From: Carallia brachiata
Lineage: Eukaryota; Streptophyta; Magnoliopsida; Malpighiales; Rhizophoraceae
Length of the DNA: 64,000 nucleotides
Direction of reading: 5' to 3'
NCBI GenBank assembly: GCA_021464245.1
Contig: JADCRB010000016.1
Coordinates: forward strand, 7,168,129-7,232,128
Shown one piece after another: positions 1-64,000 of this stretch. A program made the translations under genes and the position numbers. The number at the start of each line of letters is the position of its first letter. The first letter of the stretch is position 1. A model generated the notes under the pieces. The model was given only the letters and a program-made list of their open reading frames with translations, was not told the DNA's origin and made no database searches.

Positions 1-1
1 C

Positions 2-178
2 TGCCCCGAGTGGGCGCAATCGTGAGACAAGTTGGTAAATCTGAGATGCATTAGGCATAATACCTCCATTGTTGTGGAAGACTTCCTCCAAAATTTGTAA
101 TTGTGCCATGGTGGGTTGCCACCTTGTGCGGGGTGACCTTTCTTCTCCCTTGTCTTGAGGTTCTGCAACTGATTCCAT
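2..178 (-). CDS. WUSCHEL-related (WOX-like) homeodomain protein, N-terminal part, cut by window edge
   Basis: A 59-codon open frame starts with ATG at 178 and runs off the window. After a short acidic leader (MESVAEPQDKGEERS) residues 17 onward read as a WOX homeodomain: TRWQPTMAQLQILEEVFHNN, then PNASQIYQLVSRLRPLG. These match the TRWxPTxxQLxILEE start of helix 1 and the PxAxQIxxIxxxLxxxG of helix 2. The helix 1-2 loop has the length of the WUS type, which is one residue longer than in other WOX homeodomains as far as I recall. Helix 3 (the WFQN DNA-contact helix) would lie beyond position 1. A TATA box at 267-274 sits about 90 bases upstream. It lies on the sense strand downstream of the Tat integrase. 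It may be an ORF carried by the element or a host WOX gene next to it. The domain call is strong; the ownership is open. Confidence 0.75.
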   Translation of the reverse strand, partial: MESVAEPQDKGEERSPRTRWQPTMAQLQILEEVFHNNGGIMPNASQIYQLVSRLRPLGA

Positions 179-266
179 CTCTCTTGTGGCAGAGGAGCAA
201 AGTTCTTGGTATGTGGTGAAGATCGGTTGAGACTGATGCTGAGTTTCAGACTCAAACCCTCTGTCG

Positions 267-274
267 CTTTTATA
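267..274 (-). promoter_or_regulatory. TATA box of the WOX-like ORF
   Basis: On the minus strand this reads TATAAAAG, flanked by A-rich sequence. A start about 30 bases downstream would give a leader of roughly 60 bases before the ATG at 178. This suggests the ORF may have its own promoter rather than relying on the retrotransposon transcript. It is a motif match only. Confidence 0.5.
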
Positions 275-320
275 TTTTTGGGCCGTTCACAGTTTATACT
301 CATGCGGGCCAGGAGTTGGA

Positions 321-611
321 TTGGATTTTGAACTTGGGTTCTGGACGTGTCTGGAACTTGGAATTTTGGGTTTTGGTTTTTGGATTGATTGGGTCGAGTG
401 TTTGGGTTTAGACTTGGATTTTTGGATTTGGGTCGAGTGTTTGGGTTTGGATTTGGATTTTTGGATTTGGGTCGAGTGTTTGGGTTTAGACTTGGATTTT
501 GGATTTGGGTCGAGTGTTGGGTTTTGGATTTGGATTTGTGTTGGTTTGAGTTGGACTCTGAATTGGGCTCAAGTGTTTGGGTTTGGATTTTCGCTTGGTC
601 TTTCAGATCGG
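321..611. repeat. Minisatellite, period 38-39 bp
   Basis: The core GGGTCGAGTGTTTGGGTTT starts at 391, 430 and 469, and at 507 with one base missing, so the spacing is 39, 39 and 38 bases. More degenerate GGATTT/GGGTTT units continue on both sides (about 321-390 and 520-600). It lies between the pol end and the WOX-like ORF. Open frames across it are by-products of the repeat (Trp/Gly/Phe/Leu-rich) and not believable proteins. Confidence 0.85.
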
Positions 612-672
612 GACTTCGCAACTTTTTTTTTTTCTTTTTTGATTTTCTTTTTTTTTTATTTTTTTTTTTTTT

Positions 673-703
<31 letters not shown>

Positions 704-722
704 GATTTTTTCCTTTTTTTTT
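612..722. repeat. T-rich low-complexity tract (A-rich on element sense strand)
   Basis: About 110 bases of nearly pure T with occasional C, G or A. On the element's sense strand it is an A-rich tract immediately after the integrase C-terminus. A similar tract lies at the other end of gag-pol (7182-7332). Confidence 0.9.
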
Positions 723-732
723 TAAAACATAT

Positions 733-1770
733 TTACACATAATACTGTTTCAGAAATTTACCATTGATTGGGCCGATTCGGACGCCTTCTTGGTCTGACA
801 GCATGTAAGCGTTGTGAGTGTAGGCCTCCTGCACTAAGTATGGCCCGTCCCATTTGGAAGTAAGCTTGTCACCAGGCCGATGCTTCATGTTGATGGGCCG
901 TCTGCAAGAACAAGGTCTCCAACTTGAAAAGATCGAGGGCGGACCCTGCGGTTGAACGTGTTGGTGAGCCGGGCTTGGTAGCACTCAAGTTGCTGTTGTG
1001 CTTCGAGCCTCCTTTCATCGAGAGCTTCTAACTCATCCAGACGTAGGCGAGCATTCTCCTCCTGTGTGAGTCCTTCCAGAACAGCCATGCGCAGGATGGA
1101 ATCTGTGTTTCCAACGGCAGTATTGCTTCGACACCGTAGACAAGTGAGTATGGCGTCGCCTGTGTTGGAGTCCGGTAAGTTGTACGATACGCCCATAATG
1201 CCTCCGGAATTCTGTCATGCCAATCTCTTTTGGATTTAGAGACTACCTTCCGCAACAGGTTGCATAAGGTCTTGTTGAATGCTTCGGCCAAGCCATTTGC
1301 TGGGGCATTGTACATGGATGACTTGTACTGCTTGAACTTGAACTTCTCGCAGAGCTTGTCGATTAAGCTGTTGTAGAACTGCTTACCATTATCAGTGATG
1401 ATGAATCGAGGGACTCCATAGCGATAGATCAGCTGAGTCCGGATGAAATTGGCAACATGCTCCTTCTTTACCTCTCTAAGTGGAATGGCTTCAGCCCATT
1501 TTGAGAAGTAGTCGGTTGCTGCGAGGATGTACAGGTGACCCAGGGATGACTTTGGCAAGGGCCCCACTAAGTCGAGACCCCAAGCTTCAAAGGGCCAGGA
1601 TGAGACAGTTGGATGCAGTGGCTCCGGTGGTTGATGTATGTAATTGCATGAAATTGACAAGCTTGACAAGTTTTAGCAAACTCAATTGAATCACGTACCA
1701 TGGTTGGCCAGTAGTATCCCATCCTTCTGAGTTGGAAGTGCAACTTAGGCCCGATTGATGTCCGCCACAA
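733..1770 (-). pseudogene. Tat element integrase (frameshifted)
   Basis: The integrase inserts the element's cDNA into the host genome. Three parts are visible in shifting frames. First is the HHCC zinc-finger end (MGYYWPTMVRDSIEFAKTC then CQ.C, 1670-1770). Next is the DDE core (about 1090-1600), with first Asp in LDLVGPLPKSS, second Asp in IITDNGKQF and Glu in NGLAEAFNKTL. Last is a C-terminal segment with a GDLVLAD motif, then RPGDKLTSKWDGPYLVQEAY (733-960). The three acidic catalytic residues are all present. Frame changes near 1650, 1100 and 930 break the chain. There is no chromodomain, consistent with a non-chromovirus (Tat) element. Confidence 0.85.
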
Positions 1771-2033
1771 ACACCAGAATGTGCTTCAAGTGAGCCTGTT
1801 TTGCCTCTTCATTGCTAGGCAGCGAAGTAAAACTCCATCAAAAGACCTTCGATACAGAGCATCCTTGAGATATATGAAGCGGGGAGCTCGTCGTTGAATT
1901 TCTGTCTTATGACGACGATCTTCGGCAGCTTCCCGTGCTGTAGAGTCAATGATTGGTTGGCGCCAATCTCGTCCTCCGCGAGACGTACAGATACAGCGTT
2001 GGCTGCTGTAGTTTCTTCATCATCCTTCTGGCA

Positions 2034-3017
2034 CTATCCATTTCTGGCATACGGCAACAACTGTAGCCTGGATTTCTGACTTTGCAAGAGAAGTGGCCAG
2101 GTTAGCCAACGCGTCTGCCTGAGTTTTTCTCGTCGAGGCACATGCTCCAAGGTGATGCTTTCAAATTCATCCATTAGCTGTCGAGCACGTTGATGGTAAG
2201 GCGCAAGGTCCTCTTTCTTCACGTCATACAATCCTGTAAGTTGGTTGATGACGAGCTGGGAATCTCCATGGACTTCTATAGTTGGAATCTTCATATCGAC
2301 AGCCATTTGAAGACCAATGATCAAAGCCTGGTATTCAGCAACATTATTTGAACATAACTCACCGAGAATGATAGCATATGGTAGTATTTGTCGTTGAGGA
2401 GTGACAAACACTATGCCGGCACCAGCACCATCACGCCTTGCTGCACCATCAAAGAACATCGTCCATGGTGGTAGTGTCTCAATGTAAAAGACCTCTTCAT
2501 CTGGAAGATCATCTGTGAACTCCCAATCGACGGAAGGGTGATCTGCAAGGAAGTCTGCTAGAGCTTGTCCTTTGACTGCTTTTTGAGGCACGTAGACAAT
2601 GTCGTAGCTTTGTAGGATTACTGCCCACTTGGCAAGTCGTCCTGACAAGATTGGTCTAGATAAGATATATTTGACAGGATCAGCTCTGGCAATGAGACGT
2701 ACCGTGTGAGCTTGCATGTAGTGCCTCAGCTTGTCAATGGCAAAGAACAGTGCTAGACATGTCTTTTCAATGGGCGAATAACTCAGCTCCGGACCGTTTA
2801 GTGTTCTGCTCAAGTACAGGGCAACTTCCTTTCCCTGCTCGTTTTCCTGTGCAAGCAAGGCTCCCAAAGATCTTTCCTGCGCTGCAATGTAGAGAATCAA
2901 CGACTTTCCTTGAATTGGAGCACCTAGGACCGGTGGATTGGAAAGGTACTTCTTTATGCTCTCAAAGGCTTTGCTGCAAGCTTCGTCCCACTCGAAGTTG
3001 ACATCCTTCTTCATCAA
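2034..3017 (-). pseudogene. Tat element tandem RNase H domains
   Basis: This 327-codon open stretch follows the reverse transcriptase and holds two RNase H modules. The first (about 2540-2960) is the usual gypsy RNase H region, with SYSPIEKTCLALFFAIDKLR and GRLAKWAVILQSYDI. The second (about 2080-2480) is an archaeal-type RNase H with FFDGAARRDGAGAGIVF, SNNVAEYQALIIGL and VHGDSQLVINQ, giving the D-E-D catalytic set. Having both is the known signature of the Tat lineage. The frame degenerates around 2100 and joins the reverse transcriptase through a frameshift near 3020-3044. Between this block and the integrase, 1800-2030 is degraded connecting sequence. Confidence 0.88.
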
Positions 3018-3043
3018 CCGATGGAAAGGTTGACATCTCCCAG

Positions 3044-3840
3044 CTAAATTGGAGATGAAACGGCGAATGTAGCCAGCTTTCCTTGTAGACTTCGCAGCTC
3101 GTGCAGGTTTTTAGGTTCAGGCATCTTTTGAATTGCCTCAACCTTTGACTGATCAACTTCGATTCCACGATGGCGCACCACGAACCCAAGAAACTTTCCT
3201 GATGTGACACCGAATGCGCACTTGAGAGGGTTCATTTTGAGCTGATGCCTCCGAAGTCTTTCGAACACTGTCTTGAGATCCTCGAGGTGGTCTTTGCGCT
3301 TCTTAGTCTTTACAACTAAGTCATCAACATAACATTCTACAATCTTGTGCAGCATGTCATCAAAAATTTTTTGCATAGCACGTTGATAAGTGGCGCCAGC
3401 ATTTTTAATCCAAACGGCATAACTTTGTAGCAGTATATACCTTTTGGGGTGCGGAATGCTGTCAACTCCTCGTCTTCTGGTGCCATTCTGATTTGGTTAT
3501 AGCCTGAAGAACCATCCATGAAGACAATGCTTCGTGACCCGTTGTTGCATCGACTGTGATCTCCGTTATGGGCAATGGAAAGTCATCTTTCGGGCAGGCC
3601 TTTAAGATCTCGAAAATCAACACATACCCTCAACTGTCCATTCTTCTTTCTTACCGGGACAATGTTGGCAATCCACGTTGGGTAGGTGACCTCTCGGATG
3701 AAGCCATTGATCAGCTTGTTCACCTCCTCCTCGATTTGTGGAATGAGTTCCGGGCGGAACCGTCGTTGTGGCTGCTTGACAGAACGAACACCCTTCTTTA
3801 CTGCTAGACGATGCACCGCAATTTTGGGTCAAGTCCAGGC
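3044..3840 (-). pseudogene. Tat element reverse transcriptase (frameshifted)
   Basis: Reverse transcriptase copies the element RNA into DNA in the virus-like particle. Visible blocks in order on the minus strand are: the N-terminal motif IEEEVNKLINGFIREVTYPT with RVCVDFRDL (about 3600-3750); DGSSGYNQIRMAPEDEEL and TPKGIYCYKVMPFGLK (about 3400-3510); and the active-site motif CYVDDLVVKT followed by HQLKMNPLKCAFGV (about 3200-3340). The YVDD active site is intact. At least three frame changes (near 3810, 3590 and 3390) interrupt it, so the copy is dead. Confidence 0.88.
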
Positions 3841-4480
3841 ATTTCTTTGTAACTCCATGCGAACACGTCCCTGTATTGACTTAATACCTGAACATATTCT
3901 TGCTCTTCTTCTGCAGTAAGTAAAGCACTTACAAATGTAGGTCGAGGATCTTCCGGAGAGCCAAGATTGACCTCCTTGAGTTCATCAACAGTTGCTTGGC
4001 CACCATCTTCAAGTTCCGGGGGAGCCTCCTTCACTTCACCATCTGATGAGTCGGAATCAGCCTCCTCGCTAATTGTGACATGAAATGCAGAACCTCTGAC
4101 TTCACCTTCTTTGTTTGACTGGATAAGCCTGTCTTGTTTGGTGGTGGTGGTGATGGCACGTGCATCAGCTGCTCGGCTTCGGCTCTTTAGCGTGATCCGC
4201 ACAGGTGACTTCTCCTGATAGCCTAAGCCAGGTCGGGACTGTGATGTTTGAGAAGCGGCGCCATGTGTGGACGGCAGCGTACCCATTGTGCTCGGGTTTG
4301 AGAAGTCATAGCCCGCCTTTGCCAAAAGCTTGTATGCATTAGGATCAAATCCTTCATGTGTTCTTCTTTCTGGAAGTGAGCCGCCTTCGACTGCCCCCGT
4401 GTGTGGTTTGACGAAGCCTTTTAATGGTTTTGAAGACAAAACCGGCTCAATCTTTGGTATCGGCAGAGTGTAAGTCTCCT

Positions 4481-5170
4481 TCAGGTTGTGCAGCTCCTTT
4501 GTTTTGGGTTGGCTATGACCTTGCTCCTGTTTAAGATCAATACAATAAGAGAAAGGGGGTTGACCTTCTGAGCGTCGTGACTTCGGCACATAGCGTAGGA
4601 CTGGAGTGGAGCTTGAAGATGCAACATCCTTCGGACGAGTTCAGCAGGCTGTGGCAGCTTTTCATTTGTTGGAGCCTGGGTTGGGCATTGGCAGGTTCTT
4701 CGACAGCTTTTCCCTTTTTGTGGATGCCCCCAGTCCAAGTAGCTTTTGATGGAATGATCTCCGGATTGTCTGTGTCGGTAGAAGACTGCATCCGCCAAAT
4801 GTGATTCAGCATCATCGAACGGCTTTAAGTCAGCATTGACCTTTTGAACGCCACCATTGTAGTACTTGAAGCACTGATGCAGGCTTGAGAGCACAACTCC
4901 ATTTCCATGAATCCACGGTCGTCCTAGCAACATCTTATATGTGGTACGTGCATCAATCACGTGAAATAGAGTGCTAGAAGTGAGATTACCGATAGTTAGC
5001 TCCAAGCGAATCATCCCAATTGCTTTCTGTCCTCCTTGATTAAAGCCATGAATCATCAAGCGGCTGTCTGATAATTCATCAATGCCGATGCCGAGCTCCT
5101 TTATGGTGGATTTTGGGATAATATTGACTGCTGAGCCATCGTCGATCAGAATACGTCGACCTTCTGTTCT
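4481..5170 (-). pseudogene. Tat element aspartic protease region
   Basis: The retropepsin-like protease would cut the Gag-Pol polyprotein. On the minus strand the active-site segment reads ILIDDGSAVNIIPKS (about 5105-5160), with D-D-G-S in the position of the usual DTGS. It is followed by SRLMIHGFNQGG and the flap/C-terminal signature YKMLLGRPWIHGNGVVLSS (about 4890-4940), typical of plant gypsy proteases. A long linker with charged and Pro-rich sequence follows (3804-4589) before the reverse transcriptase. That linker ends in YRDVFAWSYKEMPGLDP, the classic lead-in to gypsy RT. The protein is out of frame in several places. Confidence 0.8.
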
Positions 5171-5559
5171 CTCACATAGCCTGATACATACAGCGGCCGA
5201 TTGTGGGGTTTGGACCCCAGCAGGAGATCCTCATCTGAAAATGAGATAGCAGAGTAACATCCGACGTGATTTTGGTCCGTGTTGCTCCGCTGAGTTAGAA
5301 TCATTGATGGCTGAGATTCAGCTGAGGTCTGAGAGTATTGCTGACTTGATTTTGCCACACTTCTGTTGATTGCAAAGCTATAAACAGCTGAGGGTTAGCG
5401 AGAAGGGTTTGGAGAGCTTCATATACCTTCTCCGTTGTCGACTTTTTGTTGTCGAGCGGCTCCTCCTTACGGTGTGTCACTCTTCTGATGGTTTTGAAGT
5501 GATGGTGGTCTGGTTTGCCGAGGTTATGCCTTCCTGGTCCAGAATGATTTTATTCTGGC

Positions 5560-7161
5560 TTTGAGCTTCATGATTAGCTCCTTCAGGACGAAACACTTTC
5601 GGTTGGATGACTTACTATCCGGTGATATTTGCAGAATCTCGGATCGCTGACTCGATCCTTTTCATTCGGCCGCTTGCACTCTGGGAGTTCGATCAGCTTC
5701 GCCTCCAAGAGTTGTTCAAGAATGTCGGGGACGTCTGAGTCGGGGAATGGATACTGCTTCTGCCAACTCTCGCAATGTCACCTTCCGCCTTTCCTGTTGT
5801 TTTGGCTGAGTTATTTGGGTCGGAGGATTTACCTTAGCTTTGGCGCCCACTTTTACTGGTGCGGCTTCAACAGTCATCACTTCTTTCCTTTTCCGGAGCT
5901 GTTGGGTTTCTTAATCTCCCTTCTGCCCCCTTGCTGGTCCAACTGGATGGGAACCGTGCCTCCGGAAGTCTGGATGCTTATCTCCATATCATGTGCGCGG
6001 GTCGCCAGTTCTTCGAAGTTCGGGGTTTGACACCCTGCAGGATGTATAACAGCTCCCAATGCATTCCCTGGATGCACATCTCCACGGCAGAAGTCTCCGT
6101 CAGGCGATCTTTGCAGTCCAAGCTGAGGGCACGCCATCTGTTGATGTATTCGACAACGGGCTCTCCTTTCTTTGTTTGGTGCTGGTAAGCTCCATCATAC
6201 TTACCGTCCTTCGAGTGCTGAAAAATCTGTTGAGGAACTCTCGTTGTAGCTGTTCCCAACTGTCGATCGATTCTGGTTCAAGATTTATGAACCAGGTGAA
6301 AGCGGTCTCCCTGAGTGAACGAACAAACTGCTTCACCAAGAGATCTCCATAAGTCCCTGCGTTGTTGCAGGTTTCAACGAAGTGGGCGATGTGCTGTTTG
6401 GGATCGCCTCGTCCGTCGAATTGTTGAAATTTGGGCGGCTGGTAGCCCAAGGGCATGTTGAGACTTTCGATCCGTCTGGTGTACGGTTTGACGTACATCT
6501 GTGATCCTTGGAAGGATGTAGCTTGTTGCAGTCGGATCGTATTGGCTATCATTTCCTGCAATTGTTGAACAGATAGCGAAGCTACAGAATTTGAGGGTGG
6601 CAGCTGTGTAGAACTACCTGGTCGCTTTTCTGCAGGGAAGACGTCGGCTGGTGTGGCTTCTGGAGTGAAACCGGGTGGATATGGTTGCTCCTCGCGGATT
6701 CGGGATCAACTTGGATCGGGGCTTTTCCTTTGAGAGCGCGATCTGTTGATCTTTTTCCTCCACGACTCTGATCAGCTGCAAAATTTTTCTCCAATTCTGA
6801 AATCTTTCCTCTGCTGGTTGTGTTGGTCATCATGACGGCAACAGATGAGGCTCCGGAAAGACTGGGGAGAGAAATCTTCTGATTCTTCTGTGTGATCGGA
6901 TTTTGTTGAGCAGGCTTCGTCGTGTTGCCCCCGACTTCGATCGGGGTGGATGATCGACTCCTCCATGCGGCAAGAGAGTCAGGGGAGAGATCCTGTTGTG
7001 CGAGCTGTGGACTCTCCATTTCGATATTTTGTCGGGTTTGGACGGCAAGAAATTGTGTCCGTCCCCGGGTTTCTGGACCTGCGTACCCAGGTAGGGTAGT
7101 TGATGCAGGCAATGGAGCCGTTGCCTTCTTGTGGTAGCAGTTGTACTCTTTTCGGTGCCAT
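5560..7161 (-). pseudogene. Tat element gag (capsid/nucleocapsid), frameshifted
   Basis: Gag forms the particle and packages RNA. A plausible start is ATG at 7161 (MAPKRVQLLPQEG). The variable N-terminal part (about 6580-7160) is Ser/Gln/Pro-rich and low in conservation. The Retrotrans_gag domain spans about 5980-6480, with PKFQQFDGRGDPKQHIAHFV, FVRSLRETAFTWFINL and SWEQLQREFLNRFF, then GEPVVEYINRWRALSLDCKD after a frame change near 6200. At about 5590-5640 a zinc-knuckle-like CKYHRIVSHPTE..KCFVLKELI is readable across a frameshift. All domains are recognisable but the reading frame is broken. Confidence 0.82.
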
Positions 7162-7181
7162 TTGATGTGCTGAACACCTGT

Positions 7182-7241
7182 AAAATTTTTTTTTTTTTTT
7201 TTTACTTTTTTTTTTTACTTTTTTTTACTTTTTTTTTTACT

Positions 7242-7293
<52 letters not shown>

Positions 7294-7332
7294 TTTTTCT
7301 CTCGGCTCCCCTTTTACCTCTTTTTTTTTTTT
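7182..7332. repeat. T-rich low-complexity tract between gag and PBS
   Basis: About 150 bases of T runs broken by AC and a short CTCGGCTCCCC island. On the element's sense strand it is an A-rich leader between the primer-binding site and gag. It mirrors the A-rich tract after the integrase. Confidence 0.9.
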
Positions 7333-7358
7333 AAGGAACAAGAGATGGGAGGTGAAGT

Positions 7359-7376
7359 GTCCCACCGAGCGTGCCA
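7359..7376 (-). promoter_or_regulatory. Primer-binding site of the Tat element
   Basis: Six bases inside the 5' LTR the minus strand reads TGGCACGCTCGGTGGGAC. It begins with TGG, as expected for pairing with a tRNA CCA end. I could not assign the tRNA with certainty; it differs from the common Asp-tRNA and initiator-Met sites. Confidence 0.7.
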
Positions 7377-8032
7377 AAAATTTGTAAAGCGTAAATTTCG
7401 AGCTAAAACAATTAAACTCGAAAATACAAAAATAAATTACAAATAAAAATTGTAAAATAAAAGAAAATTTACGTGGGGTCGATCTCCGTAGATCCTCCGA
7501 TTAGTGTTCCTTTTTTGACTCCGTCAAGGGCTGCACGAGCTTGATCTTGACAGAAATAATTTCCACAGCTTTTTCTTGAACTGGGTAGACTGAAACTGGA
7601 TCTGATTTGGACGTTTTACTACGGTTAAGAACCGCAGAGACCTGATCTGAGCTATTGACTTAATTTCACCGAGGGTCGAAGGACTTGTTCTCGGATGAGT
7701 TGCCTGGATTTTGCTGAGGGCCGTATGAGGTTTAATCCCAGCCGGATTTGTAGTAATTTGATATTTTTAGATCTATATTCTCAAAAATTCAGATCTAGAG
7801 CGATCCGATAATATAAACCTAAAAATAATTTTAGAAATGGAAACAACAAATTTTTTGGGGCTTACCCCTAAAATATCTCTCAAAAAGGAGTAGGAGTATA
7901 CTGCAGAGTAAAGCACGTAAGAAATGAGAAATTTTCTTGAGAGGTTTTCAAAATTTTCTTTTTCTCCCAAATTCTCTGGATTTTCCTGTTTACAGATTTA
8001 CTGAATGTATTTTGAACTGAGGGGCAGGGGCC

Positions 8033-8040
8033 TATTTATA
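8033..8040 (-). promoter_or_regulatory. LTR promoter TATA box
   Basis: The minus strand reads TATAAATA within the LTR, downstream of the palindromic U3 and upstream of R/U5. This is the expected position for the element's RNA polymerase II promoter. Confidence 0.65.
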
Positions 8041-8044
8041 GGGT

Positions 8045-8215
8045 TCCTTTCCCATGTGAACATCACATGGGAAAGGAATCTTTTTTGGAAATAAATTTCT
8101 TTGGCCGGCGTTGCCAATTCAAAATTGGCAACGCCGGCCATTGAATTCAATGAATTCATTCAATGGCAATTGAATTCATTGAATTCAATGGCCATTGAAT
8201 TCATTGAATTCAATT
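8045..8215. repeat. Three stacked palindromes in the LTR U3
   Basis: A perfect 15-bp inverted repeat (8045-8059 with 8063-8077, 3-base loop) is followed by a perfect 17-bp inverted repeat (8103-8119 with 8123-8139, 3-base loop). Then comes a head-to-head palindrome with 24-bp arms meeting at GGCC (8168-8191 with 8192-8215, one mismatch), built from repeated TGAATTCA units. Such DNA can form hairpins or cruciforms. Confidence 0.9.
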
Positions 8216-8237
8216 ATTTTTTTTTTCTTTGTTTACA

Positions 8238-9561
8238 GTCAATAAAACAAAATAATATATTAATGTCCATTTATAACAATTTGTTTTATTACAAAATAAA
8301 ATATTTCTAAAATTAGATATAAAAATTAAAAAAATTATTCAAATAATTTAAAAAATGAATAGAAACCAAATTAATGAAATAATTTTTTCATTATTTTTTG
8401 CGTTAACATTGCAAATGAGAAGATTAAAAAAAAAACTTCATTTAAAGTACGTGAGAAAGCAAAAGAAACAGTAGTGGAACATAAGGAGGAAAAAAAAGAA
8501 AAAAAAAAGCAATATCTTTCAAACCTTAACGAAGGCAGGGGAAGAAAAAAAACAAACAAATGCAACAAATGCGTCGGGTAAGGCTCAGACAAGAGACAAA
8601 TGAAGGGGGGCAATGCTAACTTGCCGCTAGATTAGGCTAGTAAGTTGGTTCTTTTCTTTCTTTGATCTATATTAATTTAAAAAGTCAATACAAGGCACTT
8701 ATTCATTGGATCTATCTCTATTTGTGAGATGAGTATGATCGTACGATTCTACCAATTCCACAACTCATATCGCAATTTTGTAATGATTTTACTGAAAAGA
8801 AATTTTTCAAGTGATTTGAATCGTTGGCCTTGAGTGGGATCATAGGATTGCACGATCTTACGATCCATATCACGATTTTAACAGCCATGTTTTCACAACA
8901 AGGCTATCTCAATAATTCAAATTTGTGAGATTATGATGGAGTAACATATTTACAACACTAAAGTTTACCCTTCAAAATAAATATATGTATATAATAAATA
9001 AAAAATTATATACATTAAAAATATATGTTTATATGATATACAAAAACAAAATAGTGTATATATGTATTGAATATATATTTATTGTATTTATATATAAGAA
9101 AATATTAAACAATAACTTATTTTCTTAAATAAAAATTTAATTTCAAAAGTAAAATTACATTTTCTATATTTGGTTTAGTTTGAGTTTGAGTTTAGGTCAT
9201 TTTAGATTCGAGTTGATCGGATTAAGTTACATTTGGGTCACATTACATTTCATTCTAGTTTTAAGGGACGAGTTAGGATCTACCCATCATATTGAATCAG
9301 AATTCAACACCTAAAGTGTGTTCAAGTTTCAACATGTGTTAAATGTTTTTTTTTTTTTGGTCTAAATATTGTTACAGGATTCTTATGTTATACTTTTGAT
9401 TGAGTTTCAGAGACTCACTCCTCTAGGGAATGAAAGTTTCAAAAAAGCAACAATTTGATGCACTTTTTATTTCCAGCGAAAAACTTGCAAGGATATATCC
9501 ACCTGCAAAATGCAAGTCACGTGTGAAATGAAAGGTCCACGTTTGTTAAACCTAACACTAA
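8238..9561. other. AT-rich intergenic DNA
   Basis: No coding region recognised. It holds AT-rich sequence with repeated statements of GATTTGAATCG-like and TTACATTT-like words and no clear terminal repeats. The short open frames have no family resemblance. Confidence 0.6.
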
Positions 9562-10632
9562 GGGCCGTTTGTGTCATAGTTTAGAATCAATATCAAAATA
9601 AGAATGAGAATCTAATGAAATCAAAATTAAAAAAGGAATAACAAAATTTGAAAACATGTTTAGTTTATTTTGAAATTAGAATCGGATTTCTTTTGTAACT
9701 ATTTATTTCAATTTAAAATCAGAATCGGAATCAAAATCAAAATTAAATATGTTATAAGAGAAATGTTATTTAAATTAAAAAAATAAGTGTAAATTAAAAA
9801 TTATGAAATAAAAAATATAAAAAAATATATTAAAATTTCTATCAAAATATAATATTATATATATATATATATATATAAAATATGTAATATATATATATAT
9901 TACCATCAAGAATTAATCTACTAGTAGTAATAATGATATAAAATTCATGAAGTGAATTTTATAGTAATATGAATTTTATATTACCATTTATTATTATTAT
10001 ATTATTATTATCAACATATAATTTATATTATTAATTGACAAATGATTATTATTACAATAAAATTTCTATGGAAATATTTTGGTTTTAGATTTAATATATT
10101 CATGTCATGGTTGTTATTGTTAGGAAGCTGTTGTTTTTGTTATTATTATTATTATTATTGTTGTTGTTGTTGTTGTTAACATATATTTATATTAATATTT
10201 TCTTAAAAAATATAATTTTTCTTATTATAATTATTATTATAACTATTGTAATTGTTATTGTAATTTTTAAATACTTAATATCATTATAATGTATAATTTA
10301 ATCATTTATTATTATAATCATTATTATGTTGTTGTCATTATTATGAAATAATTTTTATTGATATTTTACATATAAAATTAGTATTTATCATAATATATTC
10401 TATTTGTGTGTGTGTGTGTGTGTAAAAAAATAAAATTTAAAAAAAAAAAGGAAAGAATGCGAATGAGATTACGTGACGGATGAGGGAAATGAGTGATTTT
10501 CATATATAAAAAAATCTTATTTCTATAAATAAAAGAATGAGAATGAAATTATGCGTTACCAAATACTAGGAATGAGAAGCATTCATTCCCATTTCTATCT
10601 CCTAAATAAAAATTTTTGAACCAAACACCCTC
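9562..10632. mobile_element. Harbinger-like non-autonomous DNA element
   Basis: The left end GGGCCGTTTGTGTC and the reverse complement of the right end (GAGGGTGTTTGGTTC) form imperfect terminal inverted repeats. Both ends are bordered by TAA (9559-9561 and 10633-10635), the 3-bp target preference of PIF/Harbinger elements. Subterminal GAATGAGAATG words occur at both ends. The interior is AT-rich and holds microsatellites: (AT)n near 9855-9876, (TTA)n/(GTT)n at 10141-10177 and (TG)n at 10405-10423. No transposase is present. Confidence 0.5.
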
Positions 10633-12900
10633 TAACGTTTATAAATTTTGCCACAAATTTGCTAACAGTTTAGTCTACAAACCCACCAACAAAACAACTC
10701 TTCTTTACCGAGCTTTGCCTTTATTATAATAGTATAGTAAGGGAAAAAAAAGAGTATATATCCGAATTTATTATAATATTAAGAAAAAAAAACGTAAATA
10801 TCTGAAAAAATTTGTCTAAAGAATTTTTATAATACAATGACTTAAAATATTTTATAATTCAGTAAATTCATTTTAAAATACAGAAAATATTTTTTTATTT
10901 TTTTATTATACTCATAATTAATATAATTATATAATAAATTTATATAATTGTATTACAAAACTTTCTTCAGAAATTTCCTCACTGACCGAGCAATCACTAA
11001 ATAATCGGCCATAGAAAAGAAATTTTCCCCCTTGAGGAGATCATCAATGAACTCCCTCACTGCCACGTGTCTCGATAACTACCGCGTTCCAGACAGCATT
11101 AAACGACAAAACAGTCAAAATTTCTCAAAATAAAAATAAAAATAAAAATTAAGCCGAAACAATTTTTTTAGGACTAAAAAATTTTTAATTTCACCAATTA
11201 ATCCTTTTACTTTTCATTTCGTGGGGCCTGCCATTTCCTTCTGTCCCGGTCCCACCATTAACCCCCACGCCCCTTATTCCCCGAACACTACGCCGTTATC
11301 TTTCTTGGCTCCGCCTGCCACGTTGCCCTCCGTCCACGTTATCTCCGACGGAGATTCTTCCACCGTCATGCACCTGATGGCTTTTTGATGGTTGGTGCCT
11401 GGGACGTTTCAAAATGTTTTGAATCAAAATTCAAATTTCCTCTCAGATAATATCGACAAAAGGGAATAAATATTTTTGGAGTCTTAAATTTTTAAGTTTT
11501 TTTATATTTGAATTCTAAACCTTTTTAATATTTTATTTGAATTTTAAATTTTTTAATTTTTTATTATATCAGTCATTTAAGTTACGAAAAGTAGTCAATT
11601 TATTAATAAGTGAGTTTAATTCAATAAAAATCATTTAAAAAAGTTTAAATTACACAAATTAAATATTTTTTTCATAAACAAAATATGCATATTAAATATT
11701 TTTTTAATCAATAAATATACGAATTAAATAGACAACATGCATATTTTTTTATAGAAAAGACATTCAATTTATATATTTAATCTTTTTAAAATAATTTTTT
11801 ATAAAGTTAAAATTATTTTTTAATAGATTAATCACTTTTGTTAAACAGAGGAACTGATTTGGTAGAAAATAAAAGGTTTAGAACTCAAATGAAATATCAA
11901 AAAGATTTAGGACTTAAATGTAAAAAAACTTAAAGATTTAAGATTAAAAAAATACTTATCCCCGACAAAAAGTGACGAATAGAGACCTTCTCTTTTGCCA
12001 AGTGGAAAAGTGAACTTGCCCATTGTCCTAAGTGGCAATAACCAAAAGGAAAATTGTTTGTAAACATGAAAAACAGTTAATAATTAATATATATTTTGTG
12101 TAATAATAATAATAAAATATAATATAAAAATACAATTATTTTTTATTTATATTTTTTATTATAATTATATAAAATATATTTATTATTATAATATAAATAC
12201 TGTAAAATAATTTTTTTATATACATATCTAATAGAACTAAAAACCAAAAACCGCAAGTTCCTTTAACCAAACACAACTAATTGATCCTAGTCTGTCTCAC
12301 TTCCATGGGTCCCACGTGATAAAGTTATTTTCGGCTTATTAATCTTTTCGACAAAATGGCATCACCCTAAAAAAAAACAGAGAGAGAAATCAAGAAACAA
12401 TTGATGTGTCCTGTTGTTGTTGTTTTTTTTTTTTTTGTTTTTGGTAAGGACTAATGATCAAACTCTTAACTTAAAATTAAAAATTCAGATAATATTATTT
12501 TTAGACTTTGTAAAGGTATTACATTGTGTTAATTAATTTACTTGGCTAGCTTTTAATTTCGATGCATCCCAAAATCTTTGGCATTGAGAATTGTTTTTCA
12601 TGCTGGATTGAATTGGCTTTGTTGGCCTGGAAGTTTTGTGAGAACTTGATTTCGGCTAAAATATGTTTCACTTGATTATTAAATATAACAATCTTGCTTC
12701 TAAATTGATAAGCACATTAACTTTTAATTAGAAACTATTACATCAACTAATTCAATGTTAACCACAGAAAAAAAATAATAACTTATTATTGTTGCTTCCC
12801 AAAAACTGTAAAATGCCACTGGCTCAGAATACAATACAAAAAAATATATATAAAAAAATAAATAAAAAATTATAAAAAAGGAATTTCTTTTTATTTCCTG
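10633..12900. other. Intergenic DNA with one GC-rich patch
   Basis: Mostly AT-rich without genes. A patch at about 11220-11400 is GC-rich and C-rich on the plus strand (CCCGGTCCCACCATTAACCC and similar). It could be the remains of a promoter or first exon of the dead gene further right, but no protein is recognisable. Confidence 0.5.
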
Positions 12901-13239
12901 GCTGTAAAATAAAAAAAATGATATTCAGTCAATGTGGACAACGTTTTTATCGATTTCAAGGATCAAAGACAGCCACAAGATTAACAGTTGTTTGGAGTGG
13001 GAAGAATAGCGGGAAAAGAATTGGAGAAGAAAGAAAGTACTGTAGGATCGGATATTCCACCGTTTGGAGTGCATTGACTGTCTCTTTGTATTTCTCAATT
13101 CTTTTTGTTATCTTTTTGGAAGGAAGAAAACTTTACAGATTTTGATAATACTTATTCTGCTTTATTATTTATTTATTTATGTTTTTTTTATGATCGCCTC
13201 ATATTTGTTTCTTGAATTTTGTTCTTCTTCTTCATTTTT

Positions 13240-13341
13240 TTTTTGTTAATTCAGGCTACGTAGGTTTTTGAGGAAACGGAAGGGGGCCTGGTGTCCATTG
13301 CAGTGCATCCCAGTGGAGACGAATTTGTGGGTTCTACTTAG
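13240..13341 (+). pseudogene. Fragment of a SEC12-like WD40 protein
   Basis: Codons from about 13267 read FEETEGGLVSIAVHPSGDEF, then VGST and a stop at 13339-13341. This resembles the first WD repeat of plant SEC12-like/PHF1 proteins, ER membrane exchange factors for SAR1, which have a GG.V.CIAVHPSGDDFVCST-type segment. A possible splice acceptor precedes it. No other repeat of the protein follows, so at most this is one scrap of exon. The match is short and from memory. Confidence 0.35.
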
Positions 13342-13584
13342 CTGCAAGTACGCTTCTTACCATCAATTTCCCAAATTTTTTTCTTTACAGTCTTTATTTA
13401 TTTATTATTATTTTTTTAAATCTATTTATGGAGGCACGAAAGGATTTTCATTTTTTTTTTCTGTACATGTGAATTAAGGTTGGACTTTGATCACCATTAT
13501 TTGTTGTGATCAATATCAAGGTTAAAGGTTCAATCTTGTGGTGCTTCGGTTGTTAACTTCGAGTATTTAAGTAGTTGTTGAACC

Positions 13585-13890
13585 CGTAAGAATGTTGAGG
13601 TTGCAGAACTTCTTGTTCAGGAGCTTTTACAGCTAGAAAATAGCAATAAAGTAGAGGAAGATTCGGCCTTTGTTTCAATCGTCAAAAATTTATTTGAGTG
13701 CCCAGAGGAGAGAAGATGCATGTAGGATATGTAGAATGATAGGTGATAGAAGGTTAAAGAAAACACCAGCATAATTGAGGTGGATGGAACAATCGATGTA
13801 TTTGTCTAGGGAGATGCAACACATAGGCATATAACTCAACACATGAGATGCTGGAACAACTCTTTGATGAATATGGACTATTTTTCTCCA
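13585..13890 (+). pseudogene. Pentatricopeptide repeat (PPR) protein relic, C-terminal E motifs
   Basis: The plus strand reads NVEVAELLVQELLQLENSNK, then after about 30 codons RMIGDRRLKKTPA. After a one-base slip it reads IIEVDGTIDVFV, a stop, GDATHRH, and in another frame LEQLFDEYG. This order is the E/E+ tail of PLS-type PPR proteins, which bind organelle RNA for editing and processing. The whole PPR array is missing, and stops and frame changes are present, so it is a dead 3' fragment. Confidence 0.5.
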
Positions 13891-13899
13891 AGTACTGGT

Positions 13900-14400
13900 A
13901 GTAGTAATCTTTTGTTAAAGTTGATACCATTGTATAATGTCATCGGATAAGATACAAATGTCCTTTCGAATGACCAGATTGGAATGTGAGCTGTGGCTTC
14001 ATTCAAAAAAAAAGATGCAATTTTCAAAACTTTGGACGTGCATGGTTTGAAGCATTGGGCCATTGGAGGGACTGCTAGATCCAGAGTGTTGGCCGAAGAC
14101 TAATGAACAATGACAAAATAAGCTTTGCTATGTGAGCATGTAATTAATTTGCTGGACCGTAGAGGGAGGGAGAAATTGGAACCTACTATTGCACTAAGGA
14201 TGCCTTGGAGGTTGACAAGATCTTTCATTCATTGTCTTGATCTTTCATTCATTGTGAAGACTTTGGAATACAACACAATTTATGTTGTTCAAACCATGCC
14301 TATGAAAGCTGATGAAAACGTGTAGAGATCTCTGCTTGGTGATTGTAAATCATATTTGGACGTTGAGTTTGGAGAGCAAGTTAGAAGAAAAAGCCACAAT
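13900..14400 (+). pseudogene. Unrecognised coding-like relic
   Basis: Plus-strand frames give protein-like stretches such as LLDRRGREKLEPTIALRMPW, LKHWAIGGTARSRVLAED and LLGDCKSYLDVEFGEQVRRK, separated by stops. The base composition is less AT-rich than the surroundings. I do not recognise the family. It may continue the PPR relic or come from another gene. Confidence 0.3.
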
Positions 14401-15149
14401 CCTAGTAAACAATGGGAAAAAGCCACAATCTTCCCACATCAACATGTGTATATATATATATATTTGTTCATGGGAGAAAGGTTAAATTTTATGCACCATT
14501 GAAGCAAATGCTTCTATGCTTTATTTTGTCCTTTTCTGGAACTCTGTGCCTGTGAATGACTTGAAGGATTGCCGTCAGTTTCTAAGTTATAAACAATGGT
14601 TGTCTCGTGGGTTGTTATTTTAAATGGTTCATAGTATGCATCCAAAAGAAAAGGTGAGCAAAGTTCTACAAAGTATAAACTGCGTTCCTGGGTGGATTTA
14701 GCTTTTCACACTGATATATCATGTTTCGAGCCAACTGAAACTGTCCATTCTATGTACCACAAAAAAAACAAAAAGTCCAGTCAAGTTGTTTCACTTATGT
14801 GATTAATAAATGTATTTTTAATTCGATATGTAAAGGCAACTCAATTACTCGTTTAATGAAAATATAATTCTTAAAAGTAAATATTATTATGGATATGATT
14901 GACTTTCTAATACATATTCTAAATGTACATTAATTGGTCTTAAGAGTATAATTGTTATTTTTAATTAAAAAAAAAAAATTTTCACTTTTTTTTCATATAA
15001 AAACAAATCATTTTTTTCTCATTACAATCTTTTTTTACATTTATTTTATCACTCTAAATAATATAAAAAAAAATTAGATTCTCTCCATTCACCTTTTTTC
15101 TCACCACTTTCTCCCTGTACTCCTTTTCCACTCCAATCACAGTGTAAGT

Positions 15150-17003
15150 TCATTGCCAGGTGTCAAAATCACAGAACAGATGAAAATAGTGGTGGTTCGC
15201 CGAATTTTGTAGAAACGGTCTCAAGGTGGTTTCCATGACCGACTGTAGCCGGTACACTGAAGAACTTACCGATAGGTCCGGTAACCTGCGGTCAATGTTA
15301 AGGAACTGGGTTTAAGCAATGCTTGGGCGGTTTTAAAGGGTTTTACAATCAGAGCGAGAGGGAGAGAGTTCTTGGTTTTTTGAGGTTCTAGAGAGAGAAA
15401 ACAAAATTGGGTAGAATTTAAAATAACGTTTTCTGGGGAAACATGGGATAGAAAATGAGAGAAAACGAGATAAATTGTTGTTGTGTAAGAAAAGAGAGAA
15501 TTTTTTTTTCTTGTCCTTTCTTTGATCTTTTCAGCCTCTTCAAAATTGTGACAATTTCGTTGCAATCCCATTTTTAAGCAAAAAAGTTGAGCACTTTTGA
15601 GACAAGAAAACAGAGAAAACGTTGTCAAGAGGTGAGAATTCTGATTCTCGTGGATTTTATGTTCCCAATGCCGTGAAAGATTGCGTTTTGAAGTCAGTTT
15701 TGGTCGTTGAGATGAGTTTTTATGATAAGGGTGTGTTCGTTTTCCGGGAAATAATATGAAAATGGAAGGAGAGGGGAGAATTTAAGCGGGAATTTAACAA
15801 GAAAGCTGTTTCTTGGCTTCCAAAGTTCTAAAATTTTTCACTTTTGTGTGAAAAGGCAAATGGGTTTTTCTTGTTACTTTGATTTTGTGTTGTTATTTTG
15901 ATTTTCGCCCTGCGCATTTGCGCTTCAGTCCACAATTCAGTTTTAAACGGATTCGATCTAAGATTTCTGGAGTTATCTGTAATCAAGAAAGGTTTTCTCC
16001 TCCAAAAAGAAACCATTTTCTGTTCCAAAGATGGGTCTATTTCAAGGTGATGATGGAGTTTTGTTTTCAACACACGTTTGGGCCCTGTGTTTTGATTTGA
16101 TTACTCCAGGGTCGATCCTTGTTAAGGATTTTAGATCCTGTGACTTCGTTTTTGTCTGAATTGTACATAATTTCCTGGTTAATTGTCTGAATTGTTTTTA
16201 TGGGATAGTGCTACTTTGATCCCTCGTGTCAGGGTTTTGCTGTGGTTTTAGTTTTGTTCTTTTGGAGTTGTTTTCTTTGAAAAAAAAAAAAAAGGTATGA
16301 TAAAGTTTTGTTTTTGCCGTTGAACAAATTGAAATTATTTATTTATTTGCTTGTAATTCTACTCATTTTTTTGGGGTGTATCTGTTTTGTTTTTTTTCCT
16401 TTTCCCCAGATCATCTGGATCTGATCATGGATTTCTGATCTTTGCTTTTAGTTTTGTGTTTATTTGTAAGTTGTGATTTTTTCTTCTTGACTTGCAAGCA
16501 ATAAGGGCTTTCACGCGTGAACAGAAGTCATAATTATGGGGAAGGTTTTCTAAATCATTAGTCCTCGGGGCTAATCATCTTTCAAAGAAACGATTTTGGT
16601 TCTTGCATGAAGCAAGAAAATTTTGGTTGTTTTTTTCTTGTTTATTTTCATTGAATTAGGAAATTGAAGGATTGATTTTTGTTTTCATTATATATTATAT
16701 GTGCAGTTCTCCATGTTTTTTCCAACCCCTTACCTGCCCTTTCCCTCCTTCTATCCATTCCCTGTGGTCTAGGGTTGAATTTTCTGGTTTATCGGTCTCT
16801 TTTTCAATTTTTCTTGTGTATAAATTCCAGTGATTTAAATGAAACAGGCCCTCGTTTGATGTTTCTATTCTCTTTACTTTCAGGGCCTTGTTGTTGGACT
16901 TCCTGAGTATAAGTGACCAGGAAGGTTTACATTTTTCAGAACAGAATGTAGAAATGCTGCAGCTCCATGTGTGATATATTCTGCTTGGTATGCTTCTTGA
17001 GAT
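15150..17003 (+). promoter_or_regulatory. Promoter and 5' leader region of the TRP1-like gene
   Basis: The region upstream of the TRP1-like ATG is T-rich with G/A-rich patches at 15350-15640 (GAGAGGGAGAGAG), which look like a transcribed leader. A GGTGAG at about 15629-15634 could be a donor of a long 5'-UTR intron ending shortly before 17004. No coding frame on either strand resembles a known protein. The transcription start cannot be placed. Confidence 0.35.
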
Positions 17004-20000
17004 ATGGTGTTGCAGAAAAGGTTAGACTATGGATTCAATGGCTATCAGGTTCCTCCCACACCTCGTGCAGCCAGATCAGCTAGGGTAAATTATATACTGA
17101 TGATCTTGCATTGTTCTAGTTTCATTCATTTTGTTGCCCTTGTCAAATCTGTGGTTTATGTACCTTTTTTTGTTTTATTTAGAGGAGGCGTTGCTTTAAG
17201 AAGGGAAGTGAAGATAATCAGATTCTTCCATTTGATTTATTGGCCATCATAGCTGGAAAGTTATTGCTTGAGAAAGATAGTAGCACAAGCTCTGGTGCTA
17301 TATCAGCCAACAAAGATCAGCTTGCTGTTGCTAGTGATAACGGAAAAAACAAATGGGAGGACAAAGGAAAGCCTTTGGAAGTAGAAGCTCAAGATAATGA
17401 AAGCCCTGCTAGCAATTTTTTGTTTCCAAGCTTGTCTCACAGGTTCAAGCACAGAATTCTAGCTCGGAAGAGAATGACGTGAAGTTAGGCTTAGTTGCGC
17501 CAATAACAAATTCTGATTGCATGGAGAGCTTTAATGCGGAACAATTGGTGAATAGTAGAGGGAAGGATGACATGAGAACTCCTAATAGTAAGGTAGAGGT
17601 AGCTTTGTCTAGTTACAAGGAGTGTGGTGACTACTGTAAACTAAAGGACCAAACCACAAGACTAATAAAAGATGAGTCTCATAGGCCAGCAAACGTTCTG
17701 AATAACTCTGAACCTGTTATGTGTTATTCAGATGATCTGTGGCTCTGCAATAGGAAACCTGCACTAGTCAGTTTACATTGTAGTGCCAAGGTTCCTTTGC
17801 GAGGGAATAACCTCATTCCCAACACATCTTGTCCTGTGATCCAGGATAATGTAAATATTAGTAGTAGAGATGATGACGAAAATTTTTCTGGGTGCACTCA
17901 CCCTAGCACCACAAAAAAATTCTTTAGGTCAGCACCATGTATTGGAGACCGAAGAATAAGAAAAATTTTGGCTTCCAAGTACTGGAAAGTGGCTCCAAAA
18001 TTAAAGGATGCCACACTCTCTAAAATTGGTAAGAATTGAGTTTGTATGTTAAATACTCTTTCACTCTTTATTTTATGATTAGCTGTGTTATAATTAACCA
18101 GACCGTGTTTCCTCATTTCGAATTGAAAATATTTTTGGCGTATCCAGATGGGAATCGGAGATCTGCTTATTTCAGGAGGAAGAACTCTTACAAATATCAG
18201 AGTTCTGAAAAGTTATATCCTTTCAAGAAGAGGAAATACTTTGGCTATAATACGCCATCAAATTCTGATGGAGGAATTAGTAGCAAGATCTTTTTGGATT
18301 CATCCCGGTTGGGTAACAGTGGAGATGCTTCTGGCTTCTTCCAAAAGATGCATGGGGGTCTGCTACTATCTTTCTGCTGTGAGTTTTCTGTTTGTAATCT
18401 CTTGGCTAATGGTACTTACTTGTTCTGCAGCCACTGGACCGTCTGTTGTTGATCAAAACACTTCATTCCAACCTAGAGATCCTCATGGTATGAGATCATA
18501 TCATGGGTAATTTCTGTTTGACTTTTTTGACTTGATTGGTCTCTTATGTTCACATAAGTTCTGATGCAAACATCTTTTTCGTTTTACACAGTGAAGCTGA
18601 GGATAAAGTCTTTTAGGGTGCCAGAGCTTTTCATTGAGATTCCGGAAAGTGGAACTATCGGTTCCTTGAAGGTATACTGACTTTGAATACAGTTACTTTG
18701 ATAAAGAGAGGCAGAAGTCAAAGAAAGATTGCTTGCTGCTAGTTTTATCATATAATTGCCTATGTTTGCAGACTCCTATTACCGTGCATTTTCCAGCATT
18801 TTAACTTTTTGTGATGACATGCATTGCCCTATACATGTTTATCTGTGCTTCTGCAACACCAAAGACTCTGGCTCTCACATATCGCAACTACACAACCTTC
18901 GTCCCATGGACGGTAGGTGATTCTCGTTCATTATTCTGATTATATATACTTCTTCCATAGAGGGCTGTCATGGAGGCTCTGACTGCTATACTTAGAGGTG
19001 GATTACGTGTTGGTGTCCTTCTCCATGGAAAGAAGGTCAAGGATGATAATAAAACTTTAATGCAGACAGGGATTTCTCACCATAACCAGTTGGATGCCAT
19101 AGGTTTTAGCCTGGAGCCTAATCATCCACACCTTCTGCCTCTTTGCATCATAGAGATTCCCTCTTTCTGCTTCCATGTGAGGGACCACAGCCTTTAAGCA
19201 GGTAAAAGGATGTTCTCTGATTTAATATACTCTTATCTTTTCTCGCATTCTCAATTTCGGCATTTTCTATGGTTTTATATCAAGATTTGTTTAGAACTGG
19301 CTTTATTTCTCTGTGAAATAAAGAAGGCACATCAGTGCTCCATGATGTCCCACACTGTGGGTTCTGGGGAAGGATATAATATACTCTACTTCATTCCTAT
19401 TTTTATAGAGAGACTGTTTCTGCGACTTGAACATGTAACCTCCGGGTCATAATGGAGGAACCTTAACTTTTACGACAAGGCTTACCCTTATCTTTCACTT
19501 TGACATAAATAAAAAAATAATAATGCCAATAACATTAGTCATGGAAAAATAAATAATTCTTAGAAATTAGAACAAAGAATGTCATGAATCATGCTTGCTG
19601 TGGATTGACTTGCTCCTGCTGTAGGGGCTTAAAGCTTACAATGAGGCATCCATGGAGCTACAAGGGCTTTCATTGCTGCTTATCCAGTTGTGGATTCATT
19701 AATTTTTTAAGAAGATGACTTGACATGAGAATACTGAAAAGTAGAATTTTGCTTACCATACATGATAAAATCTGGCAGTTCTGAAATTTGGGAAATGGGA
19801 TACTTTAGTGGACTTCTGTTGGTTGACATATAAATGCATCAGCTCTCTCCAAAAACCAAAGAGCCAAAGTTTGCCGTTCAGCTTATGGCTTGGTTTTTTT
19901 AGCAGGCACTGCCCTACCTCTGTTGTATTACATCCAGGCACTTGTGCTACTTCTGCTGAGCCTCATGCAGCTAATTCAGGAAATCTTGTTGAAAGCGACC

Positions 20001-21224
20001 ATGATTCCACTCCTCATGCAGCTAATTCAGGAAATCTTGTTGAAAGTGACCATGATTCCACTCCATCAGCTGCAGATATGTCCGTTGATAATAGCACAAC
20101 TAATGTGAAAGCGCTGGCTACTGTACCAGCAATGCATGTGGATGCAGTTGCTGTGGTTCCTGCTCACCGTAAACCCAAGGGTTCTGAGATTGCACGTCGT
20201 CGAATACGTCGACCTTTCTCTGTTGCTGAAGTTGAAGCACTGGTTCAGGCGGTTGAGAAGCTTGGAACTGGAAGGTTTGTCTATACAGTGCCAGTATGCG
20301 GTTATGGACCCACAATGTATGTAAATTTTGGAATTGATTTCACTTCTAAAGATATGAATCTCGATGCCTCTTTTTTTTTTGGTCTGTGTTAACATGCAGG
20401 TGGCGTGATGTTAAACTGCAAGCTTTTGATGATGCAAAGCATCGAACTTACGTGGATTTAAAGGTTAGCTTCTAGTTTTGTCATAACCTTTTAATCAAAT
20501 TTACAAGCCATGCAAAATAAATCTACCGTTTGTCTTTTAAATTTTTTTTTCCCCGCAATCGCGATTTCTTGCTGATTGTATTGCTGCATGCGCGTCTTTT
20601 CTTATTCCCTGACAAGTGGTATTATAAATATGCTTTTAGAATTCAAAAATGTTCGACTTCATGTGTGCGAGTTAGTTTAATTTGTTCACCTGCAGTTTCT
20701 TGTATTAGAGGTAAGCAATTAGACATGGGCTTCGTAGCTTTTTGGTCTATGTAGCTTCATCTGTAGAATAGCTGAATGTCCCATGAGGAATCTCTTTCAT
20801 TTCACGTATTCTCCACTTGCATATCTCTCTCCTGGCATCGATTACTCCAATTTACACCAGTCCTCTTAACGTCATGCGGTTGTCAACTTCATTAAACAGC
20901 TAAATTGAATCTTATGGGAAAGGAGGGGGGGGGGATAAGAGTAATCTGAGCTGTTCTTGACACTTTTCTTAGCATATGTTTACTTAAGTAGAATGATCAC
21001 ATGGGGGAGTATGAGTTTGGTTATGATCGATGCGTTTTCGGGTAATCCAGGACAAATGGAAAACACTGGTGCACACAGCAAGAATATCCCCACAGCAAAG
21101 GAGGGGAGAGCCTGTTCCCCAGGAGCTTTTGGACAGGGTACTAACTGCCCATGCTTACTGGTCCGAGCAGCAAGCCAAGGAACAGCTCAAACATCAGCTG
21201 TCGGAAACTTGCCTTCTCCTTTGA
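17004..21224 (+). CDS. Telomere repeat-binding protein, TRP1/TRFL type (nine exons, two 1-base frameshifts)
   Basis: Nuclear protein of the plant TRP/TBP family that binds double-stranded TTTAGGG telomere repeats through a C-terminal Myb domain. Inferred exons, all with GT-AG borders, are 17004-17084, 17183-18028, 18148-18357, 18431-18487, 18592-18671, 18961-19201, 19906-20274, 20400-20463 and 21051-21224. The protein starts MVLQKRLDYGFNGYQVPPTP, diagnostic of the family. Around residues 400-480 is the central ubiquitin-like domain (KLRIKSFRVPELFIEIPESG). Around 600-690 is the extended telobox Myb domain (RRPFSVAEVEALVQAVEKLG, RWRDVKLRAFDDAKHRTYVD, DKWKTLVHTARISPQQRRGE). Two places need one extra base to keep the conserved frame: the T run at 17416-17421 and near 19125-19135 (after LEPNH). 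With both, the coding length becomes a multiple of three, about 707 aa. Either the assembly has base deletions or this allele is broken. Confidence 0.85.
19961..20062 (+). repeat. 51-bp in-frame tandem duplication in the TRP1-like gene
   Basis: Two copies start at 19961 and 20012 and differ by one base (AGC/AGT). Each encodes PHAANSGNLVESDHDST. The duplication lies in the linker between the ubiquitin-like and Myb domains and keeps the frame. Confidence 0.95.
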
Positions 21225-21556
21225 TAGCAACCTAAAGTGCAGCCACCCCACCTGATTGAATTATAAAAAGATAGACTAGTGTTTAGAGTAGGATTTCTAT
21301 CTTTTTTTTTTTTTGGTGTATTCTTCTTCTTCTTATTATCATGTAAAAATTATTGACAAGGATGAAAAATGATCTCTTGAAGAAATTTATGTGGTATTAT
21401 TGTTTCTCCTGCTCGGAGAGGCTTGGTGCTTGTGAATGGATAATAGAATAAGGGCTTGAATGGGAATCTTTTAACCAATAATCGGCCTTTTTCTCTGTCT
21501 CATCCCTCTCTAGTTAACTTGTATTTGGTTGATGAATGAAGAAAAAGGAAATGTCT
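21225..21556 (+). other. 3' UTR and downstream region of the TRP1-like gene
   Basis: T-rich trailer with a (TTC)n patch near 21323-21338 and AATAGAATAAGG-type A-rich signals near 21442. No other gene is seen. Confidence 0.45.
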
Positions 21557-22003
21557 TAGATGGTGGGTTAACAAAATCGGACCGAACTGGTCGGTTCAAT
21601 TAGTTGGACCGATTACCGGTCTTAGGTCCGGTCCGGTTCGGTCTGAGTCTAAAAATAGAGCGGTGATCGGACCGGTCAAAACAGTAAAAAAATCAGATCG
21701 ATTAGACTGGTTTTAGTCAAACTAAAAAATTTTAAATTATAATTTGATCCTAAATGTTATTTAAAATTATAATTTAAACTCTAATTTAACTAAAAATTTT
21801 AGTTTTAAATTTGATTAAAATTTTTAATTTAATCTTTAAAATTAAAAAAATTAATATATTATCATTATTTACAAATATTATTTTTTCAATTACTTTTTAT
21901 AAATATATATTATTAAATACCAGTTCAAATACAGGTTTAACCGGTTCAATTTTAACTCATTAATATTTTCAGTTCAATAATCGGTCTAATTCTAACAGCT
22001 CTA
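21557..22003. repeat. Small dispersed repeat rich in CGGTCCGGTTCGGT
   Basis: The left end (TAGATGGTGGGTTAAC..) and the reverse complement of the right end (TAGAGCTGTTAGAATTAGAC) are loosely inverted. The subterminal region is rich in ACCGG/CCGGT motifs at the left and CGGTC again at the right, as in hAT-like MITEs. No clean 8-bp target duplication was found, so the class is tentative. Confidence 0.4.
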
Positions 22004-25000
22004 CGTTAAATCCATACAAAAAAAAAAAAAAAAAGAAATTGGTGTAGTGGGAGTCGCGCACTACCGACCACATCCGTTGCAAAAAGGCTAAGCACTAAGG
22101 AGAGTTCTCTTTTTTTCCCTCCATTGAAATGACAAAAATGGGATGAAATTAGTTATTTTTGGGATTGCCCATTTTGGAAGCTAAGCACTAAGGAGTTGCT
22201 GTTGCATAGTGGCCCATGAAACAGAAAAGATATAAGAATGATGGAATTTCTTTTAGGTTTGGATTCCGTCAGCCAGTATCTTTTAAAAAGCTACCTAATT
22301 TGTTCATGGGATTAGTCTCAACCAAGCAAAATAACCAACGGTTAAAGTATATAACACAATTAAGTTAACGCATATTAAACGTGGATTTATACATCGTATT
22401 ATTATAATTCTTCATTGTATATTTTTTATTTTTAAACATTAATCTAAAATTATCATAATTGAATCGCTCATTAAACCAAAAAATTTAAAGGTTCAAGATT
22501 CAACTGATTTAATTTTGGTGAAATCAATGTTTAATATTAAATATATAAATATAAAAATATTGTGTATATAATATATATAAAATAATAACATATAAAGTGT
22601 AATATAAGATATAAATATTATATATATGTATATAGTAGAATACATATACTTGTAGATTTAATATATATTATTTACAATTTATTGTAAGGTAAGATTAAAA
22701 AATTAATAAATTTATAAATTAATATATACAAATATTTTGAAAATATAGTTTTGTATATAAATAATTTAAATAAATTTCAATTATACATGAGTTAAAGGTT
22801 ATATTTAAATTATATAGTTGATATTTTCAAATAGTGTGATGAACAATTTTAATAAAAGATAATATGTAGTTGAAGCAAATTGTATTTTATGAACTATATT
22901 CATATAAAATATAAATTTTTATTTACTTTAAAGATATTATAATTTAATACAAGAAAGCGAAAAAAATATAAGATTGGAGAAACTTGTTGAGTTTGCAACA
23001 TAATCCTTATATTTCTTGCATTTGTATTTTGAAGGGTTGCTTGGTCCACAAGCACAAACTGAGAAGCAATAATAAATGAAAAAGAAGAAAAGAAAAATAA
23101 AAAATAAAAGAGATGGACCCCTTTTGTCTTAAGAATACAATAAATTAAAAAAATAAAAATAAAATAACAACCTGTAACGTGGTCTAATAGTGGAGGGCAT
23201 ACTCTCCACGAATGAGGTCACAGATTCTATGCGCTTTAATGGAGAATATTTATATTTTAGGGTATTGTTGACTAAAATTAATCAAACTAATTGAATCATA
23301 AATTTATAATTCATGATTGAATTATCTGATTTACTGATTATTTAATCGACTCACATAACTCCTGATTTTTAGAGAAAATTGGATCGAAGTTTAGATTAAT
23401 TTCTAAATTTTTTGATCCGACCGATTAATCTAGTACAATTCTTTCAGCATCGACACAATCACAATTAACAACGAAGACACCAAACATGCATTTATGAGAC
23501 ATATAATGCAATTAGTACGTCACTCTGGCATCGCTTTCAAAAAAGGGCTCTAACCTGCATTATTTACTGGGTGTAGATAGTAGATAAATGGGACCAAATG
23601 TCTCTTGTGGCCACAATTGTGCGAGCTGTCTCTTTTAGACATTTTCTTGTTTCCTATTTTCAATCAACCAAAGATGAGGGCCATCCTAAATTACGTAAGG
23701 TCAGCAAAATTTCTGGATAATCTTCTTAGAAATTTGTGGTTGAAAGTGCACGCAATTTTACTGAACATAAAAACAAAGAATGTTGAAAATTTCAGAATAA
23801 AGAATCATTTCAACACTTGATTTTAATCCTATTTCTTCTTATTTATTTCTGATAAGGATATGTCTTTTATGATATGTAGAACTTGAATATCATAAAGAGA
23901 TTGGACCCACAATTTCTTTTTTTTTTTTCCCGTAATTCTAAATGTCTCATAACTGATCTACAAAGTGAATCAACAAAGCAAATAACCACTAACAATTTCT
24001 GGATAACCAAAAAACAATTTCTGTGTTAAAAAAAAAAAAAAGGTTAAAAGCGAAATTGGGTCTATAAAATCAAATGCAAAAACAAATGGTCATGCTTGGC
24101 CCAAGTTTAATGTCCACTCGGTCCTGCATTTTAAACCCATCAAAGTCTAGCCTAACTCAATTTGGGCCTTTGCAGGTAGGGCTATGACAGTTTTTGTGCA
24201 AATCAACCCACTCACAGTGGGGCCTGTCCAACCCATGAACAGGTTAAGTTGACAGCAACTTTTCATTTGGTACTTGACCCGGCCGAGTTTTAAAGAACTA
24301 AATGAACCTATACAGAATTCGAACCAAGCCAATAATGGGGTTTCCTTTGGTTGGAATTAAAACTCACATTTTATGAAAGTTTGAGGGAATTAGAACTTGA
24401 ACTCCAATAAATTTACCCGATTAATTCAATACATAATTTAAATAAGATCGTGAGTTATATAATAATTATAGATCGAAACACTCCTAAGTAGGTATATAAG
24501 AAGAGTAAAATTGTTGTCATCACCTTTTTTGAATAAAGCTTCTTAGCAACATAAGAAGATGAGTGTTAAATTGTGGAAAATGTATTGAATTCAATTAAAA
24601 AAAAAAAAGAGCCAATAAATGACATTAAATGGATTGTGTGTCTTTTGCATATCCTTTCTTGCATTGTCGTATTATAGAGCTCTACTTCTTTTTTCTGGCA
24701 ATAAAAGTTAGAATTATTAAAGAGCTAGAGACCAAATTCCAACTTGGAACCAGTAAGTTTTTAATCATCCTTTTTTTCATTATGGCGCAAAGAAATCTGA
24801 AAGGTTCTTGCCACTACGGATGGGAAACTGTGCAGCTATCAGCCATAACCATTGTTTTCCTTGTAAGTGACTCGGTCTGATATTAGTGGCTTTAGTTGCT
24901 ATGAACATCATTGTTCCATTAAAGACATAGAACTGTGAAAAAGCACTGTCAAGCCAAGTTGAGCTAAGAAACAAATATGCATATCAATTTTTGGTGTGGT

Positions 25001-26485
25001 TGTCAAAGCCAATATGGTCATTGTTTTGTAGACTAAAGTTTAAATCTTTAGTGTTTCTGTCATGCATTTAATCAGTGCACCATAAAGCGGATCCATCAAG
25101 TAAACTTCACGAAAATTGACATAACGTAAGGAAACAAAACAACCCCCTCCTCATTTAAAAGAAGAGTTTATCGTATAATCTTATTTTATATAATATTAAG
25201 ATAATTTGTAATTTATTTAATATTATATAATAATTTATTTTTTAAAATTTAATTATTTAATAATTATATTATATTTTATTTTAATTATATCTAAAAAATT
25301 TTGATAAATATTTCTGAAAAAAAGTTCTGAAATGTTTCAGAGAATCAGAATATAAGCGGGGATTAGACTAAAGCGTTACAGACAAGAAGAAATGGTTTAT
25401 TCAAGGCCCCACATTCCCATTAATCATGTGACACAGACAGAGATGTGTCCGGAAGGATTCAAATTTTGGGCCATTTTTGTCTTGATATACTTTATGTCAT
25501 GTCGCTGGAGTTGGATCACATTGTCGCAGTCAGAAACATCAACAAAGGATAATCATAAAATAAAACAACATTCAAACGGTGGAAGTGGAATCTAGAGTCT
25601 AGACCAAGCAAATACAGATTTTGTTTTTTTTTTGTTTCCTAGTTTGTTTGTACTTGAGTAAAAAAAAAAATAGTTTGTTTGTACTTGTGCCCTTTATTGA
25701 TTAAGCACGATCGCCAATTAATGAAGGGGAAAAACAGATAAAATAATGTTTTGTGAATTTGGCCTATTATATTATTAAGTCATTGTCAGATAAAAATATA
25801 TAAATTTTAATAATAATATATATATATGTCAGATCAAATTATTTAATATAATATTAAAATTAAAATACTATAATAAAAAATTATTCATTAATTAAAAAGT
25901 CACAGAAATTATTCAGCTTACAGTCAAATAACCTTTTTCTTTGGCATAGGACACAATGATATAGCTACACTGTATAGCATCAAGGAAGGCGTGAGAAGTA
26001 TATAATTTATGATATTAATACATTTGTTATAATTAAATAATTTATATTATTGTGTATTTATAATATATTTTTTCTTTCATTTTTAAGAAGATTTATGCAC
26101 GATTATATTGGTCCTCCAGAGTGAACTGTTACGGGAGTTTTTATTCATCAGATTTCTTTTTCTTTTTTTTTGGTCATAAGATTTGTTTTTGTTTTGTGGA
26201 CCCAAACGCCTAATTTACTTTTGTTATTTCTTCATTTTACTTTTATATAAATTACAACTTTTTGAAAATGTTTTTTTTTTCACTTATCTTTTGCAAGCTT
26301 TTTAAGAAGCAACCTGAACAAATCCCAAGTTGAAGAATTTAATTAAGGGAAATATTTAGTAGGATTTTTTGAATATAATAAAATAGATTAAAGTGATACA
26401 GACTGAATTTGAAAAAAAAATAAATTTTAAATAATATCATATGAACTGAACTGTGTAATCATTTTAATATTACTTGGTATAAATG
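22004..26485. other. AT-rich intergenic DNA
   Basis: No gene recognised. A short segment at about 23170-23240 (GTGGTCTAATAGTGGAGGG ... GGTCACAGATTCTATGC) has loosely tRNA-like A and B boxes and might be an old SINE. A less AT-rich segment at 24090-24340 has no recognisable coding content. Confidence 0.5.
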
Positions 26486-27032
26486 CATGTAGAAGAATTC
26501 TTTTTTTTTTTGTGTGCATAAGAAAAATAATAAAGGTAAAGCTACAAATTACTGACGAATAAAAATAACACATGTCTGATCACCCTCTAAACTAGGTAAA
26601 AGCCCTGTCGGAGGATACAGGAGCTCCACATCTTCAAAACACACTCTGCCCCTGTGTTAGCCAAATAATCAGTACAAGAGTTTCCTTCTAAGAGCACATG
26701 CTGCAGATGTACATCTCAATTCTGACCACATAACTATCGAATATCTTCTTAGAGACTTGAAAGTGGATGAAAGCGATCCATCTGATTTTGTAATTAAAGG
26801 CAGCGCTTCCATAGAATGTGTCTCCAAAACAATTTTACAATAATCAAGCTCCAATCTTAACTCCAAATCTCGCCTGATTCCCACGAGCTCTGCTATCATA
26901 TTAGTTGCAAAACTCAAATAACCCATAAAACCTTTAATCCAATTTCCAGAAGCATCCATTGCTAGCCCACTGAATCTAGCCTTATCCGGATTACCCCTAG
27001 AAGAATTCTTGAATCCATGTAGAAGAATTCTT
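26486..27032 (-). mobile_element. 5'-truncated LINE copy with 17-bp target-site duplication
   Basis: The direct repeat CATGTAGAAGAATTCTT occurs at 26486-26502 and 27016-27032. Directly inside the left copy is a T run (26501-26511), which is the poly(A) tail of a minus-strand retroposon. Inside is the RNase H domain of a plant LINE (RVT_3 type), read on the minus strand: NPDKARFSGLAMDASGNWIK, ATNMIAELVGIRRDLEL, ILE-like VLETHSMEAL and CTDYLANTGAECVLKMWSSC, with a stop near 26592. The first catalytic Asp is lost by the 5' truncation and the usual ETDS Asp is His here. One frame break occurs near 26690. It is a dead copy. Confidence 0.75.
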
Positions 27033-29200
27033 GAATTAAAAACTTTATCACATGAATGAGGGTTTCTTTTGTGCATGATATGACAAATTTATTATTGTTA
27101 ATTGTAAAATTATAATTCACGATATTGTCCTGTAACACTTTTAATATCTTTTTTTTTTTAATCTAATACCTTTCATATCTCCGTACTTTTTTTGGGACAT
27201 CTTGAATGTCTCCCTTACTTTTTGGTGTTAGACCACAATATCTGAAAATTACATTGAGCGCTGATTAATTTGATTTGAATTATAAAGGATTCACTAAAAC
27301 AATAATGTTTTTCAAATATCTATTTTTCTTATACACAAAGCTCTAACACTGTGTTTGAATTGAGAGAAAGTGAGTAGAAAAGAAAATAAATAGAAAATAA
27401 TACAGTAATGATAATGTTATAATTGATAAAAAATAATAATTAAAAATTATGATAAAGAAAATAAATAATAATTTGTAAGAGAAAAAGTAAAAAATAATTA
27501 TTTACATTGATAAAAAATAAATAAAAAATATTTTCTTTTTTTTTTCACTAAAAAATTGCCAAAGACTTATTTAAGGATATCTCGTTACTTTTTTGCATCA
27601 CGTTTTATGCATCCTGTTTATTCCGACCTGAGCTAAAAAGACAAGACCATGGTCCATGAAGAATTGAAGATAAGCTGGTGGGTCATATCCATAGATTGAT
27701 ACAAACCTAAATACCAGCCGGCCAAGTTAGAAAATTAGTCAGAATCCTGTACTTATAATATGTCTCGGTAAATGTTATTCTACTTCTTAATTGTTACGTA
27801 ATGATAATGATAATCCCTCTCCAATCAAAATAATTCAAACATTAGGTGTTAGCTGATCCAAATGGACGCTCAAACATTACTCTTCATTGGAACAATTATT
27901 TGTAGCAAGAGGATGAATTTTTTGTCGATGCTTCTACGTAATTTATTTTTAACACAATACAAATAAATGCACAATTTAATAATTCAACTCTGAAGTATGT
28001 CCACGTGTCTTCTAATTAAACGGGGCTCTTGTATTATTATTTCAACAAAGTCCAACTTCCTTGCTCTGCACTCCACGGAGGCGTTGACTCAAGAAAGAGA
28101 AATTCAACACACTACACAATTCAACAGCAGAAAAAATTTATGAGCACATGTGAGTAAAAATACGATAGATATATAGTAATTAAAATTATTAAATTATTAA
28201 AATTATATTAAATTTTTAAAATAAAAATAAATAAATTATTAAATATTTTAAAATAAATTACACACTATATGTCTCTTACTCATCTAATCATTAAAAAAAA
28301 CGGAAACAAAATATAAATAAATAAATCATGTATAGTTACACTTTTTCTCAGCCGCTAACCAAATGCCACGTTTCAAGTGTTACAGCATTCCCGATGTTGA
28401 CCGTGGATCAGGAATGGGGCCCATAGTGTCCCATCATACAAGGTGTCAGTGAACGTGCCTAATACTTTTCTTCCTGTCCAAGTAGAGCTTTTTTTTTTTT
28501 TTTTTGTCATTTAAATATTTGCACTTATAAATTTACTTAATTGAATCTTAATATTCTTAACATTTGTTTTTTTGGTCAAAACTGGAGGGGAACCCAACTA
28601 ATTATTAAAAAAACGCCAATAACATCTTCAAAAAGAATAAAAAAATTGAGTAAAATATGCGTTATTTTATTAGCGAACTATGGTAGTGAAATTTTGTTGT
28701 GCGACTTGAATTTAATTTATTTAAATACCGTAATTTGTTAGGATAAATATTCAATTGAATATTTGTTTCAAAAAAATATTTGATTGAATAAATTTAAAAA
28801 TAAACGAATTTAGACCATAACTTACTGAAATCTAAGAAGTTTTGCTCCCAAAGAAAACACGTTTAGAAAAGGAAATTCTCGAAAATATAAATTAATTGAG
28901 ATACATATGAATACATAGTAATATGGCTAATTAAATAATTAAATTAAAAAAAATAATAAATTAATATATATTATTATATAAATTATATGTCTATTTATAT
29001 TCTATTAAAGGTAAACTGCATATTAATATTCTTTAGAAAAAAAAGGAAATTTTGCCGACGGCGTTACTTTATTGCTGCGCGATTTTCTTCCTTCTATAGA
29101 AATGTCATGATATATTTTTTATATATAAAATCCTGTCTCAAAAAATGGGTCTACAGTCTTCCTATGCAAAATTTTAGGATATCTTCGGTCAACTTACTCA
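27033..29200. other. AT-rich intergenic DNA
   Basis: No coding region seen. A purine-rich patch beginning GTGTTTGAATTGAGAGAAAG at about 27351 resembles another at about 33829 (GTGTTTGGATTGAGAGGAAA), suggesting copies of one small repeat family. Confidence 0.5.
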
Positions 29201-29393
29201 TTTGGCGAAATTAATTGATTCTCAACCCCCCCCACGGTGCATGAACAAGACAATTTTGCGAAATTTTCCCTTATTTTAATATTGAAAGGACCCAAAAGCA
29301 TCAAAGATTCTGGATAAAAGAGTCGAGAGAGGACTGGTCTGTGCAGTGAAAGGGAGGAAAGGCTAAAACCTTTCTCTGTTTCTTTGGTCTCAG

Positions 29394-29842
29394 GTACGTG
29401 AAATTTATCCAATCAAGCTGATCCATTTTTTTCCTGTTGATCGGTTCCTGTAAACTTTTTCCCTTTTAATTAAGCCAGTAGCAGCCAAAGATTTTAGATC
29501 TTCAATTCTGCTTTATACATAGTATTCTTCTGCTTCTCTTGGAAATTGGATCCTTGGCCTCTTTTGCTTTGAGCAGTGCATAAATATGGATTCTTTCTGT
29601 TTTTTTTGTTAATTGGGTGCCTGAAAGTTTTGTTCTTGGCTCCCAAAACTGTGATTTCTGGAGTTTTCTTTATTTGAACAGTTGAAAGATTTAAGCTTTT
29701 TTGATGGGTGTCTGAAAATTTCATGTTTCTCCCTCTTAGTGCTTGGAGGTTCTGTTTTTTTTTTTTTTGGGTCATGTAAATTATTAATTGAAGTTTTTTT
29801 TTTTTCTTTTTTGGGTACTTGAAGGTTTCTGATCCTTGGCAG
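29394..29842 (+). other. Predicted 5'-UTR intron of GRAS gene 1
   Basis: The donor CAG|GTACGTG at 29394 and the acceptor TTGGCAG ending at 29842 enclose a T-rich 449-bp segment ending 89 bases before the ATG. GRAS gene 2 has a matching predicted leader intron (CAG|GTACAAAG), which supports both. Transcript evidence is lacking. Confidence 0.55.
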
Positions 29843-29931
29843 GTTAACGAATCTTTTGGGATAGACACAGACAGTTGAGTTTTGGAACTAGGATATTGAT
29901 TGGGTTTAGGGTCTTGCAGTTGGATTTGGAT

Positions 29932-32211
29932 ATGGATTCTGGTTTTGCTGGATTTACTACTTCAATAGATGGTTCCAAGTTTGAGGAGGAGAACCCTTTA
30001 GCAGATTCCAAACTGTTCCAGGGTACTGCAAATGTGGTCAAACTCAGAGATCCTTCTTTGGATTCGAACTTCAACTTCGTGGACAGGCCACTTGTCTTGC
30101 CGGACCTCGATCCGGGTGGCTTTGGCCTGTCATCTGTCACGAGCACGGATGGAGATTCTCCATCTGATGACCTGGAGTACTCAGAAACGGTGCTTAATTA
30201 CATAAGCCAGATGCTTATGGAAGAGGATATGGAAGAGAAGCCCAGCTTGTTCCATGATCCGCTGGCTCTTCAAGCTGCTGAGAAATCACTTTATGATGCT
30301 CTTGGTCAGAAGTATCCCTCCTCACCCAATCAATCCTCTTCTTACGGTGACCAGTTTCTAGTTGATAGTCCGGATGATGGGTTTTCAAGTGGTTCCAGTG
30401 ACAGTAGCCTTACAAGTTCTAGTTCCAATAATAGCGCCGCGGTTTATCCTCAAGTAAATGGTGAATTTGGAGAACTCAAGCTATCCTTTTTGCAGACACC
30501 TCTTCCTACTAATTTCGTCTTCCAATCTCCTGGGAAGCCCAGTTCGCAAGCATCAGTTAAGTTGCAGAATGGATCAGAAAGTAATGGTAATGGTTTGGTG
30601 CGGCCCTCTGTGGGCGAGATTGTGGTTCCAAATTTGTTCAGTGAGAGTGAATTGGCATTGCAATTCAAGAAAGGTGTTGAGGAAGCTACCAAGTTCCTTC
30701 CTAAGAGTAATCAATTGGTTATTGATTTGGAAACAAAGGCATTCGTTCTGGAGTTGAAGGAAACTGCTTCAACAGCAGTAGTGGAGGCAAAGAAGGAAGT
30801 GAATGATTATTTTCCTGATTCATTGCTTGGAAAAAAGAATCACAAGCGAGAGGAGGAAGATTTTGTGGAAGAAAGAAGCAACAAGCAGTCAGCAGTTTGT
30901 GATGACGAGATTGAGCTGTCGGAGATGTTTGATAAGGTCTTAGTCTGTCCTGAAGAACCATGTCGGCCACCTGGGCTTCCCGAAAGTAAATTAAGCAACA
31001 CAATGCAGCAGACTGGGCAAAAAAATGGATCTAGTGGTGGCAATTCTCGGGCCAAGAAACAAGGAAGCAAGAAGGAAGTCGTAGATTTGAGGACTCTATT
31101 GATACTTTGTGCGCAAGCTGTTTCCACTGATGATCGTAGGACTGCAAATGAGCTATTGAAGCAGATCAGGCAGCACTCCTCACCTTTTGGTGATGGGTCT
31201 CAAAGGTTGGCTCACTGCTTTGCTAATGGTCTAGAAGCACGTTTGGCTGGCACAGGAACTCAGATCTATACTGCTCTGTCTGAGAAGAAAACGTCGGCTG
31301 CATGCATGTTGAAAGCTTACCAAGTATATCTTTCACACTGCCCATTTAAGAAGATTGCTTATGTGTTTGCAAATCATACCTTTTTGAGTATGGCTGAGAA
31401 AGCAACAACACTTCACATAATAGACTTTGGAATATTATATGGTTTCCAGTGGCCTGCCCTCATTTATCGTCTTTCAAAGATACCTGGTGGGCCTCCCAAG
31501 TTACGCATTACCGGGATAGAGCTTCCACAGAGTGGGTTCCGTCCAGCAAAGGGAGTTCAGGAGACTGGGTACCGGTTGGCAAAATACTGTGAGCGCCATA
31601 ATGTTCCATTTGAGTTCAATGCCATAGCACAGAAATGGGAAACAATCCGAGCTGATGACCTGAAGATTAATCCTGGCGAGTTTCTTGGAGTGAATTGCCT
31701 TTTCCGGTTTAAGAACTTGTTTGATGAGACAGTTGTGGTCGACAGTCCAAGAGATGTTGTTCTAAATCTCATCAGGAAGATAAATCCAGATGTATTTGTA
31801 CATGCTATTGTCAATGGATCTTATAGTGCTCCCTTTTTTGTCACAAGATTCCGGGAGGCACTCTTTCACTTCTCTGCATTGTTTGACATGTTGGACACGA
31901 ATGTGCAACGTGAAGATAAGATGAGGCTGAAGTTCGAGAAAGAGTTCTATGGTCGAGAGGCGATGAATGTCATTGCGTGCGAGGGAACAGAGAGAGTTGA
32001 AAGACCTGAGACATACAAGCAATGGCAGGTTCGAAACACGAGAGCTGGGCTGAAGCAGCTAACTTTGCACCCTTTGCTTATGGGTAAATTGAAGCAGAAA
32101 GTCAGTGGAAAGTACCACCCTGACTTTGTGGTGGATCAAGATGGCAACTGGATGTTACAAGGATGGAAAGGACGGATCGTTTATGCATCTTCTGCATGGA
32201 TTCCTGCATAG
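29932..32211 (+). CDS. GRAS transcription regulator, LISCL (SCL14/SCL33-like), copy 1
   Basis: Intronless 759-aa protein. Members of this subfamily are nuclear coactivators; Arabidopsis SCL14 works with TGA factors in stress and detoxification gene expression. The N-terminal half (1-380) is variable and acidic, with the LISCL signature VLNYISQMLMEEDMEEKPSL followed by DPLALQAAEKSLYDAL, and an SLSEMFDKVL-like segment before a basic KK..GSKK stretch. The GRAS domain is 384-759: VDLRTLLILCAQAVSTDDRR (leucine heptad I), LHIIDFGILYGFQWP at 494 (VHIID), a PFYRE/leucine heptad II region with RFREALFHFSALFD at about 639-652, and the SAW motif GWKGRIVYASSAWIPA at the end. The ATG at 29932 (MDSGFAGF) is chosen over one 57 bases upstream because it begins the conserved family start. 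Fully open frame. Confidence 0.92.
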   Translation: MDSGFAGFTTSIDGSKFEEENPLADSKLFQGTANVVKLRDPSLDSNFNFVDRPLVLPDLDPGGFGLSSVTSTDGDSPSDDLEYSETVLNYISQMLMEEDMEEKPSLFHDPLALQAAEKSLYDALGQKYPSSPNQSSSYGDQFLVDSPDDGFSSGSSDSSLTSSSSNNSAAVYPQVNGEFGELKLSFLQTPLPTNFVFQSPGKPSSQASVKLQNGSESNGNGLVRPSVGEIVVPNLFSESELALQFKKGVEEATKFLPKSNQLVIDLETKAFVLELKETASTAVVEAKKEVNDYFPDSLLGKKNHKREEEDFVEERSNKQSAVCDDEIELSEMFDKVLVCPEEPCRPPGLPESKLSNTMQQTGQKNGSSGGNSRAKKQGSKKEVVDLRTLLILCAQAVSTDDRRTANELLKQIRQHSSPFGDGSQRLAHCFANGLEARLAGTGTQIYTALSEKKTSAACMLKAYQVYLSHCPFKKIAYVFANHTFLSMAEKATTLHIIDFGILYGFQWPALIYRLSKIPGGPPKLRITGIELPQSGFRPAKGVQETGYRLAKYCERHNVPFEFNAIAQKWETIRADDLKINPGEFLGVNCLFRFKNLFDETVVVDSPRDVVLNLIRKINPDVFVHAIVNGSYSAPFFVTRFREALFHFSALFDMLDTNVQREDKMRLKFEKEFYGREAMNVIACEGTERVERPETYKQWQVRNTRAGLKQLTLHPLLMGKLKQKVSGKYHPDFVVDQDGNWMLQGWKGRIVYASSAWIPA

Positions 32212-35200
32212 GAACAAGTTTGCCTGTTTTCGGCCTCACGGTTCGAGAAAGGTTCAGACAAGGTCTTGGTATATGCAAGACTTTGAGCTTATGGTTGAAG
32301 AACATTGAGTTGAAGTCTCTCTGGCATGTTTGATAAACTTCTTGCTTGACTGCTTGGTGAAGTATTAGCAGTACCCACTTGAGTTTTGATGACTATCTTA
32401 CTTGATAAAACTTCCAAGTAGCTGTATTTGATTGTATACTAATTTGCAGCAAGTTATGTACGTTAGTAAGACTTTAGCCACAACCTTTTGCTGTTGGATA
32501 AATTTAATCGTGGAATAACTTATATCATTATAGATTTGTTCTTTCTGTTTGTTTTTCTGAGAATTCCATTATAACTTGGACATCTTTGGCCATAGAGTCG
32601 CTGTCTGTTTCAAAGGAATCTCATACCTCAGCAGCTGAGATTGCTGGTCGTTAGTCCACTTTGGCTGCTATTAATATTGGCTGGTCTGGCTCCCAAATCA
32701 AGCAACAAATCATCATGTGATTAGAATTTTAATTATATTTTTAAGAGTTTTATTCACATGCATTACAAATAGAGCGCAATTACGTAGGCACGCAAGATGC
32801 AGTTATATGCTATTAGCATAGTCTTTGTATGCAAATTTATGGTCTTCATCATCAATTGCAATCAGCTGATTATGTATTAAAAATAAAAAATATTTTACTA
32901 GTTAATAATAATAATACAACTTATAAATTCATTTTGACATGTGTCTAAATCGTAGATTTTTTAAAGTTTTTTCTTACTTGAACTTTGTCTCATGTATACG
33001 ATTAATATATATTTTTTTTTTATCATAGTATACGATTAATTCGATGCATTAGTAAGCAGCATGATAATCTGATGAAGACTGAAGAATGGAACCAAAACAG
33101 ACGGTGAAATATTCATTTTGTTTCCAACGTACCAAACAAGATTTGTCGAATCACATATCACTGCCAATGTGTGGCTAACGAGCAAATATTAACCAAATCT
33201 TATTGTATTTTTAGTGGTCCGGCATCATGATTGATGGTGAAATATTGTTTGTTTAGAGCTCACATTCAATGCACTAGCACCACGAGGGGAAGTACCATGA
33301 GACATTAGCTTAACGGCTCACATGTTGCATCAATTGAATATGAAAGATAAAGGTAAAGGTAAAATATTCGATTAATGGATCTCGAAACCCAAGGTTTTGA
33401 ACTTTACAAAATTTGTTATTTATATTGTGCACTTTGAAAAATTCAATTGAACCCCTATACCATCACAACTATTTTATCTTATTATAATTCCAATTTAATT
33501 TTTTTCTATAAGTAATAAAGTTTACATATTGTAAATTAAATTACTTCCATGTTTTTTATTTTGGCATCTCAGTAATACAATCTATCTTTTAATTTATTAT
33601 ACATGACAAATTATGCTATTGTCCTCATCAAAAATATTTTAATAGTTAAATTTGAAACTTTTAATTGAAGACGTAGGTTGTAATTTTAAGAAGGATTTAT
33701 AAATTTTACAAGAATTGAAACAATTAATCTCATTATATAATTTACGATTTAATAACTATCATAAAACAAAAGAGACAAATTATGTTAATCAAGCATGATT
33801 TTTGTGATATAGAGACTACTAGTGTGTTTGGATTGAGAGGAAAGGTATAAAAAGAAAGGAATGAGAAAGAAAGTAATGAGAAAACTAAGTTGTTTGAATA
33901 AATAGAGAAAATTACGAGAAAGAAAGTTAAAAGAAAGAAAAATGAATAGTATTTTAAGAGAGAAAAAATGATGAAAAAAATAAGTTATTTAGATATGTGA
34001 ATAAAATTATGAGAAAGAAAGTGTAAAAAAAGAAAGATAGATAATAATTTGTAAGAGAAAAAGTAGTGAAAAAATAAATTATTTAGATAAATGAATAAAG
34101 TTAGAAAAAAGAAAAAGTAGTGAGAAATTGATAGAATAATAATTATAATAATGATTAGATTTTTTTTCTTTTTTCACTTTTTTTTTAACAATAGACCATA
34201 AAAGAAGTTCGATTAAATATTTTCACGGATTGTGACCTTTGTCTTTTTTTATTTTTTCTTTGTTAGGGAATCTAATTTTTTTTTTTCAAAAAGAATCTCA
34301 ATGTTGAATGGTAGAGTCGGTGGAGGAGGTCCAATGAGTACCTTTCCAAATGACTTATTCCCTTCATCACCAATATATTAAAAAAGGCAATCAATTTACA
34401 ATTCAAGGCGGCTGACCGTCCTGGACGCGAAGGGGTGTTTCTGGAGAGCTCAGTGGGGGGCAGCCACTCACCTGGCCACCTGGGCCCTCTTCCTGTCGAG
34501 ACATCAAAGTGTGCGCGTAAATTTCCATTGATCAAATATTGATATTTCGATAATTTTTATTTTAAAATTTATTTTGATTAAAATAATAATTAATATTTTA
34601 AAATAAATATTAATATTTTAAAATATTTTTATTTTAATATTTTAAAAATAATAATTACAGTTTTACTCAAAATATTTCTCAAGATAAAAATACTGATATA
34701 TTTAATGGAACTCTTTCGCATTTGAAGTGAGAAGTAAAAGGTAGCTTCTAGAGAAAAACTATTAATTCAAGTTTTTAAGTACTGGATCGCCTCGGCCTGT
34801 CGAGGTGGTGTTGAGATTTTGGCTCTACCTAGTTGAGTGGAGTTTGAATTCTTTTAAGTTTAAATTTTTTTAATTAATTAGAAATTGTTTATTTTGAGTG
34901 AGTCGGGTGCTTGTATTTGTACGGTATCTTTTTGTTTGTATTTTTATTTTTTCTAATAATTAACAGGATAATCGCTAATCATTATTTATATTAAAAAAAA
35001 AGTCTTTAAGTATTGAAAGTGGGGTGTAAAAGAAATTCAAAAGAAAGAAAATAATAAAAAAATAATTTTTTTGACTACTGTTTGCACAAGTAAAAAAGGA
35101 GTAGGAAAAAAAATAATTAGAAAATAATATGATAAGAAAGAGAAGATAAAAAAGCAAATACATATAAAATGATATTTTTACTCTTATATAAATAATAATC

Positions 35201-38200
35201 TTGGGAGTGGAGAGGCAAAAAAACTACATTGCGCCCTTGGATGACATTTTGATAATTTAATCAACAATTTGTTACTGTGCACTTTTACGGGGTTTTCTCA
35301 CCAATTTTGCTTAGAATCAAAATTGGTGGATCCCACGGCATGTGTTTCTAAAAGTTTCTGAAGTGATTTCTTTCCCACGTTTGGATAAACAAGTAATTAT
35401 GACTTTTTTTCTGACTCTTATTTTTTTTCACGGTATTCTTTCTCACGGTTTTTTAAAAAAATTAAATCTATGAAAATGTCAAAATTTGCCAATCTGTTAT
35501 TTACTTAGAAACTGATTAAAATTCTCTTTGTTACAAAAAATTCTCTCTATCTATAGAATTAACATTTTCTGTGTACCCCATAATTTTTAATCCAAATTAT
35601 CATGTGTAATCGGATAATTTTAAATTTTTGTTTCTAAAATTTTAATTGATAAGCATTGGGGCTAAGTCAAATCGAGACCAGCTTTTACAAGATACAAGAA
35701 AAGTTACGGGGTGCAAGGCAATTTTATATTTATTATCATTCTGATACTTAAGTAATAATAAAATTAAGAAAAAAAAAGAAAAAAAGAATATTATAATTAA
35801 TGTACGAGTATAATATTATTTGAAACTTTACCGACTTTAATGGATTTTTAATGAAGATGTGAGTACGGGACTGTTGAAGTAATCTGAGTTTTTTTTTTGG
35901 TCAATGAAGTAATCTGATTTAGGTGGATTGTGGTCATTGTTCGAATTGGCATGGAAGCCTAAATCTGGTCCTTATTTGGAAGCCTGAATCTGGTCTTTTT
36001 TTGTTTTAATTTTGACCCAAAAAAAACCCAAGCTGGTCGTTGACCATGATTTTCTACTAAAAAAAAAGAATTGATACGGCCTTTGAGACGATATAAAAGC
36101 AAAATTAATTATAAATTTTTATAAATTTTAAAGATTGAGTTTCAAATTTTTTTATTCTTTTATTTCGGTCTTAAATGTTTAAAATTTATTACAATCAGAT
36201 CCTTTGTACAAAAATTAAAATTTTTCTTGTTAGATCAATATATGGTATTAAACAGGTTAACCTAATTCCGTTAATGGAAGAATTTGATTGAAATAGATTT
36301 TGAAATTTTATAACTGAATTAAAGGAAATGAAAATATTTAAAATTTAATTACAAAAATTTATAAAAATTTAGAGTTAATTTTTCTTTTGTACCCTTGAGA
36401 CTAAGCAAGGTAGAACTACCACAGTAAGTGTTGGGCAATTGGGAGGGCTGTACAGATTGTATGAGCCTGTATGCTTCTCAAGTTCTGAGACTTTGACCAG
36501 AAAAGGGCAGACGGAAGAATAAGAAAGGCAGGCGACCGATAGTTTGACCTCGGGATTTTGTTCCCATTGGTCACTTAATATGGGATTCTTAATGAATCTC
36601 CATTTCTAAAAAAAAAAAGTGGTTTGACCTTAATATTTTTTATTATCATAATTGCAGTTCACATTACAGTCGCATTTAAGCGCGGGTGATTTGCAATAAA
36701 GTTACTTAAGAAGACACGAACCAGCCTTATCGAACTGAGGTATTAATGATTTGTTTGGATAGTAAGATTTTTATGAAAAAAAAATTATGATAAAAAAATT
36801 ATAAAAAATGATAAAAAATAAAATTTTATATTTAATTATATAAAAATTAGTAAAAAAATAGATAGATAAAATTACAAAAATACCTTAACAAACAATTGAA
36901 TAATAAATTAAAATTATAAAAATAAGCTTACAATTAATAGAATGCATTGGGATTATTTTAGTCATTATATTTTTAAATTTATTTTAATTTTCTACCATTG
37001 ATTTGACGAGTATTAATTTTTGTTTTGAATTATTTGTTTTCATATTTCCCAAACAAGGAAAATGTTTTGGATTTCTTAATTTTTCTTTCTTATTCTTTTC
37101 TAAAGGCCAACCAATCACATTATGAATGTTGAAAAATATGCAATTTATTTACTAGTTTGTATGTACCACTCAATATGAAAGTCTGATAATTATTCAGTAT
37201 GTTTCCTTTCGTCGTGACATAGGTTCGAGTTCAGATTTAGAAAATTCGTCTGCCTCAATTACTTGAAATTTAGAAAAAGTGCAGTTATCGATTCAAAACT
37301 CGTTAATAATGTGGCTAAATGTGGGAGAGGCCTATGGGTTCAACAGTACTCAGGTAGTGGATATACTCATTAGAAGTGGTTGAATAAGACTTAAAAAAAC
37401 GGAAATTACTCCAGTTTCGATCAATAAATCTGATAATCGTTATACTTGTGATGAATTTCTTTGAATGTTAAAAAAATAACAATTTATTTGTTATTATTTT
37501 TAAAAAATTTAATAATTTTTTATTAAATTATATCATAATAATACATATGAATATGTACCTATTGCATTGGTTGAATTATATTGTCACAATCACTTGAGGT
37601 GGTAGTTTGATGACAAGTCGGTGGGTTTGTTCCCGTATTAGCTCAGGTTTGAGTTCGAATAGTGCAGTCTCTTTGCTAGCACAAGCTATGCGTGCGCGCT
37701 ACATAGATTTCAGACTTATTAATATCGAAGTCGGGTATATGAGAGGTCCATTCAGTTGTAATATTACTCAAATAATAAATTTACCTCGAATGATTGAATT
37801 GAATATTTAAAAATACGATTATTCTGATCCGAATTTATTAATATATATACTGTCAAATTTTTTTTTATAAAAAATTTATATTACCACCAAATTTCTTTCC
37901 TTATATTTTAAAATTGTCTTTATTCGTTTGTGACTTTTCATTCTGTGGCCCCCCCCCCCCCGGCTCCAGGTCTCCTCAAACTGCCATGTCTTGCCCTTTT
38001 TCCCACTTTCTTTTTGACCAAAGTTTCCCTTTTCCCACTTGGCAGCTGTTTTTATGGCTTTGTTGTTGTGTCAAGTCATATATGATGGCTTTCGTGGGAA
38101 CCATATTAAATCTTTTTCTTCTTTAATTTATATAAAAATTAAGAAATTTATAAGTAATTAAGGTTTTGCAACGTGATCTAAACACTGGGCAGTGAATCAA

Positions 38201-38765
38201 GCTCCGGCTGACCACTAAACAGATAATTTCTAAAGGCTCTTACATTCGAACACTAAACTTGCCTTCAGCACATTATTTTTGGTCGTCTCTCTCTTAAAAA
38301 CAAATGAACATTTCAGTCCTTCGTCGGACGCACTAATAAGTACAAACTTAAATCTCTTTATAGATTAAAGCTATAAACTGAAGAAAAAATGTGTGATTTA
38401 TAAAAAAAAATAAAATTATTCATATTTGTAATGTATTATTTAGTAATTTTAAAAATACATCGTAAGTATGTGATTATTACACATCTAAGCAGAGTCATTA
38501 TCTAACTTTATCTATAAAAAAATTTATTATTAAAATATTATTGAGTTTGAGTAGATTTCTTCTAAATTCGTTCGTAGTGTTAATAAATTTAAAATTTAAT
38601 ATTATATTTACACTTAAATTTTATGTTAATAAGAAGACTCAATTAAATCACTACCAAACTAATGCTTTGCACTGGCCATCGCTCAATAAGTCTTAATGGA
38701 TAAAGGCAAGCAATAAATATTCGAGTTTTGGAATTCAAACAAAACTTTTATAGCATGTAGCAAAG
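32212..38765. other. Intergenic DNA between GRAS copies 1 and 2
   Basis: 32212-32560 is the probable 3' UTR of GRAS copy 1. The rest is AT-rich with purine-rich repeats (33830-34140) and no recognised gene. A GC-rich island at about 34400-34515 stands out and is treated separately. At 37590-37700 a segment with GTGGTAGTTTGATGACAAG and GGTTTGAGTTCGAAT has weak tRNA-like boxes but no clear insertion borders. Confidence 0.5.
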
Positions 38766-38788
38766 GAGAAAGTGTCCGACACTTTCTC
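38766..38788. promoter_or_regulatory. Perfect 11-bp inverted repeat upstream of GRAS copy 2
   Basis: The arms GAGAAAGTGTC (38766-38776) and its exact complement (38778-38788) meet around a single C, about 90 bases upstream of the TATA box. The symmetry suits a dimeric DNA-binding protein, but no known motif is assigned. Confidence 0.45.
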
Positions 38789-38875
38789 TGTCGCAGACCA
38801 TTTGCAGCACAGTTCCAAGAAGCTTCGCTTATTATTTCCCAATCACATTGCAAGATCTCCACCTTTTTCTCTGCT

Positions 38876-38883
38876 TATATAAG
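38876..38883 (+). promoter_or_regulatory. TATA box of GRAS copy 2
   Basis: TATATAAG preceded by CTGCT. It lies 74 bases before the leader-intron donor (38957), which allows a short first non-coding exon ending CTTCCCCAG. Confidence 0.65.
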
Positions 38884-38956
38884 AGAATCCCACAAGATCC
38901 TTGGACTTTAAGGACAGAGCCCGCCCGGTCTCCTCATTCTCACAGGTCTTCCCCAG

Positions 38957-39348
38957 GTACAAAGCTATAGTTCCATTCCTGAACTCCTTTTCAATCTTTG
39001 ATAAATTGGGAGTATATTTTCCAAAGTAAAAGTTTCTGTAGCCAGAGATAGTTTGGTTCTATCGTTGCCTTTAGCAATTTGCCTGCTTTTCTTGGTTTGT
39101 GATGGCCTATCTATGCTGTTTGACTAATTTCTCTTTGATGGTCATGTTCAAATTTATTTACTTTTTGCATCTTCTTCTTCCGGCTTCTTGTTGTTCTCCA
39201 TGAGCTTGGCTAGTTTCTTACAGCAAGGCCTAGATTTGCTTTGCTGTTTACACTAACTTTCATGGTTTCATGCTTAATGTTCTTAGCTCATGAAACCGTG
39301 ATAAATTTAGCTGGGAAAAAACTGAGAGGTTTATTTGACTTTTCTCAG
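38957..39348 (+). other. Predicted 5'-UTR intron of GRAS copy 2
   Basis: The donor CCCCAG|GTACAAAG and the acceptor TTTTCTCAG ending at 39348 leave a 21-base leader before the ATG at 39370. The arrangement matches GRAS copy 1. If the intron is used, the longer open frame starting at 39241 is not translated. Confidence 0.55.
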
Positions 39349-39369
39349 ATTTGTGGAAAATTTTCGGTC

Positions 39370-41727
39370 ATGGACACAAATTACACGGCATTCTCCGATT
39401 ACCCCTACATAGATGAACTTGCCAACTTCTCAAACTCGGATCAAAACCAAATTTTGGAAAAAGGGTCAAAATTTGATATCCCATCTCCAGGACTCAGCTT
39501 CATGAATGTTCCTTTTGACCCTCCTGATCCAGAGCCTGACATTTCTGGCCTGCTCTTAAGCTTGAGCTCAGAGGGAGAGTCATCAATCCCCTCTACAGGA
39601 TTGAGCCCACAAGATGCCTCCTCTGATCCTTCATCTTCAACCTGGAGTCCGGAGGGAGAAGCTTTCTTTTCCTCTCTTGACAGCGATTCCACAGATCCTG
39701 TTCTCGGCTACATAGGCCAGATGCTTCTGGAAGAGAATATGGAGGACAAGCCTTTTGTGTATTATGATCCCTTGGCTTTAAGTGCCACCGAGAAGTCTTT
39801 GTCTGAGGTGCTTGGTGAGCAACATCTTCCATCGACAAATTCTCCTTTGAATTTCATCAACCAGGAGAGCTCCAACAGTACTCTTTGGGGACGAGACGTT
39901 GATCACAGCAAAGAAAATATTGCCTGCACCAACAACAGCACTGGCACTGGAGATTTGGTTGATAATTCTCACTGGGTTGGTGCTGTTGGAGGGGAGTTCA
40001 ATACATCTTCATTGCAAACCTCTCTTCCTGATGACTACAACTTCGGGTTGAATTTGCAACCTGTTGTGCCTGTTATCAGTGATGAACTAACTGCTTCTTC
40101 TGCCAGTGAGTTGGTGCACAATATGTTTAGCAGCACAGAATCTTTGCTGCAATTTAAGAGAGGCTTAGAGGAGGCTAGCAAGTTCCTTCCTAGTGCTAAC
40201 AAATTGGTTATTGACTTGCATAGCAATGTGCTTCCTGAGAGACAGACGAGGGAAGCTCTGACATTGGATGCGAAAGATGAGAAATCTAATAGCGGAAGCT
40301 CACCAAATGGATCATCAAGGGGTAAAAGGAATCATGAACAAGAAGATTCTAATCTTGAAGAAGGAAGGAGTAACAAGCAGGCAGCAGTGCATGTAGACGA
40401 GAGTGAATTATCAGAGGTGTTTGATAAGGTATTGCTGTGGAATGGGGAAGCAGGCAGACCATCTTACTGTGCCTATGATGCAGATAAGTATGGAGAATTC
40501 GAGGCCTTGCAACTTGTTCAAGAGTCAAATATGCCGAATGGTGGGAAAACTGGAGCTAAGAGACGGGGCAAGAAGACGGAAACAGTGGATTTGAGGACCC
40601 TTTTGATTCTGTGTGCACAAGCTGTTTCTGCTAATGACTTGAGGACTGCAAATGAGCTACTGAAGCAGATCAGGGAGCATTCTTCTCCTACTGGCGATGG
40701 TTCTCAACGAATGGCCCATTACTTTGCTAATGGTCTTGAGGCACGATTGGCAGGGAGTAGCATCGGGGTCCAAAACTTCTTCAGTTCTCTTACTACTAGA
40801 AGGGTAATGGCTGCTGATATATTGAAAGCTTACAAAACTCTTCTTAATTCTATGCCATTTAAGAGGTTCTCAATTTTCTTCGAGGGCAAAATGATTTTGC
40901 TTGCAGCTGGACAAGCAGCGACTCTTCATATTGTTGATTTTGGTGTTCTACATGGTTACCATTGGCCACTTCTTATCCAGCAACTTGCTTTTAGGCCTGG
41001 TGGCCCTCCCAAACTAAGGATTACGGGGATTGAGCTGCCCCAACGCGGTTTCCGGCCAACAGAAAGAATAGAGGAGACAGGACATCGCTTGGCGAAATAT
41101 TGTGAGCGGTTTAATGTTCCATTTGAATACAATCCTATTGCTGCACAAAACTGGGAAAGCATCCCAATTCAGGACCTGAAAATTAGAAGTGATGAAGTGC
41201 TTGCGGTTAATTGCCTAACTCGCTTCAAGAACCTACATGATGAGACAGATGAAGTGAACTGCCCAAGGGATGCTGTCCTCAGCTTGATCAGGAAGATGAA
41301 TCCTAATATTTTTGTCCTTAATGTTCTAAATGGTTCCTACAATGCACCCTTCTTTGTCACAAGGTTCCGGGAGGCACTTTTCCACTTCTCCTCGATGTTT
41401 GACATCTTTGATTCTACCTTACCTCGCGATGATCATGAAAGGTTAATACTTGAGAGGGAGATACATGGGCGGGAAGTGGCGAATGTTGTTGCATGTGAGG
41501 GACTGGAAAGGGTTGAGAGGCCTGAGACCTACAAGCAGTGGCATGTTAGGATTATGAGGGCAGGATTCAAGTCACGACCGTTAGAGCAGAGGCTCATCAA
41601 CAGGTTTAGAGCTACGTTAAAGGTGAACTACCACAAAGATTTTGTAATCGATGCAGACAGTGATTGGATGCTGCAGGGATGGAAAGGTCGAATCCTCAGT
41701 GCTTCCTCCTGTTGGCTTCCTGCATAG
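39370..41727 (+). CDS. GRAS transcription regulator, LISCL (SCL-like), copy 2
   Basis: Intronless 785-aa protein and tandem paralogue of the gene at 29932. The N-terminal part is Ser/Asp-rich, with the subfamily signature VLGYIGQMLLEENMEDKPFV and YYDPLALSATEKSLSEVLGE, an LLQFKRGLEEASKFLPSANK segment, and a basic RGKRNHEQED stretch that could help nuclear import. The GRAS domain spans about 406-785: VDLRTLLILCAQAVSANDLR, LHIVDFGVLHGYHWPLLIQQ at 519 (VHIID), RITGIELPQRGFRP, RFREALFHFSSMFDIFD (PFYRE region) and the terminal SAW motif GWKGRILSASSCWLPA. The start at 39370 (MDTNYTAFSDYPYIDEL) is the conserved LISCL start; 43 upstream codons are probably intron/leader. The frame is intact. Confidence 0.92.
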   Translation: MDTNYTAFSDYPYIDELANFSNSDQNQILEKGSKFDIPSPGLSFMNVPFDPPDPEPDISGLLLSLSSEGESSIPSTGLSPQDASSDPSSSTWSPEGEAFFSSLDSDSTDPVLGYIGQMLLEENMEDKPFVYYDPLALSATEKSLSEVLGEQHLPSTNSPLNFINQESSNSTLWGRDVDHSKENIACTNNSTGTGDLVDNSHWVGAVGGEFNTSSLQTSLPDDYNFGLNLQPVVPVISDELTASSASELVHNMFSSTESLLQFKRGLEEASKFLPSANKLVIDLHSNVLPERQTREALTLDAKDEKSNSGSSPNGSSRGKRNHEQEDSNLEEGRSNKQAAVHVDESELSEVFDKVLLWNGEAGRPSYCAYDADKYGEFEALQLVQESNMPNGGKTGAKRRGKKTETVDLRTLLILCAQAVSANDLRTANELLKQIREHSSPTGDGSQRMAHYFANGLEARLAGSSIGVQNFFSSLTTRRVMAADILKAYKTLLNSMPFKRFSIFFEGKMILLAAGQAATLHIVDFGVLHGYHWPLLIQQLAFRPGGPPKLRITGIELPQRGFRPTERIEETGHRLAKYCERFNVPFEYNPIAAQNWESIPIQDLKIRSDEVLAVNCLTRFKNLHDETDEVNCPRDAVLSLIRKMNPNIFVLNVLNGSYNAPFFVTRFREALFHFSSMFDIFDSTLPRDDHERLILEREIHGREVANVVACEGLERVERPETYKQWHVRIMRAGFKSRPLEQRLINRFRATLKVNYHKDFVIDADSDWMLQGWKGRILSASSCWLPA

Positions 41728-44725
41728 GAGTCAGCAAGCATGTCAAGCTTATGGTCTAGCATGTCTATTCAACACGATGATGACTGTCCTGCCGGAACAT
41801 GGTGATCTTGGGAAGTTAGCTAAGCGGGCAATATAGGATTTTGGGTTGATTATCCACTTCATTCTGTTGTACATAGGAATGCTATGATGCCTTAATTAGC
41901 TAATGCTTTGTAGATTTTCGGCTTTCTGCCTGCCTTTTTGCCTTACTCGATTGGACTTGTAGCCCTTGGTTATGTCACAAATGTTACAGATTAGATATTA
42001 ATATTGTCATTCTAGTCATTTTTCTTCTCTTTTTCCTTTTCCTGATTCATGTGGAAACCCATGTTCTTGGGAGTGCCATATTCTCCGCAGAGAATCTGTG
42101 GAGTCATTGTGATTGTTTCCAGGACTCCATCTTATTAGCCTGGCACGACCAAAAGTTCAAGAACTTCGCAAACACTGAAGAACACAAACTCACATGCTGC
42201 CCAAAAACAAGACCTAAAACCACAGGTTGCTGGAAAATGAAAGAAGTTCTAGAAGAATGCAATAACAAGCAAATGAAATTGAAAGTTTGAGTCGTTAGTA
42301 ACATTACTTGGGTTGATTTTGTCAGTCATCATCCAGAAATGAAAAAAATATAGACTGGAAAAAGCCCAAATCGGATGATTTAGAATGATTACTTTCATTC
42401 ATTTTCCCTGTTTGTGGATTTGGAAATGGTACATAAGTAGCTTGCTGTAGGACAGAATGATATATTATCATGATTGGTGTTGCAAATTTTTAACATTGGT
42501 CAGAATTATAATTGTTAAAATGTATAAAATTTATATTAATAAATGTAAAGATTTAATGTAATATTATTGTGCTTACCCACCCACCAACTAGTTTTTTGGG
42601 ATGAATATAAAGTTTCAAGACTTTATTTAACATGATATTAAAGTTAATATATTCTCGTACATTTATTACTATGTAATTTGACATTTTATATAAGAATATT
42701 TTTTATTTTAAACTACTGTTACCTTGTGATACATGCTAAACATATTTAACACATATTAAGAAGAAGTATTAATAATATAAAGTTTTATATTAATAAAATA
42801 TAAAATTTGGATATAATTTATAATAATCTTAATATTTGTTTACTGACAAACTTTTTATGTAAATTAAAATATTTATGATGGTGCAATATAAATCGGCGTA
42901 TGTCGCTTCAAGTTTTTAACGTCCGCATAGAAACGCACAATTGATATGAACTAGTGTCGGGGAGAATTGACGGAGTCCCATCAAATTACTCGACTAAGAC
43001 CCCAAAAAAAAAAAACAAGAAGAAAGAAAAAAAATACGCGACTAAACCTAACCTTATCCTTTTACGAATTGAAAGAAACAGCTGGTGGGGATGATCGAAT
43101 ATGAATCCAGCAATCCCCATGGCTTGTCGCTTGATCATTCCCACCAAAAAGATTTTATTACTATTATTGATTTTTTAAAAAGGGCTTAAAAAACCCTTTA
43201 TGCAATAATTTTTTTCAGTTATTTTAAAATATTTGTAGCAACATTAAATAAATTTAGAATAATATAAGATAAAATATATTTAAATTTTAATTTTAAAAAA
43301 ATATAAAAAATTATTGTTATTGTATACCTGTGGGGCTACTTTCTGTGGCCATAGGCTCAGGCCCAATAGTTGCGCTCTTTATCATATTACAAGCTGGTGT
43401 TCGATCAATCTAGAATATTACCAGACACTTGGCGTGTCTGGTCCAGCGGAAACCAGTAGGTCCAACTAGAAGAGGATTACCAGCACTACTTGCTCTTTTT
43501 AAATTCTGGCCGTGGACTTGTCAGCGACAGACTTTGTGTGGACAACAATCAAGGTTGCTCGATTACACGAGACAACGGCATAAAAGAATGTTTGTTTCTT
43601 TTGTTTTAATTGTTGAATATTATTATTATTAGTTATTATTATTAATTATTATTAATTATTAATTGTTGATTTTTACTTGTTGTTGTTGATTACTGATAAA
43701 ATTAATAAAGTATTTGATTAATTTTATATTTACTGTTACTGTTAAATAATAAAATGTCTAATTTAAATATATAATTTATATAAATATATCATATTAAAAA
43801 ATTTATTTTTATATTTTATCATTTTATATTTTAGAATAATATTTTATAAATAATATTGAAAATTATTTTACTTGATTTTTAATTTTTTTTAAAAAATATT
43901 AATTTTTATTAAATGATAAAATTATTATGTTTGAGATTTTTTTTATAAATGTCAATATTAAAGAAAATTGAAGTGAAAAAAATATTATTTAAAAATACTT
44001 AAAAAAAATTATTGAAGTTATATAAATACGAATAAAATAAATTAACATATCTAATTCACGCGTCAAGTAAAAAAATAATAGTAAAATTATATAAATATTT
44101 TTTAAGGGTAATTTAGTCTATATAAATTATTACTAATATTAAAAAGTGAAAAGTAATTCAAAAAACAGTAAAAAATAACCCGAAACTACTTTTCAATCAG
44201 CTGCTGTTAGGAAGTCAAATAAGGAAATAAGTAGAATTAAACAGTAATACTAAAAAGTTTACCAAACGCCTATCTCCCTACTTTTTAAAAATAAAACGCA
44301 AATGTTCTTTCTAGTGAAGAGAAACTCTTAACTTTGGGTAAACAAAAAAAAAAAAACTCTTAACTTTGGTGAAGAAATTCTAGATTTGTAAGAATTTTTG
44401 TTAACCATGAATGATTTGAATCAGTGTTTCAGTGCATAAAACTCTCTTAAAGTAGGATCTAATCAATAAAAAAGTTATTTTAAATTTAAATTTATATCTT
44501 TTAAGTCATAATAAAACAACTTAACTTTTCGTTACACGAAAACTCATTCTTAAACAATTAGAATTACGGGATGACGATTAAAAATAAATAATTGTTTGAA
44601 GTTATACATGCCTCTCAATCATGTGTTGGTGTCGTTCATTTACAAAGTAAGCCCACACATGGCATTTTTTTTTTTTTCGGAACCTGGCTTCAAAGCTTTG
44701 AGCTTCAGTTACACTTCAAAGGATT
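41728..44725. other. 3' region of GRAS copy 2 and intergenic DNA
   Basis: 41728-42000 is the likely 3' UTR. The rest is AT-rich, apart from a less AT-rich segment at 43330-43590 with no recognised protein. No element borders found. Confidence 0.5.
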
Positions 44726-45031
44726 TGCAAAATTAGGTAATGGCTACGTTAGTGCATACGTTTAGATATATAAGGACATCAAAAGTGGCCAGAAGATTAA
44801 AAATAGATAATTGTTTCGTTATTTTATAGAGTAAACCCACACATTCATGGCATTAATTATTATTATTTTTTAAGACGTGGCCTCAAAGCTTTAAGCCCCC
44901 GTCACGTTGATAACTAGTAGCTATACTAATCAGGTGGGGTTGACATCTTCTTTTCCTGTTGATGATGTCCTTCACTTCATAGCTCATATAAAAAGACGTA
45001 TGCACTAACGTAGCCATCCTCTAATTTTGCA
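44726..45031. repeat. Foldback element: inverted repeat with about 36-bp arms
   Basis: The arm at 44726-44761 (including ATGGCTACGTTAGTGCATAC) is repeated in inverse orientation at 44996-45031, differing only at a few bases. Inside the loop the pairing continues weakly (AAGGACATC near 44775 against GATGTCCTT near 44965). An imperfect direct duplication also overlaps: CCCACACATGGCATT near 44650 and CCCACACATTCATGGCATT near 44829, each followed by GGC(T)TCAAAGCTTT. Confidence 0.7.
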
Positions 45032-47520
45032 CATGCGTTGATATTTATATTTTTGTGTGTATATTTAGGAAAAGGGAAAATGTATATAGATGTAGGAAAA
45101 ATGAGACATGAGACAGACTTATTTTGTGTAATTAAACGATTAATATTTACAAAAAAAATGAACGTATTATTTATTAATTTTTTATTATAAACATTAATTA
45201 TCTAATTATATAATTAATCGGCTGATTGCTATACATTTGTCCCGCATCAGTTTTAATCTCAGCATTCAGGTCTCCGAATTCGATGATATAGCCGAAAGAA
45301 TAGAAAAGGTTTCAAATTGTAAAGGAGGAATGATTGGGAAAAGTTATATAAACAAACCAGTGTTGACGAAATATTAATTAGGGAAACGTATTACCCCGAA
45401 GTAGTAACAAAATAAACGAACATTTATATATTACATATTTAATAACCAATAACTTTTCTAATGCGTGATTTTTTTTTTCCCTTCTAACATCAAACTCATT
45501 CATTGATATAAGAAAACTAGTACAAGGTTACTACATGCTTAAGACACATTGCGGACACGTTTGAAATATATTTGTAATTTTGACAAAAATTTGCATCTAA
45601 CAAAAAGTTTCTATTAGGCTTGTAAGTGTAAACCCAGACTTTAGGTTTACATTTGTGAACAATCGTAGTAACCTATTTGCCTTGACTCATATTAAAAATT
45701 CTTATTAAAATTATTACGCAATAATATAATTCCACAATAAATGTAAATAGTAGATAGAACACAAGAGTGAAAATAAGATCCTGGCTAGAAGTTTATATAT
45801 ATATATATATTATCGTGTTGGAATCTTTATTTTTTTTTAAATTAATGTGTCACATAGTTTATTTTTTGTTGTGTCTGTGTAGGCATAACTATGCTTTATA
45901 GATTTCTGTGCAACTCAAACAAATACCTTTATTGCATATAACTCGGCCGCAATTTTAGAGTATTTTTTTAGAATTATGCAGATAATATTCTTCCTTGAAA
46001 AGGAATAAGGAAACCCAATAAATTATCCTCCGAAAAGTCAACTGCTCAAGACGTGATGCTCATGACTGCCTAGATCGATGTTAACAACAACCTACGAGTT
46101 TGAACTTTCAAACGGATAGCCTTATGTTTGCGTAGAATTTCGGTAGCGAGTATTGGAGATTTCAACATTTACAGTATAAATAATTGGACTATAGTGATAC
46201 ATACACTAATCTCTATAAGTTTAATTTTGTTATAACTGGATTGAACGGAAGAGAATTCTAGAGAGGCCATTAATTATAAAGGTGTTGCCAACCCCAGATA
46301 ATTAACGTAAACTATAACATTGGTTCTGGGCTTTTCTAATTCTTTTTAGTGCACCATGAGCTTGGACAACAAGCTTAAATTAACTCCGTAATGCTACTCC
46401 AACCTGATCTGCATTTAACTCCATATGAACTACGATGGAATCAAAGCTTCTGGCACTTTCATTATTTCACTGGCATGCATGTATTAAAATAGTACAACGT
46501 TTTTCTACTCTATTCTTTGTCTTCGGACCAAACAAATATAACTTTGTCCAGGCTGTTTGCTTGCTCCTCGTTTGGACTAAATTCCATTTCTTGTCTGGAC
46601 ATTTCCTTCTTGAGCCGCCAATTGACTAGCTTTTTTTTTCAGGTGTTTCTCTGGTATTTTAGTCTGATGAAAATAAACACTGCAATGGACAATAGAGCAT
46701 TGGAATTTGGGTATTTTGGTTTTGACCTTCCAATTCATAAGAATTTGATTAACTAATAACTATACACAAAAATAATAATAATAATAAAGTTTCCACTAAG
46801 TGATGCAAAATTTTACATCATGAAAAGCTAAAAAATAAGGTGTAAATACAAATATGAATCATGAATGAGTATTTTATCTTTATTCATTTGATTTTTTTTC
46901 TTATATAAGGTGTAACATCACATAAATTTGGTAGTAAAGTAGGCGGTCCTTCAACATTCTTATGATAACTGAATGGTGTCATTTTCCGCAGTTAGATAAT
47001 TCCAAGCAATTGATCAATCTCTTAAGTAAGTGCAAAGACAAATTTAGGAAACTCAGTTATAAATAATATGAATATTTTAACCAAAAAGTTAAAAAAATTT
47101 CTCCTGTCAAGCATCTTATGTAAACTCGCCTAAAAAATGCAAACTGTTAACATTACATGACCCGTCACTTTTTGGAAATTTCTTAGTAAGCTTTGTCCTC
47201 TCATGTAGCTTTGTCGAGGGAGTTTTTTTGTGAGTTTTTATCCAATTGACATGTCGAAGTGCAATAATTCTCAATTTTGCTTAATTATATTGTAAAATAT
47301 AAGATAAAAAAATTATATTTTATCACTTCATTTTTGTTGTTATACAACATATCAAATAAAAGATTTGTTGCACTTCGACAACTTAGTCGGACAAAAATTT
47401 CCAATAATTACTGTTTTCCATATATATATACACACACATACCCATGAATATCTTCTTGTATAATATTGTAATCATTTTGAGTTATCCAGTTGAAGAAATC
47501 TGAAAAAATCGAACTTCTTG
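45032..47520. other. AT-rich intergenic DNA
   Basis: No gene recognised. It separates GRAS copy 2 from the pseudogene. Short open frames at 46435-46756 have no family resemblance. Confidence 0.5.
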
Positions 47521-47979
47521 CATGAACCAAACCTCTTTTATAAGGCAGGGTGATTTAATGAGAATTAAGCTGGAACATGGAGAAGAAGCCTTTAACGCAT
47601 TATGAGCTCATGGCTTTAAGGGCCATGGAGAAGTCTTTGTATGATGTGCTTGATGAAGAGCAACAACTAGGATCGACTAATTCTCCTCTGAATTACGTGA
47701 TCACCCAGCAGGAGAGGCGCAACAATAATGTTGATAATGGCAACAATAATGTTACCATCGCTGGCACTGGAAATCTTGTTGGTAGTGCTCATCATGTGGT
47801 TGGTCCAACTTCAATGCAAATTTCTCTTCCTGGTGACAACAATTTCCGGACGAATTTGCAGCCTACTGTGCCTGATATCAGGAGTCATGGGCTTATTGGT
47901 GCTCCTGCCAGTGTTGAGATGGCTCAGGTTATGTGTTGCAGTGCTGAAACTGTGCTGCAGTTTAAGAGAGGTTTAGATG

Positions 47980-48798
47980 TGTTAGGGAAAAGATATAATC
48001 ACAATAATAACAGATATCAACACAGCAACTAAACAGGTCTCGGTCCCGGATCTGTCATCTTTTCCTATAAATTAATAAATAAACAGGATACTAATTTCAC
48101 TAGTACCAACAATCACCAACCAAGCAGCAATAATCAGTAGAAAAATAATAATATCGAGACACCAGAATTTTTACGTGGAAAACTCCCCAATATGAAGAGA
48201 AAAACCATGGGACGCTAGTCCAGCAAAACTTCACTATATAATAAGATCACAGTACAGTCTTTCCAGTACACAACCAGAGTTCACCTATACGTACTAGAAA
48301 TTCATCAAAAAACACATTCTTGGTTCACCAATTCTCTACAATATCATCACACAGACGATATACTACCAAAAAACGATAACAATCTCACCAAATGGTGGAA
48401 CTACAGTAGAACCCGGAGGGACTAATGAAAGATCTGAACCGTTGGATGTGTAGAGCACGTTCCCAGGATGAACATACTGAAAAATGGGGCTCGATCGGAG
48501 TAAAATCCACCGTTGAAATCTTCTGGAATGGCTCTCTTTTTTCTTCCTCTTCTTCTTCGCCGAAGCTCCTCCTTCTCTCTTCTGGATTTTTATTTTTTTT
48601 TGTTTTCTCTCTCTTCCTCACACACACTCAATGCACGACACCCACTTCTTCTTATCTTATCTTTCTTTATTTTCTTTATTTTAATTTTTTTTTTCTTTCC
48701 TCTCTTTTCTTACACTCTCTCTCTTTTGTCTTCCACTCACTCTCTTTCTTCCATTTATTTATTCTTTCTTTATTACCCCATTTGGGGTTGACCCGAAA
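47980..48798 (-). repeat. Copia 3' LTR (left copy)
   Basis: Starts TGTTAGGGAAAAG and ends GACCCGAAA, where the right copy ends GACCCGACA, so the terminal CA has mutated. It contains a long CT-rich tract at 48530-48775. Open frames in it are low-complexity artefacts. Confidence 0.92.
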
Positions 48799-48811
48799 AT
48801 TCTTTCCCTCA
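48799..48811 (-). other. Copia polypurine tract
   Basis: On the minus strand a purine run (GAGGGAAAGAA) lies directly upstream of the 3' LTR, the expected priming site for plus-strand DNA synthesis. Confidence 0.6.
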
Positions 48812-48908
48812 AGCCCAAATAGGGAGTTGGGTCATACCTGCTGTCTTCCTGGAGTAAGCAAACTTCTCGGTAGACAAAGCTTTAGTCATCATATCTGAAC
48901 CATTCTCG

Positions 48909-51900
48909 TCAGTATGGATCTTTTTCAAGGTTGAATTGCTTCATCTCCAAGGCATCTCGAATCCAATGGTATCTCACATCAACATGTTTGGATCTCGAGT
49001 AAAATGCAGGATTCTTCGAAAGGTGAATGACACTCTGACTATCACAATAGAGAGTATACTCCTTATGCTCAAAACCAAGTTCCTGTAGGAACTTTTTCAA
49101 CCACAACAACTCTTTGCTAGCTTCTGTTGCCGCTATGTACTCAGCCTCAGTAGTGGCCAATGCAACACACTTTTGCAATTTTGATTGCCAGGACACAGTC
49201 CCCCTGAAAAAGTCATCAAATATCTGGAAGTGGACTTCCTGGAATCAATGTCACTGCCATATCTGCATCTGTATATCCATCCAATATAGTATCACTATCA
49301 CCAAAACATAAACAGAATCTGGAGGTGCCTCTGAGATACCTAAGTATCCATTTAACAGCTGACTAATGCTATTTCTCAGGGTTGGAGAAAAACTGACTAA
49401 CAATGCCAACTGCATGAGCAATATCCGGCCTCGTGCACACCATGGCATACATCAAACTACCCACGGCAGATGCATAAGGAATCCTCTTTATCTCTTCCTC
49501 TTCCTCAATACTCTTAGGACACTGTCTCACACTTAGTTTGAAGTGACCTGCGAGTGGAGTACTAACCGGTTTTGCCTTGCTCATGTTGAACTTTAAGGAC
49601 CTTTTCGATATATCTTCCTGAGATAACCAAAGCTTCTCATTCTTCCTGTCCCGAATGATTCTCATACCAAGAATCTGTTTTGCCGGTCCCAAGTCTTTCA
49701 TGGCAAAAGACTTGCTCAACTCTCCTTCAAGCTAGCAATCTTCTTGTTCACACCAAGAATCAACATATCATCCACATACAGCAGGAGAATAATAAAATCA
49801 CATCATCAGGAAATCTTTTCACAAACACACAATGGTCAGAAGTAGTCTTACTGTAGCCATGATCTTCCATGAAGAATCAAACTTCTTTACCATTGCTGGG
49901 TGCCTGCTTGAGCCCATAGAGACTTTTCTTCAACCTGCACACTAGCTGCTCTTTTCCCTTAGCTAGAAAACCCTCAGGTTGTTCCATGTAGATCTCCTCT
50001 TCTAAGTCACCATGGAGAAAAGCAGTCTTCACGTCAAGCTGTTCAATCTCCAAATTTAGCTTGGCTGCTAAACCGAGGACAACCCGGATTGAAGACATCT
50101 TGACCACTGGAGAGAAGATCTCTTCAAAATCAATGCCTTTCTTCTGCTCAAAGCCCTTCACAACCAATCTTGCCTTGTACCTTGGTTGCGAACTGCTTTC
50201 AACTGTCTTCAGCTTGAACACCCATTTGTTTTTGAGTGCTCTCTTGCCTTTAGGCAGCTTCACCAAGTCAAATGTGTGGTTCTCATGCAAGGAACTCATC
50301 TCTTCTTGCATGGCTTTCAACCACTCCTTTTAGTGCTCACCAGAGATGGCTTCTACATAACTATCAGGTTTTCCCCCATCTGTAAGCAATACAAACTCAT
50401 TAGAAGAGTACTTTACCGAAGGTATGTGCAGCCTAGAAGATCTCCTCACTTCCTGTGGTGCCACTGCTGGTGCCTGTGGAATCTGTACTGGTTGCACATC
50501 TTCAACATCATGATCACCAGGTGTAGATGCATCGGGTGTAGCATCATCTGCCTCTTGAGCATCTACCTCATGTGCATCATGGGTGGTGGAAGGTTGTTTC
50601 CCCTTGGCATTAATAATGTCTCTGATCTCTGACTGTGCATTCTGAGCCTTTTCAGGATCCCCAGAGAACTCATCTTCAATGAATACCACATCTCTGCTTC
50701 TGACAACTTTCTTGTCCACTGGATCCCATAGCCTGTAGCCAAATTCCTCATGCCCATAACCCAGGAAGATACACTGCTTTGACTTCCCATCAAGCTTAGA
50801 CCTCTCATCTTTCGGAATGTGAACAAATGCCTTGCAGCCAAACACTCTCAAATGATCATACGAAACATCTTTCCCCTGCCACACCTTCTCGGGTACCTCT
50901 CCATCAAGAGGAACTGAAGGAGAAAGGTTGATTAAGTCGACTGCAGTTCTCATTGCCTCAGCCCAAAAGGATTTAGGAAGCTTAGCATGAGAGAGCATGC
51001 ATCTGATCCTCTCAACTATAGTCCGGTTCATCCTTTCTGCTACCCCATTCTGTTGTGGAGTCTTGGGAACCGTCTTCTCAAGTTTGATGCCATGTTCTCT
51101 GCAATACTGCTCAAACGGACCTCGGTACTCACCACCATTATCTGCTCTGACAGCTTTCAACTTCTGCCCTGTTTCTCTCTCAACACTAGCATGGAAGTCG
51201 GAATACATCAAGTACCTGATCCTTGGACTTTAGCGGAAAAGTCCACACCTTCCTGGAATATCATCAATAAAAGTAACAAAATAAATGCACCACCAAGAGA
51301 TCTATCACCCATGGAGCAAACATCAGTATGAACCAAATCAAGAACATGTGATCTCCTATGTGAAACAGATCGCTGAAATGCAACTCTATGTTGTTTGCCT
51401 GCTAAGCAATGAGCACAAGTTTTAAGGGTTGTACCAGACAAAGGAATGACTTTCCTTTTGGTGAGAATGTCTAGTCCTTCTCGCTCAAGTGACCAAGCCG
51501 CTGATGCCATAACTCAACTGAGGAGTCACCAACTGCATTCAACTCCCCCTTGCACAATTTGGCCTCTGTCCTGTACAGAGAGTCTTTCTTCCCTTTTGCA
51601 ATCAGGAGATTACCTCGGCTCAACTTCCACTTGCCACTGCGAAATTCACTGACATAGCCCTCATCATCAAGAACACCGGTGGATATCAAATTGAGTCGTA
51701 CATCTGGAATATGCCTCACATCAGTAAGGATCAACTTGCAGCCAGTGTTGGTTTCCAAGCATACACTACCAATGCCAATAATTGGACATGCTGCCCCATT
51801 TCCCATCTTAACATGACCATAACTGCCACCATGATAAGATGTGAAGAACTCTCTCTGAGACGTGCAATGGTATGTAGCCGCTGAATCAATCACCCAAGTG

Positions 51901-52767
51901 CAATCCTGGGATGTGAAATTAATGCAACACTCATCACTGACCACAATAGAAACATCCCCATCAGATGTAGCTGCAACTGTATTTGCATCTTCTTTCTTCT
52001 CTTCACCTCGGTCTCTTGACTGATTTCTTTTGAATTTTCTGCACTCCTTTATGCCATGTCCGAGCTTTCCACAATAATAGCATCTCATTGACTTCCGAGA
52101 CTTAGACTTGCCTCTTGACTTGTCACGGTTATCAGGATTGTTGGAGTTTCTTGTTCTACTCCTTCCTTGTCTCTGATTATCCCGTCTCTCTACAACAAGT
52201 GCCTCGGAATGAGAAGTGAATCCCTGCTCTTTCCTTCTGGTCTCTTCATTGAACAAACTCTCTTTCACTGAAAGAGCTTGCCATTAGGAGCTGAATTGTT
52301 AAGTGCTACCACCAATGTCTCCCAGGTATCAGGTAATGTACCTAGAAGAATGCAGTTGCATCCCCCCATTTTTGTCAACTGATTCACCAGATCTTGGAAG
52401 TTGTTCAAGTGCTCAGCCATACTGTTACCATCCGGTACCTCATATTCACAAGTCTTTTGACAAGAAAGACTTTATTCTGAGCTGTCTTCCGTTCATACAA
52501 ACTGGCCAATTTATCCCACAAGACCTTCGCATTAGTCTCCTGAGACACATGGTGAAACACACTGTTATCAATCCATTGCCGAATCATACCGACAGTTTTT
52601 CTGTTCAGTCTCTCCCATTCTTTCTCGTCCTTGTCTGTTGGTTTGGCTTTATCTCCTTCTATAGGGTCATACAAATCCCTACAAAAGAGAATATCCTCCA
52701 TCCTCGGCTTCCATATCGAATAATTGGAGGCTGTCAATTTAAACATGCTGGTGCTACCTTCTTCCAT
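48909..52767 (-). pseudogene. Copia gag-pol polyprotein (frameshifted)
   Basis: Order on the minus strand: gag from ATG 52767 (MEEGSTSMFKLTASNYSIWK; WDKLASLYERKTAQNKVFLV); zinc knuckle CYYCGKLGHGIKECRKF (about 52040-52090); protease VIDSAATYHCTS (about 51860), with DSA where many copia elements have DSG or DTA; GAG-pre-integrase LWHQRLGHLSEKD; integrase with the D of LDLVHTDVCS, VRADNGGEY and NGVAERMNRTIVE (50700-51360); reverse transcriptase with KALKNK-type start [35 protein letters not shown], and LLYVDDMLILG near 49760; and RNase H with TTEAEYIAATEASKELLWLK and LYCDSQSVIHLSKNPAF (48909-49196). Frame breaks near 52300, 51490, 51210, 50325, 49800 and 49300 make it non-functional. Catalytic residues are mostly kept. 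Confidence 0.9.
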
Positions 52768-52795
52768 TTAATTAATCCCAAACACAGAACCCAAA

Positions 52796-52807
52796 GCTCT
52801 GATACCA
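52796..52807 (-). promoter_or_regulatory. Copia primer-binding site (initiator Met tRNA)
   Basis: The minus strand reads TGGTATCAGAGC, complementary to the 3' end of plant initiator methionine tRNA. It lies one base inside the right (5') LTR and is the standard primer site of plant copia elements. Confidence 0.95.
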
Positions 52808-52808
52808 C

Positions 52809-53613
52809 TGTTGGGGAAAGGATATATCACAATAATACAGATATCAACACAGCAACCAAACAGGCCGGTCCCGGATCTGTCCTCTTTCCCTACGGATTAA
52901 TAAATAGACAGGATACTAATTTCACCAGTACCAACAATCACCAACCAAGCAGCAATAATCAGCAGAAAAATAATATCGAGACACCAGAATTTTTACGTGG
53001 AAAACTCCCCGATATGGAGAGAAAAACCACGGGACGCTAGTCCAGCAAAACTTCCACTATGTAATGGGATCACAGTACAACCTTTCCAGTACACAACCAG
53101 AGTTCACCTATACGTACTAGAAATTCATCAAGAAACACATTCTTGGTTCACCAATTCTCTACAATATCATCACACAGACGATATACTACCAGAAAACGAG
53201 AAAATCTCACCAAATGGTGGAACTACAGTAGAACCCGGAGGGACTAATGAAGATCTGAACCGTTGGATGTGTAGAGCACGTTCCCAGGATGAACATACTG
53301 AAAAATGGGCTCGATCGGAGCAAAATCCACCGTTGGATCTTCTGGAATGGCTCCTTTCTTCCTCTCTTCTTCTTCCCGAAGCTCCTCCTTCTCTCTTCTA
53401 GTTTTTACTCTTTTTTGTTTTCTCTCTCTTCCTCACACACACTCAATGCACGACACCCACTTCTTCTTATCTTATCTTTCTTTCTTTTCTTTGTTTTATT
53501 TTTTTTTCTCTTTTCTCTCTTTTCTTACACTCTCTCTCTTTTGTCTCCCACTCACTCTCTTTCTTCCAATTATTTATTGTTTCTTTATTACCCCATTTGG
53601 GGTTGACCCGACA
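52809..53613 (-). repeat. Copia 5' LTR (right copy, 805 bp)
   Basis: Starts TGTTGGGGAAAGG and ends GACCCGACA, followed by the target duplication AGATG. It aligns end to end with 47980-48798, with scattered substitutions and small gaps. Confidence 0.95.
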
Positions 53614-55534
53614 AGATGAAGTTGGAAAGTTCCTGCCTAGTGCTGACCAACTAGTTGTTGATTTGGCAAGCAATGTGACCGGGACGCGAAGTGGAGACGC
53701 GAAAACTGATAATACTGGAAGCTTGATAACTGGGAATAAAAGAAATCATGAACGAAAAGATTATGATTTTGAGGAAAAGAGGAGGAACAAGGAGTTGGCA
53801 GTAGTTCACGTGGAAGAGAGTGACATGTCAGAGATGTTTGATCAAGCATTGCTATGGAATGGCGAAGCGGGTGATCCTGATGAGAATGATGGAGGATGCA
53901 AGATGGTGCAACTAGCTCAGCAATCAAAGAGGCAAAACGTCAGGAAAACTGGTGCTAAAAGACATGACAAGAAGAAGGAGACAGTGGATTTGACAACCCT
54001 TTTGATTCAATGTGCATGAGCTGTCTCTTACAATAACTTGAGGACTGCTGATGAGCTGCTGAAGCTGATCAAGGCACACACTTCCCCTTTTGGCAATGGT
54101 ACTCAGCGGATGGCTCATTGTTTCGCAAATGGTCTCGAGGCACGCTTGGCTGGAACTCAAACTGGAGTCAACAATTTCTTCCCTTCTCTTAAATCCACGA
54201 GGATAACAGCTACTGATCTATCGAAAACTTACGTAACTCTTATTAAATCGTGCCCATTTAAGAGGTTCTCAATTTTCTTCGCAAATGAAATGATTTTGCG
54301 TGCAGCTGGACAAGCAGCAACTTTACATATCGTGGATTTTGGAGTCCAGTATGGTTATCAGTGGCCAGCTCTGATTCAGAAACTCTCCTGTAGGTCAGGT
54401 GGGCCTCCCAAGCTGAGGATTATAGGGATTGACCTTCCCCAATGCGGTTTTCGGCCAGTGGAAAGAATTGAGGAGGCAGGACGTTTCCTGGCAAAGTATT
54501 GTGAACGATTTAATGTTCCATTTCAGTACAATCCTATTGCTGCACAAAGCTGGGAAAATATACCGATTCAGGACCTGAAAATCCGAAGCGACGAAGTGCT
54601 TACAGTAAATTGCCTAATTCGCTTCAAAAACTTGCATGATGAGACAGATGAAGTGAACTGTCCAAGGGATGCTGTCCTCAACTTGATCAAGAAAATGAAT
54701 CCTAACATTTTTGTTCATTGTATCGTGAATGGATCTTACAATTCACCCTTCTTCCTCGCACGATTCCGGGAGGCACTTTTCCACTTCTCCTCAGTTTTCG
54801 ACATCTTTGACTCTACCTTACATCATGATGATCAGGAAAGGTTGATGCTCGAGAGAGAGAGATTATGGGGCTGGAAATCATGAACGTTATTGCATGCGAG
54901 GGACAACAAAGGGTTGAGAGGCCTGAGACATACAAGCAGTGGCAGGTTAGGACCATTAGGGCAGGGTTCAAATCATTGACATTGGACCAGAAGCTCCTGA
55001 AGAAGTTTAAAGCAATGCTGAAGGCAAACTACCATGATGATTTTATGATTGACGAGGACAGAGACTGGATGCTGCAGGGGTGGAAGGGTAAAATACTCTA
55101 TGCTTCCTCCTGTTGGGTGCCTGCTGCATAGAAGGTCAGAAACCCTGTCAAGGCATTATTTTTTGGCCTGTCTTAGTCAAGAAGTTGGTGACTTTCTTGC
55201 ACTTTGGCTTTCAAGGGCAGAAAGAAGGAAATTTGATAGAGTGAACAATGACTTTTTAACACATTTTCTGTCCAGGGAAATGCTGTGTTGATGGGTTCAG
55301 AAGTTTTTGGCTTTGCCCATTTTGTTGCTGAAGCAAGCAGAACACCAGTCACTGTGTCACCAATCATTAGTTTTTGGGAGCGCGTAGGTAGCCACAGGCT
55401 GCCTTGAAATGGGGAGCCACAGGCCCTACTAATCTCTCTCTCTACTGTTTTATCGTCAGACTGAGTATCAATCGCAATTTCAATTGACTATTGAATCCTC
55501 AACTTCCTGTTGCTGGCTTCATTTACTGTTAGAG

Positions 55535-56577
55535 TAGACATGTCAAATGGGTCGTGTCGTGTAAGACACGGTCTAACTTTTTTAAAGTCTACATATTTCG
55601 TGTCGTGCCTTTACATGGTCCATTTATCTTCTGTGTCGTGTCGTGTCGTGTCATACCGTACTTAAAAATTTAGATGATGAGCCTGACACGGCCTACAAGC
55701 CTAAATACTATGAGCTCGTGTCGTATCGTACTTGAACCACTCACCGTGTCGTGTCTGGGCCACTTATCGTACCGTAATTGGGCCGCTCATTTCATCGTGT
55801 CTAAGTTATTGATCGTGACTAAATTGTTATATACATAAATGATTGATCATACTTAAATCGCGTAACGCCTATATCATTCATTGTTTTTAAATAGTATCAT
55901 CCATTTTTATAAATAAATAAATATAAATTTTAAGTAAAAGATAAAAAAAAATATTATTTTTTATTAAATATTTAAACTTAAGATTTAAAAAAACCAATTA
56001 TAAAAGTGAAATATTAAATTTTAATCAAAAAATACAAATAAAATATTATATCACATATAATTTTTTGTTAAAATTTAAATAAATTTATCATATAAATATT
56101 GTCCCTTAACTTTTATCATTCATAATTTATGAACAAAAAAATAAAAAATTTCATGAAATAATAATATATTTTATTCTGTTAAATAAAAAATAAAAATAAA
56201 GAAAATATATAAACTAGTACACTTAACTTGGTGAAAGATGTTGATACTTTTATTCTCCTAAATCATGGTTCAAAACTTATTACCTACAATTCTCATTTGA
56301 TTTTAAATTCATTTTTAAAGGGACTTATATTGAACTCATTTATGAGTCAGGTTTGAGTCAAATTTGAGCTATGCCTGAACTTAGGTCGTGTTCAGACTTG
56401 GGCCGTGCCTAACCCAGCCCGACTCATTAGTCTAAAAATATAAATTTAGTTCAGACCCTAATATTAGTCATGCCTAACCTAAATCTAACACTATATAATA
56501 CAAACCGTACTTAATATGATTTATGCTGGACTAAACCGAATCAGTCCACAGGCTGTCCAATCTAATTGACATGTCTA
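55535..56577. mobile_element. hAT-like non-autonomous DNA element (1043 bp)
   Basis: A perfect 12-bp terminal inverted repeat (TAGACATGTCAA at 55535-55546, inverse at 56566-56577) is flanked by the exact 8-bp duplication TGTTAGAG (55527-55534 and 56578-56585). An 8-bp duplication fits the hAT superfamily. The subterminal DNA is rich in GTGTCGTGTC units (notably 55633-55652) at the left and GGGCCGTGCC-like units at the right. The interior is AT-rich and codes for no transposase, so movement would need a source elsewhere. Confidence 0.85.
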
Positions 56578-57341
56578 TGTTAGAGTTATTGCTGTAACTT
56601 TTCTACGTTCAGTTGTGAATTTGGAGGAAGTAGTCAAGCTTTCTTCTATTCCAATACTGATATTGCTATTCAGGTTCCCCGTGTCACTGAATGCATCATT
56701 AGAGATATATCAAAAACTTTTTCATCATGAACTCGGAAAATGGATTACACAAATTAAACTTTAACACCTCACCCACTAGGTTTTTGGATCAAAAATATGA
56801 ATAATAACAAAAAATTTAAAATTTTTTAAAAATAGTATTAATTTTCCAATAAAATATGGCCAAAAATAATAAAAAAAGAGGTTGTTAATAATAAAATAAT
56901 AAATTAGATGTTAAAGACTTAAAAATTTATTCGACGACTATTCAAGTATCATTATTATTAGGAGCGTTATTATATAGCTGAAAATTTTAGTCAAAATTTA
57001 ATCTTAAAATTGTCATATTGAGAGTATTTTGGTATTTACATAGTATTATTGACTAATGTCATATCTAAATCATTCCGACTCTATTTTAATTAGATTCTCT
57101 GAACTACTTCTTTTTTGTTTCTATTATTAATTTGTGTTTCTCTTCAAATAACGTTTCTAACGAATGTTGCTTCAGCCCATCAAAAAAAACAAAAAAAGCC
57201 AAAATAAAAACGATGTCGTTTTACTATCAAAAATGCCGTTTCCAATCCAACTCAGAACGGTTCGATCAATAAAAACCTAATCTTTCGTTTGGCACCTCCA
57301 CAGTAGGTAGTGAACAATTGAACTGAGAAAGGAATGAAAAA

Positions 57342-59106
57342 ATGGCGACAATTCTAGCAAAGATAGCATCATCAACATCACATCATCACTCACAAACCAA
57401 AGCCTAAGTGCAAGAAGCCTTTACAGATTGTTCGCCATAAATTTGCAGAGAAGCTTCAGCAGCACTTCACAAACTCCGGCAACCGCGCCCTTGGCCTCTC
57501 CTTCTCCGGCTTCCGAGAAACCAAAGAGAAAGAAGAAGAAGAAGAAGAACCTTTTCGAGGTAGCCCAGTTCTTGCCCAATTGGGGCATCGGTTTCCACAT
57601 GGCTAAATCCCATTGGACCAACGTCTCTTACGAGCTCACCAAAATCAATCTCTACAAGGTCTCTCTCTGTTTTTTTTTAAGAAAAAAAAACTTAATTTCA
57701 AATTTGGGTTTATTTTATTTTTCTGTTTTGATCAAATGATGGGCTTTTTTTTTTTTCTTTTAATTTTGTATTCTGGGGTTTAGGGTTTATGGTTTTTGTA
57801 CATTTCCTTGTTCAATTTGAATTTTCTTGGGGGCCCACCCTGGGTTTTTACTTATATTTCTTTTTGGAGGGCATTTTGCAGACTGAAGTGGGTTTGTGTT
57901 TTTATTGCAGGATGGTAGACATGGAAAGGCTTGGGGGATTGCTTACAAGGATGGTCAGTGTTTTAACTTGAAGCTCTTTTGTTTGTGTTCTGCTCTTTGA
58001 TTTTTTTAATGTTGGTTGCTTTCTGTCTGTAATTAGTTTCAATTTTTGTTTCTCTTGTAAAAAGAAAAGAATGTTTGGGATTTTTGTGTTGCCATTGGGT
58101 GTTGATGGTGCCATGCAAATGCAAGGCCACTTTCCATTTTGCAGGATTTGTTTGAATTTTATGTGTGGTTGAACATTAATATTTGAGTCAGTTAGTCGCT
58201 GATTGCTACTTTTGACCTATTTCAGAGAAGGCCTTAGTTTTCTTATTACTTGTGTCACAAAGGCAGTTAGTGTTCCTCGCGAGAATTTCCTGGTTGGATT
58301 GCAAAAGACATTAAAACTAGGTTGGAAACTTGGAATCTGCGATTATGAGGTTTATAGTGTTAGGCTTTATCAGTGGAACGTGTGCTACTCTACAGGATAT
58401 TTTAAATCACCCTGCTTTATTTCCTATTTCTTAACACACTTTCGTATTTTTATCTGTTAATGGATTCTTAAGAACTGCCTCTTTGGGATACTTAAGAACT
58501 GCCTCTATGGGCGCACTTGCAATTGGAATATTGTTCTGCAGATTCTTGGTCAATGGTGTTCAGTAGTTATGACCGGTAGAGCTGGAAGTTATTTGTGAAT
58601 GTTGTTAAACATATGAATATAATTGAATGATTGAATCTGACTCTGGAACCCATCAGGGTTTTGCAGTCAACCATATGAAACAAAAGCTTTGATAATGCTT
58701 GTTCTTTTGGGAGTCAGATAGATGATTTTGAACGAATTTGGAGGCTTTCACACAGTAATGTTTTTGTATTTTCTTCCATACCCTGTCTGCTGTCATCTTT
58801 TCTGAAGAGTACATGCATGATGCCTCCTACGTACATGCAAGAGGTGATATTTAAACATGAGCAGTGATATTTAAACATGCTAGTGGTTGTCAATGACATT
58901 TTGTTCTCGGATTGTTTCTTTTGAATAAAGTGGGAGATTATGTCTTCTGTTCATCAAATTCAGGATCACCAGTTGTCGATGCTCCCAAGAAGATAAGTGG
59001 CGTTCACAAGCGATGCTGGAGGTACATTCCAGGCTTTAACAAATTGAAGGAAAGCGATCCAAACTCCCAAAAATCAGCAGAAACTGCCGAAGTTCAAGCA
59101 GCTTGA
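57342..59106 (+). CDS. Mitochondrial ribosomal protein mS34 (MRPS34-like), three exons, one 1-base frameshift
   Basis: Small-subunit mitoribosome protein. Inferred exons are 57342-57658, 57911-57953 and 58964-59106, all GT-AG. The N-terminal region (AKIASSTSHHH, then SLYRLFAINLQRSFSSTSQT) is Ser/Arg-rich with few acids, like a mitochondrial presequence. A Lys-rich stretch (KPKRKKKKKK) precedes the conserved core NLFEVAQFLPNWGIGFHMAK, SHWTNVSYELTKINLYK, DGRHGKAWGIAYKDG and KKISGVHKRCWRYIPGFNKL. The ATG at 57342 (MATILAKI) runs into a stop after 21 codons. The conserved downstream frame (LSARSLYRLFAI..) is joined only if one base is missing near 57385-57392. With one base restored the coding length is 504 bases (167 aa), a multiple of three. 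The lost base may be an assembly error. Family assignment rests on the core motif recalled for plant mS34. Confidence 0.75.
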
Positions 59107-60054
59107 TGTCCTCTTCTACTACTCTGGATTGGTAGCCTGAACATACATGCTTTTTTGTCGTGTTGGGTTGATGCCCCGAGTTAATGACTGGCACATTGTT
59201 GAGATGGTTTCCTCTGTATCGCCTCTAATCCCCGTCAGCTCAGACTGTGGACGTATTTGGTGCCCTTCTTGCATAAAAATTTCTTCCCCCCAATGCAAAA
59301 CGTACTTGACACAAGATTTTATTGACAAACTCTGCATTGAAAGAGATTATTTGCAAGCGGAAGAAAGATTTTGGCGGGCAGAAATGTTTGTTCTTCTCCT
59401 GTTTAACATCCTAATTGACACTTTACTGCCTCTTCTTCTCTCTCTCTCACACTCACACACACTCGTCATATTCTGTGTTTGATTATGCATGGATATTACC
59501 ACCCCCACATCTCATACAGCGACTTTTTCAGTTTTTGGGTCGAAATGGAAAGGCGTTGAGCCTCAAAAAAAAAAAAAAAGGAAACAAAAGAAAAAAAGAA
59601 AAATCTACGTGGGTAGCATTCGGGGCCAAAACACCCCAATTAAATCTCATACAGCGACTTACATCGCCTTTAGTTAATCGTTTTCAATGCATTAATTCCC
59701 TTTTTTTTTTTTTGGTTAATTAATACCTATATTCAAGCAACTTATAAACAAAGATCCAATCAAAATCCCATGAAAAGGTGTCCCACTTGCACGTATGGAC
59801 CCTAATCTTATAAGACTGCAGTATGATTATTTAGTCCATTAACTCGCCTGTGCGTTTGGGAGTAACTAGGCGTCACCAAATTCTCAAGAAAGCCTTCAAT
59901 TACATAGCTGCAAAGCTGGAGCTTGGAACCAACTCCCCAACAAGCAGTAAGGTGAGCCTAATTAATTATGAGATAACATTTAGGTAAAGGAAAGCACTTT
60001 GTTTTTAAACAAGTTATGTTTAGGGAAAATTTATTAACATTCATAACACTTAAT
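59107..60054. other. 3' region of mS34 gene and intergenic DNA
   Basis: 59107-59400 is probable 3' UTR. It contains a CT/CA-rich microsatellite near 59427-59463, an A-rich run near 59563-59605, and a 17-bp direct repeat (ATCTCATACAGCGACTT at 59509 and 59644). No gene seen. Confidence 0.5.
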
Positions 60055-60181
60055 AACTTTTATTATATGTCACTAGCCATAAGGTCTAGTGGTAGAATTA
60101 CATGAACTCTTAATTTCAAGTTTAGAGTTGATTCCAGTCTCTACAAATCAAAAACAAAAAAAAAAAAAACTTTTGTTATAT
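60055..60181 (+). mobile_element. tRNA-derived SINE with poly(A) tail and 14-bp target duplication
   Basis: The body at 60069-60167 carries a pol III A-box-like GGTCTAGTGGTAGAATT and a B-box-like AGAGTTGATTCC about 40 bases later, and ends in an A run (60156-60169). It is flanked by AACTTTTATTATAT (60055-60068) and AACTTTTGTTATAT (60168-60181), matching at 13 of 14 bases. Confidence 0.75.
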
Positions 60182-60572
60182 AGCAATAGGACACATATAT
60201 ACTTCTTATGACATAGCATGATCCGAATGATCACTTGTAATTTTTGTTTTGGATTGTGGCAAAGTGTCAGTGTTGACAACTAGTGTAGCATTAATGAGTT
60301 TTATGAATTGGGATTCTTATAAAAAGAAATTGATCACTAATCTTCTTTAAACATTCTAGGATAAAATCTAAGCTCAAACAAACGTAATGCAACCGAAAAG
60401 ATCAAACCAAGGCGAATTTCTGTTGTCATCAAAGTTTCTATGTTGTGAATGTCCCTCGTAGAACTAAGAAAAGCAACGTGGAAGACGGTAGATTCCTGAA
60501 AAAATCGAGCCTGAGGTACATATATAATTTATCAAGATCGAAAGTGCCATCAAAACATGACTCTATCTACTT

Positions 60573-60584
60573 TATATATAAATA
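60573..60584 (+). promoter_or_regulatory. TATA box of the PAR1 gene
   Basis: TATATATAAATA followed about 30 bases later by CACACAAACTCATTTCTTC, a typical plant start region. This gives a leader of roughly 85-90 bases before the ATG at 60697. Confidence 0.7.
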
Positions 60585-60696
60585 CAAACCCCAAAGTTAT
60601 TGTCACACAAACTCATTTCTTCTTCAGCAGAATTCTCTAAGAAACGAAGCCTTTAGCGGCGATTTTTTTTTTTTTTGGTCAACTTCTTCAACCGAA

Positions 60697-61949
60697 ATGT
60701 CCTTCGCCTTATTTCTTGCTTTCTTTCTTCTCATTCATGGTGTTCTTGGTACGCTCATCCATCTTGCCCTTATATCTTTATTCTTACACACTCACACATG
60801 TACACACAAGACTGTTGCCTTAGGTAGCTAAAACAATGGTTTTCAGACCTAAGACGACGTTTTTCAGACTTAAGACAACAGTTTTGATCTAAATAAAATC
60901 TTTCATGTCTGTAAATAACAATTCTCCTCACAAATACATATGCTTATATACGATTTGTAAACTTATTCTTTTATTTTTTTTGGGTCAAATTTGACACACA
61001 ATTTAGGTGAGCTGGCGTGCGAGCAATTGCCTCTTAATGTGTGCTCCTACTCGATTGAGTCTTCTGGGAAGCGATGCTTATTGGAGACATATTTCGCAAC
61101 AAAAGAAGGAAGAGTTAAGTTCCAATGCAAGGCGTCAGAGGTGATAGTAAATGCAATGCACGAATGGATTGAAACTGATCAGTGTGTTAGTGCATGTGGG
61201 GTTGATAGGAACACCGTTGGCATCTCATCGGATTCTCTCTTTAATCCTCAGTTTTTGACTAAACTTTGTTCCGATGACTGTTACAAAGGTTGCCCTAACA
61301 TTGTTGATCTCTACTTCCAGTTAGCTTCGGGAGAAGGTGTGTCTGTTTGCTTTACCCACACTAATAAAAAAAATTTCATTTTAGAGATTTTAAGTTCTAA
61401 TTTATGAAGAGTGTGTGAAATTTATGAAAATAAGAAAAATTACTCTTATTATGTGCCTTGACTTGATGAGCATCCTAATAGACAAATAAAAAAAATTCAG
61501 TCTCCTTTTTCTGATTTTAGGACAAGTTTAATTATAAAAATAACATTATTGTATTATAATTTGGAAATCATATATTCGAATCAAGTAAACAGTTTCTTAA
61601 CCACATTTGGTTTAGTTAAGTTACATATTAGAGTTAGATTTTGGTGATTTTTAGTGTCTTTATGTATCAAGATCAACATCCAAATATAAGTTTGGAGTTA
61701 TGCATAAGCAATAATTCATATGCGTATCAAAACTTCTACATCGAAATTGCTTTCCTCGCACTACCTGAATTTTGTACCTATCGCTCCTTATAATGTAATT
61801 CCTTTTTTGCATTTGCAGGAGTTTTCTTGCCTGGACTGTGTGCCAATCCCCGCCGTGCCATGTATGATGCGGCCGCCCCTGACGGCTTTGGTCCGATGTC
61901 TTATGGGAAGGCTGAGGAAGGCCCTGCCAGTTCTCCATCTCCTCAGTGA
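60697..61949 (+). CDS. PAR1 (photoassimilate-responsive protein) family, secreted
   Basis: Three exons, 60697-60748, 61007-61336 and 61819-61949, with GT-AG borders, giving exactly 513 bases (170 aa). Exon 1 encodes a signal peptide (MSFALFLAFFLLIHGVLG), and cleavage is expected near Gly18. The mature part begins ELACEQLPLNVCSYSIESSG and has ten cysteines, an even number that suits a disulfide-bonded secreted protein. Family landmarks are KRCLLETY, CKASEVIV, EWIETDQCVSACGVDRNTVG, CYKGCPNIVDLYFQLASGEG and VFLPGLCANPRRAMYDAAAP. The tail GPASSPSPQ is short and Pro/Ser-rich. The family was named from tobacco transcripts induced by sugar accumulation and infection; its biochemical role is unknown. 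The structure is complete with a clear TATA box. Confidence 0.9.
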
Positions 61950-64000
61950 TCACAAGAATTTGCCACAGAACAGAGGAGGCCGTGTTGCATTGAGATCAAT
62001 ATGTTGTATGCATGACAATTATTTAAAAAAATGTAAGTGTACCAAGTATTTTTGTCTCGTACGGTATTCCAATTGAAATTATTATTAATATTTTTAAAAT
62101 AAAAAGTGATATTTTTGAACAATTGTTATTTTTATATTTAAAAAATTATTAATTTTTTTTTAAATATCAGTTATAATTTTAATTGGGACATCACTTGAGA
62201 CAAAAATATTTGGGATATGTATACTTGCTCTAATTATTGATGTGTAAACTTCTTGTGTTGTTTTTTTTTTTTTTTTGGAACGAACTTCTTTTGGTTACTT
62301 GGCCAGAAAAATAACAATGAGATGAGTTTTTTTTTATACACCCCCTCCCAGCCAATTGGGCCTGTTAGAGTCCCGTCGTAACATTATTTTTCTTTAATTG
62401 GCTCATATAGTGAGCTCGAAGTTTCAAAATGTAGTGCTGAACTTGGGCCAAGTCACAAAGCCGTGTCGCCCATGTCCATCCATACCTTTTAACGGTCGCT
62501 AATAGCCTAATGTCCTCTTGATTCTTTTTTTTTTTTTTTTTTTTTTTTTGTCTAAAATGGTCTCTTATTTCTTGAAACCATTCCGCCGTTCCAATGGTTA
62601 ATATTTTAAATCTTTATCTTTAGTCTCGGATATTAATCTTAAAAGGTAAAATGAAGTTTATGCAGATAAAAAAAATTAGTTGAAGATCCACTTTATTTAA
62701 AGTTGCTGAAGGTGTGTGCTTTCAACTGAGTTTTTAAAAAAATAATTAATTTACATTTTAATAGATTTCATATTGACGGAAAAAAAAAAAACACACACAC
62801 TTTAGCAAACAAATAGAGAGACCCCAGCATAACAAGAGGATGATGGATAAGGACGTGATAGGGATTTTGTTTTAAAAAAAATATATTAATTTTATTGCAT
62901 ATAAAATTTAAATTTATTATACATTATTTTTTAATTTTTTATCTGTCTTTGTCTTACGTATCAATCTTGCGTCACTTTCTCTCTCTGTCCCCTCAATTTC
63001 ACGTAGGGAATTGATAAAAACACGTGATTTTTAGCTTTAAACACGCTCAAACCGCTGCTAAAAGTAAGAAAACCATTGCATTAGTTATCTTAAATAATAC
63101 TTTTGCGTGCATACAGTCAAAATCCGCGTGTAAATATCAAAACCCTTTCACGTATTGCTCCCTATATTTAGCCATCATTTCCCCTTTTCATTTGATAGCA
63201 TAAGAATCCACAGCAATGGAACCGCTTTTGCAACGAATCGGACATTCATGAATCATGACATATTGAACATTAAGCTATTCGTCTAGTGCATAGATCACTC
63301 GTAAGGCGCTTTTCAAACTTCACTCTCAGCACAATGCGAAAATAAATTTTGATATCAGACCCCAAAAAAAAAAAAAAAGGTATCTTAAGAGTTAAGAAGG
63401 AATATATCAACGTCTATTCATTTATATTCTTTACGCCTGCAAGGCAAAAATAAAAGCTCACAACATTATTCTCCTTTTCTTTTGGCCATAAATTTATATA
63501 GTGATGGGACGTGCATCGAATTGCATCCAAAAACAGAATTGCCAAGTTAAACGCCTCAAAAGATAAATGCTAAAACAATACTTGTAAATATATTAATTAT
63601 AATATTATAAGTTAAAATTAGTATTTAAATTATTGATATTTTTATTTAACTATTTTTAAAATAGACTCATTATCTAAATATTATTAGAACATAATAAATT
63701 TTAAATACACTCATCAACTACAATATTAATAAATTTACAACTCAAAAACCACGTGTCTCATTTTAATATCCTTAAATGGGAACCAGCCGTAAAGTGGGGA
63801 CACAGATCAAATGCCGGCCTCAATGATAAAATGCTATATTGCCTTTTTATGTTTTGGAACTGAAATATAAAGAGCAAATACGTGATGAGAGACCAATTTT
63901 CAGGCCACAAATGCTATGTAAACGTAAGCGATTGACGCGGAAAAAACACGAGTCATATATTATATTATTATCATTATTAATTATATATTTTTATTTTTGA
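61950..64000. other. AT-rich intergenic DNA to window end
   Basis: 61950-62060 is the probable 3' UTR of the PAR1 gene. Beyond it are T runs (62262-62277, 62527-62550), A runs and AT-rich DNA. No gene, RNA or element boundary recognised on either strand. Confidence 0.55.

What the first reader, a model, noticed from the sequence alone, without database searches (positions are those of the whole stretch)
1..300. WUSCHEL-like homeodomain ORF on the sense strand downstream of a Tat retrotransposon pol
Seen: a minus-strand ORF from 178 with TRWQPTMAQLQILEEVFHNN and PNASQIYQLVSRLRPLG, plus a TATA box at 267-274, placed after the integrase and a minisatellite and before where the 3' LTR should be. 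Known: WOX homeodomains share TRWxPTxxQLxILEE and PxAxQI; Tat elements often carry extra ORFs of unknown origin. Inference: a developmental transcription-factor DNA-binding domain may have been captured by, and be spread with, the retrotransposon. I do not know a description of exactly this arrangement. The alternative is a host WOX gene beside the insertion.
Basis: partly seen in the sequence, partly recalled or inferred. Interest (0 to 1): 0.88.

Follow-up and report, generated by a model that had tools for sequence, protein, structure and literature searches.

The report
Retrotransposon carrying a captured WUSCHEL gene
A plant jumping element of the Tat group carries, inside its own boundaries and in hundreds of copies, an intron-free gene derived from WUSCHEL, the master regulator of plant stem cells, so a mobile element may be making a stem-cell switch of its own.

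Summary
The minus-strand ORF at 178-1 begins an intronless WUSCHEL-type gene. The left neighbour in the same genome (L009) adds the rest of the homeodomain, a WUS-box (TLPLFP) and a 3' LTR 95% identical to the window's 5' LTR; TTGAC flanks both LTRs, so the gene lies inside one Tat insertion. Two host WUSCHEL genes are separate loci. A homeodomain 24-mer occurs at 700 places in the genome, an integrase 24-mer at 774; 59 of 100 listed exact integrase places have an exact homeodomain place 1.04-1.32 kb downstream. Many other copies run 203-209 aa and end in an EAR-like tail; the window's copy stops before it. The TATA/leader is the best conserved of four noncoding stretches compared. Purifying selection on the ORF is weak (omega about 0.66; integrase 0.11), and a homeodomain tree leaves the exact WOX parent open. 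WUS-site arrays in the LTR belong to a subfamily, so autoregulation is not shown. A 2023 meeting report mentions LTR-flanked WOX amplification in two Vigna species; the host here is not Vigna. Mechanism open but testable.

The parts
1..178 (-). 5' part of the WUSCHEL-type ORF (ATG at 178; residues 1-59); it goes on beyond the window, the whole being L009:9107-8577 (176 aa in this copy; 203-209 aa in many other copies)
   Evidence: PDB 6ry3 E=2.9e-18
2..130 (-). N-terminal part of the homeodomain (RTRWQPT...LRPLGA)
   Evidence: completed by NVFYWFQNRRSR in L009
179..313 (-). putative internal promoter and 5' leader; TATAAAAG at 267-274
   Evidence: 96.1% mean pairwise identity over 34 copies against 88.4% just upstream; exact TATAAAAG within 160 bp upstream of the ATG position in 30 of 34 copies
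364..537 (-). minisatellite between pol and the ORF
   Evidence: TRF
623..723 (-). A-rich tract (T-rich on +) after the pol stop
733..1672 (-). integrase region and end of pol
   Evidence: Pfam rve 43.6 bits on the ORF at 1028-1672; frame to 733
2034..3110 (-). RNase H followed by archaeal-type RNase H (RVT_3): order RH-aRH-IN as in angiosperm Tat elements
   Evidence: Pfam RT_RNaseH 1.3e-22 and RVT_3 1.9e-20
3044..3496 (-). reverse transcriptase (part)
   Evidence: Pfam RVT_1 9.3e-16
4481..5230 (-). aspartic-protease-like region (below the Pfam cut-off)
   Evidence: PF13975 E=0.0029, 18.6 bits against 28.2
6100..6705 (-). gag
   Evidence: Retrotrans_gag 32.5 bits
7359..7376 (-). possible primer-binding site (begins TGG, 6 nt after the LTR end)
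   Evidence: sequence reading only; tRNA partner not tested
7383..8237 (-). 5' LTR; the 3' LTR lies outside the window at about L009:6248-7056
   Evidence: 95.2% over 787 positions; K2P 0.056 over 802 sites
8138..8216 (-). TGAATTCA/TGAATGAA array in this copy's U3; candidate WUS sites, subfamily-specific
   Evidence: 17 TGAA in the first 260 nt of the LTR against 6.2 in shuffles; absent from most other copies
8238..8242 (-). target-site duplication TTGAC (partner just outside the 3' LTR in L009)

Best explanation
An ancestor of this Tat family copied a spliced WUSCHEL-type mRNA into the space between integrase and 3' LTR. The sense ORF became a standing gene of the family, with a TATA promoter and leader of its own. 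It encodes a short WUSCHEL-like protein: a homeodomain with the WUS DNA-reading residues, a WUS-box, and in intact copies an EAR-like tail. Inferred mode of action: the protein is made from its own promoter in dividing cells, binds WUS-type sites (TGAA, TAAT), recruits TOPLESS-type co-repressors through WUS-box and EAR (recalled function of these motifs), and so shifts host gene expression towards an undifferentiated meristem state, in which new insertions can reach the germ line. Shown here: position inside the element, copy number, domain content, conserved promoter-like leader, weak purifying selection. Inferred: capture through mRNA, expression, DNA binding, co-repressor recruitment, benefit to the element. 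Confidence by step: captured and integral 0.97; made as a working protein by at least some copies 0.6; host-directed regulator 0.4.
For: Inside LTRs and TSD. 700 places of a homeodomain 24-mer and 774 of an integrase 24-mer (up to 2 mismatches), reversed-pattern controls 0; the two linked at a fixed distance. WUS-type: 65 residues align to Arabidopsis WUS without a gap while STENOFOLIA needs one; homeodomain, TLPLFP and EAR-like strings stand in one frame in 11 of 34 copies. Residues for which PMC7203112 reports base reading (R38, Q89, N90, R94), N-arm anchoring (W39) and dimer contacts (I66, F85) are kept; F101 is not. No intron: RW-to-WUS-box is 146 residues (438 nt) in L009, against 1323 and 1216 nt from the alignment start in the two host WUS genes, while the 120 listed WUS-type proteins need 142-217 residues. 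Leader 96.1% identical against 88.4%, 86.3% and 86.5% in three other noncoding stretches. Homeodomain against host WUS: silent sites saturated (pS 0.81-0.87), replacement sites 0.32-0.37. Shared variants N65:S39, omega about 0.66, p=0.039.
Against: Selection on the ORF is weak beside integrase (omega 0.11) and RNase H (0.14), and shared and singleton variants in the ORF hardly differ (0.66 and 0.78), unlike integrase (0.11 and 0.38) and RNase H (0.14 and 0.71); outside the homeodomain it is not distinguishable from neutral (0.74, p=0.21), and the homeodomain alone is borderline (0.46, p=0.052). 23 of 34 copies lack at least one of the three strings in the main frame, the window copy among them; two stop within 7 residues. 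Most of the 34 loci come from a list ranked by homeodomain score, which flatters homeodomain and leader conservation. No expression, binding or transposition data.
Confidence: 0.6

Rival explanations
1. Passenger: the WUSCHEL-type gene was captured once and has been copied along since, with at most a past function; the coding motifs are decaying.
For: Near-neutral variants outside the homeodomain and in the C-terminal part (omega 0.74 and 0.79), and little difference between shared and singleton variants; only 11 of 34 copies keep all three strings in one frame; identity falls from 95.3% in the homeodomain to 90.0% in the C-terminal part.
Against: Silent sites against host WUS are saturated while the frame, the DNA-contact residues, WUS-box and EAR-like tail persist in part of the copies; the leader is the most conserved of four noncoding stretches compared; no stop-making variant was shared by 3 or more distinct copies in the count of single-base codon changes.
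Confidence: 0.27
2. Autoregulator: the element's WUS protein binds TGAA arrays in its own LTR and switches its own transcription, as retroviral transactivators do.
For: The window copy's U3 has 17 TGAA in 260 nt (shuffle mean 6.2, 0 of 2000 as high) and 7 TGAATGAA/TGAATTCA words (0 of 2000); the whole LTR has 22 against 15.0 (50 of 2000 as high). WUS-HD prefers TGAA repeats (PMC7203112, abstract and passages).
Against: TGAATTCA occurs in 7 of 33 downstream LTR segments scored (L009 itself among them, with 1), three or more only in L025, L040 and L048, and TGAATGAA in 0 of 33. Single copies are mostly within the shuffle range. U3 sequences printed for 7 copies differ widely. Most pairs in the array are inverted, a layout that binds about tenfold more weakly. 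Shuffles do not allow for local duplication.
Confidence: 0.15
3. Ordinary host WOX gene that happens to lie beside a truncated Tat element.
For: From the window alone it could not be excluded.
Against: Matching 3' LTR and TSD beyond the ORF; 700 genomic places, linked to integrase; host WUS genes are separate loci with 48.5-48.8% identity and no integrase or LTR match.
Confidence: 0.01
4. Decoy: the short protein pairs with host WUS or competes for its sites without its full activity, as a dominant-negative regulator.
For: Dimer residues I66 and F85 kept; the stretch between RW and WUS-box is short (146 residues; median of 120 listed WUS-type proteins 193, range 142-217); the window copy and others lack the EAR-like tail.
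Against: F101 lost; intact copies keep both repression motifs, which a pure decoy would not need.
Confidence: 0.12

Closest known systems
LTR-flanked WOX amplification in Vigna marina and V. riukiuensis (K. Naito, meeting report PMC10714607; section 7 read)
   Same: WOX genes multiplied, mostly surrounded by identical LTRs with TSDs; more than 1000 copies in V. riukiuensis
   Different: A few sentences; element lineage, domains, orientation and promoter are not stated there, and searches listed no primary paper. The host here is not Vigna: exon 1 of its WUSa gene is 69% identical to V. umbellata and V. unguiculata WUS.
Arabidopsis WUSCHEL (PDB 6ry3; PMC7203112, abstract and passages)
   Same: Gapless homeodomain match, base-reading residues, WUS-box and EAR-like tail in this order
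   Different: Multi-copy, no introns, short linker, F101 lost, arginine at the S36 position; 48.5-48.8% identical to the host's own WUS over the homeodomain
Retand/Tat elements with antisense TRP28 ORFs (PMC11963269; abstract, outline and passages seen)
   Same: Tat-group pol, long pol-3'LTR region, tandem repeats, extra ORF with likely DNA binding
   Different: There the ORFs are antisense; here the ORF is sense and a WUSCHEL homologue. The words homeo and WUS do not occur in that main text.
Phalaenopsis Gypsy elements with an AlkB-type m6A demethylase (PMC9289625; abstract, section 12 and passages seen)
   Same: Host-derived extra domain kept by a Gypsy lineage
   Different: RNA demethylase, not a transcription factor. 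Its screen of 121 angiosperm genomes describes a B3 domain among 15 frequent extra domains; homeo and WUS do not occur in the main text. Supplements not read.
Elements with LONELY GUY-like ORFs (Steinbauerova et al. 2011: recalled, not held; mentioned in PMC9289625 section 12)
   Same: Developmental host gene taken into a Gypsy element
   Different: Cytokinin enzyme; Athila lineage as I recall it

Membership tests
Tat lineage of Ty3/gypsy LTR retrotransposons | LTR pair, TSD, and gag-PR-RT-RH-IN order on one strand | tested here: met
   (protease match below the Pfam cut-off)
Tat lineage of Ty3/gypsy LTR retrotransposons | additional archaeal-type RNase H; between RH and INT in Ogre and Retand (PMC6317226, passages) | tested here: met
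   RVT_3 at residues 220-327 after RT_RNaseH at 69-169, upstream of the integrase ORF
Retand subclade | antisense TRP28 ORF downstream of pol (97% of clusters in PMC11963269) | tested here: inconclusive
   No Pfam match in two long sense ORFs; antisense ORFs were listed but not scanned; no RT tree built
WUSCHEL (modern-clade WOX) | WOX homeodomain with W39 anchor and R38/Q89/N90/R94 | tested here: met
WUSCHEL (modern-clade WOX) | WUS-length homeodomain loop (one residue longer than in the five other host WOX genes aligned) | tested here: met
   gapless to 6ry3, one gap to 6wig; host sequences
WUSCHEL (modern-clade WOX) | WUS-box TLxLFP | tested here: met
   TLPLFP in the window element; exact in the main frame of 13 of 34 copies, in some frame of 20 of 34
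WUSCHEL (modern-clade WOX) | C-terminal EAR-like LxLxL | tested here: met
   main frame of 16 of 34 copies, not of the window copy
WUSCHEL (modern-clade WOX) | falls inside the WUS clade on a tree | tested here: inconclusive
   very long branch; best tree outside WUS/modern rows (81/76); p-AU 0.36 for WUS+TE, 0.37 for WOX13-like+TE
host WOX gene | single locus outside LTRs, multi-exon | tested here: not met
Vigna WOX-bearing LTR elements | common descent with the Vigna elements | not testable with these tools
   no Vigna genome or element sequence at hand

The most novel reading that the evidence does not exclude
A selfish stem-cell switch: the retrotransposon makes its own WUSCHEL to hold or create meristem-like cells as a niche for germ-line transposition, and some subfamilies have evolved LTRs with WUS-site arrays that answer to it; similar captures in Vigna would make this recurrent.
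Probability: 0.22. Interest if true: 0.93.

Novelty: new variant of a known kind. Interest (0 to 1): 0.74.

Why it matters
Plants set aside no germ line early in life; heritable insertions must happen in the cell lineages of the shoot meristem, whose fate WUSCHEL controls (established knowledge). A retrotransposon with a WUSCHEL-type gene, with homeodomain, WUS-box and EAR-like tail, in hundreds of copies, makes the question whether plant mobile elements manipulate stem-cell identity directly testable, with the host's own WUSCHEL as control. It also warns that WOX 'family expansions' in annotated genomes may be transposon genes.

Tried and rejected
Protein searches with the partial ORF found nothing. 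The completed ORF found 339 proteins, of which the best 120 were listed, at up to 51% identity; all 120 hold a homeodomain RW.PT and a TLxLFP string; the other 219 were not seen. Scans of viral contigs and of bacterial and archaeal contigs gave no relative. Family-wide LTR autoregulation was tested and not supported. Overlap of truncated hit lists used hand-picked subsets (50 aRH places, 30 integrase places) and is not used as a rate; one search used all 100 listed integrase places and the 79 of 100 listed homeodomain places on the same contigs. Whether other Tat families of this genome lack the ORF could not be read: 150 of 3755 aRH candidates were scored, with several score classes, but no letters were left. 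The 41 of 100 integrase places without an exact homeodomain place may have a mismatched or an absent ORF. Pattern searches for the leader and the EAR region did not complete. No structure prediction was run. L010 (183 bases) and L011 (part of L050) were left out of the 34. An earlier count said that every fetched copy shows the full order; that was too strong, and (31 of 34) replaces it.

Full report
What is there. The minus-strand ORF at window 178-1 reads MESVAEPQDKGEERSPRTRWQPTMAQLQILEEVFHNNGGIMPNASQIYQLVSRLRPLGA. The window lies in G000 C58:7168129-7232128, a plant genome of 337.5 Mb in 164 contigs (plant by its genes). Fetching the left neighbour (L009) completes the ORF to 176 aa, with NVFYWFQNRRSR and ETLPLFPEYSG, and shows a 3' LTR 95.2% identical to the window's 5' LTR over 787 aligned positions. 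The LTR pair differs at 43 of 802 sites (K2P 0.056; about 2-4 million years at two recalled plant rates), and TTGAC stands immediately outside both LTRs. The ORF is therefore internal to one insertion. The element is Tat: RNase H, archaeal-type RNase H and integrase follow in this order (criterion from passages of PMC6317226).

It is a family trait. Of the loci fetched element loci hold the ORF sequence (L010, 183 bases, and L011, part of L050, were left out). 31 of 34 show integrase upstream and LTR downstream in the same sense; L015 and L020 were fetched with only 1452 bases upstream, and L047 shows no LTR downstream in the same sense. The genome holds 700 places of a homeodomain 24-mer and 774 of an integrase 24-mer (up to 2 mismatches; 0 for reversed controls). 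Of the 100 listed exact integrase places, 59 have an exact homeodomain place 1043-1324 bp downstream on the same strand; of the 79 homeodomain places listed on the same contigs, 60 have an exact integrase place upstream; chance gives about 0.2%. The first list was anchored on integrase, not on the ORF. The other 41 were not resolved.

It is a WUSCHEL-type protein. The completed ORF aligns without gaps to Arabidopsis WUSCHEL (6ry3, E=2.9e-18) and with one gap to STENOFOLIA (6wig, 6.7e-16). The 120 listed homologues of 339 all carry RW.PT and a TLxLFP string, 114 an LxLxL-like string after it. Read through the gapless alignment, the residues for which PMC7203112 (abstract and passages) reports base reading or anchoring, R38, W39, Q89, N90 and R94, and dimer residues I66 and F85, are kept; F101 is not. 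Position 36 is arginine; the paper reports that the S36R variant still shifts TGAA repeats like wild type and binds TAAT mainly as a monomer. Many copies run to 203-209 aa, several ending in ELDLELHLGPR. Of 34 copies, 32 have WFQNRR, 13 TLPLFP and 16 the EAR-like string in the main frame, 11 all three. Two copies stop within 7 residues. The window copy has a stop before the tail; copies with the tail exist.

Origin. The host's two WUSCHEL genes (L018, L019) are 48.5% and 48.8% identical to the ORF over the homeodomain, with no integrase or LTR match, and their WUS-boxes lie 1323 and 1216 nt after the alignment start. WUS-type proteins need at most 217 residues between these points, so introns are implied there, while the element has 438 nt and none. 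Capture of a spliced mRNA is the natural reading (inference). Silent sites between element and host homeodomains are saturated (pS 0.81-0.87) while replacement sites stand at 0.32-0.37: the capture is old or the element evolves fast, and the homeodomain was constrained for much of that time. WUS-box, tail and loop length argue for WUS.

Is it in use? The 135 bp before the ATG are 96.1% identical across copies, against 88.4% just upstream and 86.3% and 86.5% downstream of the ORF; TATAAAAG stands in 30 of 34 leaders. Shared variants show purifying selection, but weakly: ORF N65:S39 (omega about 0.66, p=0.039), homeodomain 14:12 (0.46, p=0.052), rest 51:27 (0.74, p=0.21), against integrase 9:32 (0.11) and RNase H 8:23 (0.14); singletons give 0.78, 0.38 and 0.71 for ORF, integrase and RNase H. 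Most loci were chosen from a homeodomain-ranked list, which biases homeodomain figures upward. A working protein made by a minority of copies fits; so does a slowly decaying passenger.

Autoregulation. The window copy's U3 holds a dense TGAATTCA/TGAATGAA array, and WUS prefers TGAA repeats. The array is far above shuffles, but belongs to a subfamily: of 33 LTR segments scored, 7 have any TGAATTCA, 3 have three or more, none TGAATGAA. I do not claim it for the family.

Prior knowledge. In the listings I saw no title or abstract that describes a Tat element with a WUSCHEL ORF; the listings are capped and the library holds open-licence papers only. A word hit led to PMC10714607 (section 7): in Vigna marina and V. 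riukiuensis amplified WOX genes are mostly surrounded by identical LTRs with TSDs. The host here is not Vigna: exon 1 of its WUSa is 69% identical to V. umbellata and V. unguiculata WUS; the best of 120 listed proteins are Turnera for WUSb (79%) and Spatholobus for WUSa (74%), and the homeodomain tree sets both beside Podostemaceae WUS. A rosid, perhaps of Malpighiales, is my inference. Extra ORFs in Tat are common (PMC7264820, part 1 of 3 read; PMC11963269, abstract and passages), and captured host domains in Gypsy elements are known (PMC9289625).

Verdict. A real and well-supported captured WUSCHEL-type gene in a high-copy Tat family; mechanism open but testable.

Noticed in passing
window 29848-32208, 39214-41724, 54020-54880 (+): Three GRAS-domain ORFs in a row (Pfam 383, 380 and 272 bits); a Ty1/copia element (RVT_2) lies at about 48.9-52.8 kb on the minus strand before the third.
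   Followed up: partly
window 8238-8399 and L009 5928-6078: Direct repeat (88%) on both sides of the Tat insertion, starting right outside the 5' LTR and about 170 bp beyond the 3' LTR.
   Followed up: no
L039, L043: L039 holds two WOX+integrase units in a row; L043 carries a second, diverged WOX piece: recombined or nested elements.
   Followed up: no
3' LTRs of fetched copies: U3 differs widely between copies while the rest of the LTR stays alignable; several U3s hold different hairpin-like palindromes.
   Followed up: partly
L018 and L019: Two host WUSCHEL paralogues (homeodomain dS 0.18), both with a WUS-box downstream.
   Followed up: partly
G000: Further aRH (RVT_3) score classes, with open frames up to 1292 aa without a stop, exist in this genome; whether any of them carries a WOX ORF is unknown.
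   Followed up: no
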